Source of the DNA: Arenicola marina
Taxonomy: Eukaryota > Annelida > Polychaeta > Arenicolidae
Reading direction: 5' to 3'
DNA length: 64,000 bases
Assembly (NCBI GenBank): GCA_964019135.1
Contig: OZ025263.1
Span: 31,166,133-31,230,132, forward strand
The notes beneath the pieces are model-generated. The model was not told the origin of the DNA. It ran no database searches and worked only from the letters and a program-made list of their open reading frames with translations. Positions 1 to 64,000 of the stretch are shown here, in pieces; the first letter of the stretch is position 1; each line of letters opens with the position of its first letter. Made by a program: the position numbers and the translations under genes.

Positions 1-392
1 CAGGTTGCAGCTGAATCGGACTGCCGGAAGCAGACTCCTTGGGCTACACCCATCAAACACCACTTTTGGTTCTCCTTTAAATTCAAAGGTTACTACGTAA
101 GCTGTTTTATTGTGGGCGGTCGGTGTAGCCAACTTGTTGGTTGTGATCGGTTATTAGATATGAATGTATTGTCCAATCACAGCTCAGAGCTCCTCCATAT
201 AACTGTCCAATCGGAGCCACCGTTCCTTCTGTCTGCCGTTGACGTTGGTGACGCTAGACGCGCGCCAACAACTGGTTTAACCGGCTTTTACCTGTGTATG
301 TTTTAAAAGCACTGGGTTGTAGTGTTATTTTACATTAATTTACGTAACCACAACTCAATTTCAATCCGCTTGTCACTTGTTGTTGAATAACA

Positions 393-977
393 ATGTATAA
401 TATTCTATTAATGGGTCACTCCTTCATGAGCCGGCTGAAGGTTGACCGGGCACGTGTCTGTGACAGGAGGTTGTCTTTTAATATTGAATCTCTTCCACCC
501 GTTGTGATTCACGGCATTGGAGGGGCAACAGTTAAACGGCATGGCTCTGAATTCATTGACATGGCTAAAGCTATGGGACCCTCTCATATCATTTTAGACA
601 TTGGAACAAATGATCCGTCATCCCAAGATGTGTGTCCAGTAAATGTCGCTGTCCATATATTTGACTTGGCTATTGAGCTCTCGAAACTACCATCAGTTGA
701 ACAGGTTTGGTTGCTGCCAATCATCAGCAGAACTGCTTCTGTACGGCCAAGCCGTAGGCAGACAAGACCAGATTTTCAAGTCTTTGCTCGTCTTCAGGTC
801 AATTCGCTACTAGCAGAGAAGGCGACAAAACATCCTGTAATTTCTGTTTGGGACCACCGGGGCTTATTTCATAACCCTTCCTCTTATTTAAGCGCAGTTG
901 GTGTCCATCTCAATGCTTGTGGACAAGCCAAATATACACGAAGTATCAGAGGCTTGTTGACGTTTGCGTTTAAATAA
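393..977 (+). CDS. SGNH-hydrolase-like ORF of a mobile element, copy 1
   Basis: The 194-residue open frame has the SGNH/GDSL esterase layout: block I at residues 8-10 (GHS, S10 as nucleophile), block III GTND at 71-74, and block V around 170-174 (GVHLN, H172). The expected Asp of the DxxH block is Val169, so the catalytic triad looks incomplete. A second, broken copy lies 0.5 kb downstream on the same strand, which points to a repeated element rather than a host gene. SGNH-like ORFs are known accessory genes of Ngaro-type tyrosine-recombinase retrotransposons, and fragments of such elements occur elsewhere in this window. No recombinase was seen next to it. The start was chosen as the first ATG before GHS. 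Enzyme activity is not claimed. Confidence 0.6.
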   Translation: MYNILLMGHSFMSRLKVDRARVCDRRLSFNIESLPPVVIHGIGGATVKRHGSEFIDMAKAMGPSHIILDIGTNDPSSQDVCPVNVAVHIFDLAIELSKLPSVEQVWLLPIISRTASVRPSRRQTRPDFQVFARLQVNSLLAEKATKHPVISVWDHRGLFHNPSSYLSAVGVHLNACGQAKYTRSIRGLLTFAFK

Positions 978-1452
978 TCTATTTATACTTACACCTTTCC
1001 AGACAATTGGATTACATACAATTTATAGAAATGTGCGTGGCAAGGAACACGTGCCTGTTATTCTTTATTGAACTAGATCTGCCATATACGCATGGTGATG
1101 GGGGTACATGAATCACGCCTGTTGTTTGGGGACATGACAGCTCCTTTCTGTAATAGTGATTTGACACGTTACAGGTTTTCTAATTTGTATTACACTGATT
1201 TGCGAATATAATTCTTATGTTGCTTTCTTACAAGTATGTAAAGGAGGGCTGTCATAAGGACATTGTATGCTTCTGGCAAGAAATTCCACTTTCCTGGCTT
1301 TACACATTTTCTGATGGAAGCTTAAAGGTATTCTAGTTCGATGACTATGCTTTGCTCTTACACGTTAGAAGCATTTTCGTCCAAATGAATAGGGATATCT
1401 TATGGTAGTATGGCATTGTCCATTTGTATAAATACGGCCTGATACTTAACCA

Positions 1453-2090
1453 ATGTTTCTTGTTGAATGTTTCTTCAATAGAAAACGACTAGGCAACTGT
1501 TTGCTCTCATACACTAGCATTTTATTTTTGGGCCATTCTTTCGTTCGTCGGTTAAAAAACGACAGAGCTCGATTGGGGGACTCTTGTTTATCGTTAGGCA
1601 TCCACTTACATGGTCATGGAGTTGGGGGGGCCACTGTTGCTCGCCATGGCCGTCAATTCCTTGATATGGCAGTAACAATGGAACCTACTCATGTAATTTT
1701 TGACTTGGGTACAAACGACTGAAACGTCCTGAAACTGCGAATCCGGAAGAGGTCGCGAAGGCTATTTTCAATTTAGCAGTTTCTCTCTTAGAAATTAAAT
1801 CTGTTTGCAAAGTTTGGTTATTGCCAGTTTTGCCTCGACTGAACCCTGAGGGTCGGGTTTCTAGATACAGGCTGAGGGCAGATTTCGAGAATATTCGCCT
1901 TAGAATGAATACCTACTTGAAAGAGTTATCTGCAGGTTTTGCTTCGATATCAGTCTGGACACACCGTGGCCTGCATTTAAACCCTCGTTCGTTCTTAAAT
2001 GTTAACGATGGTGTCCATCTAAATGCTGTAGGACTTTTGAAATATACTCGTAGTATCCGTGGATTACTTCTTAAAGAATTTGTAGCATAA
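1453..2090 (+). pseudogene. SGNH-hydrolase-like ORF, copy 2, frameshifted
   Basis: This is a paralogue of the ORF at 393-977. The first part (to 1722) carries GHSF and ends right after GTND at a TGA. The same protein resumes in another frame from about 1728 (RPETANPEEV onward) and runs to 2090, so one frameshift near 1720 breaks it. Unlike copy 1 it keeps the block V Asp (DGVHLN, a DxxH). Both copies share a C-terminal KYTRSIRGLL motif. It was probably part of the same kind of tyrosine-recombinase element. The N-terminal start is uncertain, because the ATG at 1453 precedes a stretch that does not match copy 1. Confidence 0.6.
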
Positions 2091-3602
2091 ATGGCAGGGT
2101 TAAGCTACACGGTTGTCAGCAGCCAGATTTTCTACCTATTCATTTGTGAGTTGCCTTGTATGGTTCAGGCTCTGCATGTGAAGGACGCATCCTGCTTATC
2201 AGTTTCTGGTATTCGAATTCGGCATATCAGACTGATATGGGATCCATGTGGCCTGCGATTACCATAGCCCGTTTTGTGAACCAGCCTCTTCCCTGGTTTG
2301 GGCATCTCTTCTAAAGTATGTTTGTGTTTCCTGTATTTCATTTTGGTCTTTTACAATGTTAGCATATATCATGTATATATTGCATTAGTACTTGGATACA
2401 CTAACACTTAATTTACAGACAGAAGAGATGTTCCTATGAAAACCACCTTCACTGGCTTTTTCACAGTACTTTTTACACTGGCATTGCACTTTTTTCTGAT
2501 TTAAGGCAAGGTTTTACCTGTCCCTTTATGACCATGCTACACTCTTAAATGTAGGTAGCATTATCGTACAATACATACGGCGGTAATTCCTTCTGGAGCT
2601 TAACCTTGTTTCCCTTCCCTTATGACTGGAATTATTGAAATATCTATTTTATTAATTTGTTAAATCCTGGTGTCAAGGTGTGGCTCCAATGCTGATGTCA
2701 AATTTGCACTCTGAAACCAGTTCCCTTTGTGAGACATTATTGCTTGGTGGAGTCCTTTGTGAAGGCCGGAGACTCAGTTGCGCTACCAGTTGCACACATG
2801 CAGTGTGTTGTTGCTATGGAAATGGGTAGAAGTTTGAATGTAGCCATGAATCCAGGCCAGGTCTATCAATGTTATGATGAGTTTGTATTGGCACGGATTT
2901 ACGCATAATGTTAGCAAGTCATAAATTAATGACCATACCAACATGAATGCCGTAGTGTTTTCTATTTATGTACATAGAAACAAATCTGTATCGTAAGATA
3001 GAACCTCGGGTAATAATCGACGTGATTTAAAATTTGATACATCATAAACATCTATGTTATGCGAGTTCTCGCAACATTTCTTATGATGGTAAATAAGGAC
3101 GCCTTAATCAATAAAAGATATATCAGTGCAACCTGCAATTTTGCATATTATGAATATGCAGCTTTTTCCATCTGGAAAGGTATTATTATATTAATACTTG
3201 TTAAATAACTAATTCATGTTATCTAAAGTTGCAACCTTGGGTATAATCAAATGCCATATAGTTGTTTCTTTTATATAATATGGTTGACTAATATCTACAG
3301 GTACACCAAATGGTTGGTGAATTTTATTACATTACTTCATACTTTTATTACATTAAGATAATTACATTTGTCATTTGATTGGCATCTCAATCTTGATCAT
3401 AATATCTGGTCATCTTAGTGATGAATATACTGAATAAACCCGTCAATTTATTCATCATTCCCGCTATTAACCCAACGGTAAATATTAAATTGAAGATCAA
3501 GTTGTGATTATATTACCGACCGCCAGATAACTCGCCTATCCATGGGTATATAATTTGACAGCATTTCTCTTTCTTTTGCCATATACCCTAAGTTTCAGAA
3601 CA
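2091..3602. other. no gene seen
   Basis: This is AT-rich sequence with short ORFs only. No domain, splice-supported exon or clear repeat was recognised. Confidence 0.5.
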
Positions 3603-4089
3603 ATGTCTCGGAGAAGTGCTAGGACCCGTGGTCAAGCCGATGCTGACTTGATTCCACCGGAGGCTAATACCTCCAAGAAAAGGAAGAGGGCCGTGTCCTA
3701 GCCACAGACAACCCTACCTTCCAATGAAGATGAGAGAATCCAACCGAGTCCTACCGTGGTCACAGTGGCGGATGACCAGTTATCAGGAACCGGAAACCCC
3801 GGATCCAGATACAGTGTTGGTGGCTAAGATCCCAGAACAAGTGCTGTCAGCAATTCATCGCGAGCGAGCAACGGCACAGGCATTCTCCGCAGAAAGCCAG
3901 AGTACTCACCAGCCTGAAGGTATGAGTAACCTTGTACAGCTGGCTCACGAGATGCTAGGTGAAGGCCTGATGAACTGTGAACCTGAGGTTACTAACCCTC
4001 GTTTATGGAACCTCGGGGGAAGCAGTGGTCATGTCCCTGACAAGATAAAACATAAGATCTGGGCAAATGAGTGGGTGGATGTCATCTGA
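3603..4089 (+). pseudogene. degenerate gag-like ORF of a tyrosine-recombinase element (tentative)
   Basis: A short ORF starts at 3603 (MSRRSARTRG, basic) and stops at 3699. From 3724 a different frame runs to 4089 and contains an Ala/Gln-rich part and the C-terminal segment VPDKIKHKIWANEWVDV. From memory, a D-K-x-K-x-K-I-W-x-x-E-x-V-D motif is common in the first ORF of Crypton/Ngaro-like elements of marine invertebrates; I could not verify this by search. A GTAAGT lies just after the stop. It may belong with the SGNH ORFs upstream. The frame change suggests decay. Confidence 0.35.
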
Positions 4090-5305
4090 AAGTAAGTGCC
4101 AGACAGACATGTTTAAGTAGTGTTGCTTAGTCAATGGAAAACACTATGTGACATATTTATGTATAGCCTTTAAGCTGTGCCCCTTATTTGCTTTCTTTTG
4201 TTAGGAACTCCAAAAAAAGGGTTCTACCTCCTCTGTTGAGGCAACAAGAAATTTGACAACCTCGCCTCGCGAGTGGACACCTTGGAGGAGGGGGATTTAT
4301 TCCCTACTGCAACATCCGTTGAAGAATTGGCAGAATTGGAAGATGGAAGGCCAGAACTTGAGAGGCGAAGGAGCACATGTTAGAGATCTAGGAATTATTT
4401 GTTAAAGACATAACGTATAAAGATACATTTCAACCTACTCTCGTAACGCTGAAAACTAAAGTCTTATGCATTGCACTAAGGTGTCGAAATCAATGGATTC
4501 AGCTTGTACACATAAGGCAAAGCTATGCAAACCTACTTCCGGCTAACGTGTTCGTGCTCTGCACGTTTATTAGTTACATTTACAAGATGGGTTGACGCGC
4601 CACTGAATGTATCGTTCCTTTAGCTTACTCGAGACACGCTGGTAAAACCGTCTACATCGCCTATTTTAAGTTATAGTGAACTAAACAAGCATCCCAAATC
4701 GCTACCACTCGCATGAACGATATTTCAAGCAGCATTTCCATTTAATATACCGTCAAGTATTACGGGTCGTATTTGATAAAGAAAGGCAGAGACCCAATAT
4801 ATTTCACCTAGCAAGTTTCAACGTTTTCTAATTGCCACTACAAATTCAGTCCAATGGCATTTTTGGCTTTCCAGATAGCCCAACTTGGAGGTCATCAATA
4901 CGTGATAACATCCAAAGGGTGATGGAAAGGTAACCTCAACTTCCTCTCTTCACTGTTGTGCATAAAACTACAAAATAGATAATTTAATAATAATGAGTTC
5001 TCTGCATTGCTTGCATGGTAATTTACCACTTATTTAATATAATTTTCGCGTTTTAGACGTAGCACCTAACATTTAACGTTTCCGTTGCTCACTGGTAATC
5101 ATTAGGATGCGTTGGTCATATTAAGTACTTTTAACCTGTAATTATAGTAGTTGTGCTATTTGAACATTGCAGGTTGATGTCATACAGCGTCATGGTCAAA
5201 CTCAACATGAAGGGACAGGGGGGTTTTGATTTGATTTGATTTGATTGGGCTTAACGGCACTTTCAGCCATCTTTGTTTTGTTTGGATTCGATTTCGATAT
5301 TAGAG
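4090..5305. other. no gene seen; short TTTGA microsatellite
   Basis: No supported coding sequence was found. A small (TTTGA)n run lies at about 5226-5246. Confidence 0.5.
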
Positions 5306-5647
5306 CAGACCCCTAACTGATAAGATGAGTGGCTTTAAACGTGGTGTGGACGTTACGGGGTATGTGATGGAAGTGTCGCCACAGAAAAAAAGCAAAACGA
5401 ACAATTTGTAATTCAACACTGTAATACAATCAGCACAAGAAACGTTTCATGAGTTAGTGGGGTTTGACATGACAAAGCGATCGGCGATTGAAAGTTTGCA
5501 TCAAAGTAAATCACCTGGGAAGTTGTGTAACAGAGTTAATACCTAACAAATGGCGTGCAGACTGCAACGACATTCGCATGCAACGAGCCACCAGTGTACA
5601 GAGTGTTGTGGATCAGGCCCCTAACTGATAAGATGAGTGGCTTAAAG
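5306..5647 (+). repeat. direct repeat pair of about 33 bp
   Basis: The sequence CCCCTAACTGATAAGATGAG with its flanks occurs at about 5306-5339 and again at about 5614-5646, both in the same orientation and differing by one or two bases and a small indel. The copies bracket the protein fragment at 5325-5546. This could be a tandem partial duplication or the ends of a small element. Confidence 0.7.
5325..5546 (+). pseudogene. fragment of an unnamed conserved domain, copy A
   Basis: Read from ATG 5325 to TAA 5544 with one internal TAA after the KTNNL segment, this aligns with the fragment at 8837-9073. Shared features are G-Y-V-x-(E/D)-V-S-x-(Q/E)-K-(K/R), then N-x-VIQ, then LVGF, then KRS, then LH-x-S-(K/R)-SP-x-KL. 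The pattern looks like an OB-like domain that I associate with repeated genes in aquatic animals, but I cannot name the family. It is a decayed copy. Confidence 0.45.
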
Positions 5648-5939
5648 GCGCTCGTCAGCGTTTCTGATTGGCTGTTTTTCCGGATATTCATCTTGTCGTT
5701 TAACCGCCGACAATTCGCATTTCATCGACGCAAACAAACTTTACTTACGTCAAAAGTCATCAGTAAACTTAGATATTAATTTATAAACAACATTTAGGCT
5801 TTTTATAGTGATTTTAAACACAAAGAATCTAAGTTTTAAACATTTCAATGCAAATTTTGTGAAATATGAAACCAAATATGGAAAGATCGCCTGACTCTGT
5901 ATGTCGACACAACTTGTTTACGGTCAGGTTTAGTCAAAC

Positions 5940-6344
5940 GTGGACATGTCTAACTTGAGAAGTATTTTGCCCAAGCGTGTCATTGTCCTGTCAATGCCCC
6001 CGGTATGCCTGAAACCTGGTGTCTCATCGCCTGCCCTGACGCCCCATGCCGTTGACACAAGCATGCCCAGTGGCAGTGGACTTGAAAGTCACAGTGGCAC
6101 AGTCAATGTCACTGACAGTGACACTGGCACTGCGGGTGGGATGGACATCACAGGCCCTGAGTCTGATCCTTCAAATGAAGTTTTACCTGACCTTGTCAGT
6201 ACTCCGCCCCACGATAAGCCAGATACCAGACAAGGGTGTATTTGTACAGGCGCCTGCCTTACAAGAAGGTGTCCATGCAAAGACGCAGAGCTTCATTGCA
6301 CTCAGGACTGTCTAAGTGCAGAAGGAAATGCAGAAACAAGGTAG
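5940..6344 (+). CDS. Ser/Thr-rich ORF ending in a Cys-rich CXC-like motif
   Basis: This 134-residue frame has a Ser/Thr/Gly/Asp-rich middle (residues about 35-75) and a C-terminal Cys cluster, CICTGACLTRRCPC followed by C-x3-C. The C-x-C-x3-C-x4-C-P-C-x7-C-x3-C spacing resembles CXC/TSO1-like or transposon-tail Cys-rich modules. The frame ends just past AACAAG|GTAGGC, so it could be an exon. I do not recognise the protein. The low-complexity middle means the frame could be open by chance. Confidence 0.35.
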   Translation: MDMSNLRSILPKRVIVLSMPPVCLKPGVSSPALTPHAVDTSMPSGSGLESHSGTVNVTDSDTGTAGGMDITGPESDPSNEVLPDLVSTPPHDKPDTRQGCICTGACLTRRCPCKDAELHCTQDCLSAEGNAETR

Positions 6345-8546
6345 GCAATATACAGTACTTGTCAGTACACCTAGACCATATTTGAATGTCATTCACCAAT
6401 TTATAAAGTAAAATGTAAATCTGTGTGATAAATCTGATTTCTGTCACTTTTCTCATTTGAGTACAAATTTTTTTTGGTGGGGGGGAGGGGGCAATTTTAG
6501 GTCCTGTTTCCAGATGATAAACACTAAAAAAAATTCCACAGTCACAATAAATTACAAAATTACCTCATACTCATAGAATACAATAACAAAGGCAGTTAAA
6601 TGATATAAAATGGGAATATCCTGATTCATGGTTGTTTAATGTCAAAATTCGCAGTTTACATTGGTTGGAACTTGTTGTCTTTGATCTTGAAGGTCTGCGA
6701 ATGCCTCATTTACAGTACACACAAAATTAATTTCCTCATTCCCAGTTTACAATGAAATGAAAAGCACATTCCTGAGAAATACAAATACCTTTGCCCCTCC
6801 CCCCCCCCCCCCTCCACTCATTTTGTAGGATAAAATGTGTAGCTTGATTTATATGTCACTGCCATCAGCAGTATTTAGCAATGCAGTACCAACCATTCCT
6901 ATTTATGGCAATCCCTGAATTTAAATTGTGAACTGACTAAAATACATTTATATGAGTTACCAATGGTAGATGTATCTGCCATTTATATCCGTTTTGTACA
7001 GTATAACAAGTCTTTACCCATGTGAACATGATTAAGGATGTGCTAAAATGCAGATCTATAGAATTCTATAGAGCTGTCTTTGAGGAATTACACATTGACA
7101 TATATTTGAACAAAAATAGAATAAAAATAGACAAAAAATCTGTCCCCTGTAAATTCCATTAGCATGCTTTGGCATATAGTAAAAACTACCTAACAAGTTT
7201 ATCACAGAAACAGGGGTAAAGAGGTACATATGTAAACTTTAATTGATATTTACATGCTTGTAACAATTTCTAAATGGAAAACATACACTGAGACTATGCC
7301 ACAAATATACATAGCATCTATATTCTGTGCCTATGCATTTGTTACATATAAAGGGCTGCATATGGGTGATGTGTAAACAATTCAAATGAGTTCAAATGAG
7401 TACATATTTCAGTGTGTATAATGGATATGGCGTTGCTTTGAATAATAGCAAGTACGCGTTGATTAAGATTGCATGGCCATATGGCCACAGTATACATAGT
7501 GTATAAATGGTAACGGGCCCAATGTATACAGTGTATATATCGTTACTTGGATCCTTAGTTTCTATGCATTTATTCAGATTTTTAACATGGCTTAGCTTAA
7601 TTGTGAATTGGACGCGTCAGGGAACATGTTGTGGACGATAGGACTTGACGCAATGTATTACTGCTTTTACAATATCAGTTTCTCCTTAATAAATAGAAAT
7701 TTACCCAAATGACGGACTAGACGTTATTACTGAAACAAACAAGTGTCTGATGAGTACGTTTTGGTTGTAACTTTTTGTCAATATAGTTCTGCCATGGCTA
7801 TTGAGGCTCAAAGAACATTATATAAAAGTATCGGATAAGGGCGTTTTCTTAGTAATTTCTCATGAATATAATCTGTCATGGTCATTGTCGTCCAAAGAAC
7901 ATTATATACACTGTGATGAGTATGTTTACAGGTATTTGAGGAATATGAACATATATCGTGAGTTTTTGCATCAAGTGATGGATGCATTCCCGAGGAATTG
8001 GTATTGTATTGTAAAGGCAATAAAATTCTGGACGGGAATGCCACCCCACTAAAAAACGCATTGCAGCGCGCAGAAATTGGGTGTAAAATAATAACGTCAC
8101 ACACGCGCGGAAGGAAGCAGGCGAACGATCTACGTTTGAAGTCACAACTATAGTTTTCTAAACTTTAGTCTGCTCTTTATTCGGTGCTAGTGTGTTCATT
8201 TACCCAAGTGGGGTTTAAAGACAAATTTTGCGACAAATGGTGTACATGACAGAGTTTGCGAAGTTGCGAAGTTGTACTTTAGCTTGTAACAGTACCGTCA
8301 CAGCGATGAAAGCACACAGCTGGTTGCGGGTGGCGGGCCGCCCTCTCACCAGTACCTGGGGTCAGCGAGCGCTGCCCGGGGATAATTTGTCAATGGCCAT
8401 GGCCAGCTAAGAGCTTACAATTTTTTATAAAGACATTGGGCTCCCAAGCCAAAATATGCGCTGGGAGCAAATACATTTTATTCACCACATTGTACGTGTT
8501 GTGTCCGTGACTGGAAACAAAAATATAAATATTTATCACTTGCAGG
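6345..8546. other. no gene seen
   Basis: AT-rich with short chance ORFs. It holds C- and G-runs near 6475-6490 and 6796-6810, and a perfect 18-bp palindrome centred on GAATTC at 7055-7072. Nothing codes recognisably. Confidence 0.5.
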
Positions 8547-8753
8547 CAAACTGATCCTGTCACGACGCTTGAGGAATGGTCTTCGGTGTTTGCAAAGTAC
8601 GGAAGGAAATTCCCGGACCAAGCGGGCCACCTTTTATAGTATAGGGAGACATTGCGCCAGATCGCAAAGCAGGGAGGAAATTTCCTGATCTACGACGAGT
8701 CACTTCGTCTTCTGTCACCCCGTGAACCCAATTCCACAGTGAACGGTACCTGA
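8547..8753 (+). pseudogene. Ngaro/DIRS gag-like fragment
   Basis: This frame, opening right after a TTGCAG acceptor-like site, contains TLEEWSSVFAKYGRKFPDQ, then one in-frame TAG, then RETLRQIAKQGGNFLIYDES. The T-L-E-x-W-x-x-V-F and later Y-D-E-x-(L/F)-R elements match my memory of the conserved helical gag domain of lancelet and cnidarian tyrosine-recombinase retroelements. The in-frame stop and lack of an initiator mark it as a remnant. The neighbouring fragment at 8837 may belong to the same copy. Confidence 0.45.
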
Positions 8754-8836
8754 AGGCGATGATGGGGAATGCATGTGTTTACTCATGTCACATTGCCAAT
8801 AAAAGGCGAGCGGGCCACTGCGTGGCAAACATATGA

Positions 8837-9073
8837 GAGTCTCTTGCACTCAAAATTGATCGTCCAAAGCGCAAATCGGACGAATTAGTTGGCTACGTGG
8901 TGGATGTCTCACATGAGAAACGCAGCCGGCGCACCAATTCGCCGTTCTGCAACGCCGTCATTCAGACCGGTAAAGATATTTATCATAATCTGGTAGGATT
9001 TCATGGAGGGAAGAGAAGTGAGTTAGAAAAGTTGCATGCCAGCAGGTCGCCAGTAAAACTGACCTACATCTAG
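8837..9073 (+). pseudogene. fragment of an unnamed conserved domain, copy B
   Basis: A 78-codon stop-to-stop frame without an early ATG. Visible motifs are ELVGYVVDVSHEKRSRR, NAVIQTGKDIY, LVGFHGGKRSELEKLH and SRSPVKL. It is the better-preserved relative of 5325-5546. Function is unknown. Its repetition next to retroelement pieces suggests it is element-borne. Confidence 0.45.
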
Positions 9074-9758
9074 CTTGTTCCGGATACCAACCAAACAAGA
9101 CCGACATTAAGATGGGTCGGTCCAGCGGAGTGCAGACAGTACTAGCCAAGGACCTTGAACGTCATCTTCCCCGACAAATCGGCCATGATTGACACATGTG
9201 TCTGGGATGCCCATGTCGGCTTACCGGGAGTTTTTCAGCCTCTTTAAACACACCAAGATAATCGAATGAGGTACATTCTGCATGATTCCGAAGGATTTGG
9301 AACGGCACCAGTGCCAACTCTTTGCCAAGGGGTGGTGGGGGGGGGGGGAGGCGGATTCATTAAAACTTGCGACCGAGGAGGGGGGGGGCGGACTCTGAAA
9401 CCGGGGGTCCACCCATTTTTTTGACGACCGGGGGTGGGGGGGTCTACGCCGGCTCAGATAGTGTTTCTTCCTCAAAAAGAGGAGGGGGGGGGTCTGGACT
9501 TCCTGGACCCCCCCCCCCCCCCCATGGATCCGCTCTTGCTTTGTACATACATATATATTATTTTAGCAAATAAACGTTCACGAATAAACACAAACATATG
9601 TCTGCACTTGCCGTAGTCCAAGGAATGAATCCTTCAATAAGATGCATTGTGAGGCTAAATTGCAATTCGACATCATGAAGACACTGTATGCTACATGCTA
9701 TAGTAGTCTTATATTCATATCGAACGACAGATTGACAGATTTTCATTTCATTCTTCAG
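9074..9758. repeat. G/C-run repeat, no gene
   Basis: Between about 9338 and 9530 there are several runs of eight or more G and one of C. The phrase AAAACTTGCGACCGAGGAGG recurs in diverged form near 44768 and, inverted, near 46885, so this is one member of a dispersed G-rich family. The rest of the interval, up to the acceptor at 9757-9758, appears to be intronic or intergenic. Confidence 0.6.
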
Positions 9759-10259
9759 CTTATCTGTGACGGGAGTGTCCATGATGCCCGCATTCTTCGT
9801 GAGAGTGCGTTATTTGACGCATTTGAGACACCTGACAGAAGGCCACTGGACGGCATTATTTTAGGTGACAGTGGCTACATGCAACGGGACTGGTTGTTCA
9901 CTCCTCTTCCCAATCCCAGGACAGAGAAAGAGAGGAACTATAACTTCAGGCACAACTCTGCTCGAGCCACTATTGAGAGAGGGAATGGAATATTAAAGAG
10001 ACGCTGGTCTTGTCTTCGACGACTTCGATTGCATCCTGTCACAGCATGTAAAGTTATCATGGTGTGTGTGATGCTACACAACCGTGCCAGGAATCTGAAT
10101 CTCGATGCCCCATCTGACTCCGAGAGTGACAACGAATCAGAGCCGGAAGAGCCCGATGCAGATGTCGAAGAACAGCCTGCAGCCCAGCACCTAACCGAGA
10201 AAGCCTGTGTCGCAGCAGGCAGAGATTCTAGGCAACGACTCATTAATAACTACTTCTAA
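9759..10259 (+). CDS. Harbinger (HARBI1-like) transposase, C-terminal exon
   Basis: A polypyrimidine tract and TTCTTCAG end at 9758, and the frame that follows starts in phase 0 with LICDGSVHDARIL. It continues with LGDSGYM (second catalytic Asp) and ATIERGNGILKRRW (catalytic Glu), then the HNRAR segment typical of the DDE_Tnp_4/HARBI1 nuclease, and an acidic tail before TAA. The first catalytic Asp and the helix-turn-helix should lie in upstream exons, which I did not find. An ATG at 9642 is in frame but upstream of the acceptor, and its peptide looks intronic. This is either a truncated transposon or the last exon of a domesticated gene. Confidence 0.75.
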   Translation, partial: LICDGSVHDARILRESALFDAFETPDRRPLDGIILGDSGYMQRDWLFTPLPNPRTEKERNYNFRHNSARATIERGNGILKRRWSCLRRLRLHPVTACKVIMVCVMLHNRARNLNLDAPSDSESDNESEPEEPDADVEEQPAAQHLTEKACVAAGRDSRQRLINNYF

Positions 10260-11150
10260 GATTAAGTTTAACCTTGTCCTAAATGTATTTACATATTTAA
10301 ATAATTTTGATTTTAGCATCTTGGCTTATATATGTTCGTGTCTCCGAACAGATCCATATGCCTGTCTTAATTATACCTAAGTTTAAGATTAAAAACATGA
10401 ACACTTTGCGATAATAGACTGCAAATGGACAAACACCATTGGAAAATTATTCGGAAGCATTTATTCGGAAACATTTGAATTCAGAAGTGGTCAATCTATG
10501 AGATGAAAAGGCAACATCTGCATTAAAATGGAACAGCGTCTAAGTATACCCAGTTATTGCATTACTCTGAAAGACTGGCCGTGTTGCATTTCTCTCGTCT
10601 CTTGTTTTGATCTTCCAGGTGAGCTATCCCATATAACCCATATTTTAGGCGACAACATCCACAACAGGGACATGTCTGCAGACTTTAAGCAAGCAGTAAC
10701 TAAGATTTCATGAAGATCTTATTGCATGCATGCGCAAAAGGTGTGTGCTGGCACCACCCCGATACCACAGAGGGGTGCACATGGGGCTCGGGGCAGCGTG
10801 TGCGGGGTGCGGCTGGCACAGAGAGCTGTACCAGGCGGTACCAAGAGTTACAACCGGCCCACCTAGTGTAACATAATGTCATTCAAATCCCTCGCCACAT
10901 TCTTGCCGAGGAAAACAGACAGTCGTTGTGTTGCAGACTATACAAAAACTCCACGGAGAGCTTAACGTCTAATTCCACTCGTAAGGCGATATCGTGCCAT
11001 ACAGATTGCGTTCAGTCCAATTGGTAAAATATCGTTTCAAGTCAAAGATGTAAACCCTGAAAGTAAGCAATTGCGCGAGTATGCCTATACAAACTGCAAT
11101 AAGTTCCACATATGTAGTAGATATATATCATTGTCTTTCTCTGATTCCAG
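10260..11150. other. no gene seen
   Basis: Short ORFs only. It leads into the splice acceptor CTGATTCCAG at 11141-11150. Confidence 0.5.
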
Positions 11151-11350
11151 CTGCTCCAGGTGCACAGACGCTTAATCCCTCCACAACCTGTGTAGCTTGT
11201 AACATGGTGAGAAGGGAGGGCAGAAAGCGGAAGGGAACTCGCTACATGTGTAACCATTGCGACAAAGACTTGTGCATCACTCCATGTTTTGAAATTTACC
11301 GTACCTACAAAAGGTTTCAAGATGCACTCCGCCAGCTACACCGTGACTGA
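11151..11350 (+). pseudogene. piggyBac transposase C-terminal zinc-ribbon exon
   Basis: After the acceptor at 11149-11150 the frame (phase 1) reads C-V-A-C-N, then RREGRKRKGTRYMC-N-H-C, then LC-I-T-P-C-F-E-I-Y, ending at TGA 11348-11350. This is the C-terminal Cys-rich domain of piggyBac/PGBD transposases, with the four CxxC-type elements present. The DDE core was not found upstream, so the copy is partial in this window. The length fits the terminal domain only. Confidence 0.75.
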
Positions 11351-11783
11351 TATGTTACTGACTCTGTAAATCAACAAGGATTTATATCGTCATCATTTCA
11401 ATACTTCACAAAGTTTAGTTTTGTGCAATATTATGTAGATCTACCGCTACTGCCTTTTGTATTGTTTATGCAATTATACAGCAAAAACTTTATCTGTCAG
11501 TAATAAGTCGTGATGAATTTCAAATTGGTGCTGTTTTTTTCCATACTTGTTTCACTACTTTTACCTTTTATGCAGTGTTCAACCTTTATGTTACTTACAG
11601 AACAACAATAAAGCGTTTGCTTGTTGATCTTTTCCAATTGGTGTAGTATATGTAGAACAAACTGCTCAGTCTGTTTGTGCTTGCGTCTGGGGATGCACCG
11701 TGTTTGGCCAGTTTTCAAATAAATGGTGAACTGAACTGTCACGATAGTCCGCCTTTTTCAACTTTATAGTAGTGAATACTACA

Positions 11784-11797
11784 TTTGGCGACGAGGA
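11784..11797 (+). other. Ty3/gypsy primer-binding-site-like junction
   Basis: TTTGGCGACGAGGA directly precedes the gag start. A GGCGACGAGG motif at the end of the 5' LTR is usual in one group of animal Ty3/gypsy elements. The LTR upstream probably ends at about 11783 with TACTACA; its left edge and a matching 3' LTR were not found. Confidence 0.55.
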
Positions 11798-11817
11798 TTT
11801 TGAATCCACAGGCAACA

Positions 11818-12680
11818 ATGAGTACCTTCGGCAGAATAGAAGCCTATGAAGACTCAGAATATTGGACGCAATACATTGAGCGTATGGAACAGTATTTTGA
11901 AGCCAATGGGATCGACGACTCCAGTAAGCAACGAGCGATCCTACTGACGGTATGTGGGCCGAAGATCTATAAACTCATTAAAGATTTGGTAGCCCCTGGA
12001 CAGCCTAAAGATAAGACATTTGTGCAACTGACTACATTAGTGAAGAAACACCTGAATCCTGCACCTTCGGTGATTGTACAGTAATTTCGCTTTAACTCAC
12101 GTGTACGCAAGGCGAGTGAGTCAGTATCAACGTATGCAGCTGAATTACGTCATCTAACTGAGCACTGTCAGTATGGTGATGACAAGCTGTCAGAAATGCT
12201 ATGAGATAGATTGGTCTGCGGTATCAACAACGAACCCATACAGAGAAGACTACTGGCTGAAACAAACTTAACCTTCAAAAAAGCTCTGGATATAGCAGTC
12301 GGTATGGAGACAGCCGCTTTCAATGTGCGGGACATTGCGAATACAACAACAGTCGACGCAGAAGCTGCAGCTATAAATGTGTTCCAACATAGCCAAAAGA
12401 AACCAGTTAAATCATGTTACCGCTGTAACAGAGGCACTCATTATCCAAGTGACTGCCCATTTAAGGATGCGGAATGTCGCAAATGTGGCAAGGTTGGACA
12501 TATCGCCCGGCTTGTCGTTCAAGTATGACACCTCTCTGGGGGGCGAAAAATCAAGCACACCAGCGGGGAACCAAGCCTGGTTCAGCCGGACGATTCGCAG
12601 AAGGAAAACCTTGCTATCGCGGCCGTACGGCTCATCATGTTGAGGCCAGGGAGGAGGAAGAACCATTCGAATATTTAGTG
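11818..12680 (+). pseudogene. Ty3/gypsy gag, broken
   Basis: The start at ATG 11818 is preferred over an in-frame upstream ATG because it lies just after the primer site and begins MSTFGRIEAY, as gag does in this group. Matrix/capsid-like sequence follows (YWTQYIERMEQYFEANGI), then in-frame stops at about 12082 and 12202, then LTFKKALDIAVGMETA and two zinc knuckles (CYRCNRGTHYPSDC and CRKCGKVGHIAR). A frameshift follows the second knuckle and the frame ends in an acidic EEEEPFEYLV tail. Protease, RT and integrase are not attached. It is a dead 5' fragment. Confidence 0.75.
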
Positions 12681-13170
12681 CCTTATAGTTGCACATTTTA
12701 TTGTGTTGGACTTTGTCTCATCGAATCTCATGATAATTTTATATTGTTCACACCATTGCATGATAATTGTATGTCTAAATGATGTATTTAGTGGCCTTAA
12801 AATAAAGATTTATCTGTAGATGTTGTTTCATATTACTTTTATTGTTCTATATTGATAAATAAAATAGTTACAGTATGTTTAAGTACACATAAATAAAATT
12901 CCAAGAACGGCCGACTTTATTCAGCAATAAGGGAAAATTGTGGGAATTTTTTTTTAGCGCTCTAAGAGTTAATAGATTTTTATTTCACACTTCTACTCTT
13001 TTTAGATAATAAAGTACAGTGGTTTCTTGATGGGTGAGTGGTGCGTGGGTAGAGGTGATGAAGAATGGAATTAAAACAAAAGCATGTGGCATGATATACC
13101 GATGGACTAATTGTTCTCATGGTTCTCTGCTTGTCATTTAATTGTACATTATGTGTTCTGTCAATTTTAG
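12681..13170. other. no gene seen
   Basis: AT-rich sequence between the gag remnant and the next exon-like fragment. No support for a gene. Confidence 0.5.
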
Positions 13171-13363
13171 CTATGATCCATACTGGTATTTGTGTGACAC
13201 ATGTAAACAATATCCTGGCTGGCTTAGATCTTTCTACCATCAACCTAAGGACTTTGAAAACGAGGGAGCTTGAAGTTGCTCGGGAACTTGTGACAGTATC
13301 TGCTGCTGCTAGTGATGCAGCACTTCATGAAGAAGTATCCCAGACTCAAAAGAATCAAAGGTG
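13171..13363 (+). pseudogene. Mutator-like transposase-domain fragment (tentative)
   Basis: After a TCAATTTTAG acceptor-like site the frame reads MIHTGICVTHVNNILAGLD, then INLRTLKTRELEVARE, and a stop follows at 13361-13363. The sequence of a Gly-rich helix, an N-N-x-L-x-x-L-x-(I/L)-x-x-I core and L-K-x-R-E resembles the Mutator-like domain common in repeated genes of sponges and cnidarians. I rely on memory for this match. Only about 60 residues are present. Confidence 0.4.
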
Positions 13364-13541
13364 ACGGAGACGTTAAATTCTAAGACGCATAAGTAACATA
13401 TTGCAATACATTGTTGGATCAACAAAATGCCAAATATATCTGTAATTTTGTTATAATCACTCACCATTGTTGTACGATACACGTTGGATTCACGCGAGGC
13501 ACAGGACGCTGTAATGTCTGCCTCCTGTTGGGTTATACTCA

Positions 13542-15324
13542 TTCCCAACAGAGCTCAAAGACCCTAAAGGTTGCAGGAAATGGACACAATTAGTCAATTG
13601 GAAAGATCCGAAACCAGGAAAAACCAGGATACCACAGCGATACTCAAGGATATGTTCTGTGAAATTTGTAGACAGCGCAAAACCCAAACCACACGTTGCA
13701 TCTTGGCTATGACCTCTTGGTGCCTCCAAGGTCACCCCGTAAGGCACCCGCGCCAAGGACACCCCGTAAGGCACCCGCGCCAAGGACACCCCGTAAGGCA
13801 CCCGCGCCAAGGACACCCCGTAAGGCACCCGCGCCAAGGACACCCCGTAAGGCACCCGCGCCAAGGACACCCCGTAAGGCACCCGCGCCAAGGACACCCC
13901 GTAAGGCACCCGCGCCAAGGACACCCCGTAAGGCACCCGCGCCAAGGACACCCCGTAAGGCACCCGCGCCAAGGACACCCCGTAAGGCACCCGCGCCAAG
14001 GACACCCCGTAAGGCACCCGCGCCAAGGACACCCGCGCCAAGGACACCCGCGCCAAGGACACCCCGTAAGGCACCCGCGCCAAGGACACCCCGTAAGGCA
14101 CCCGCGCCAAGGACACCCCGTAAGGCACCCGCGCCAAGGACACCCCGTAAGGCACCCGCGCCAAGGACACCCCGTAAGGCACCCGCGCCAAGGACACCCG
14201 CGCCAAGGACACCCGCGCCAAGGACACCCCGTAAGGCACCCGCGCCAAGGACACCCCGTAAGGCACCCGCGCCAAGGACACCCCGTAAGGCACCCGCGCC
14301 AAGGACACCCCGTAAGGCACCCGCGCCAAGGACACCCCGTAAGGCACCCGCGCCAAGGACACCCGCGCCAAGGACACCCCGTAAGGCACCCGCGCCAAAG
14401 ACACCCGCGCCAAGGACACCCCGTAAGGCACCCGCGCCAAGGACACCCGCGCCAAGGACACCCGCGCCAAGGACACCCCGTAAGGCACCCGCGCCAAGGA
14501 CACCCGCGCCAAGGACACCCCGTAAGGCACCCGCGCCAAGGACACCCGCGCCAAGGACACCCGCGCCAAGGACACCCCGTAAGGCACCCGCGCCAAGGAC
14601 ACCCGCGCCAAGGACACCCAACCATAGCACACGTACACACACAGCCGAGACATCAGAGTCCCTGGACGAGTCAAACGAGATATTACCTGGACCACATTTA
14701 ACCGACAATCAATATATCACGGATACGCTTTGCCAAATACTCCATGCCAAGACTGCAACCAGAAAGCTAAAGACTTGAAAGCAGCTACAGACGAAATTCA
14801 GCAGCTTAGACAAAACATGGATAAATGCCACATAAGCACCAATGTCAATGGAACTCCACTATATCCACAGGTTTATTGCCAATGACAAAAAGGTGCGCTT
14901 AAACACGGGCCATCCAAATCGTGGAGTGTTTGAGGCACTGTTATTACCATTTGTCGCCGAGGTAAAGCAAATGAAGTACTGGGATGGCAAAGCCCAGGTG
15001 CCTCGTAAATTCAAGGGTAAGGCCAAGAAGTCTGATCCGCCAAGGACACTTTTTGGAAAAGAAGAATTCATCATGGTGCTCATGAAGCTTCGCACAGAGG
15101 TGCGAAATGACTTTCTCTGCGATATATTTCAGATTGCGGAAGGGACATGTTCACAGATAATCACTACGTATCACTGGATACGCTTCTTGGCCAGAGAGAT
15201 AAAACCCCTAGTCTTCTGGCCAGACTATGGTGCCATGCAACAGGATGTGCTCCACTATCAGGGGTTCCGGACAGAGAACACATTCCAGAGGCGGTTCTTC
15301 TTCCAGGCTCGATGTGGCGAGTGA
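13542..15324 (+). pseudogene. THAP + coiled coil + HTH_Tnp_4 transposase (IS4EU/ISL2EU-like), frameshifted
   Basis: Four pieces in order match the usual architecture of this Harbinger-related group. (1) A THAP domain from 13542 in frame 3: FPTELKDPKGCRKWTQL, then RYSRICSVKFVD. (2) A shift to frame 1 at HLGYDLLVPPRSPRK, which leads into a basic Pro-rich linker now expanded as a tandem array (13728-14620). (3) A Cys/coiled-coil segment in frame 3 (CQDCNQKAKDLKAATDEI, near 14745). (4) From about 14860 in frame 1, IHRFIANDKKVRL, GHPNRGVFEALLLPF, then FLCDIFQIAEGTCSQII and EIKPLVFWP, the helix-turn-helix that precedes DDE_Tnp_4. The DDE core is missing or unreadable after 15324. At least two frameshifts make it a pseudogene. 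Confidence 0.65.
13728..14620 (+). repeat. 27/15-bp minisatellite in a transposase linker
   Basis: About 0.9 kb of 27-bp units encoding TPRKAPAPR in frame 1, interspersed with 15-bp units encoding TPAPR (a 12-bp internal deletion). Homogeneity is striking: the only obvious substitution is GCCAAAG for GCCAAGG near 14397. The array ends at TPNHSTRT. Five of six frames are open through it, so the long ORFs here are not independent genes. The first unit is continuous with the THAP-linker sequence PPRSPRKAPAPR, which suggests that the array grew from that codon block. Confidence 0.9.
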
Positions 15325-16522
15325 CGGGCCACACTAATCACACACGTTGAAACTGGCAACTCGTACACCTTCTTCAACGTGCGTGGGCGCGGATTTCAAG
15401 GTATCAAGTCTCCTAGACGTGGCGAGGGACGGGCCGACAGGTGTTCTATAAGAAGCAGTGAGAGAAGTTGAACATATGCGCATCAGGCCGACGCACAAGT
15501 GCAACGACTGTAAAGCAACAGTGTCGAATGTCAATAAAAACAAAGTGTTCCTGCGACAATGTGTGTAACGAGCCGTGTAACCATTCGGCTACAAGATCGG
15601 TTTCCGACAAGAAAACTCATGCAAAGATGTGTATGGTTCACCCATTGTTATCGATCAGTCCGGAAGTTCAAGACGCCGGGTTGACCAGCTGTATATCTGG
15701 CAGCAAGTTAAAATTAGTTTCTTGAACTACGAAAACATGCGGTTGGTAAAGCTATTATAGTTGTAAGCTTGTGCATGTTCGAGGCATGCATGCAGCTCAC
15801 TTCAGTATGATTGCTTAAAAACGTACATACGACAAAGCGTACTTAGTAATTTATTAATTAATATGTGTGCGATGAAATACCGTATATAGTTCGCGTTATA
15901 GTTAATTTCACAATTGGTTGTATCGTCGCAGACCACGTGCGTCGCCAATTTCCGGCAAATGAGGAAAGAGGATGTGCGCACGTACATGCAGGAAAAGCTG
16001 AGCAACGTCACCAAGACGGTGAGTAAACGGCAAGGAGTGGAGGAGGACGAATCTAGAGAATAGTGCAGATAGAACAAGAAATTACTTGGTAGTTCAGTAA
16101 ACTACATCAGCCCGGAGGGGGGGGCAGGCACTTCCGACGACTGGCCGAGGCGAAGCGTCACGTGCGGAGAGTAGTTAGCCTGAAATTGTGACTTTAAAAC
16201 GCGTATAGACAAGGTACACAATTACATCATGGTTTGATGATGTTTGACACTTTTAATTATTTGTAGTATACGAGCTGAACGTACGATGCGCAAGAGAATT
16301 ACTGCAACTGTAAATGGTTATTACGCACAATCATGGCGCACACCGTGGCTGCGAAGTACCACGGTTGATGGGAAAATTACCACTGTGCCGCATGCTACGT
16401 TACCATGGAAATATTGCATGGTAAATTACCATGGTACAGCATGGTCATATACTATGATACAGCGTGGTATGCCTGTTTCAACACACCATGGTAGATCATG
16501 GTATTTTTATCACAACTACATC
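15325..16522. other. no gene seen; CCATGG palindrome cluster
   Basis: No supported gene. Between about 16370 and 16505 several TACCATGG/CCATGGTA palindromes and near-copies (GCATGGTA, TCATGGTA) recur every 15-40 bp, directly before integrase-coding sequence. Confidence 0.5.
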
Positions 16523-17140
16523 GTAGTGTTGCAAGACCAGTTCACGAAGTGGATCACCGCGGTGCCTATTCCTGACAAGAAGGCGCACACAGTGGCGGAA
16601 GTGGTCTGCGAGAACTGGGTGTGCGAACACGGCGCCATCTACCGCCTTCTCAGCGACCAGGGCGCCGAAATCACCGCAGCGCTACATAAAGAAATCTGCG
16701 CCCTTCTCAGGATCGACCGAGTCTCACCACGGCTTATCGGCTCCAAGCCAACGGCCTGGTCAAAAGAGGCAACATATCGACCATAGCGTTGTTTCCGAGT
16801 TCCACACGCCAGCACCGGTCTGTCGTCATCCTTCGCGATGTACGGCGGAGTTCGCCCAGTGGTCGAGGGACGAGTTACGCCGCGCTCACGACGTCGCGCG
16901 ATTGCGGCTGACCCGAGCGGCGCGCCGCCAAAAGAAAAGTTAAGAGCGGTGTCGCGATGTTCCAGCGCGGCGACTGGGTGTGGGCCGCCTACTCCAAGCT
17001 CAAGCCGGGGAAGCTGCACGGGAAGAAAGAACGTGGGTCCGTGGCTAGTCCTGACCCCAGTGGATAACATCCACTACCGCATCCAGAGGCGCGACAGGAG
17101 AGCCAGCGACCGTAGTCCACGTGGATAAGCTGGCCCGCTA
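16523..17140 (+). pseudogene. Ty3/gypsy integrase, broken
   Basis: The retroviral-type integrase core is readable as VVLQDQFTKWITAVPIPDKK (first Asp), then CEHGAIYRLLSDQGAE (second Asp), and after a frameshift near 16725 as YRLQANGLVKRGN, where the expected catalytic Glu (GLVER) is Lys. Further shifted segments keep the C-terminal linker (RRAHDVARLRLTRAARRQKK), FQRGDWVWAAYSKLKPGK and VHVDKLARY near 17116-17140. Several frameshifts and the Glu change make it inactive. It may or may not belong to the gag remnant at 11818. Confidence 0.7.
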
Positions 17141-17910
17141 ATATGGTGGACGCCTCTCTCCGCTAGTGGGTAGCGCCGGCGCTACCAGCACCGCGAGACG
17201 CCGCCGTGCAAACAGCTGACGGCAGTCTCAACGAAAGGACACCCGAGACGGCCATTCCTGAGACACCCGCCTCACCTGGCGCTACCCCCGTCACACCATT
17301 GGTCCCCTGTGACAACGGCACCCACCGACAACGACAACAACCTGCCGGACAACATATCCCCCGCGCCGCAACCAAGACGGGACAGTCGGCCGAGACGAGC
17401 TCCGACCCGATAATGACACTAGCGATTAACATTCAGATGAACGATTATTGACGATGGATTTGTTTGCATTTGGTTTAAATGCCAGCGGTTAGAGTGTCGT
17501 GTTTAAGGTTCTGTTAGCGTATTCGTCAGCTCTTGTGCTTCCGTCAGGGGGGATTCCCAACGCAGCCTCATTGTGCGAGTGACGGGTGTTTTATTTTTGG
17601 TCAAATTAAGACGGCACTGGCCATGTGACAGTTCTGCGCTGTATGCTCGCTCCGCCGTGATTCCCAGATTCACAGCACGGTATAATCAAGGTCAGCTACC
17701 CCTAGGTAGATGGTGAATTTATGGGAGATTTTACTGGGTAAAATAGGTTTAAAGGGAAACTCCCCAGCAGGTGCCGGCGACTTCAAGGTCGTTAATCTCC
17801 CCGTCCGCGTATCACTGATTCGACGGACATGTGGTCGTGGCGGGGTGCCGAGCTTCAAAGCCATATAGTTACTTCCACCACCGCTCCTTGCTGGCTAGAT
17901 AAGCCCCTGA
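17141..17910. other. no gene seen
   Basis: GC-rich at first, with chance ORFs at 17163-17451. It is probably the 3' part of the gypsy remnant and the 5' part of the next element. No LTR pair was recognised. Confidence 0.4.
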
Positions 17911-19332
17911 TTGTTCCGGACAGGGAATCCTTTGTCCTTTGGAGTGGCCAGCCGCCGGTCAGCTCCCGAACCGGGGGAGGGGAGGGGGGGTGTTAGCCTT
18001 GCCCTTGGCAGCGCCAATCAGGACCTGCGCCATTATCACGTGACACCTCTCTTCTGGGCTTGCCGCCTTTCGGGATCTCTCCCCTATCGTCATTCAGCCT
18101 TCTGCCGGCAGCAGCGCCACATCTCTCGCCTCTCCTCTCTCGTCGTCGGAATAGACTTGAACTGGGCAGAGGATATAAGCACTGCACTAACGACGACTCT
18201 AGACTTAGACACGCATCAGGTGGTGACGAACCAACCACCGGTAACCCCAAAGGCGGTAGGCCCCAGGAGCATTATCACACCTGTTAAAGCTGCAATGGAT
18301 GAGTTTTCCCAGTGGTGCAAACGCAGCCTCCTGAGTGCTCCCACCGTGGAGGCGCTCCGGAAGGAAGGCTTTGCGTCCATGGCGGCCGTACAGCTGTTGA
18401 CACCGGCCCTGCTCGACCGATTCGGCCGGTTACCCCTGGCTCAGGAACTGCTCCTGAAGTCCGCACTAGACAAGGTCTCTGTGAATAAATCCCAGCCTAT
18501 TTGCTGGGATTTGCCGCCGCCGGGGCCCTCACAGTCAGCGTCCGGCGGCCCTCAGCCGACCCCCGGGACCATACAGCCGCCCATCGCCGGGCTCTACGGG
18601 GACCTAGCGCAGGCATCGGCGCTACTAGATGACCTCATCAGGCCCTCAGCGGCCACGTCTACGCCACACAGCGACAATGGTACGTGCACCATATCATCCT
18701 TCGCATATCTGGAAAGGGGTCCTAAGCAGGCCTATCTAGACATAACAGATTTTATCCCTGGCATTGCCTCCCCCGTGGATTCACAGGTAGTGTCTGACCA
18801 CGGGTATGAGGGCGGACGCCTCGTTTATGAGTCAAGGCCTAAGAAACCCCGGCTCAGCAGCGTGACCAGCCATCAGTGGTCGGCGGCCAATGCCAGGATA
18901 CAGCACGAGCTGATACAGTGCCATAAACTGCAAGGTGCCCAAATCACGGAATACCTCAGCTACACCGTGGCGGTATCGGAGCTGGTGGCATGTTTCGAGT
19001 GGACCTCGGTCCTCCAGTACGACAGATTGTACAGGGAGCTGCAGGCCACGCAACACTTTCCCTGGGGCACGGACTCGGCCCACATGTACAGGCTCCACCT
19101 CCAGCCGAAGTCACGGCGCGAACCGCCACCCACCATGAAACGTCCCCATCCTGCTCGGCAAGGCCAGCCCCGTCAAACGGCCCCGACCGAGCCCAAGTCC
19201 GGCAGGGAAATCTGCCTCAACTTCAATCGGGCAGTGTGCACCAAAACCGACAGGTGTATCTTCGCCCATGTCTGTATGATGCCCGGCTGCCACCAGCCAC
19301 ACCCCATCTCGTCGCACTCAAGAAACGTGTAG
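17911..19332 (+). CDS. Ngaro/DIRS-type gag
   Basis: A 473-residue open frame. The functional start may be the later ATG at 18296 (MDEFSQWCKRSLLSAPTVEA), where a SAM-like helical module begins. Downstream is the segment VAVSELVACFEWTSVLQYD with QATQHFPWGTDS, typical of gag in tyrosine-recombinase retrotransposons. It ends with a Cys/His finger (CLNFNRAVCTKTDRC, HVCMMPGCHQPHP) like the C-H-x-F-N-x-G-x-C pattern of these gags. The intact frame suggests a fairly young insertion. RT follows at once in another frame. Confidence 0.75.
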   Translation: MFRTGNPLSFGVASRRSAPEPGEGRGGVSLALGSANQDLRHYHVTPLFWACRLSGSLPYRHSAFCRQQRHISRLSSLVVGIDLNWAEDISTALTTTLDLDTHQVVTNQPPVTPKAVGPRSIITPVKAAMDEFSQWCKRSLLSAPTVEALRKEGFASMAAVQLLTPALLDRFGRLPLAQELLLKSALDKVSVNKSQPICWDLPPPGPSQSASGGPQPTPGTIQPPIAGLYGDLAQASALLDDLIRPSAATSTPHSDNGTCTISSFAYLERGPKQAYLDITDFIPGIASPVDSQVVSDHGYEGGRLVYESRPKKPRLSSVTSHQWSAANARIQHELIQCHKLQGAQITEYLSYTVAVSELVACFEWTSVLQYDRLYRELQATQHFPWGTDSAHMYRLHLQPKSRREPPPTMKRPHPARQGQPRQTAPTEPKSGREICLNFNRAVCTKTDRCIFAHVCMMPGCHQPHPISSHSRNV

Positions 19333-19976
19333 CCGCCACCAGCGAACGACCCTCGACCTTACCCAGACCCCCGGCCTCCCCCTTCACCCTCAAACCCCGT
19401 ACTTGGCCGGAGGAACTGCAGGTTGACCCGGACAGGGAATTCCTCCTGGACGGAATAGCAAACGGATTCCGTATAACTGACAAAGACGCCGAGCTGATGC
19501 CGGCCGAGGTCGGCAATTACAGATCGGCCACCGACATCGCGAACCGAGACCGAGTCGAGACTCAAATCCTGACCGAGCTGGCCGAAGGCAATTATGTCAT
19601 CGCCGACAGTAAGCCGACTATTGTTAGCGCTCTCGGCGCCGTGCCTAAACGTCTGTCTGATAAGATCCGCCTCATTCACGACTGCAGCATGCCCCCTGGG
19701 CGCGCGGTCAACCGCGGCTATTACATGGCCAAAGTCGACCTCCACGCGGCATATAGGTCCGTTCGCATCCACCCGGACTGTCACCAAGCCACTGGGCTTA
19801 AGTGGCAATTCTCCGGCGATGACCGGCCAACATATATGCACGATACGTGTCTCCCCTTCAGTGCCTCTTGTAGCCCCGACATTTTTAACAGACTCACACA
19901 AGCTGTTCGTCGTATGATGGAGAGACGCGGATATATCACAATATGTTATCTAGACGACAAATTCTTACACGAGTAA
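19323..19976 (+). pseudogene. Ngaro/DIRS-type reverse transcriptase, 3'-truncated
   Basis: In frame 3, overlapping the end of gag, the protein has FLLDGIANGFRI, then VSALGAVPKRLSDKIRLIHD, MAKVDLHAAYRSVRIHP (RT motif A), LPFSASCSPDIFNRLTQAV (motif B) and ICYLDD (motif C). It stops seven residues later at 19974-19976, so the rest of RT, RNase H and the tyrosine recombinase are gone. A -1/+1 shift from gag to pol is normal for these elements. The sequence right after is AT-rich and unrelated, so this is probably a truncation breakpoint. Confidence 0.75.
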
Positions 19977-21402
19977 GCTTAGTTATGCTGATGCAAATGT
20001 CTGAATTCATGTTATTTTTTTATTATCTACTTTCAGTAAATGCTGAATATTTGCGCCAATACTATGAAATTAAATGATGCAGTCGCAGCTATAATATCAG
20101 TGGTGTATCGGTGCTTCAAAAAAGAGCCAGACTATTATTTTACCCCATCTTCCCCACCAAACATGAGAAAACTAATGCAACAATTTAATTTTGTGCACTT
20201 TCTTTACTTTAGATAAAGAGCTTAGTGCAAATATTTGCAGACCTCCAGACAATATCCATATTTGCTAAATGCCACAGAGGCATTTGGAATGGGTGTGGAT
20301 ATTCCTGTTATTACTAGTTGATGACTTGGAACTAAGCCTTGTTATATCAATTAGGTAACGTCATTACCTATGTCGGGTGGTCCCTGCGTAAGGACTTTTG
20401 ACATGCACATGACAGTGAAATGTATGTTATTACTGTCATCAATGTGGAGAGAAATTAAGCAGGGTAAGCAACTGATCGAGCCATATGACAGCAGCATATG
20501 ACTGTTTAGTCAACCCTGGATCAGCACGTATCACTTTTACTTGCCTGGATAATTAATACTTTGTCTGAGTTGTACATATTTATCTGCTTTATTTACATAT
20601 TGCATCTCAAAAACTCACTTGATGGAAGCTTCCTCGGCCCAGTACCTCTTTGTACATAAATATGTATAAACATACTTTATTAAATGATGTAGCATTTCTA
20701 GAAAGGTGTAATTTTAACATTACCCGATTACAAAATATGAGCTTAATATCCTTTGTGATGTCCTCTTACACGGGTCTACTTTACTTACCACTAAAGAAAA
20801 TTCCTGAGCGTTTTATCCCTCTTCCGGTATAATGCAGGCTCGAAACGATTCAGGTAAAAAACAGACTGCTTATATTTCACTAATAAGGGGGCTAAGTATG
20901 GGTTGTTTATATTGTTGTCGCATTGTGATCAATAATTATGTACCGATTGCTACCGCGGTAGTAATTAGATGACTTTATGAAGGCGGCTCATCTTGACCCC
21001 TTTCAGCCACCCCCTCCATCCTCTCCGCCCACCCTCGCCTGACCCCTAACCTCTGCCGCCCTCCTGATCACGGCGTGCACCCCGCGTGCCCCTTTAAGCT
21101 GCCACAGGCAATACCTGCCGAGTCAAGTCAGACCCGCCTGCCCGCCGGATGGGCAGGTAGTTTCAATTTTGGCGGGCACTCAGGTGCTGTTTTAATCGCC
21201 CAAAAAGGGCCCTTTTGTCAGTTTTAGAAGAACATTCTGGCTAATACCCTGGCCCGAGCGGACGCTCCTATTGGCCCCGCAGGCAGTCTCTGGATCCGGG
21301 CGCCACTGCTCACTCCAGCGCAGAACTGTACGGACTCTCCCGATTTCTTTTCCTTCGCCTGATTTAGTTTTATTTCTCGTCTGCCTGATACAATAACACG
21401 GT
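19977..21402. other. no gene seen
   Basis: AT-rich to about 20990, then GC-rich with GCCCGCC-type motifs near 21130-21180. No coding support. Confidence 0.5.
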
Positions 21403-22077
21403 CATGTCGGACCGTTATTGCAAGTGTTGTAACGCCAGCCACGATCCCACAACAGGAAAGAAATACAGAGCTGAGCCCCAGGTAGTCCCGCCGGTGGCTT
21501 CACCGTGCGTCCGCGAAGCTGCTGACAGCCATCGGTCAGATGCAGGTCCAGCTAGAGAACGTTAGCCAGGGCATGGCGGCCATTAAAATGAGTCCGAAGA
21601 ATAAGCTTAGGGAATGCGCGCCCGAGAGACCGTCAAGTTCCGCAGTACAAGATGTCAGCGCCAAGATTACAGCACTTCGGCTTGTCATCGGCGACTTCTT
21701 CTCTTCTGGCGAGGACGACAGCCCGCCGCCGCAGCCGGCAGCCAGGGGAGCCAAAGCCAAAGGTCAGAAGTCTAGCCGCGACTGCACAGCCCATGACATG
21801 GTGGTGCCGGACATCGACTGGCCCCACTCCCATGGGTACCGCGACAACCAACAGAAACCGGCCACCTACGAGGAGCTCCGAGCCGCAAGAGTTCACGTAC
21901 GGGTATCTGGTCGCCGCCGACGCGCAGGACACCCACACCCGGGATATAATGCTAAGCCACCTCACACTACTTTTTCTTTTGTGTACTCCAAACAACAGGT
22001 GCTACCTCATCCAGCGGGGTGGTGCAACGAAGTTTGACGCGGCAACAGATCAGAACACAGAAACTGAAGAAGGATAG
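21403..22077 (+). pseudogene. second Ngaro/DIRS gag-like remnant
   Basis: The frame from ATG 21403 opens MSDRYCKCCNASHDPTTGKK. A second frame from 21540 carries a Ser/Pro-rich part and VVPDIDWPHSHGYRDNQQK followed by ATYEEL. The conserved continuation EFTYGYLVAADAQDTHTRD is in a third frame (ORF 21652-22077). The D-x-x-WPH, K-P-A-T-Y-E-E-L and F-x-Y-G-Y-L series matches my memory of the large gag domain of lancelet tyrosine-recombinase elements. At least two frameshifts are present. Confidence 0.5.
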
Positions 22078-25000
22078 TTGTGACGCCAAGAAAATTGTCC
22101 AGTCGACAAGGCGCATAAACGTAGGCTGAAAACACTCGAGAATAAGCAAAATGTTTAAAACTGTATCGTTGCAAAAAGGTGGCGGAACACATCCTTTTGA
22201 CTTTCTCAAGGAGCTCCACTTTGACGACTTGCAGCAAGGGATACAAAACTGTTTTTTCCACGTGGAAGAGCTAGCGTTGCGAAATTGCGAAATGACAACC
22301 TAACATGCTTCCTCGGCAACTTCCAAGCTGAACGGCTCCCTGATATACTGAAGAAGAGGTTGCCCCTTCTCAGTTGAGGGGTACGTGCAACAACAGAGTA
22401 ACCCTGTGAGGATTTATCTGTGTACAGAGGAACAGACCGACCCTGACCAAGACGCGTCATGGCTTGTCGTTCCTTAATTCCCTGCGGATGAAGAAGACGT
22501 AACCGATCAGTCCTCAGCTGCACCATCAGCCACAGAATGCCTCGCTGACGAACTAATCTCCGCTGCAATCATATTGGACGCCAGCATGTGCTTTAAGCTT
22601 ATTGAGGCAGGTGGGGCCTCGCCTCAAACTGTCCGAATAATTCCTGCCCTGGGTTCTTGGCTTATGATGCAGTCGTTATGTAAAATTTGTTTGTATAATC
22701 AGTTGTTGGCCTTTTTTACTTGTGCCTTATGATGTAGTTATTAATTTGAATTTGTGATCCGTTTAGTTCACAATTGTTTGATATTGTACTCGAGGTGGTC
22801 ATTCACATGTGTACTCGTTGTTGAAAACTTCGCAACAAAAAATAAAGATTATACAAAAAAATAAACATGTATCAAAGTAAACTTACGTTTATATTCACAG
22901 CATATAGTTAAGAGGCTGGATTATTAGACAAATGCACGAGAACCAACCCATGTTAACCCATTGGTGTTACTGTTTCACGTGACAGAGGCCAAACGTGATG
23001 TGAGACTTGTTTGTAATTCTTGTAACGATTGTAAAATGAAGCCCATTTCGAATGCATGGTATAGCAGCATTTCGGTGCTGACCACAGCTGATCAAGCGGA
23101 CATGCTATTGGATGCTCCACTCGCAACTGGACTAACCATTGGTTACAACAAAATAAGCCAGGGATTTATTAACATTTCGTGCTGGGTCATTAAGAAAACT
23201 TGGTTTCCAATGTTGATTGACTGACATCATTGCAACCTAAGTATAAATAGACAAATTTCACGCATTCTTATTATTAAAATACTTATGTTGGTGCTTTCAA
23301 TATAATTCGATCCCATGTGTCTGACTTTTTGTGACTAGAATTCCGGTCTACATGCACAAATATATACATCCCCTGCAACTTCGAGGGGAAACGCTGCAGA
23401 AAAAAAGGCAAACAGATATATTCCACATAAAACGTACAACACCCTTTTTTGGCTGAAAATCTTTACAATAGTCTTCTCAAGCAGCTACATTTCTCATCTT
23501 TATGCATACCCCGTAGTTACAGTTATAACTGAAAAAAAAAACTTGTTGGACTCTTTGAAGCAAATTGTTAATGCCTGAAAGTTCTGACGCAACACATCTC
23601 TTCCAATAAATATTATCTCCAACAACCCATTGGTGATGCTAGCATCTTGACTGACATTCAAACAGAATATGGCAGAAATCTGTAATATAGATTCCAATAA
23701 ACTTTGCATGTACAGTACCATAAAAGAGGTTCTATGATGTCTTGTGGACCCGATAAATATTACATGCTTCACTTTCACCGAGATCCCAAATAATTCTCAA
23801 ATATTTGCTAGCAGATAGGATATGCTGTAATAGTCAAAATTGGAAACCCATGAACTTTGATTCTAATCTGATATGTTGGGCATTCAAATACGTCCCATAT
23901 ATTGTCTTTAACCAGTGGTATCTATAATTTTGCTTCCCATTGTAGAAGTTCACCCTTTCTAGTTATTTCCCAGTATAAGACACTGCATGAGAGGAGTAAT
24001 ACAGTAAAATGTCGATAGATTAATTTTAAATAATTTAATATGATAGTGAGCAATAAAATATTATTATATCTTTGGCCTATAATGATACTTAAGATAAAAG
24101 TACGATATTTTATTCATAGATTGGTACCGGTACTAATTGTATATAAGATTGGTTAATATCTTAAATATGAAATGCACCATCGTCCGTCATACCAAATACG
24201 ATGACTGAAGGGGTTGGATGCGAGCAAAACCCTGGAAAAGAGCGAATACCATCATATTGATATTGAAAAAAAGTTCACAGTAACATGATTTCTTCTACCT
24301 TAGCCAACTTATCCGCCCCCCCCCCGCCCCCAGTAGAAACTGTGTCCTTAAATGTATAAGTCACTCCGTCCTCACTGCCAAGTGGATTGCCAAGTGATTA
24401 CGAAAAAAGAGAAGGTGGTGACCATTTTGCAAATTCAAAGCTGCCCTCAGAAGTTTCGAAGAAAGTGAGACTGCCTGGAGTCAGGAGTTCAAGCGATGAT
24501 ACCGTTATGAAAGTGAGAAATAAACCGCGGGACAATTCAAGTGACAAGATCGACTGTACAGTGCTATTTGTGTCGTCGATGCGGAGACAGATGGTTTAAA
24601 TGCAGAAAAAATTCTGCATACATTGGCAAGAGGCACGCCACACAAAATAATAGCGCAGGAAGAGAGACATTTAGGAAATGTATGTCTGCTTGCAGTTTGC
24701 TGTGACTTAAAAATACGTAGTGGTGAATAACCCATGGCTCATGCAGTAGTGAGACCTGGGTTCTTCAGGGCTAATATACATACATCTCATCAATGACAGT
24801 AGCACACAGACGCAGCTGTATCCATACATCCAGAAGAGCAAAGCAAAGTAACTTGTAAGGTATACCAGGTTGGATATCTGTCATAGGCATTAATTCACTA
24901 AGATTTCATATATTCTGCATGAATAAAATTGTCAAACCTGTACTGACAGCAAGAAGAGCAATCATAAATATTGTGCAACAATAGTTTGAATAGTATTGCC

Positions 25001-26033
25001 TATTGACTGGAAAAGTAGTTGCCAAAAGCTTGCTGTACACAAGTAATCGCTATAGCGTCAACGTAAAATGTATTGGATATAATGCTCCAGTTGGCACCCC
25101 ATATCGGGAACAACGGCCTTGACCTTGGTGCCAGAGTGAGAGGCAGCATGTATCGGGACAGCCACTTTGTAACCCTCTAGATATAGAGCTCAGTCAATAA
25201 AGGTATGTAAGCATCAACACAGTTGCTGTCTTAAGAACACTACAATCGTTGTCCTGGACTCCCATCTGGGAGAGTCACCGTAGACTCCCCTCTAGGAGAG
25301 GGGGAGTCTGCAAATATCTTTGTACAAGGTTGTAATTTCTAGTGAAAAGATTTCCAGGCCCCAAAGAATTGCACTCACTTGGCCATGGCTTCTCACTTTA
25401 AGGCTAAAAATAACTAAATCACCACATGCACAGTAGATCAGTTGAGAAATGGGGGGCAGGGGGGGGGGGGGGGGTGCACCACATGTATACAACACATATG
25501 TGTGATGCACAGTACATCAGTGGAGAGAATACCCTGAAATGAAAACTGTCGTCAGACCGTGATATCCTGTGGGGACAATATGTAAAATCTGAAATCATTA
25601 CACTAACATCTTGAAACATCTTGTTTTCTGGCGAAGGTCAAGCTGTGATACAAAAAAATTGGGGGGAGAAAATAGAGATGTGGTCGAAAACTATTAAAAA
25701 CTCCACAATTACCCTCCCCCTGCGTCCGTCATCTCCACTGATTTCCTGGGGTACATTGTTACACAGAATTGACCGAAACTGACCCAAACCCGACCGAACC
25801 AAGCCGCTAGCATGTTGAAGACATTTATGATCTTGATGTAGCATCAGTCCAGATAGAGATATGTTTGATAGTAATGTGTATTTATTGCCAGTCATAACAA
25901 ATAGGCCGGTATTCTGTCTGTCCCCGAATCAGAGGACGACGGAGTGAGACATGAAAGGACATGCGTATAATATGCTGCAAGCACCAGGGAGCGGTAGCAC
26001 TTCACTATGGCATGATCACTAATCGTTAGAACC
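22078..26033. other. no gene seen
   Basis: About 4 kb of mostly AT-rich sequence. C- and G-runs lie at about 24318 and 25455-25474. No domain, exon with matching splice phases, or TIR pair was recognised. Confidence 0.45.
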
Positions 26034-26414
26034 ATGTATATCACAATGGCGGATAGAAAAAGTTTTTATTCAACGTTTTTTAAAACTTTGTGGGACATTT
26101 TCTATACTTACAAAACAGGTCACAAATACGATGGACCAAAAACTATTGCGAGAGTCCACATTCTGAAACAGGCTGTGGACTGGAAAGCACAGGAACTCCC
26201 AGATCTAGCGGATAAGCTGCACTGCATTGTTCTGGGCAAATACCGAGAGCTAAGACGGAGTCTAGGAGAATTCCAAGTGGTCAGCCAGTTTCAGAAATTC
26301 AGGATAACATCGGACACTTGGTTATCTCTGGATGAAAATAAATGCAAACATCACTTGAACCGATTTCTCAAGACACTTTGTGCACAGAAATCGGATGGAT
26401 ATTGCCAGTCATAA
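26034..26414 (+). CDS. unrecognised 126-residue ORF
   Basis: Complete ATG-to-stop frame rich in Lys, Arg, Phe and Leu, with no signal peptide, membrane helix or motif that I recognise. A better ATG may be at 26046 (MADRKSFYST). Its amino-acid composition looks protein-like rather than low-complexity, but with no homology evidence the frame could be chance or an exon of an unknown element. Confidence 0.25.
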   Translation: MYITMADRKSFYSTFFKTLWDIFYTYKTGHKYDGPKTIARVHILKQAVDWKAQELPDLADKLHCIVLGKYRELRRSLGEFQVVSQFQKFRITSDTWLSLDENKCKHHLNRFLKTLCAQKSDGYCQS

Positions 26415-27283
26415 AGAAGTATGACTGGCAAATGCACCGACGAATGGAGCCAAGAAACCAGGCCAACAGAAGAGGAAAAGGACTGAGAAAACAACTACTT
26501 TAACAGAAGAAAGTTAGAGTGTTATAGATACACAGCTAGTGTCGTTAACACGTCTGTATGTATATATTTAGTGTGAATGTTGATTCTGGTCTGGTTTGAT
26601 TTTATATGTTTATAGGTAATAAATTGATTCCCATTAAGTTACACTCCATTTAGATGTTCTGCCTTCTGTGTTTACCCATAGTCCAAGCGGCTCCGTCTAG
26701 AGGCCTATGACACAGTGAACATGATAAAAAAGATGGCAAATGTGCATTCAACCGTTATGGCTAATTCTTCCCTTTTATGCTTCTGTAGCGAATAATACTA
26801 CAGAACCAGCCTAACGAATGTTGGCATTAATTAGCATATTTATGAGTGCAGTTGCTAGAGGCGTTTAAGATGTTTTAATAAATAGCGGGTTGATCTATTT
26901 ACTTCCTGTGGATAGTGTTATTATAAGAAAGCTGGAGATTTTTTTATATACCTATTACAAGTTTTATCCCTTTGCAAGTAGTATTTTATATTTTTAATCA
27001 TATGCATACATGGCGTTTTTAGATAATGTCCAGACTGTAGACACTGTAGAGGTGTTTAGATGGTGTGTCGACCAAGTTTTGTTTACATTTGGGCCTAAGT
27101 TTTAGCTTTGGTGGGAGGGTGGTTTCTTCCCCCCACTACCTGTTTTATCCCAGTCCAGGCTTCTTGAGACGTGAGGCAGGAGAGGGTTACTTGGTGCCAG
27201 TTGTTTTACTCAGGACTCGGTTGATAGGCCAATACTGAATCAGTATTAAATCTGGCATGTAATCTAGTATATATAGTATGGTA
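26415..27283. other. no gene seen
   Basis: AT-rich. No feature supported. Confidence 0.5.
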
Positions 27284-27747
27284 TATACTGTAATTTCTGG
27301 TATATAGGTCGCACCTGTTTTCCTCACGGCCGAGTGGTGCGACTTATATATGGCCCAAGTCGAAGTTTGTCACTCAGGACCCTCCCCCCAACCAACTTGG
27401 ACAAGCACCGTCCCCACCTATCGTAATCCCATCCGGCTGCAGAGGCCAAGAAGCCAATTACTCTGGCTGGTTCCACTGCCCGGTTGCAGCATGAGGGCAC
27501 ATAACGTCCCTGAGGGGAAAGGCTCCATCTCCGCCACCAACAGTATTCCTGGTGGAATGACAAAGCTCCTACAACCACTGGATATCTTTGTCAACCCAGT
27601 ATTCCAAAACAATATCAGGAAACTGTGGCAGGTCTAGATGTCCACGGGCGACCACAGTTTTACAGCGACTAAGATTTTTCAAAATCGGCTACTGCCACTT
27701 ATAGACCAGTGTGACTTATACCCTGGAAATATATGGTAATCTGGTAT
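27284..27747 (+). mobile_element. pogo/Tigger-like deletion derivative
   Basis: The ends are imperfect inverted repeats (TGTAATTTCTGGTATATAGG at the left; the reverse complement of the right end reads TTTCCAGGGTATAAGTCACAC-like). Inside, the frame at about 27552-27635 encodes IPGGMTKLLQPLDIFVNPVF and NNIRKLW, the conserved G-x-T-x-x-LQPLD block of the pogo DDE_1 transposase. Most of the transposase is missing. It is a non-autonomous internal-deletion copy. Confidence 0.6.
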
Positions 27748-29751
27748 ATATCAGGTTACTGCATTGTACCAGCCATGAGTCAAAACCACTTTGGACCTTT
27801 ATACAATAAATCTGCTATTAATTAACGACCATTATAATCTGTGTTATTTAATACATGTGTAGTACCGGTATGTGGAGTTCATGTAATGTTAGTCGTAGGA
27901 ATTTGTATTTTGTGATCCATTCAAGTGAGGTGAGCTTAAACTGAAAGCGAAATCTTACATCAGTAGCCACATTTTTATCACGCAGTCCCATCAAATTTGC
28001 TTGGCTGTTGCCCACTTGATCGTTACAAGGGCGCTATATAAAAGTCAAGGCTGCGTGGGTAAAGTTCTAAAATAAGGATTGACATGTATGCTGTCTAACA
28101 ATAACGATTTATGCTGAACCTTCTGACTTTGTTATTATATCTGACACAAACTAGTATAACATTTATTTAGTAAGATATGAGGCAGTAAATACCCTCATAC
28201 AAGCCATGACACTGTGATTCAGACATGTTGGTCAAGATAATTCTTGATACAAGAACTACCATTCATGGGACATCCTAATTTGCATATGCAAATAACATTG
28301 CGGTCTGTTCCATCTATTCCACTCCTGCCTCATATACCCACATCGGCCTTATGTACCCAGCATCAGCCAACGTGTTTGCATGGGGAGATACAGCATTAGA
28401 ATAAGTAGTGCTCATTCAGCCATGGTTTCTTCACAGAGGGAGTTCGGGGGGGGGGGGGAGAGGCTATGAGGGAGGGGGGGGGGGAGGGCCTTTGTGGGTA
28501 CGTAACAACCCCCACCGTCATTTGACCTCGATGAGCCCTTTTTTGACAACGTTGGACCGAAATATTGTGACAGATGTGTTCCTTAGTAGTAAGTTTCGGG
28601 AGCACCTTTCCCTGACCCACCTCCCCGGTCGCACCAAACTTTCTCCCTGTCAGCCCATAGTGTGGCGTGGTCCGGTGATATGGTCGCTTTCGTTCCGGTT
28701 GGGGTATCGCATATCAGAGGCAATTTTATGGCAGACCTGTGGGTTGGTATTTGGTATATATGCGTCAGACTGCCGGATCAAAGACCAATTTCCACGCTGC
28801 CTCCCAAAGTGAATCCATTGGGGGATGGGGGGGGGGGGGGTGGTACTGTTATACAAATCTGGTGGTGGTGGGAATCCGCTGATGCCTTTGATGCCAGAGG
28901 GAGCGGACATTTGTGATAAAAAATACCCCTATAAAGCAGACATCAAACTTGCAACAGGTTGGGGGGGGGGGTGTATGCGACATAGAGTGGATCGATGGAA
29001 AGAATATCCCTTCCAAGCAGATTACTGTGCACACCCCAGCCTTCTCCCCTCTATCCCATACTTTTATACCAGATGTGTCAGTCTCACTCAACGTGAACGC
29101 TCTTCTGCAGAACTGCCATCAAATGCAATGAGTAGACATGGTTCCTTTTGGTGCCAGGTATTAGTTCGTATTTTAGTGCACGACACAATGGAGCCTCTTT
29201 CACTGATTGCACACTGCAGCACATTGTATTTTTTTTAACTGAATCTTGTTGGGATAACTTTTTTCTTCACTCCCCATCTCACAGCGGCATTATTCAATCT
29301 ACAATTAAACTTCTAAAACCTAAAAAGTCAGCGGGGGATCGCATGAAAGCTGTTGCTAATGGCGTGAATAGGGTCAGCAGCTAGAGTCCGTGGCTACACA
29401 GAGTCTAATGTGGCTGGACTAAGCTGCTGGCTGTTGGGATGTGTGTGCACTCTGGTGCAGTCTGGCAGTCAGGTTGTAAGAGCGAAAGAGAGAGAACTAA
29501 TACATGCTACACATGCTTTATGACTGAGTAGAAACTGTAATGAAGAGAACCAGGGAGCATAGTTATTCCAGTATATACTGGGGGTCTCTACGACACATCA
29601 GTGTCACCACTTTGGCGCACATTACATCATTCTTCTACATAGGTATAAGTACGACCAATTATCAATGGAAATTAATCTTCTCTAAACCTTTTAAATGTCC
29701 CATGCAGCTCGGGTTTAGTATATATCTATTTCAGGCCGGTTTCGGCACAAG
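27748..29751. other. no gene; G-run repeats and one member of an inverted dispersed pair
   Basis: G-runs of 9-13 bp at about 28447, 28477, 28829 and 28962. The stretch at about 28855-28955 matches 31703-31800 in the opposite orientation (shared features: the GATGCC/GGCATC core, TATAGGGGTAT-like block). No gene supported. Confidence 0.5.
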
Positions 29752-29905
29752 CACTTGAATCAGTATGCTCCTATCTATATATAATAACAGAGTATGCAAT
29801 ATCTCAGAGAGGCCTGACGAACATCGGATATTTTAAAATATACCATTGTTGTCAGGCATTCAAAATTAACATCAAACAAAGCATTAGTGCTAAATCTCAC
29901 CTTTG
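29752..29905 (+). repeat. dispersed repeat, copy A
   Basis: About 150 bp matches 32728-32892 in inverted orientation with few differences. Shared landmarks include CTATCTATATATAATAACAG, GAGAGGCCTGACGAACATC and TACCATTGTTGTCAGGCATT. It ends where the long-TIR element at 29908 begins. Confidence 0.8.
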
Positions 29906-29907
29906 AC

Positions 29908-30747
29908 ACAGAAAAGGGGTGAATGGACTTTGTTTAAACTAAGAAAACATCCAAATTGACAAATATACATAAGCACATTCTCCCTTTGCACCTCAGGACG
30001 TATGCGCATAAGCTTACACAGAGAAAGTCTATCCCCATTGGCCCAAAATTATATGATGTATTTTGACGCATCCAGGGAAATCTTGTGATTTCTATTTTTA
30101 GGCCGCTATAGGTGGCAGTTAAACCAATTATTAGTTGAAATGTAATCTAAATTTTATGCTTTTCATTTATAACCTTACACGGCATAACTAATATTGCTTC
30201 TATGATATAAATATATATAAATCTTAATTACATAAATGTTGATGTTGATACTTGCTGTCCAAAGATTCTGTCCTAACATAATTTTGTTAACATATATCAC
30301 CATATCTTGTCAATACCAGCGCACCCATCCTCCATCAAATATGTCAGCCTACCATGTTGGCACAAAATCTACATGATCAACTGATCAACACTTAGTGGCT
30401 TTGAGAACCCTTGTTCCTCATTTATGATCCATTTCACTTTTCTTAATCAGCTTCACTGATATATCTGTCAATGACTCGCCAAGCTCACACACCTTCATCA
30501 TACATTTTAACTCCCAATCAGTTTAACCGCCACCCATAACTGGCTAAAAAACAGAAATCACAAGATTTCCCTAGACACGTCAAAATATATCCTATAATTT
30601 TGGGCCAATGGATGGGACTTTCCCTGTGTTAGCTAATGCGCATGCATGCTGAGGTGCAAATGGCGTATGCGGTTGTGTATGTTTGTCAATTTGGATGTTT
30701 TTACCCCATTTCTTAGTTTAATCAAGATCCATTCACCCCTTTTCTGT
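29908..30747. mobile_element. non-autonomous element with long imperfect TIRs
   Basis: About 190 bp at the left (29908 to about 30100) is the inverted copy of about 200 bp at the right (about 30548 to 30747). Outer ends begin ACAGAAAAGGGGTGAATGG. Inner landmarks GGGAAATCTTGTGATTTCT and TTGGCCCAAAATTATA also match. The centre is AT-rich without an ORF. No clear target duplication was found, so the superfamily is open. Confidence 0.75.
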
Positions 30748-32455
30748 ACCCGCTCATTAGCAGATCGAAGCGACGACAACACCTGGGACGTTTTGCATCG
30801 CTTAAGTGAATCTACACATTGTACAGCGCTCTCTTACCAATATGAGCTTGCAGGAAAAGGTATTAGCGTCTAATTTTGCGTGGTAGAATTGTTGTCAGAT
30901 GTTCTGGAGTGCGAGAAGCAACAACTTTGCACCAGTAACAACCGAAAACGAATCAAGCTTCGCCATGATTGCAGTTGCACTTCCTGCCGAGAAGTGGTGC
31001 GCACTAACGTACAAATTGTGTGCTCGCCGTAACTGAAAGAGACTCCTCGCTGGCTTCGTACCGCGGGGTCCCCAGGCATGATGAATAGTATAGAGGCGGT
31101 TGATGGGGTACCCGCCCCAAATGTAACCAAAATTTCCAGACGTTCTCTTCTATTGTTGGTTGACATATGAAATGTGAGTTTTGTGGATTTACTTTTTTTT
31201 AGGAATATTTTATTTCTGAAGGTGTATTTTGATGAAAAATCCCCCCCCCCCCCCCACTACCTCCTGTGGAAATAAAGGTAGCTGATGGTCGGAGCGGGAT
31301 CAAATGCTACTTTTCCGGCCTTTTTCCAAATGTGGATGCTCGTCTTAGCCATTAATTCCCCATCCATTTCCGAGGGAGGGGAATACACCTGATGCCGCGA
31401 ATACCACCCAATTAGTGAGAGCAGGGGCTGACACAGGGATGGGAGTCCTCACCCGAATTGCACAAACAACTTGCCGTTGGCCATTACCATTGCCCCGTGC
31501 ATGCTCCACTGTCACCGTGACGGGCCGCCGCTGGGCTGTGGGAGAGAGGTACCTAATTCATTGCTCGGTTTGGGGGTGGGGGAGTCTGCGGTAAAGCCCC
31601 CCCCCCCCATTAGCTCGGTTGGGGCGTTTTAATTTTGCGCGGAAACCTGTCTATGAACGCACATTTTCAGAGCCCCCCCACCACCCCTACCGGTTCAGAA
31701 GTTTTTAAACATCCACTTTATAGGGATATCTTTTTCATCGCAAATATCCACTCTCTCAGGCATCAAGGCACCACACAGAACCCTCCCACCAACTTTGTAC
31801 ATGGGGCCTCCCCTCCCCCCCCCCCCCCCCCACCTGGCCACCAGGTTACTGACGGTCTAAAATATTCCGAGATCCACACCCCTTCCGCTGTCATTTGCTC
31901 GGTGAGATGGTCTTGAATGCAAATTAAACATCAATGGAATGCTGAAAGAACTTCCACTTAACATGCTTTAGTTGTGCTTTCAAAAATTTTAATGCAACAA
32001 TGTCACTGATCTGGTAAAGTCAGACCATTTGAAACAAACGATCGTTAAACTACCATGACATGCTGTTTGATGTGATGTAAAATCTGTACTTTACATTTCC
32101 CAACCAAAAATGTGCGTGCGCCCAACGATTATTTTTTTCGGTCCTCATGAACTCCAATCAAAACATGGTGCCCGCGGCAGCCAAAAAAGCTCAGAAATCA
32201 CACAGCAGAGGGAAAATTCATCAAAACACAAGCATCAAGCAACGTCATATCCCAAATTGGTAACAAATCAACAGAGAATAGGTTACTTTATTTAAATATG
32301 TAATTCATTGCTAAATATTGAGGTGAAAAAGTAGTTTTATAACCGTGTAAAGGCTAACCAGATTTCGGGCGCGATTCTGCTAATGGAAAGAGATTGCTAG
32401 GAGATGTAACGTAGTTCTGTGACTGGACCCATATCGGAGCAGACTACATTACATC
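30748..32455. other. no gene; G/C-run repeats
   Basis: C-runs at about 31240, 31599 and 31817. The phrase GCGGTAAAGCCCCCCCC with its flanks near 31589 recurs near 34083 in the same orientation. 31703-31800 is the inverted partner of 28855-28955. Nothing codes recognisably. Confidence 0.5.
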
Positions 32456-32671
32456 CACAGGCGCTCAGATCTGCTGACAGAACCCCCGAAGTAAATAAAC
32501 AACGCCCCCCTCTCAGGCACCGCATATAATAGAAAGAAACTTTCTATTATATGCGGTGCCTGAGAGGGGGGCGTTGTTTATTTACTTCGGGGTTCTATTA
32601 TATGCGGTGCCTGAGAGGGGGGCGTTGTTTATTTACTTCGGGGGTTCTGTCAGCAGATCTGAGCGCCTGTG
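32456..32671. mobile_element. foldback element with perfect 8-bp target duplication
   Basis: The left arm 32456-32534 (starting CACAGGCGCTCAG) is the near-perfect reverse complement of the right arm 32593-32671. The arms would fold with only a few unpaired bases at the tip (TAGAAAG..CTTTCTA). A 51-bp part of the right arm is present twice in tandem (32542-32592 and 32593-32643). The element is flanked by ATTACATC at 32448-32455 and again at 32672-32679. An 8-bp duplication with CA..TG ends suggests a hAT-type transposase in trans, which is inference. Confidence 0.85.
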
Positions 32672-32727
32672 ATTACATCTATGTCTAGACTATCATAGTA
32701 TGACTATGGTCAGTATGGAACTAAGTC

Positions 32728-32892
32728 TAAGGTGAGACTTAGCTGCTTAGCACTAATGCTTTGTTCGATGTTATTTTTGAATGCCTGACAACAATGGTAT
32801 ATTTTAAAATATTTGATGTTCGTCAGGCCTCTCTGAGATGTTGCATACTCTGTTATTATATATAGATAGGAGCGTACTGATTCGAGTGCTCG
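32728..32892 (-). repeat. dispersed repeat, copy B (inverted)
   Basis: Reverse-complement partner of 29752-29905. An ORF track on the minus strand here has no known domain and reflects the repeat. Confidence 0.8.
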
Positions 32893-33062
32893 TGGGTTTC
32901 CGTCGGTTTGGGTATGCGCTAGCCCCAAGTCGCCCAATTCAAGGAATAGGTAGAAAACGTCACACGGGACTAGGTATGCGCCTATGCAAACCACATATTA
33001 TCGCTCAATAACTGACCAATTATTCCGTAATTTAAGTGATTGTCACATAAAAATTGACTTAC

Positions 33063-33177
33063 CACTTGGTGGAAGATAGACGACTTTCACTTCTGCAGCA
33101 GTAGTTCTTTCTACCAGTGCCCCAGGCAAACCGCTAATCTTGCTAAAGACATGAACAATGCGTTTGGTGCCCGCCAT
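33063..33177 (-). CDS. possible first coding exon of an unknown gene
   Basis: On the minus strand an ATG in strong context (ACCATGG) opens 38 codons plus one base and meets CCAAGTG|GTAAGT at 33062/33063. The peptide starts MAGTKRIVHVFSKISGLPG and ends VYLPPS. I do not recognise it and found no continuation exon. Kozak context plus a consensus donor make it better than a chance frame, but it could be a transposon exon. Confidence 0.35.
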
Positions 33178-33376
33178 GGTCGGGGGCGGGTGCTGTTGAA
33201 ATTTAGACGTCAAAAAGTAACTGAGGAACAGTTTACTTGATCTCGCTCATGTACGGAAGTTTCTTTAGTTTCTAAAGAAACTTGCTTCGTTTCTGTTTAC
33301 TTGATTCAAGAATGTAACTTACCAGTGTTGTTTCTTTTTATCGTTATGTCGCTGAAATGTGAATAAAAAAACGTTG

Positions 33377-33414
33377 ATCGCTATTTGAAACAAATATATG
33401 TTTCAAATAGCGAT
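33377..33414. repeat. perfect 16-bp hairpin
   Basis: ATCGCTATTTGAAACA and its exact reverse complement flank a 6-bp AT loop. About 100 bp upstream (near 33257-33282) is a second short inverted repeat based on GTTTCTTTAG/CTAAAGAAAC. Function unknown. Confidence 0.8.
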
Positions 33415-35162
33415 TAGCTATAGTCTAAGTTCAACAACTTAAACGCGGTCCGCTCCCAACTTGGATATGTCGCGCACCTACGTTTAATATCCTCGCTATT
33501 CTTTTCCATTAGCAGAGTTCCGACCTGACTCAGGTCGGGAGATAAGCGGGTCGCTTACCTTTATTTAAGCCTCCAAATGAATGCATTAAATATATATTTC
33601 GGTAGAATGGTATCTTATATACCTTCGGTTCAGCGTAAATTGAAAGCGAAATTCGACATCAGTAAAGTTCTGCGCTAAAGTTCTGGCCACAGGGAGTCTA
33701 GTGTGGTTGGACTACTATACATATAGACCAAACGACAGGTCATCCGGCGATGCGATGACTGCGGTAATTAAGCTGTGTCGGTCACATTATTTAGTCATAA
33801 GCGCAAATGCCGCACACAATTCTTGTTACTTAAACCAAGAAATATCTGCAAATCCATCGTCTTGTTATAAAATGGCAAAATCATCAGGTCCAAAATAAAC
33901 CTTTCAAACTGTCTTGAATGAAAATGATGCATGTCATATATAGGTTCCGGATGCAAAGATACACATATAATGTCTATAATGATTAAATAGCGTACATGAT
34001 TGATATATGTTGTTAAGCAACTTTTCATAAGCCAAAAGGGTGTGGCCCCCCGGCGGGGCCTGGAGGGGGGGGGTGGGGGTCCGCGGTAAAGCCCCCCCCC
34101 CCCCAATTCCCGGCCAAAATACGCTCGGTCGGGGCATTTTACCGCCAACTCACGTTTGCTCAGAAGGGGTATTTTCTTCTTTGAATGTTAATTGTTGGGT
34201 GACTTGGGGCTAGATGCCAGCCATAATTAAACTACTGTGTGCCGACTTCCACAAAATAAAAATAGCCGCCGGCGTTCTAATCCCCCCTTCTTGGTCAATA
34301 CTCTGCTGCCAATTCAGGCCCCTACCAAACTTCCTTAACTTAATAATGGGGCACTGTAGCGGATTTAATTAAGGTGACATTTTAAGGGTTCACTATGGCA
34401 AGCCATATAAATACATAAATAGGGCATCTTGCCACGTGATGCATAAAGAAATTAACACGAACCAAGAAGCTATGACATGGGGGTCTGGTTAAGTGCGCCC
34501 CTGGATCTAGAAACAGATCGATCTGCCAATTTCTATATCTGTATGCCATGAAAGGTTGTGTTTTGTCCGTAGTTGCTGATGGTCGATCTGCGCAGCAATC
34601 GAAGTAACATAAAGATTAATTGCATGGTTAATTTCTGCATCAATTGATTATTTTGGCAGTATAGATATAGGGGTCTGGGATGGGTAAATGGCGATACGCG
34701 ACACAGGCATATTTGAAAAATCGACATGCGACATTGACCCCCAGATCCCGACACTGAGGATATGAAAAAGCGATGTAGACACAGGTATATATAGTGGCAT
34801 GTTAGAAGAAACAAAAACAGCACTGTACAGCGACACGGAACGCCGTGAAAAATCGACATTCGACACTGAGAATTTTGAAAAATCGACACTGGAAACTGAA
34901 ACCCCGGGCCCTTCCAAACCTGCTAATAGAGCGTATCACTCGAATCCTGGTACGCTGATGCCTTTCTGTTTTGTTTTTTTAATATATCTATTTTAACCAA
35001 TATTAAAATCAATATTGTCCAGTTTTAAAATGAGAGCATGGTTAGATCTAGATACATATGCCGTGGTTGATTTAACAAGAGACTGCAATTGTTGTACGCT
35101 GCATAGTTGAAGCAGTGAATTTATTAACTAAATAATATCGTCCAGAATATGTCAGAAAAATG
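33415..35162. other. no gene seen; G/C-run repeat
   Basis: Holds a G-run/C-run repeat at about 34050-34140 related to 31560-31640. Otherwise no supported feature. Confidence 0.5.
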
Positions 35163-37437
35163 CTCAGGATTCAGGATTCATTTCATTTATTTAACCAATA
35201 CATGACATAGAATATACAGCTAAACGACTGGAGGCTATAATCGTATGGGTTAGGAGATCCAGGCTAAGACCAGAGGTAGCTGTCGCCTGGACCACCTGAG
35301 GGTCAGAAATAAGTATGACGTAATAACAAGAGGCGGAACATACGCTTGGAATAAACGAAATGATATCAGGCTCGAACCAATATAAAGGCTTACAGTTCAC
35401 AATTTAACACAAACTCCCATTCAAAATAAATACACAAAACCAAATAAAAAAAATAAAAAAAATTTCTTTCTTTTTACACCCCCACCCACATTTATATGCT
35501 AAACAAGTGCTATAAGAGGTATGTCAATGTGTTTTTTTATATATTGCTCAGTTAAGACAAGTATAACAATTAACCACGGTACATACATATGTATATGACT
35601 CCAATATCGAAGATTTTATGTAGTTGGAGAAGCCAAGAATACTGTGTGATATAATTTTCTCGATAGTGGTTGAAGGCTCATTATTAATCAAATAAACAAT
35701 ACTGTGGCGGATACATTGAAGCGCAAATGAATGTTGGACTCTGCTAGTAAAGACCTGAAACTTATGACGGGTATTATAATGATGAACATCTCTTCGTTGA
35801 AGAAGCGGTATACTTAGAAAATATTTCGGTAGCGTATCTTTTTTCAGTTTGTAGTAAAATTTTAGTAATTGAATTTTGTGAATGTCAGGGAGTTTAAGGC
35901 ATCTTAATTGCTTAAATAGGGGTTCCGAATGTGCATTGTATTTACTGAATGTAATGACTCTCATTGCCTTTTTCTGAAGTTTAAAGAGGCGGGCATTGTC
36001 ATATCCCCAAACCATGATCCCATATGTGATGTGCGGTAAGATAAGCGTGTTGTACAACGTTAACAGTATATGTTGAGGAAGCGTGTATTTTAACCGGTTT
36101 ATGACCCCAATCGCCCTTGTGACTCGTGTTGCAATTTTCTAAATCTGAGTATGCCACTTCATGTGTTTGTTCAAAGTGATACCCAGTAAGTTAAAATTGT
36201 CTACACATTCTATTTGTTGATTATTAATCTCAAGAATAGGGGGCGTAATTTTTCTTTGAGGAGTGTGAAAGACCATAAATTTTGACTTTTGCACATTAAG
36301 GACAAGTCTGTTGGCGTCTAACCAGTGGCTGATTTTGCGAAGTTCTAAGTTTATATTGGGAGACGACAAACCTGTTGTGAGGGGGCTTATTGAGAAAAAA
36401 AGTGTCGTATCATCAGCATAAATTATATATTCAAAGAATTCACTAGCAGATGGTATGTCGTTGATATAAATGATAAAGAGAAGAGGGCCAAGAATGGACC
36501 CCTGCGGAACCCCAGTGGTTATGTTACAAAGGTTTGAGGCAGTGCCATCGATATCCACATATTGTTTGCGATCCGAAAGATAATTGTTAAACAAGTCTAG
36601 TGCCACCCCTTGTATACCATAGTGATGTAGTTTTTTTGACAATATACCATGATCTATTGTATCGAAGGCCTTGGAAAGATCTAGATAGATGTTAATGGGA
36701 CATTCATTTTTGTCCATCGCCATAAGGGTACGATCCACTATTTCCAAGACAGCCGTATCAGTTGAATGTTTGGGGCGAAACCCATATTGACTATTTACAA
36801 ATAAGTTGTTTTCATAAAAAAATGTATGCATTTGATTTGCCATAATTCTTTCTAGTACCTTTGAGAGAGCAGGTAGAATGGATATAGGACGATAATTATT
36901 GATGTCATCTTTATCTCCTTTTTTAAAGACCGGTACGACCTTCGCTATTTTTAATTTAGTGGGAAATATACCCGTAGTTAGTGTTTGGTTCACTACCAGA
37001 GTGAGAGCCTCCACGATTTCACCCTTAATTGACTGGATAAGCTTCACTGAGAAGGAATCTATACCTTTGCTGTTTTTGGGCTTTAAACTATTAATGGCAT
37101 CCATTACGGTCTCTGAGGTGACGAGATCAAATTTGAATTTAGTGGTCGGTTTAGGCTTTAAATATTCATGGAATTGGTGTGGGGGATTGGAAGAGACCGC
37201 TTTCACAAGGTCCAGCCCAGCCTGCGCGAAGAATTTATTAAACTTGTTGGATATAGTCAAACGGTCAAATATTTCATTGTCACCTATTTTAATATGCGCG
37301 GGGAAGGTCCTTTTATCTTTTGAGAGGTTAAGCACATCTTTCAGGGTACTCCATGTGCGTTTTATGTTATTTTTGCAGCTCATGAATCGATCATGGTAAT
37401 ATTGACGTTTAGTAAGATAAATACTTCGCTTAAGTTA
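35163..37437 (-). mobile_element. non-LTR retrotransposon (CR1/L2/jockey group), 5'-truncated
   Basis: The body contains the RT frame described at 35548-37437. The 3' end reads, on the minus strand, through AATAAATGAAATGAATCC and short tandem TGAATCC units to about 35163, like the simple-repeat tails of CR1/L2-type LINEs. The 5' side ends at about 37437, where RT-linked sequence stops at a TAA. Endonuclease and ORF1 are missing. No target duplication was identified. Confidence 0.75.
35548..37437 (-). pseudogene. LINE reverse transcriptase with one premature stop
   Basis: A single frame covers linker, RT and C-terminal domain. Visible RT blocks are YRPISILPALSKVLERI, GFRPKHSTDTA, NIYLDLSKAFDTIDH (motif A Asp), GVPQGSILGPLLF, IIYADDT (motif C, YADD) and KFMVFHTP. 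The frame is interrupted by one TAG at 36139-36141 and resumes in the same frame through ILPHITYGIMVWG to the stop at 35548. The ATG at 37383 is internal, since related coding sequence (RSIYLTKRQYYHDRF) extends upstream to 37437. The single nonsense change suggests a rather young but dead copy. Confidence 0.85.
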
Positions 37438-39774
37438 GTTGTCTCACGAAGGATGTCATATATATAGTGCCGTAATCGTCATAAAGAAATCGTGGACACG
37501 ATTAACGTGGACACGTCTCTATGCGAACAAACCGCTGTCCAGTTTATATGTAACTTGCGAGTTAAGTAACGCTACTACAAATAGGACATTCTGACAGAAC
37601 TGGCTTTGGGAAACTTGGAAGTGTTGCATGTACTAATGGTATCATGATATACAATGTTTTACCAAAAATCGTTTACCATGCAATGTCCATGCACTGTAGG
37701 AGCGACACGAGGAAATACAACATAACTGTGGTAACAGGAATGGCCCTATAAATGGTAATGAAACATAAACATAGTAAGACTTAGTAAGTAACATGTACGT
37801 ACCAAATGGTAACAAAATCCAACTCACTGTTGCAGCCTCAATTATGTATTATATGTGAGGAATACTCCTGCTGCATATATACAAGAGCTGCATTCGCGTA
37901 TTGCTACATAACATGCAACCATACTTGAACCCATATAAAAGCTTACAACAAGGGATCTTTGTTACATATGTTGCCATTATTAGGGGGGGAGGGGGGGGCG
38001 GCGGGTTATATTTTATGCCGTTTGATTTTGTGTCCGGTTACAATTAATGCAGTCAATAACATATGATGCGGTCGTGTTTATGCATAAACCTCGAAATTTG
38101 AGTAAACAATTCAAGTACTGTTTGAAGATATGGACTGTGACACAATCTTTTCTCCCCAATACAGAATGACGCCATTTTTGTCATTCTTAAGTTCCGTTTA
38201 TAAAGGACATGTTGGGGGGGGGGGGGGGGGGCTTGCCCCCAAAACTCCCAAAGGCACACCCGAATAACCACATGCATGAACCATATGGACTGTTGTATAT
38301 GTGTTGTGGTAATGAAAGATCCCTTGCCGTTGCTGACCACATGTGATACTGAGTGGTCCCGAAGACGGAACCGGTGTCCCATGCAGGATTGGCCCCCACG
38401 CAGAGATGCCTGCCATGTATCTATAATATAATGGCACCGTACGAACACACGGAGCGGAGAGGGTCTCAATATCATGTATTTTATATATAAGAGGGGCATC
38501 TCCGCATGTGACACCGGAGGTAGCTCGGGCAGGAAGCAACAATTGCAGTGTACAAAATATCGCGCCGGCCGGCAATAAAAAATTGGAAAAGAATAGGCTA
38601 CAATTAAGCTGTGTGTTTGCTTATACACTACAAATTGGCGACGAGAATGATATAAATTATACAATTTCCTCCTGTTCTACAAATGGCACGTGCGCACACT
38701 ACAAATTGGCTAACATATCCCATATTCTACAAATGCCGCAAACACGCACTACAGATTGCGCAAATTATCCCCAGTACGCACTATACAATCACTACGGGAT
38801 CTTATCGAGACCCCACGAGACAGGGATACTAAAGGCATGTACGTGCTGCCTACCTTCCGGTTGTTTGCCTTAACACGCTTCACACATAAGATAGGCTAAC
38901 GCTGTCCTTGGATGCACAACTAACCACTGAAGTTCTGTGCATATCAGAATTATAACCATCCGATTAGATTTATGCAATATATGAGCGGTTAGACAGTTGA
39001 TAAACCAGAATGCGGTTGTCTCATGAGTGACTGTCAGTGTCAGGCGATTTGATGATGTGCTACGCGGGTTTTTCCATGTCGTATGACGTAATAATGATAA
39101 TGACTCGCATGTCTGCGCGCGGTATCTATGGTTACGTAACAACGCTCCTCATATGGACTGACAAGGCGAGGACAACGGTGTTCCGCTTGTCGCAGAAATG
39201 TAAACATCGATGATTTGCATATAAATACAGCGCTTCCAACAGTCTCATCGAATAGACTACATGCATTATGGAGTGATATGTGTCTTATCTTTAACAATGT
39301 TATAATTTTATAGTTACCAATGCCTGGACCAAAGCAACCAAAAAATAGTTTCACACCCACTCGATTCTTCACTCACAAACCGCGCAGCCAGCCGGTTCCC
39401 AGCACTCAAGCGTTGACTACAATGAGTGCGCGTCACGCAGCTGTATCAAGGCACCAGCGTGATACGCACTCGTTCTAAGAGCACGTGTTTTTCTGTTGGT
39501 CCCCAAAAAACCTAAACCGGAAATAGAACCCGCGAGAACTGTACAACCCTATACCAAAAGAATGTTTGTGATGCTCAATATATACACATTTATATGAATT
39601 TATGCATGTGTTGACCGTATCACATATAGGCCTAAATATGTAAATGCCACAAAGGAATTGCAATTACTGATATGAAGCAATGATATATATATTTAAGCTT
39701 ATATCTATGCAATACTATTGCTTTTTTCGGTTACGAGGTTTATGCGCAATGCCACTAAGGAAGGTTTTACTTTG
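37438..39774. other. no gene seen; 18-G run and an LTR/primer-site-like motif
   Basis: An uninterrupted run of 18 G lies at 38214-38231. CACTACAAATTGGCGACGAG at about 38626-38645 repeats the TACTACA/GGCGACGAGG junction seen before the gypsy gag at 11784, so it may be the edge of another gypsy remnant. No gag follows. The 3' UTR of the receptor gene probably occupies the right part of this interval. Confidence 0.45.
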
Positions 39775-41085
39775 TCAATCCCTAGGATACATCGATAAAA
39801 CATCCTTTTTTCGCCGTTTTCCAGCTCGACGATCGGATGTGAATGGCTCACGTTGCGCTCGAAGCGGCATGTCAAAGGAAGTCTGTTCGTGAGCACGCCA
39901 CGCTAAAGCTCTCGGTGACATCTCGCGAGAGGTACCCTGGGATCTGTCTGCCGGGGATAACTCGCGTCGCGTGCTGTCAGCTCTGACGTCATCAATGGCC
40001 TCTCTAGTGCGCCAACTATTCATGTACAAGTTATTGATATCCTGAACGTGGTCCAGGGGTCCTGGGGGCATTCCCCTCGGATCCATCGGCGGATTCAACA
40101 CCCTTCTGGCGCCATTGCTACGGACGCCACCGCTACTTCCCTCTCCGGATCTGCTGACGGCTTGGGCTCGGGGTGCATCGATGCTTCTGGGGCGAGCGTT
40201 TCTAGTTTGTCTTACGTCTACGCGTGATTTTTTACTAGACGACGTTCTTGCGTCACGTGGGTCTCGCGCGTCACGTGATCGATCGCGAGAGTACGCGGTA
40301 TTCATGTAGAACTCGCTGGTATTTGGATTACTTTCAAATGCATCGAAATGTTCGGTGTCGTTCTCTGCCGTATGGTGATTGCGATTGTTGGTTTCCGGAT
40401 CAACCGCTGGAGTGAACAAGTCGCTTACGTCGTACGAGTCGATCGTGCCTTGAACGCTCCCATCTGTCGTCAAATAATCGGCGTCCGCGTCCTGTGTGAG
40501 GGGGTGAGGCCTGTTCTTGTACCAGTCCTCCGGGCTGACATCCTGGCCAAGGTGAGACTGCCGCTGACAGTACATCAACCTAGCCCCGTGGGTGGTTGAA
40601 GCTTGAGGCCTAGTCGGTGTGCCCTCCGTGGCACCCGGTTGTCGTTGCCCAGCGGGCCATTGCGCCATCATGTCCTCCTGGTCTGTATAGCGAGGGCTGT
40701 AGCCTGCAGCCTCCCGACCTCCCTGCAGCCCGGGCCCCACGCCCAACCCTCCCCCTTTGGTGACCATCACGCGCCGCAGTTTGTACTGCACGGAATCGCG
40801 CGTGTTGAACCAGCGGCCGTCACCGTGGCTGACTCTCTGCTCCTCGGCGGGCAGGGAGGGCAGAATGATCACCTCTTCGTCGCCCATCTCACCCAGACCC
40901 CGTCTCGTGGGGTCGGTGGCCTTCCGTCGTAACCTCCGTCGTTGCCTGACCACAAACACTGCCGTTACTATGGCAATCGATGCCATGGCAACAGCGCCCA
41001 GTGACGCCCCTACCAGCGGCGGCCAGCTGGGGGGGTACTTGATGAAACCCATCTTTTTCAGCATGACGTTCTTACCAATGAAGAG
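39775..41085 (-). CDS. TIG-domain receptor, last exon: membrane helix and cytoplasmic tail
   Basis: Acceptor TTTCAG precedes CTC at 41085, phase 0, and the exon runs 436 codons to TGA at 39775. It begins LFIGKNVMLKKMGFIKYPP, the membrane-proximal end of a plexin/Met-type TIG domain. A helix follows (PLVGASLGAVAMASIAIVTA plus VFVV), then stop-transfer RQRRRLRRK. The cytoplasmic tail of about 390 residues is rich in Arg, Ser, Asp and Pro and has no kinase, plexin RasGAP or other domain that I recognise. Numbering from MLKKMG, three tyrosines sit in Y-x-N motifs (Y182-KN, Y253-MN, Y347-MN), the Grb2 SH2 consensus. The Arg-rich ends of the tail could also bind membrane or nucleic acid. The gene's N terminus is not in these exons. 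Confidence 0.85.
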   Translation of the reverse strand, partial: LFIGKNVMLKKMGFIKYPPSWPPLVGASLGAVAMASIAIVTAVFVVRQRRRLRRKATDPTRRGLGEMGDEEVIILPSLPAEEQRVSHGDGRWFNTRDSVQYKLRRVMVTKGGGLGVGPGLQGGREAAGYSPRYTDQEDMMAQWPAGQRQPGATEGTPTRPQASTTHGARLMYCQRQSHLGQDVSPEDWYKNRPHPLTQDADADYLTTDGSVQGTIDSYDVSDLFTPAVDPETNNRNHHTAENDTEHFDAFESNPNTSEFYMNTAYSRDRSRDARDPRDARTSSSKKSRVDVRQTRNARPRSIDAPRAQAVSRSGEGSSGGVRSNGARRVLNPPMDPRGMPPGPLDHVQDINNLYMNSWRTREAIDDVRADSTRRELSPADRSQGTSREMSPRALAWRAHEQTSFDMPLRAQREPFTSDRRAGKRRKKDVLSMYPRD

Positions 41086-41344
41086 CTGAAAGTGGAACTA
41101 GCGGATCAGTTATATATATATATATAGACATGTCATTGTCAAGGAGTAATACAGCAATGTGTCATGGAAACTTACTAGAGCTTATATGATTTGGTCTTTG
41201 TGGTGTTAACACTTTAAGGAATGCAAGTGGTACTGATGGGAAATTTTCTAAGAGACGAGTAGCTTCAAACTATCCGAGTTGCATGATTGGCTTAAAGTAG
41301 GGCGCTTTAACCTCTGGATGTATCCAATGCTACCAGGACACGCG

Positions 41345-41745
41345 GTCAGGGGCGTGTGCAGAAATTCTTGAAATGGGCGGGGGGGCGGGGGCACATGAAG
41401 GGGGGGGGTTAAGGTATATCTTATAGGGTCTGAAAGGAAAGGGGGACACGTGCTTCCTGTGCCCGCCACCGATGACCAAGTGGCACAGAATTTGAGAAGG
41501 GGGGGGGGGGGCACAGATATATCTTTGGGTTTGAACGGGGCGACAAGTGCCCCCTGTGATCCCCCCCCCCCCCCCACAGAATTTGAAGAGGGCGACAAGT
41601 GCCCCCTGGGATGCTCCACCCCCCCCCCCCCTCCCCCACATAATTTGAGAAGAGGGGGCGGGCACAGATATATCTTAGGTTTTGTAAATAGTTGCGACAA
41701 GTGCCCCCTGGGCCGCGCCCTCCCCCCCCCCCCCCCAACCCCTGG
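41345..41745. repeat. G/C-run tandem-like repeat in intron
   Basis: Three diverged blocks share CACAGATATATCTT, GCGACAAGTGCCCCCTG and AGAATTTGAGAAG-type phrases separated by C- or G-runs of up to 15 bp. Related text occurs in inverted form near 46800-46860. The proline/glycine-rich ORFs on both strands here are low-complexity artefacts. Confidence 0.7.
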
Positions 41746-41792
41746 ACACGCCCATTGGGGTTACTCGTTATGCCGGATACGATCTAGCTTAC

Positions 41793-41960
41793 CCTTACTT
41801 CCCGCACGTCTCCCTTATCGCCGCTGTTTGGGCGTCGACGAGGCGTGGGTGGGGGTAGGCTACACGTTAAAGAGGACTGCGCCAAGTCCGTAATGCTACA
41901 GTTTCCATCGCCGACTTCCACGCGATAGTCCGCTACGTCGACTCCCAATAAACTGTCGCC
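41793..41960 (-). CDS. TIG-domain receptor, exon 8 (56 codons, phase 0-0)
   Basis: ATCTCAG acceptor and AGG|GTAAGC donor frame the peptide GDSLLGVDVADYRVEVGDGN, a Cys at NCSIT, LTCSLPP, and a DVREVR end. In TIG domains of plexin and Met this is the segment G-x-x-L...DY-x-V-x-VG...C...L-x-C-x-PP, so it completes the membrane-proximal TIG domain with the exons on either side. Both splice phases match the neighbours. Confidence 0.85.
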
Positions 41961-42294
41961 CTGAGATAATATAAGAAACATCAAAACACGCGTTAAGACC
42001 GACGCAAACTAACCCGAAAACATAATGTAACGGGAAAATGTAATATTAGTGATTTTTTCCATGCACATGAAGGCTAAATTGGAACAAGAAACCTCCCGAG
42101 ACAATGGCACGATGTTGCATGAAACCTGCTTAACATACAGTTGCACTCGTCATAATGAACCGAAATAAATGGCCCCGCGCTGCGACAAAGTTATAAGTAC
42201 ACCCCCCCCCCCTCTAACATCAATTAGGAATCGAGGCATGTTTTCAACGTGTTGTTGTCAGTAAGAAAGCTATGACACCCGAGGCGAGACTTAC

Positions 42295-42612
42295 GTAGAG
42301 TATATAGGGGACCTCGGGGTCGTATTCAACTGGGGTTTCTGGGTTTGGGATCACTTCTGGAAGGGGGGTGATTTTCAATCTGCCCTTGACGGCCAACGCC
42401 GGGTTAGAACTGTTGCTGATATTCTTGAAGTCGGCGATGCCGTCCAGTTTGAAACCAATGAAGAACTCGACTGTGGTGTCGTCAGTGCTGTAATCCACTG
42501 TGCCATTGGGGTTGCTTTTTGTGGCATTCCTGATGTCTTCGGGAACCCCGGCGGTCATATTGGGTGTCAGACACATGATGTTCGCGCTGGCGTTAACACC
42601 ACGCTCACATTG
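42295..42612 (-). CDS. TIG-domain receptor, exon 7 (106 codons, phase 0-0)
   Basis: Acceptor TTCCTCTTCCAG and donor CTCTAC|GTAAGT are both strong. The peptide starts QCERGVNASANIMCLTPN, contains FFIGFKLDGIADFKNI (the IGFKMDGV-type strand typical of plexin and Met TIG domains), then LKITPLPEVIP and ends at VPYILY. There are several N-x-S/T sequons (NMT, NAT, NGT, NIS, NSS), as expected for an extracellular domain. It ends one TIG domain and opens the next. Confidence 0.85.
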
Positions 42613-42995
42613 CTGGAAGAGGAAATACTAATGTCACATGCGGCATTTATCTGTTTTTATCATAGCTATTAAACATTCTTTCGTTCCATGTGTATGTAGA
42701 GGCCAAGTGCGAGAATGATATCGTGCCATATCAGTATTTATGACGACCACGTGTTCATGGCGACCACATGTTTATTACGACCATGTACATATGGCGACTA
42801 CGTGAGTATGGCTTGTTTGTTTTTGACCATTATGCCCTGTTCACACGATGCAATACGTTGTAAAGTGCATTGCAACGAAGTCAACTTTTATACCAACTGC
42901 GAAATTGGAGGGCCGGTGTTTTCAAGCATTGTAAACTAATTGTATGTTTGAAAGTTTCGATCAACTTCACGATTTGGGAATTGTCAACCAATCAG

Positions 42996-43008
42996 CGTCG
43001 AGCATTTT
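42996..43008. repeat. target-site duplication, 3' side of HSPE1 retrocopy
   Basis: CGTCGAGCATTTT, identical to 43977-43989. On the minus strand it reads AAAATGC..., consistent with first-strand nicking in a T-rich site by a LINE endonuclease. The T-run makes the inner edge uncertain by a few bases. Confidence 0.8.
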
Positions 43009-43976
43009 TTTGATTTTTTTTTTGATGGATACAATATTTTATTGATAAATCGTTCAACACTATCGTACAACACACATTCAGTTAATCGTATAACATATCC
43101 TCAACTAACGATATATCTGTTCATAAAAAGAAATGTTCTAATCATCGACAAATGTATCCTGCTATTCAAGAAGACCACAACGTAATCTGGAAAAAGGTCA
43201 AAATTATGTATTACTATGACGGATATGACAGAATAAGAATAAATGCTCATACGTTATATGACGATTTTATTTATTGAACTCATAATTATCTAAGGATTAA
43301 TTTACTAATCAGTTCTTTCAGCAGGCCGTGATTCCACCATTTGTTGTCAGACGAATGGATATTCCACTGGGGGGGGGACAAAGATTCTCTCGAGGCATCC
43401 AATGTTATGAAGTGTCTAACAAGTCTCGTCCACGTGACGCGCGTTCGGCCGACATGCCACGTGACTGCGATGATGAGTGGGGGATGACGTCATACACGCA
43501 TCACGTGGCTCCTTGCCATCCATGACACCGCGAACCAGCCAGCCAGCCAGATTTAGCTACAAACTACACACCACACGCACACACACTCCATGTCGTCGCT
43601 TTGTTCCCCAGAAGTGTTCCTTCGCGGCTACCATACTGTCACGACATTTCTGGCACTTCAACTGGAAAACTTGCCGAGGATGTCTCCATCACGGAACAAG
43701 AAGTAGTCAGTGTCTTCCAGTGCGACTTTGGTGCCTCCAAACTCGGGCAGAAGGACTTTGTCTCCAGCACTCACACTGGGCTGGATCAGATCACCCTTCT
43801 CTGTGCGGCTACCAGGCCCCACAGCCACAACTGTAGCTTCAAGAATTTTGCCCACAGATTTTTCTGGAAGGAGTACTCCTCCCTTTGTCTTTGTCTCTGC
43901 TGCAAAGCGCTGAACCAGCACTCTATCAAACAGGGGAACACATCTCTTCAGAGCTCCAGCCATTTTAACGTGTCTT
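43009..43976 (-). mobile_element. HSPE1: HSPE1 retrocopy (processed mRNA insertion)
   Basis: The insertion has the marks of LINE-mediated retroposition: a 13-bp target duplication (CGTCGAGCATTTT at 42996-43008 and again at 43977-43989), a 13-nt 5' leader, an intronless ORF, a 3' UTR of about 620 nt, AATAAA (minus strand, 43038-43043), and an A-tract at about 43009-43023. It lies in an intron of the TIG receptor gene in the same transcriptional direction. Confidence 0.85.
43658..43963 (-). CDS. HSPE1: 10-kDa chaperonin (HSP10/GroES), intact retrogene ORF
   Basis: The ORF is 101 residues, essentially the full length of animal HSP10, which caps the mitochondrial HSP60 ring. It opens MAGALKRCVPLFDRVLVQRF and keeps the mobile-loop region (AAETKTKGGVLLPEK), ATVVAVGPGS, the GDKVLLPEFGGTKV strand and the YFLFRDGDILGK C terminus. 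There is no frameshift, stop or obvious key-residue loss. Because the copy is processed and flanked by a target duplication, the parental multi-exon gene must lie elsewhere. Expression would depend on the host intron or a captured promoter, which cannot be judged here. Confidence 0.9.
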   Translation of the reverse strand: MAGALKRCVPLFDRVLVQRFAAETKTKGGVLLPEKSVGKILEATVVAVGPGSRTEKGDLIQPSVSAGDKVLLPEFGGTKVALEDTDYFLFRDGDILGKFSS

Positions 43977-43989
43977 CGTCGAGCATTTT
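43977..43989. repeat. target-site duplication, 5' side of HSPE1 retrocopy
   Basis: CGTCGAGCATTTT, the same 13 bp as at 42996-43008. Confidence 0.8.
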
Positions 43990-44442
43990 AGCCAATCAGC
44001 GTTGAGATGATCACGTTGATATTGTTTGCATTATGACAGTTATGAATGTATGCGTGGCTTGTATGCATGACGTTATGAATGATGCTCGATTGGTATGTTC
44101 GCTAGATGGCGATATGGGATAATTGTTAAGTCGGTTGGTACGCGGTTTGATCGTGTTAATTGTTGACCAGCCAATGCTTCGACCGTTGTTGCGACTGTTG
44201 AAGAAATGAACGTACCGTGTAAACCCGACATCACCTAATTACGCCAAGTAATTATAACGCCAACCAAATTCTCAACAATATTTGTTTGTGGCAAACCTCA
44301 TTATTTGTGGCCATCTACTATTAATAACGATGATAAATGACGGATAAATACATTAAGACATAAATACCCCTTGAAAACGTGTTTCAGTGATGTTGTACTG
44401 TATTCTGTGAGCGTTGATGATCCACTTGCGACTAATTTTAAC

Positions 44443-44512
44443 GGTGACTTCTACTTTGGGATTGGCGACTGCATCCAGTGAGTCACCCGTCACCGTTATG
44501 GTTGTTCCCCCC
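44443..44512 (-). CDS. TIG-domain receptor, exon 6 (short)
   Basis: Acceptor ATTATTCAG, then G|GGG GGA ..., which completes a Val codon begun in exon 5 and reads GGTTITVTGDSLDAVANPKV then EVT. This is the SGGT-x-(I/L)-T-(V/I)-x-G-x-x-L signature that must follow FEPQSTLL of exon 5. The acceptor and reading phase are firm. The donor is not: ACC|GTTAAA at 44442 gives the phase 0 needed by exon 7 but is a weak site, and other GT sites nearby are possible. Confidence 0.75.
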
Positions 44513-45547
44513 CTGAATAATAGAAACAACACGGTGGAGGTACTACGTAATACTCGAATAAATGGGCTGGGTGGTAACCTGCGGACAACGTGTCATCGCT
44601 TTGTTTGATTGAAAATACTTTAGAAAAGATGAAATATTCTGAAATTTCCCCCACGCTTCCCCAACTATGTACTTCAAACATGACGTCTTTAATTGGTAAC
44701 TATATAGGCATACAGTTAACAGAGGCCGATCTATGAATTTCCTAAGGGGGGTGGGGGTGCTCAATGAAAACTTGCGACCGGGGAGGGGGTGGGGGGTCGG
44801 AGAACCCGACTTTTACCGTGTATGTTCGAGTTCCCAAGATCCGCCCCATGAGTTTAGCATAAAACAACACCACGCGGTTGCATGCTGTGCCTAGTCGGTA
44901 CTTGACCCAGCAAGGACGCTACTCTGAACTTTCTACAGGCTTAAAGTATATGCCATATTACACAAATCCAAAATATATTACACGTATATAGTATCTACAA
45001 ACTGTTACTCTCACTAACCAGAACTAGAATTTTGTGGACGGGGGCTACCCACGCTTTGCGGGTTTCAGCGTTCATATTTGATGCCATGTTCATGTTTGTT
45101 CAAATTTCGTAACTAAAACGTGCCAACCGTATGGTCATTGAGAGCATTTTTGGTTAAAAAATGCATCTCAAACGGACACTGACAGAAATTTGTAGTTAAA
45201 AAAGGCACCCAAAAATGAACACTGACAAATGTGTAGTTAAAAAAGGCACACAAAATAGACACTGACAAAAATGTGTGGTTAAAAAGGCATCAAAAATGTC
45301 AACTGGACTGCATAGTCGAGAACTGCAATTTTGAAGAAAAAAAATCGAGAGAAATTGTAGATTTCTGCTTCGGGGACGGAGAAAAAAAGGGCTATTTGGG
45401 CGGTATATTTGTATATACCTAAATATACGTAGTGCCCCCCCGCTCCCCTCCCCCCCCCCCGGGCTTCACACCTCCCCTCCAAGCCTACCCGAACCCAAAC
45501 CCGCGCCACTGCAAGCAGCTTCCTGGATCTCGCGCAATAAAACTCAC

Positions 45548-45712
45548 ACAAGGAGGGTCGACTGGGGTTCAAAATCTGTAATGTTAGGGTTTCCCTTGTA
45601 CTGGAACGTGTAGTCAGTCTTGACCCGCAGACCGCCGAGGAAAACGACCACAATGGGGAGCGAAACGTCCTCGTCCGTACTGTTGCCGCTAGGTGTCAGG
45701 AACGTGTTATTG
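45548..45712 (-). CDS. TIG-domain receptor, exon 5 (165 bp)
   Basis: Acceptor TGTCTATAG, donor CTTGT|GTGAGT. It encodes NNTFLTPSGNSTDEDVSLP, then IVVVFLGGLRVKTDYTFQYK, then NPNITDFEPQSTLL: the end of one TIG domain and the P-x-(I/V)-x-x-x-x-P start of the next. The first base C completes GA|C with exon 4, and the last two bases GT join G of exon 6, so phases are consistent on both sides. Confidence 0.85.
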
Positions 45713-45800
45713 CTATAGACAGGAGAGGAACAGATTGAATGACTTCAATGAATGATGCTTCATGGTGTGTGCCTCAATTCGCCCCACCCACCCACTACTC

Positions 45801-45964
45801 ACCCACCCACACACACACACACACACTAGACACACACACACACACCACACACACACACACACCCACACACACACACACACACACCACACACACACACCAC
45901 ACACACACACACCACACACACACACCACACACACACACCACACACACACACTCACACACACAAT
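45801..45964 (+). repeat. (CA)n-rich microsatellite
   Basis: About 160 bp of CA dinucleotides broken by CACC steps, in the intron between exons 4 and 5. The long His/Thr and Val/Cys ORFs across it on both strands are artefacts. Confidence 0.95.
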
Positions 45965-46012
45965 CACCCAACGAACCCATTTGCCTTGAGTTAGGTACAA
46001 TGGACAGCTTAC

Positions 46013-46172
46013 TCTGCATTTCCGATGTAGTCACAGCGATAACGATTGACAAATTCCAGTCTGACTGGAGGGAACAGGTCGAGATTGTATCCAGTAATGT
46101 TGATTTCTGTACCACCCGAGAGGGGGCCGAAGGAGGGTGTTACCATGGTGACCACAGGCCGGCTTGTGACTT
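46013..46172 (-). CDS. TIG-domain receptor, exon 4: first TIG domain start
   Basis: Acceptor CATCGCGTAG, donor GCAGA|GTAAGC, 160 bp. After a Lys codon shared with exon 3 it encodes VTSRPVVTMVTPSFGPLSGG, TEINITGYNLDLFPPVRLEF and RCDYIGNA. P-x-x-G-P-x-SGGT-x-I-x-I-x-G-x-N-L is the canonical TIG/IPT opening. It directly follows the Ca-binding EGF module. Confidence 0.88.
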
Positions 46173-46533
46173 CTACGCGATGGGAACAAACAAAGCGTTA
46201 TGCAGTAATGGAACAACAATTAAACAGTAAAATAAGCAGCAAAAATCTTGGACAAACTTAAGAGAGGTAGGCGTAGCATTAAATGCGCAAAAATAGAAAT
46301 GACATAATTAATTAGCCGATCTGTAATTAGTCTATCATTAATTAGTCAATCAGTCCATAATTACCCAGAGATTGACCCGATTAAGAAACATAACAATATT
46401 ACACATCGTGCTTCACTATTGATTGTTTTTGATACGATAGTTCCTGTAGTTTACCGCCAATACGATGAAAATACACAGTTTGCACATTTGGTCAACATAT
46501 ACGAAAACGCGCTTGGACTAATTACACACTTAC

Positions 46534-46659
46534 TTTGTTCGCAATGCTGTCCAGCATAGGTTATGCCTTTCACTTCCACGCAGTTACACTCATAGCTGCC
46601 GAACAGGTTGTCACATCTTCCATTGTTGTGACATCGCGGGGTGAGGCACTCGTCGATAT
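46534..46659 (-). CDS. TIG-domain receptor, exon 3: calcium-binding EGF module
   Basis: A symmetric phase 1-1 exon (acceptor TTGCGAACAG, donor CAAA|GTAAGT) of 126 bp. DIDECLTPRCHNNGRC, then LFGSYECNC and GQHC give the six EGF cysteines, and D-x-D-E-C plus the aromatic GSYEC strand match the Ca-binding EGF consensus. It links the preceding EGF module to the TIG domains. Confidence 0.9.
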
Positions 46660-46724
46660 CTGTTCGCAAATGATAAATGTTCACAAATTGTATTCTGAAA
46701 CACTGTGATGCAACCTGTCGAAGT

Positions 46725-47032
46725 CAGTGGTGGATCCAGGGAAGGGGGGGGGGGGAGGGCACAGGGGGCACTTCCCCACGCCCCCTTTGACTAAAAAATA
46801 GGCGAAAAAAGGCACTTGTCCCCTTCTTTGAAGAAGGGGGCATAGGAGGCACAGTCACTATTCTTTCCTTCAGCCCAGCCTTGGTCGCAAGTTTCACATG
46901 GAATCCCCGCCTGGTTATTCATTACTACCTCACTCGCACCCCCCCCCCCCCCACCTCACCCCAGTCGCAATGTTCTCATTGCATAGGAATAGTGTCCTCT
47001 CCCCTTTCGTAAATTCCTAGAATTCGCCACTG
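46725..47032. mobile_element. MITE-like G/C-run element with CAGTGG ends
   Basis: The left end CAGTGGTGGATCCAGG and the reverse complement of the right end, CAGTGGCGAATTCTAGG, are similar. The interior carries a 12-13 G run, a C run, and phrases shared with other G-rich repeats in this window (GGTCGCAAGTTT, GGCACTTGTCCCC). No clean target duplication was read. Confidence 0.6.
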
Positions 47033-47379
47033 AAAGTGGGAAGTTAATTTTGCCGAGGCAATTTGCTAAATCGAATGAGACATTGTTTTTTTGGACAACA
47101 TACACACAGACATCATACGTTATCAATTAACTAAAATATTGAATTTGCGTTAGAGCTTCATTGATTAAATCAAAAGTTCAAGCTTGTTTGCTTAAGATAT
47201 AGGTCTTATTTTCCAGCTCAAATGCACAAAAAACGAACAGTGCTGCCAAGTTATTGTTCACAACATCAACACCAAATACGCGCATTTTATACGCTTTGAC
47301 ATTGATGACCTCTCAGTAATAATATATGATCTGCTCATACCCCTAACATGTCAAGAATAGTATATATCATATTCATGCC

Positions 47380-48735
47380 TCTATCCTATTCACGCCACTA
47401 CTCTGTCAATGTTATCTCCATGTATTCATATCACAAGCCAGTCACTGTCAATGTCTACCCTATTCACACCTCTGCTCTGTCAGTATTAATGTACACCTAT
47501 TCATTTCACTGCCCTGTGAATATTAATGTTATCCTATTCACATCACTGGCCTGTCAATATTCTTATCTCATCAGGTCACATTACTGGTTCATTGAAATTA
47601 ATGTCTGCTCTATTCACATCACTGGCCTGTCAACATTAATTCCCACAGATGCACATCACTGGCTTATTTTTATTAATAAATATCACACTTCTGAACTTTC
47701 AGGATTAATGTCTTACCAGTTCATATCGTTAGCCTGTCAGTGTTAACGGCCACCTTCTTCACATGGTTGGCCCGTCATTGTTAACGCCCACCTTCTTCAC
47801 ATCGTTAGCCTGTCACTGTTAACGCCCGACTTTTTCACATGGTTAGCTTGTTAGTGTTTACGCCCACCTTATTCACTTGGTTTCCCTGACAGGGTTAACG
47901 CCCACCTTCTTCGCATGGTTAGCCTGTCAGTGTTAACGCCCACCTTCTTCACATGGTTAGCATGATAGGGTTAACGCCCACCTTCTTCACGTGGTTAGCC
48001 TGTCAGTGTTAAAGCCCACTTTCTTCACATGGTTAGTCAGTCAGTGTTAACGCCCACCTTCATGGCTGGCCTGTCAGTGTTAACGCCCACCTTCTTCACA
48101 TGGTTAGTCTGTCAATGTCAGCGCCTACATTGTTTACATCGTTAGCCTGTCAGTGTTTACTACCCACCTTCTTCACATCGTTAGCCTGTCAGTGTTAACG
48201 CCCTCTTTTTTCAAATGGTTAGCCTGTCAGTGTTAACGCCCACCTTCTTCACACGGCTTCACATGCCTAGCCTGACAGGGTTAACACCCACCTTCTTTAC
48301 ATGGTTAGCCTCTCAGTGTCAACGCCGAACTTGTTCACTTGCTGAGCCTGACAGGGTTAACGCTGGCCTTCTTCACATAGTTAACCTGTCAGTGTTAAAC
48401 GCCCACCTTCTTCACATGGTTAGCCTGTCAGTGTTAAAGCCCACTTTCTTCACATGGTTAGTCAGTCAGTGTTAACACCCGCCTTCTTTACATGGTTAGC
48501 CTGTCAGTGTTAACGCCCACCTTCACATCGTTAGCCTGTCAGTGTTAACGCCCGCTCTTTTCACATGGTTAGCCTGTCAGTGTTAACGCCCGCATTCTTC
48601 ACCTCGTTAGCCTGTAAGTTTTAACGCCCACCTTCATGGTTAGCCCGTCAGTTTTAACGACCGCTTTCTTCACATGGTTAGCCTGTCTATATTAATTGAC
48701 GCATACCTTCTTCACATCGTTGGCCTGTCAGTCCC
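47380..48735 (-). repeat. 38-bp minisatellite derived from an exon/splice-donor junction
   Basis: Roughly 30-35 units, well conserved from about 47710 to 48735 and increasingly diverged towards 47380. On the minus strand the unit begins ACTGACAGGCTAACCATGTG and continues AAGAAGGTGGGCGTTAAC. The last 26 bases of the EGF exon at 48707-48829 plus the first dozen bases of its intron (AAGAAG|GTATGCGTCAAT) are the first member of the array. A C-to-T change in most units turns the exon's CAA codon into TAA. Confidence 0.88.
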
Positions 48736-48829
48736 GATGGGCACTGGCATTCAGGCCCCATCGATGTATTGTACGGTCCAGTACATTTGCCGCCATTCAA
48801 GCATGTGCCGAACGATATATCACATGGAG
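48707..48829 (-). CDS. TIG-domain receptor, exon 2: EGF module
   Basis: A symmetric phase 1-1 exon (acceptor TATCTTCAG, donor GAAG|GTATGC). It encodes CDISFGTCLNGGKC, then GPECQCPSGLTGQRCEE: a six-Cys EGF module with the C-x-C-P-x-G-x-x-G-x-x-C ending. Its 3' end and donor are the seed of the minisatellite that fills the following intron. Confidence 0.9.
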
Positions 48830-48979
48830 CTGAAGATATAGAATACTGTATAATGAACGAAATATAGTAGAGCCACAAGTCTGATATAGGGAGGGGGGGG
48901 GGGGTACGCCCTGCGAATTGCAAATCCCCAAGAAAATTAGGGAGAGCAAGGCGAAAAAACACCTTAAGGGGGATATCGC

Positions 48980-49025
48980 GAATATCGAGGAATTCATAGA
49001 CTGGTCTATGAATTCCTCGATATTC
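48980..49025. repeat. perfect 22-bp hairpin
   Basis: GAATATCGAGGAATTCATAG plus AC, a 2-bp loop, and the exact reverse complement. It lies in the intron between exons 1 and 2. It could be a recent snap-back replication product. Confidence 0.9.
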
Positions 49026-49717
49026 AGAGTCGACGGTATAACGGATCGCTGTAAATAGGGAAAGAGTCTTCGCGTTAAACCAGAAAATTTACGGATAGCG
49101 ATCACCAAACTTTGCCAACAGCTAATCGCGAATCTTCAAAAGTTCCTGGATGTCAATCGCGGAGATCGGCAAAGGTATTCCCTCCCCTCTATATATTGAG
49201 ACGCAAAATTGACCATCGTGCGTAAGTTCGAAACGGCCGAAGCCGAATATTTCGCCCTCGAACAGGACAAAATAGCATGGAGCTGGGCGACAGATTTTAT
49301 CGCCAGATATATATTCTCATGTTGTACTGATGAGGATGTTGCATAACAAACCACACAATATAATGACACTAACCGATCATCAGTATTGGACTCTTTGATA
49401 TTATTATTATATAAATATATATGGGTGGCTCTAGTGTCACCGACCATCAGGTTTAACTAGAATCTCCCAACCCTATGAATGAATCAGTTGTTCCTTGTTT
49501 TATTTATGCCACTTGTTGGTTCTTATGTATTAACTTGGTTAAATAAACGATTATTGACTGGAATTTACTTGACTGTATTGGATTATATACAGCGGTATTT
49601 CCAATCTCGACAACTTGGCAAGGGCCTCCTGCAATTAAACTTCTTTAGTACGGAAACAACTCAATGCAATCACTGTATGAACGCATCGCGTTACCATGGT
49701 AACATGACGGTACTCAC
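49026..49717. other. intron, nothing further seen
   Basis: No exon with matching phase-1 splice sites was recognised between the two assigned exons, though a missed EGF exon cannot be excluded. Confidence 0.4.
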
Positions 49718-50593
49718 TTCGGCACTGGGTGACGCTCGTGGAGTTGGTATCCGTCGTGTTGAGTCCTTCTAAACACACATCGCAGTTCGGTTGCCCAGTG
49801 TACTCCTGGTACTGGCCATGGGGACAGGAGTGAAAGGTCAGCGCGCCGGGGTCGGGCTGATAGAAACCAGCAGAGGCTAACAGGCAATCGGCCATGCCCT
49901 CCTCCGGTTGATACTCTCCAGAAGGACACACTGTGCAATTGGGGCTTCCATTCGCCGGTTGGAAGTGACCTGGGAGGCACAGCGAGCAGCTTACCCGTCC
50001 CGTGAAGCCCTGAAACTCTCCCGGTGCGCAGAGAGAGCACTCGCTCTGTCCAGTGTCGTTCTGGAAACTGCCTGCCGGACAATCCTGGCAGGCGCTTCGA
50101 CCTTTATACGGCTGGAAGGTGCCGGACTCGCACGGGAAGCAACTCGTGCGTCCCGACAGCGGCTGGTACATGCCAGCAACGCACGGGTTGCATGACGCCA
50201 TACCTTCGGCGGCTTGGTAGGTGCCAGCAGCGCACCGGTCACATGACGTCATACCTTCGGCGACTTGGGACGTGCCAGCAGCGCACCGGTCACATGACCT
50301 CATACCTTCGGCGGCTTGATAGGTGCCAGCAGCGCACTGGTCACATGACGTCATACCTTCAGCAGCTTGGTACGTGCCAGCAGCGCACCGGTCACATGAC
50401 GTCATACCTTCTGCGGATTGGTAGGTGCCAGCAGCGCACTGGTCACATGACGTCTGGTTGGGCTGGGACTGGTAATGACCGGGTGGACATTTCAGACACT
50501 CCATCTGTCCTGATCTGTTTTGGTATTGGCCTCGCGGACACGGCTGGCATGTGCCTCCCAGGAGGTAACTACCCGGCAAACAGACCCCAGGAG
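49718..50593 (-). CDS. TIG-domain receptor, exon 1 of those seen: Eph/GCC2-GCC3-like Cys-rich repeats
   Basis: A single 876-bp exon, phase 1-1 (acceptor TGTGAAG at 50594, donor CCGAA|GTGAGT at 49717). It encodes about 14 repeats of the form C-x-x-C-x-x-G-x-(Y/F)-Q-x-x-x-G-x-x-x-C, for example CPPGHYQSQPNQTSC and CAPGEFQGFTGRVSC. This matches the Eph-receptor-like/GCC2-GCC3 domain found in SCUBE-type extracellular proteins. Six adjacent repeats with the core CAAGTYQAAEGMTSC are nearly identical at DNA level. The ATG at 50612 is upstream of the acceptor and is not taken as the start, since the frame probably continues from an earlier exon not found here. No signal peptide is present in the window. 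Confidence 0.85.
50186..50450 (-). repeat. 51-bp tandem repeats inside the Cys-rich exon
   Basis: Five to six 17-codon units coding CD(R/Q)CAAGTYQAAEGMTS, differing by a few bases. In frame and coding. Confidence 0.9.
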
Positions 50594-51235
50594 CTTCACA
50601 CCGCACCGGCAAAGATATACAACATTATACAAAATGCGAACCGTAGGTCGTGAACCTTTTCATCTCAAACAAATAGCATCTTGGTGTGCATTGTGATAAC
50701 AATATATGAAAAAGAAGGTCAGTACCAAAGTTCAATAATTCTTGCGATTTTAGACGAGGAAGACATGTTTGAGAATACCTCTTCTCTGCGTTAGCATGGG
50801 GGCCCGGGGAGTGGAGGGGGATGGGGGTGCATTATGCCCGGACCACACGATGCAGAGCTCATTGCAACAAACTTCTCGAACAAGAGTGCAATAGACTGAT
50901 CCAGGCTCCGACACTAAGCCCCACCCACGCTTGAGTTCTCTTTCCTTACTCGTGGGTATGAAATTGACAATCACAGCTGATGGTAGGTACAAGTGAGACG
51001 TACTCATCTCTGAAACTGACAAGAACACGCTGCTTCGTTTGTCCGACTTGTTTGTCCGATATAACGCACATGGAAGACCTCTTTTCGTCACATGATTGGA
51101 TAAAAGCAACAGTGACGTCAGGGAATGATCGACAGCCTGGATCGGTCTATTGGATGGCCGGTTTTCCACGCATTGTAAGAGCGCGATCGATTCGCCTCTT
51201 CCAAACTCAATCTCTTCTGGAAGAGCACAACGACG
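50594..51235. other. no gene seen
   Basis: Probably intron of the receptor gene. A 19-bp sequence, CAATAGACTGATCCAGGCT near 50891, recurs inverted with one change near 51136-51154. Otherwise unremarkable. Confidence 0.4.
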
Positions 51236-54200
51236 ACAGATATGACAACAACGACAGATACGACAACAACGACATATACGACAACAACGACAGATACGAC
51301 AACAACGACAGATACGACAACAACGACAGATACGACAACAACGACAGATACGACGACAACGGCAGATATGACAACAACGACAGATAAGACAACAACGACA
51401 GATATGACAACAACGACAGATACGACAGATACAACAACAACGACAGATACAACAAAAACGACAATTACGAAGACAACGACAGATATGACAACAACGACAT
51501 AAATGACAATAACGACAGATACGACAACAAAGACAGATAAGACGCCAACGACAGATACGACAACAACGACAGATACGACAACAACGACAGAAACAACGCC
51601 AACGACAGATACGACAACAACGACAGATACGACGACAACCACAGATATGACAACAACAACAGATACGACAACAACGACAAATACGACGACAACGACAGAT
51701 ACGACAACAACGACAGATACGACAACAACGACAGAGACGACAACAACGACAGATACGACAACAACGACAGATACGACGACGACAGATGCGACAACAACGA
51801 CAGATACAACGAGAACGACAGACAAGATAACAACGACAGATACGACAACAACGATAGATAACGACAGATACGACAATGACGACATATACGACGACAACGA
51901 CAGATATGACAAGAACGACAGATACGCCAACAACGGCAGATGTGACAACAACGACAGATAACGACAGATACGACAACAACGACAGATACGACAACAACGA
52001 CAGATACGACGACAACGGCAGATATGACAACAACGACAGATAAGACAACAACGACAGATATGACAACAACGACAGATACGACAACAACGACAGATACGAC
52101 AACGACAGAAACAACAAAAACGACAGATACAACAACAACGACAGATACGAAGAGAACGACAGATATGACAACAACGACAGATATGACAACAACGACAGAT
52201 ACGACAACGACGACAGATACGACAACAACGACAGACACGACAACAACGACAGATACGACAACAACGACAGATACGACAACAACGACAGATAGGACAACGA
52301 CAGACCTGACAACAACGACAGATACGACGACAACGACAGATATGACAACAACGACAGATACGACGCCAACGACGGATACGACGCCAACGACAGATACGAC
52401 AACAACGACAGATACGACAACAACGACAGATACGACAACAACGACAGATACGACAACAACAACAGATACAACGTCAACTACAGATACGACAACAACGACA
52501 GATACGACGACAACCACAGATATGACAACAACGACAGATACGACAACAACGACAGACACGACAACAACAACAGAGACGACAACAACGACAGATATGACAA
52601 CAACGACAGATACGACAACAACGACAGATACGACAACGACAGACCTGACAACAACGACGGATACGACGACAACGACAGATATGACAACAACGACAGATAC
52701 GACAACTACGACAGACACGACAACAACGACAGATGTGACAACAACGACATGTACGACAGCAACGACAGATACGATAACAACGACAAATACGACAACAACG
52801 ACAGATACGACAACGACAGATACGACAACAACGAGTGATACGACAACAACAATAAATACGACAACAACGACAGATACAACAACGACAGTTACGACAACAA
52901 CGACAGATACAACAGCAAAGACAGATACGACAGATATAACAACAACGACAGATATGACAACAACGACAGATACGACGACAACGGCACATATGACAACAAC
53001 GACATTTATGACAACAACGACAGATACGATAACTACGACAGAGACGACCAAAACGACAGATATGACAACAACGACAGATACAACAACAACGACAGATACG
53101 ACAACAACGACAGATACGACCACAGGGACAGATACGACAACAACGACAGATACGACCGCAACGACAGCTACGACGACAACGACAGATACGACAACAACGC
53201 CAGATACGACAACAAAAACAGATACGACAGATATGACAACAACGACAGATACGACAACAACGACAGATACGACGACAACGACACATATGACAACAACGAC
53301 AGATATGACAACAACAACAGATACGACAACAACGACAGAGACGACAACAACGACAGATATGACAACAACGACAGATACGACAACAACGGCAGATAGGACA
53401 ACAACGACTGATACGACGACAACGCCAGACACGGCAACAGCGACAGATACGACGACAACGACAGATACGACAACACCGAAAGATATGACAACAACGACAG
53501 ATACGACAACAACGACGGATACGATAACAGCGACAGATACGACAACAACCACAGATGTGACATCAACGACATACACGACAACAACGACAGATACGACAAC
53601 AACGACAGATACGACAACAACGACAGATACGACAACAACGACAGATACGACAACAAAGACAGATACGACAGATATGACAACAACGAGAGATACGACAACA
53701 ACGACAGGTTCGACAACAACGACAGATACGACAACAACGACAGATGCGACTACGACAGATACGACGACAACGACAGATACGACAACAACGACAGATGCGA
53801 CAAAAACGACAGCTACGACAACAACGACAGATACGACAACAACGACAGATAACGACAAATACGACAACAACGATAGATACGACAACAACGATAGATACGA
53901 CAACGACGATAGATAACGACAGATACGACAACAACGACAGATACGACGACAACGACAGATATGACAAAAACGACAGATACGTCATCAACGACAGATGTGA
54001 CAACAACGACAGATAACGACAGATACGACAACAACGACAGACACGACAACAACGACAGATACGACGACAACGGCAGATATGACAACAACGACAGATAACG
54101 ACAGATGCGACAACAACGACAACCACGACAACAACGACAGATAACGACAGATACGACAACAACGACAGATACGACAACAACGACAGATACAACGACAACG

Positions 54201-57200
54201 GCAGATACGACAACAACGACAGATACGACGACAACCACAGATATGACAACAACGACAGATACGACAACAACGACAAATACGACGACAACGACAGATACGA
54301 CAACAACGACAGACACGACAACAACGACAGAGACGACAACAAGGACAGATACGACAACAACGACGGATACGACGACGACAGATGCGACAACAACGACAGA
54401 TACAACGAGAACGACAGACAAGATAACAACGACAGATACGACAACAACGATAGATAACGACAGATACGACAATAACGACAGATACGACGACAACGACAAA
54501 TATGACAACAACGACAGATACGCCAACAACGACAGATGTAACAGCAACGACAGATAACGACAGATACGACAACAACGACAGATACGACAACAACGACAGA
54601 TATGACAACAACGACAGATATGACAACAACGACAGATACGACAACAACGAAAGATACGACAACAACGACAGATACGACAACAATGACAGGTACGACAACG
54701 ACAGACCTGACAACAACGACAGATACGACGACAACGACAGATATGACAACAACGACAGATACGACGCCAACGACGGATACGACGCCAACGACAGATACGA
54801 CAACAACGACAGATACGACAACAACGACAGATACGACAGTAACGACAGATACAAAGTCAACTACTGATACGACAACAACGACAGATACGACGACAACCAC
54901 AGATATGACAACAACGACAGATACAACAACAACTACAGACACGACAACAACAACAGAGACGGCAACAACGACAGATATGACAGCAACGACAGATACGACA
55001 ACAACGACAGATACGACAACGAAAGACCTGACAACAACGACAGATACGACGACAACGACAGATATGACAACAACGACAGATACGAAAGCAATGAAAGATA
55101 TGACAACAACGACAGATACGACAACAACGACAGATAAGACAACAACGACAGATACGACAACTACGACAGATACGACAACAACGACAGATGTGACAACAAC
55201 GACATGTACGACAGCAACGACAGATACGATAACAACGACAAATACGACGACAACGACAGATACGACAACAACGACAGATACGACAACAACGACAGAAACG
55301 ACAACCACGACAAATACGACAACAACGACAGATACGACAACAACGACAGTTACGACAACAACGACAGATACAACAGTAAAGACAGATACGACAGATATGA
55401 CAACAACAACAGATATGACAACAACGACAGATACGACGACAACGACAGATATGACAACAACGACAGATATGACAACAACGACAGATACCACAACGACAGA
55501 TATGGCAACAACGACAGATACGACCACAACGACAGATACGACAACAACGACAGATACGACCGCAGGGACAGATACGACAACAACGACAGATACGACAGCA
55601 ACGACAGATACGACGACAACGACAGATACGACAACAACGCCAGATACGACAACAAAAACAGATACGACAGATATGACAACAACGACAGATACGACAACAA
55701 CGACAGATACGACGACAACGACACATATGACAACAACGACAGATATGACAACAACAACAGATACGCCAACAACGACAGAGACGACAACAACGACAGATAT
55801 GACAACAACGACAGATACGACAACAACGACAGATAGGACAACAACGACAGATATGACAAAAACTACAGATACCACAACAACAATGGATACGATAACAACG
55901 ACAGATACGACAACAACGACAGATGTGACAACAACGACATATACGACAACAACGACAGATACGACAACAACGACTGATACGACAACAACGACAGATACGA
56001 CAACAACGACAGATACCGCAACAACGACAGATACGACAACAACAACGGATACGATAACAACGACAGATACGACAACAACGACAGATGTGACAACAACGAC
56101 ATATACGACAACAACGACAGATATGAAAACAACAACAGATACGACAACAACGACAGAGACGACAACAACGACAGATATGACAACAACGACAGATACGACA
56201 ACAACGACAGATACGACCACAGGGACAGATATGACAACAACAACAACAGATACGACAGCAACGCCAGATACGACAACAAAAACAGATACGACAGATATGA
56301 CAACAACGACAGATACGACAACAACGACAGATACGACGACAACGACACATATGACAACAACGACAGATATGACAACAACAACAACAGATACGACAACAAC
56401 GACAGAAACGACAACAACGACAGATATGACAACAACGACAGATACGACAACAACGACAGATAGGATAACAACGACAGATATGACAACAACTACAGATACG
56501 ACAACAACAACGGATACGGTAACAACGACAGATACGACAACAATGACAGATGTGACAACAACGACATATACGACAACAACGACAGATACGACAACAACGA
56601 CAGATACGACAACAACGACAGATACGACAACAACAACGGATACGATAACAACGACAGATACGACAACAACGACAGATGTGACAACAACGGCATATACGAC
56701 AACAACGACAGATTAGACCATAGGGACAGATACGACCACAGGGACAGATACGACAGCAACGACAGATACGACAGCAACGACAGATACGACGACAACGACA
56801 GATACGACAACAACGACAGATACGACAACAACGACCGATACGACAGTAACGACAGATACAACGTCAACTACTGATACGACAACAACGACAGATACGACGA
56901 CAACCACAGATATGACAACAACGACAGATACAACAACAACTACAGACATGACAACAACAACAGAGACGACAACAACGACAGATATGACAGCAACGACAGA
57001 TATGACAACAACGACAGATACGACAAGGACAGACCTGACAACAACGACAGATACGACGACAACGACAGATATGACAACAACGACAGATACGAAAGCAATG
57101 AAAGATATGACAACAACGACAGATACGACAACAACGACAGATATGACAACAACGACAGATACTTCAACTACGACAGATACGACAACAACGACAGATGTGA

Positions 57201-60200
57201 CAACAACGACATGTACGACAGCAACGACAGATACGATAACAACGACAAATACGACAACAACGACAGATACGACAACAACGACAGATACGACAACAACGAC
57301 AGAAACGACAACCACGACAAATATGACAACAACGACAGATACGACAACAACGATAGTTACGACAACAAGGACAGATACAACAGCAAAGACAGATACGACA
57401 GATATGACAACAACAACAGATATGACAACAACGACAGATACGACGACAACGACAGATATGACAACAACGACAGATACGACAACTACGACAGAGACGACAA
57501 CAACGACAGATACGACAACAACGACAGATACGACCGCAGGGACAGATACGGCAACAACGACAGATACGACAGCAACGACAGATACAACGACAACGACAGA
57601 TACGACAACAACGCCAGATACGACAACAAAAACAGATACGACAGATATGACAAAAACGACAGATACGAAAACAACGACAGATACGACGACAACGACACAT
57701 ATGACAACAACGACAGATATGACAACAACAACAGATACGACAACAACGACAGATGTGACAACAACGACATATACGACAACAACGACAGATACGACAACAA
57801 CGACTGATACGACAACAACGATAGATATGACAACAACGACAGATACGACAACAACGACAGATACGACAACAACAACGGATACGATGACAACGACAGACAC
57901 GACAACAACGACAGATGTGACAACAACGACATATACGACAACAACGACAGATATGAAAACAACAACAGATACGACAACAACGCCAGATACGACAACAAAA
58001 ACAGATACGACAGATATGACAACAACGACAGATACGACAACAACGACAGATACGACAACAACGACAGATACGACGACAACGACACATATGACAACAACGA
58101 CAGATATGACAACAACAACAAAAGATACGACAACAACGACAGAAACGACAACAACGACAGATATGACAACAACGACAGATACGACAACAACGACAGATAC
58201 GACAGCAACGACAGATACGACGACAACGACAGATACGACAACAACGACAGATACGACAACAACGACCGATACGACAGTAACGACAGATACAACGTCAACT
58301 ACTCATACGACAACAACGACAGATACGACGACAACCACAGATATGACAACAACGACAGATACAACAACAACTACAGACACGACAACAACAACAGAGACGA
58401 CAACAACGACAGATATGACAGCAACGACAGATATGACAACAACGACAGATACGACAAGGACAGACCTGACAACAACGACAGATACGACGACAACGACAGA
58501 TATGACAACAACGACAGATACGAAAGCAATGAAAGATATGACAACAACGACAGATACGACAACAACGACAGATATGACAACAACGACAGATACTTCAACT
58601 ACGACAGATACGACAACAACGACAGATGTGACAACAACGACATGTACGACAGCAACGACAGATACGATAACAACGACAAATACGACAACAACGACAGATA
58701 CGACAACAACGACAGATACGACAACAATGACAGAAACGACAACCACGACAAATACGACAACAACGACAGATACGACAACAACGATAGTTACGACAACAAG
58801 GACAGATACAACAGCAAAGACAGATACGACAGATATGACAACAACAACAGATATGACAACAACGACAGATACGACGACAACGACAGATATGACAACAACG
58901 ACAGATACGACAACTACGACAGAGACGACCACAACGACAGATATGGCAACAACGACAGATACGACAACAACGACAGATACGACAACAACGACAGATACGA
59001 CCGCAGGGACAGATACGGCAACAACGACAGATACGACAGCAACGACAGATACAACGACAACGACAGATACGACAACAACGCCAGATACGACAACAAAAAC
59101 AGATACGACAGATATGACAACAACGACAGATACGACAACAACGACAGATACGACGACAACGACACATATGACAACAACGACAGATATGACAACAACAACA
59201 GATACGACAACAACGACAGATGTGACAACAACGACATATACGACAACAACGACAGATACGACAACAACGACTGATACGACAACAACGACAGATATGACAA
59301 CAACGACAGATACGACAACAACGACAGATACGACAACAACAACGGATACGATAACAACGACAGATACGACAACAACGACAGATGTGACAACAACGACATA
59401 TACGACAACAACGACAGATATGAAAACAACAACAGATACGACAACAACGACAGAGACGACAACAACGACAGATATGAAAACAACAACAGATACGACAACA
59501 ACGCCAGATACGACAACAAAAACAGATACGACAGATATGACAACAACGACAGATACGACAACAACGACAGATACGACAACAACGACAGATACGACGACAA
59601 CGACACATATGACAACAACGACAGATATGACAACAACAACAAAAGATACGACAACAACGACAGAAACGACAACAACGACAGATATGACAACAACGACAGA
59701 TACGACAACAACGACAGATACGACAGCAACGACAGATACGACGACAACGACAGATACGACAACAACGACAGATACGACAACAACGACCGATACGACAGTA
59801 ACGACAGATACAACGTCAACTACTCATACGACAACAACGACAGATACGACGACAACCACAGATATGACAACAACGACAGATACAACAACAACTACAGACA
59901 CGACAACAACAACAGAGACGACAACAACGACAGATATGACAGCAACGACAGATATGACAACAACGACAGATACGACAAGGACAGACCTGACAACAACGAC
60001 AGATACGACGACAACGACAGATATGACAACAACGACAGATACGAAAGCAATGAAAGATATGACAACAACGACAGATACGACAACAACGACAGATATGACA
60101 ACAACGACAGATACTTCAACTACGACAGATACGACAACAACGACAGATGTGACAACAACGACATGTACGACAGCAACGACAGATACGATAACAACGACAA

Positions 60201-63200
60201 ATACGACAACAACGACAGATACGACAACAACGACAGATACGACAACAATGACAGAAACGACAACCACGACAAATACGACAACAACGACAGATATGACAAC
60301 AACGATAGTTACGACAACAAGGACAGATACAACAGCAAAGACAGATACGACAGATATGACAACAACAACAGATATGACAACAACGACAGATACGACGACA
60401 ACGACAGATATGACAACAACGACAGATACGACAACTACGACAGAGACGACCACAACGACAGATATGGCAACAACGACAGATACGACAACAACGACAGATA
60501 CGACAACAACGACAGATACGACCGCAGGGACAGATACAGCAACAACGACAGATACGACAGCAACGACAGATACAACGACAACGACAGATACGACAACAAC
60601 GCCAGATACGACAACAAAAACAGATACGACAGATATGACAACAACGACAGATACGACAACAACGACAGATACGACGACAACGACACATATGACAACAACG
60701 ACAGATATGACAACAACAACAGATACGACAACAACGACAGATGTGACAACAACGACATATACGACAACAACGACAGATACGACAACAACGACTGATACGA
60801 CAACAACGACAGATATGACAACAACGACAGATACGACAACAACGACAGATACGACAACAACAACGGATACGATAACAACGACAGATACGACAACAACGAC
60901 AGATGTGACAACAACGACATATACGACAACAACGACAGATATGAAAACAACAACAGATACGACAACAACGACAGAGACGACAACAACGACAGATATGACA
61001 ACAACGACAGATACGACAACAACGACAGATACGACCACAGGGACAGATACGACAACAACGACAGATACGACAGCAACGACAGATACGACGACAACGACAG
61101 ATACGACAACAACGCCAGATACGACAACAAAAACAGATACGACAGATATGACAACAACGACAGATACGACAACAACGACAGATGCGACAACAACGACAGA
61201 TACGACGACAACGACACATATGACAACAACGACAGATATGACAACAACAACAAAAGATACGACAACAACGACAGAAACGACAACAACGACAGATATGACA
61301 ACAACGACAGATACGACAACAACGACAGATAGGACAACAACGACAGATATGACAACAACTACAGATACGACAACAACAACGGATACGGTAACAACGACAG
61401 ATACGACAACAACGACAGATGTGACAACAACGACATATACGACAACAACGACAGATACGACAACAACGACAGATACGACAACAACGACAGATACGACAAC
61501 AACAACGGATACGATAACAACGACAGATACGACAACAACGACAGATGTGACAACAACGACATATACGACAACAACGACAGATAGGACCATAGGGACAGAT
61601 ACGACCACAGGGACAGATACGACAACAACGACAGATACGACAGCAACTACAGATACGACGACAACGACAGATACGACAACAACGCCAGATACGACAACAA
61701 AAACAGATACGACAGATATGACAACAACGATAGATACGACAACAACGACAGATACGACAACAACGACGGATACGACCACAGGGACAGATACGACAACAAC
61801 GACAGATACGACAGCAACGACAGATACGACGACAACGACAGATACGACAACAACGCCAGATACGACAACAAAAACAGATACGACAGATATGACAACAACG
61901 ACAGATACGACAACAACGACAGATACGACGACAACGACACATATGACAACAACGACAGATATGACAACAACAACAGATACGACAACAACGACAGAGACGA
62001 CAACAACGACAGATATGACAACAACGACAGATACGACAACAACGACAGATAGGACAACAACGGCAGATATGACAACAACGACAGATACGACAACAACAAC
62101 GGATACGATAACAACGACAGATACGACAACGACGACAGATGTGACAACAACGACATATACGACAACAACGACAGATACGACAACAACGACTGATACGACA
62201 ACAACGACAGATACGACAACAACGACAGATCCGACTACAACGACAGATACGACAACAACAACGGATACGATAACAACGACAGATACGACAACAACGACAG
62301 AGGTGACAACAACGACATATACGACAACAACGACAGATACGACAACAACGACTGATACGACAGATATGACAACAACGACAGATAACGACCGATAAGACAA
62401 CAACGATATCTATGACAACAACGACAGATAAGGACAGACACGACAACAACGACGGATTCGACAACAACGACAGATTCGACAACAACGACAGATACGACAA
62501 CAACGACAGATGCAACTGCGACAGATACGACGACAACGACAGATACGACAACAACGACAGATAACGACAGATACGACAACGACGATAGATAACGACAGAC
62601 ACGACAACAACGACAGATACGACGACAACGACAGATATGACAACAACGACAGATACGTCAACAACGACAGATGTGACAACAACGACAGATAACGACAGAT
62701 ACGACAACAACGACAGATACGACAACAACGACAGATACGACGACAACGGCAGATATGACAACAACGACAGATAACGACAGATACGACAACAACGATATTT
62801 AACGACAGATACGACAACAACGACAGATACGACAACAACGACAGATACGACGACAACGACAGATATGACAACAACGACAGATATGACAACAACTACAGAT
62901 ACGACAACAACTACAGATACGACAATAACGACAGATACGACAACAACGACTGATACGACAACAACGACAGATACGACAACAACGACAGATACGACGACAA
63001 TGACAGATATAACAACGACGACAGATTAAGACAACAACAACAGATACGACGAAAACGCCAGATATAACAACGACGACAGATACGACAACAACGACAGATG
63101 CGACAACAACGACAGATACGACATCAACGGCAGATACGACAACAACGACAGATACGACAACAACGATAGATACGACAACAACGACAGATACGACAACGAC

Positions 63201-64000
63201 GATAGATAACGACAGATACGACAACAACGACAGATACGACGACAACGACAGATATGACAACAACGACAGATACGTCAACAACGACAGATGTGACACCAAC
63301 GACAGATAACGACAGATACGACAACAACGACAGACACGACAACAACGACAGATAACGACAGATACGACAACAACGACAGATACGACAACAACTACAGATG
63401 ATGACAGATACGACAACAACGACAGATATGACAACAACGCCAGATATGACAACAACGACAGATACGACAACAACGACAGATACGTCAACAACGACAGATA
63501 TGACAACAACGACAGATACGACAACAACGACAGATACGACGACAACGACACATATGACAACAACGACAGATATGACAACAACAACAGATACGACAACAAC
63601 GACAGAGACGACAGCAACGACAGATATGACAACAACGACAGATACCACAACAACGACAGATAGGACAACAACGACAGATATGACAGCAACTACAGATACG
63701 ACAACAACAACGAATACGATAACAACGACAGATACGACAACAACGACAGATGTGACAACAAGGACATATACGACAACAACGACAGATACGACAACAACGA
63801 CTGATACGACAACAACGACAGATACGACAACAACGACAGATACGACTACAACGACAGATACGACAACAACAACGGATACGATAACAACGACAGATACGAC
63901 AACAACGACAGATGTGACAACATCGACATATACGAAAACAACGACAGATACGACAACAACGACTGATACGACAACAACGGTAGATACGACAACAACGACA
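51236..64000 (+). repeat. 18-bp satellite array of at least 12.7 kb with higher-order repeats
   Basis: The dominant unit is ACAACAACGACAGATACG, about 700 copies, running off the window end. Read in one plus frame it gives TTTTDT; minus frames give VVVVSV, LSLLSY or RICRCC. Common variants are GATATGAC, GATACAAC, AACAACAACA and GATGTGAC. Occasional 6-9-bp unit changes (such as GATAACGACAGATACGAC) shift the frame. A recognisable block around ACATGTACGACAGCAACG recurs at about 52747, 55202, 57209, 58640 and 60161, showing large duplicated segments. The longest open frame is 1,827 codons (56912-62395). I see no evidence that it is translated. Confidence 0.95.

Follow-up and report, generated by a model that had tools for sequence, protein, structure and literature searches.

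The window, a stretch of 64,000 nucleotides from the genome of Arenicola marina, contains on its minus strand a gene in which a minisatellite lies directly beside an exon coding for an EGF module. An upstream exon of this gene (49718-50593, with its donor GAA|GTGAGT and an approximate start both placed by eye; the bar marks the exon/intron boundary) encodes Ephrin_rec_like/TNFR-like modules, and the corresponding open reading frame (49638-50624) matched Pfam Ephrin_rec_like at 3.6e-53. Downstream lie the EGF exon, EGF1 (48707-48829; Pfam EGF, 4.1e-05), whose splice sites were set by eye and which ends in the phase-1 donor AAG|GTATGC; the host intron of the array (46660-48706, 2047 nt, phase 1); and the next exon, EGF2 (46534-46659), a calcium-binding-EGF-like sequence (DIDEC...) identified by Pfam and by its matches in sister genes. 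EGF2 scored 26.9 bits against Pfam EGF_CA (5.9e-06), slightly below the cut-off of 27, and 24.2 bits against Pfam EGF, above the cut-off of 21.5. When EGF1 is joined to EGF2 the frame stays open through EGF2, and the junction reads ...GLTGQRCEE|DIDEC. The downstream open reading frame 39778-41097 contains a stretch that resembles a membrane span by eye, and no Pfam match was found for it.

A protein search for the host gene returned 30 EGF-rich proteins, whose best identity extended over 10-24% of the query, and no orthologue was found among them; a search with the spliced protein gave no homologue at E 0.001. The motif C.C..G[hydrophobic].G..C occurs 251 times in these proteins and in 30/30 of them, and is continued by CExD[IV][DN][ED]C in 50 of the 251 matches (21/30 proteins); the exact string GLTG..CE occurs once. 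Because both the motif and its continuation are common in EGF-rich proteins, the end of the EGF1 exon is ordinary EGF sequence.

The surroundings of the array are rich in other repeats and open frames. The upstream exon contains a coding, in-frame 51-bp (17-aa) repeat of 5.8 copies (minus strand, 50159-50454); the same repeat has 10.8 and 13.8 copies in L056 and L057, two of the sister genes described below, and none was reported in L054 and L055. Upstream of the host gene, an 18-bp array, ACAACAACGACAGATACG, covers at least 12.7 kb (51227-64000) and runs off the window, and shorter stretches of it, cut by the ends of the loci, lie upstream in L056 and L057. A 41-bp array occupies 45176-45298, with arrays that look alike by eye in L054, L055 and L057. 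An intronless HSPE1-like open reading frame (10-kDa chaperonin; minus strand, 43661-43987), whose best match was 93% to an unnamed protein, apparently lies within an intron of the host gene and may be a retrocopy. The window also carries a reverse-transcriptase open reading frame (minus strand, 36142-37434; Pfam RVT_1, 2.2e-34) and, on the plus strand, an open frame of 368 codons (13672-14775) made up mostly of a 27-bp repeat (TPRKAPAPR) in 32 copies.

Read on the minus strand, the EGF1 junction, ACTGACAGGCCAACGATGTGAAGAAG|GTATGCGTCAAT, lies at 48732-48695, with 48707 as the last exonic base. Minisatellites are built of units of about 10-100 bp, arranged head to tail in tens of copies, and the array that abuts this exon, in which a unit of about 38 bp occurs 35 times within the intron, is of this kind. 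Cyclic alignment was done against the reference ACTGACAGGCTAACCATGTGAAGAAG|GTGGGCGTTAAC, with the exon copy counted as unit 1 (48691-48732; 26 exonic nt plus the start of the intron). The remaining sequence, 48690-47380, was thereby divided into a core of 26 units of about 38 bp (47704-48690) and a diverged tail of nine units that have a period of about 37 and lack GTGGGC (47380-47703; delimited by TRF, cyclic alignment and an nhmmer tail profile). TRF reported a 38-bp unit in 26.6 copies at 47720-48732, and further diverged arrays down to 47380. The unit is made up of the last 26 coding bases of the EGF1 exon (48732-48707, the source of the repeat) and about 12 intron bases, and therefore includes the donor junction of the very exon that the array abuts.

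Comparison of the exon end with the unit consensus revealed 24 identical positions in 26. Elsewhere in the window the best match to the consensus on either strand was 17/26, and none of 100,000 shuffled versions of the exon end exceeded 19/26. Beyond the array, a profile of the core units scored no higher than 4.7 bits. In the window gene, the opening 12 bases of the intron agree with the remainder of the unit at 8/12 positions, which indicates that the unit straddles the junction; the sister-gene intron start that was compared gave 9/12. An earlier note, made by reading the sequence alone, had described 30-35 repeats of 38 bp copied from the exon's own donor junction. Both the count and the similarity, which is far better than that of shuffled sequence, bear this description out; judged by this match, the unit is a derivative of EGF1's own donor junction.

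To find relatives of the array, we searched the window's own genome (867 Mb in 762 contigs), with only the best candidates scored and very common words skipped. Among the 32 matches listed, six were strong and lay on contig C18 in five genes, among them the window gene, with two overlapping matches in one gene; the other 26 were weak and lay on C10 and C13. In all five clustered genes the EGF1 exon is present, the intron after it holds the array, and a second EGF exon follows. Copy number varies among them, with 26 (window), 41, 12, 9 and 10 core units apart from the exon copy, in introns of 2047, 2592, 770, 656 and 694 nt, respectively. A protein search of the genome, in which the best 150 of 791 candidates were scored, gave at least 144 matches, and three further, more distantly related genes of the cluster were found in this way (C18:31340429, 31459519 and 31611598). 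In these sisters EGF1 (45% identity, E 1e-4 to 4e-4) and EGF2 (67-69%) have the same order and phase as in the window gene. No match to the array profile was found in any of the three, and the only tandem repeats reported in their EGF1-EGF2 intron were 2-copy stretches of 13-14 bp in two of them; their own exon-end 26-mers matched their own introns at only 13-14/26. These array-less sisters carry a different, 21-bp array, GGGGAGCACGTCTAACCCTTT, in 46, 26 and 3.7 copies upstream of the match to the Ephrin_rec-like exon (L051, 3434-4406; L052, 4083-4622; L053, 5218-5294; the last two as reverse complement).

Genes with and without the array separate with support 100. Since exon and intron are present in 8/8 sister genes examined and the array in 5/8, exon and intron are older than the array. 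Two clades cannot by themselves separate gain from loss of the array; the core unit, however, is nearer to the exons of the array clade (22-24/26) than to those of the array-less genes (15-17/26), so that the array most probably originated in the lineage of the array clade, after the split.

We then placed the exon among the units. On an IQ-TREE tree of the window units (38 columns), the exon attaches, with a branch length of 2.6e-06, to the node that separates a group of seven tail units from the rest; on a second tree made from the 26 exonic columns only, its branch was 1e-06. Among the rows outside the tail, the exon is the closest to the tail. Tail units 28 and 35 cluster with core units on the window tree, where many supports are low and the units short. 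A FastTree tree of 98 core units, five exons and 25 tail units (five per gene) from the five genes contained a split, with support 0.992, that set 93 of the 98 core units apart from all five exons, all 25 tail units and the five last core units. The exon thus falls between core and most tail units on a near-zero branch, and this position, together with the sister genes, agrees with the earlier claim that the exon is ancestral.

The same note had proposed that the array is freshest near the exon and most diverged far from it, and that it grew from the exon side. Within the core, identity to the consensus was unrelated to distance from the exon (Spearman 0.02, p 0.93, 26 units), and units 2-6 (mean 87.4%) were no fresher than units 7-26 (89.9%; permutation p 0.21); an age gradient inside the core was therefore rejected. 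Identity drops from 88-89% in the core to 58% in the tail, and the correlation over core and tail together (rho -0.56, p 0.0004) is due to this step alone. The diverged far end thus stood and the gradient did not. When the unit series of the five genes were aligned in pairs, by a global method that favours end pairing, the first two and the last two units paired one-to-one and gaps were internal in 10/10 gene pairs, which indicates that the edges are old and that the middle turns over. Copies are therefore gained and lost internally, and the data give no support to growth from the exon side.

Donor potential was scored with a donor-site matrix, by which the native donor scored 8.34. The motif AAG|GTGGG[CT] is present in 13/35 units, all of them in the core and none among the nine tail units, and its 13 sites scored 8.48-9.76, each above the native donor; a further site, CTG|GTAAGA in the last core unit, scored 8.89. 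The expectation that every unit carries a donor therefore failed. The number of core sites that equal or exceed the native donor in score is 14, 6, 4, 2 and 1 in the five genes; in the window, sites no more than 1.5 bits under it occur at 11.3 per kb in the array vs 1.27 per kb in other minus-strand sequence below 51000. The donor of the array-less sisters, TTG|GTGAGT, scored 8.76, slightly above those of the array clade (6.5-8.6). U1 duplex energies (-8.8 to -11.8 kcal/mol for the AAG|GTGGG[CT] sites vs -5.7 kcal/mol for the native donor) allowed shifted registers and were set aside. RNA folding of one 111-nt stretch of about three units gave no signal (z -0.06). An in-frame TAG at nt 18-20 of the intron (48687-48689, minus strand) occupies the same place in 5/5 array genes, and every one of the 27 array donors whose score reaches or exceeds that of the native one runs into it. 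As this TAG lies ahead of all intronic units in 5/5 genes, the stop does not depend on the CAA-to-TAA change within units to which it had been attributed.

Considering these results together, we think it probable that the array is a minisatellite seeded by the exon junction and mostly a bystander. In the ancestor of the five-gene cluster, a single 38-bp segment over the exon|intron junction (26 coding plus 12 intron bases) would have been tandemly duplicated just within the intron and then expanded to a minisatellite. The copy on the exon side was presumably kept frozen because it codes for the end of the EGF module, while drift altered those in the intron. A variant unit, CTAACC...GTGGGCGTTAAC, may have been amplified in the middle of the array to become the present core, with older units remaining at the far end, and copies have since come and gone internally while the edges stayed. 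The native, exon-defined donor would be the one in use and the array would be tolerated, a transcript spliced at an array donor being predicted to bear a premature stop. The origin and history of the array are well supported by the comparisons above, and any function is putative. Against the bystander part of this reading weigh the array donors that equal or surpass the native one in all five genes, the retention of the array in 5/5 genes of its clade, and the effect on transcripts of similar arrays in human IFI6 and ABCA7, discussed below.

Two other origins were weighed. The array could be a dispersed satellite that landed beside the exon, its similarity to the exon being coincidental or due to later conversion. 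Minisatellites do abound here, and a 30-bp array at one locus on C10, with no EGF exon match in 19.8 kb, has a 15-nt word in common with the unit and aligns better than 2000/2000 fully shuffled units. However, once that word is given, 7% of shuffles are as similar over the remainder, and chance alone would produce about 61 words of this kind, so this array was rejected as a relative. Two C13 loci with 40-bp units were rejected by eye, and the core profile matched no C13 locus examined; the 41-bp array of the window was rejected too, with 64/1000 shuffles as good on the plus strand and 621/1000 on the minus strand. Against a dispersed satellite also stand the identity of 24/26 in register with the splice junction and the confinement of the strong genomic matches listed to five genes, and we regard it as extremely improbable. 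The array could instead be what is left of a tandem duplication by which the intron came into being, according to the AGGT duplication model: the unit does contain AAG|GT, and an excerpt describing the model reports a 24-bp AGGT case in fission yeast (PMC4974935). This origin was rejected, and has next to no probability, because the intron is found at the same place and phase in the three sisters where the array is absent.

As for function, array copies might compete with the native donor for U1, so that their use adds a stop and leads to NMD, and array length sets productive output. We consider this rather unlikely. In its favour are the strong core sites of the five genes, all of which reach the intronic stop, and the enrichment of near-native sites as scored with the donor-site matrix; so is the 25-bp donor-containing VNTR of ABCA7, for which an excerpt reports unit retention with a premature stop and a length that tracks exon 19 skipping and lower expression, although the same excerpt states that unit retention does not change with VNTR length (PMC5954066). 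The strong decoys themselves do not seem to have been kept: AAGGTGGG is present in 43/98 core units of the five genes, the unit next to the exon has AAAGC in place of AAGGT in 5/5 genes, and for variability the donor stretch comes 15th of 38 in the window and 8th of 38 among the 98 core units. The sequence thus gives no sign of selection keeping decoys, although, as the units share ancestry, this comparison falls short of a formal selection test. A gene-by-gene dial, in which 9 to 41 core copies would siphon pre-mRNA to stop-containing isoforms and expression differences would evolve by copy number, is distinctly unlikely. GAAGAA is an SR-protein motif, and the units could act as a sink by bringing this exonic enhancer sequence into the intron, where splicing factors bound to them would make the native donor less effective or cause the exon that follows to be skipped more often. 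The motif occurs 14 times in the 1-kb core vs a single time in the 8.4 kb that follow the array on the minus strand (47379-39000). This count is no functional evidence, because GAAGAA is inherited from the exon, and the motif is absent from the tail; we judge such a sink very improbable.

If the array is indeed a junction-seeded minisatellite, its birth has been caught with the coding parent still in place, next to three array-free sisters and in five genes at differing lengths. The cluster would then allow tests of where repeats grow, here internally rather than from the source side, and of how cells tolerate many near-perfect donor copies beside a real donor. Were the dial to hold after all, the expression of sister genes would evolve via the copy number of a repeat that derives from the coding sequence of the genes themselves.

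The IFI6 repeat, which has a 12-nt unit, likewise lies at an exon-intron border. Comparison with known systems was based on excerpts of the cited papers. The minisatellite of IFI6 (6-16, G1P3) gives multiple splice donors (Turri, Cuin and Porter 1995, as cited in PMC4526556), and two downstream repeat units are used as splice donors (PMC4526556). Our array resembles it in being a repeat with donor-bearing downstream units; it differs in that donor use was demonstrated in IFI6 whereas the present array is known from sequence, and in its 38-bp unit, 26 bases of which code for part of an EGF module. In intron 18 of ABCA7, the VNTR flanks the exon and includes the exon 18 donor, retention of a single unit leads to the premature stop, and VNTR length varies among people (PMC5954066). 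Both repeats contain a donor and flank an exon. The first two bases of the ABCA7 VNTR are the donor GT, and exonic bases are not mentioned in that excerpt, whereas the unit described here includes the exon end; its variation, moreover, was observed only between sister genes. As in intron gain by tandem duplication (PMC2891723; PMC4974935, in excerpt), exon sequence with a splice motif was tandemly duplicated, but the intron here predates the array. The coding regions of tandem earthworm metallothionein genes similarly remain close to one another, while their repetitive intron, which carries minisatellites, diverges (PMC12783039), although the portion of that report available does not state an exon-junction origin of the repeat. 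In the literature surveyed, mostly titles and beginnings of abstracts, no exon-junction-derived intronic minisatellite other than those of IFI6 and ABCA7 was found. The array is a further donor-bearing junction minisatellite, distinguished by the coding bases in its unit and by a series of sister genes with and without it.
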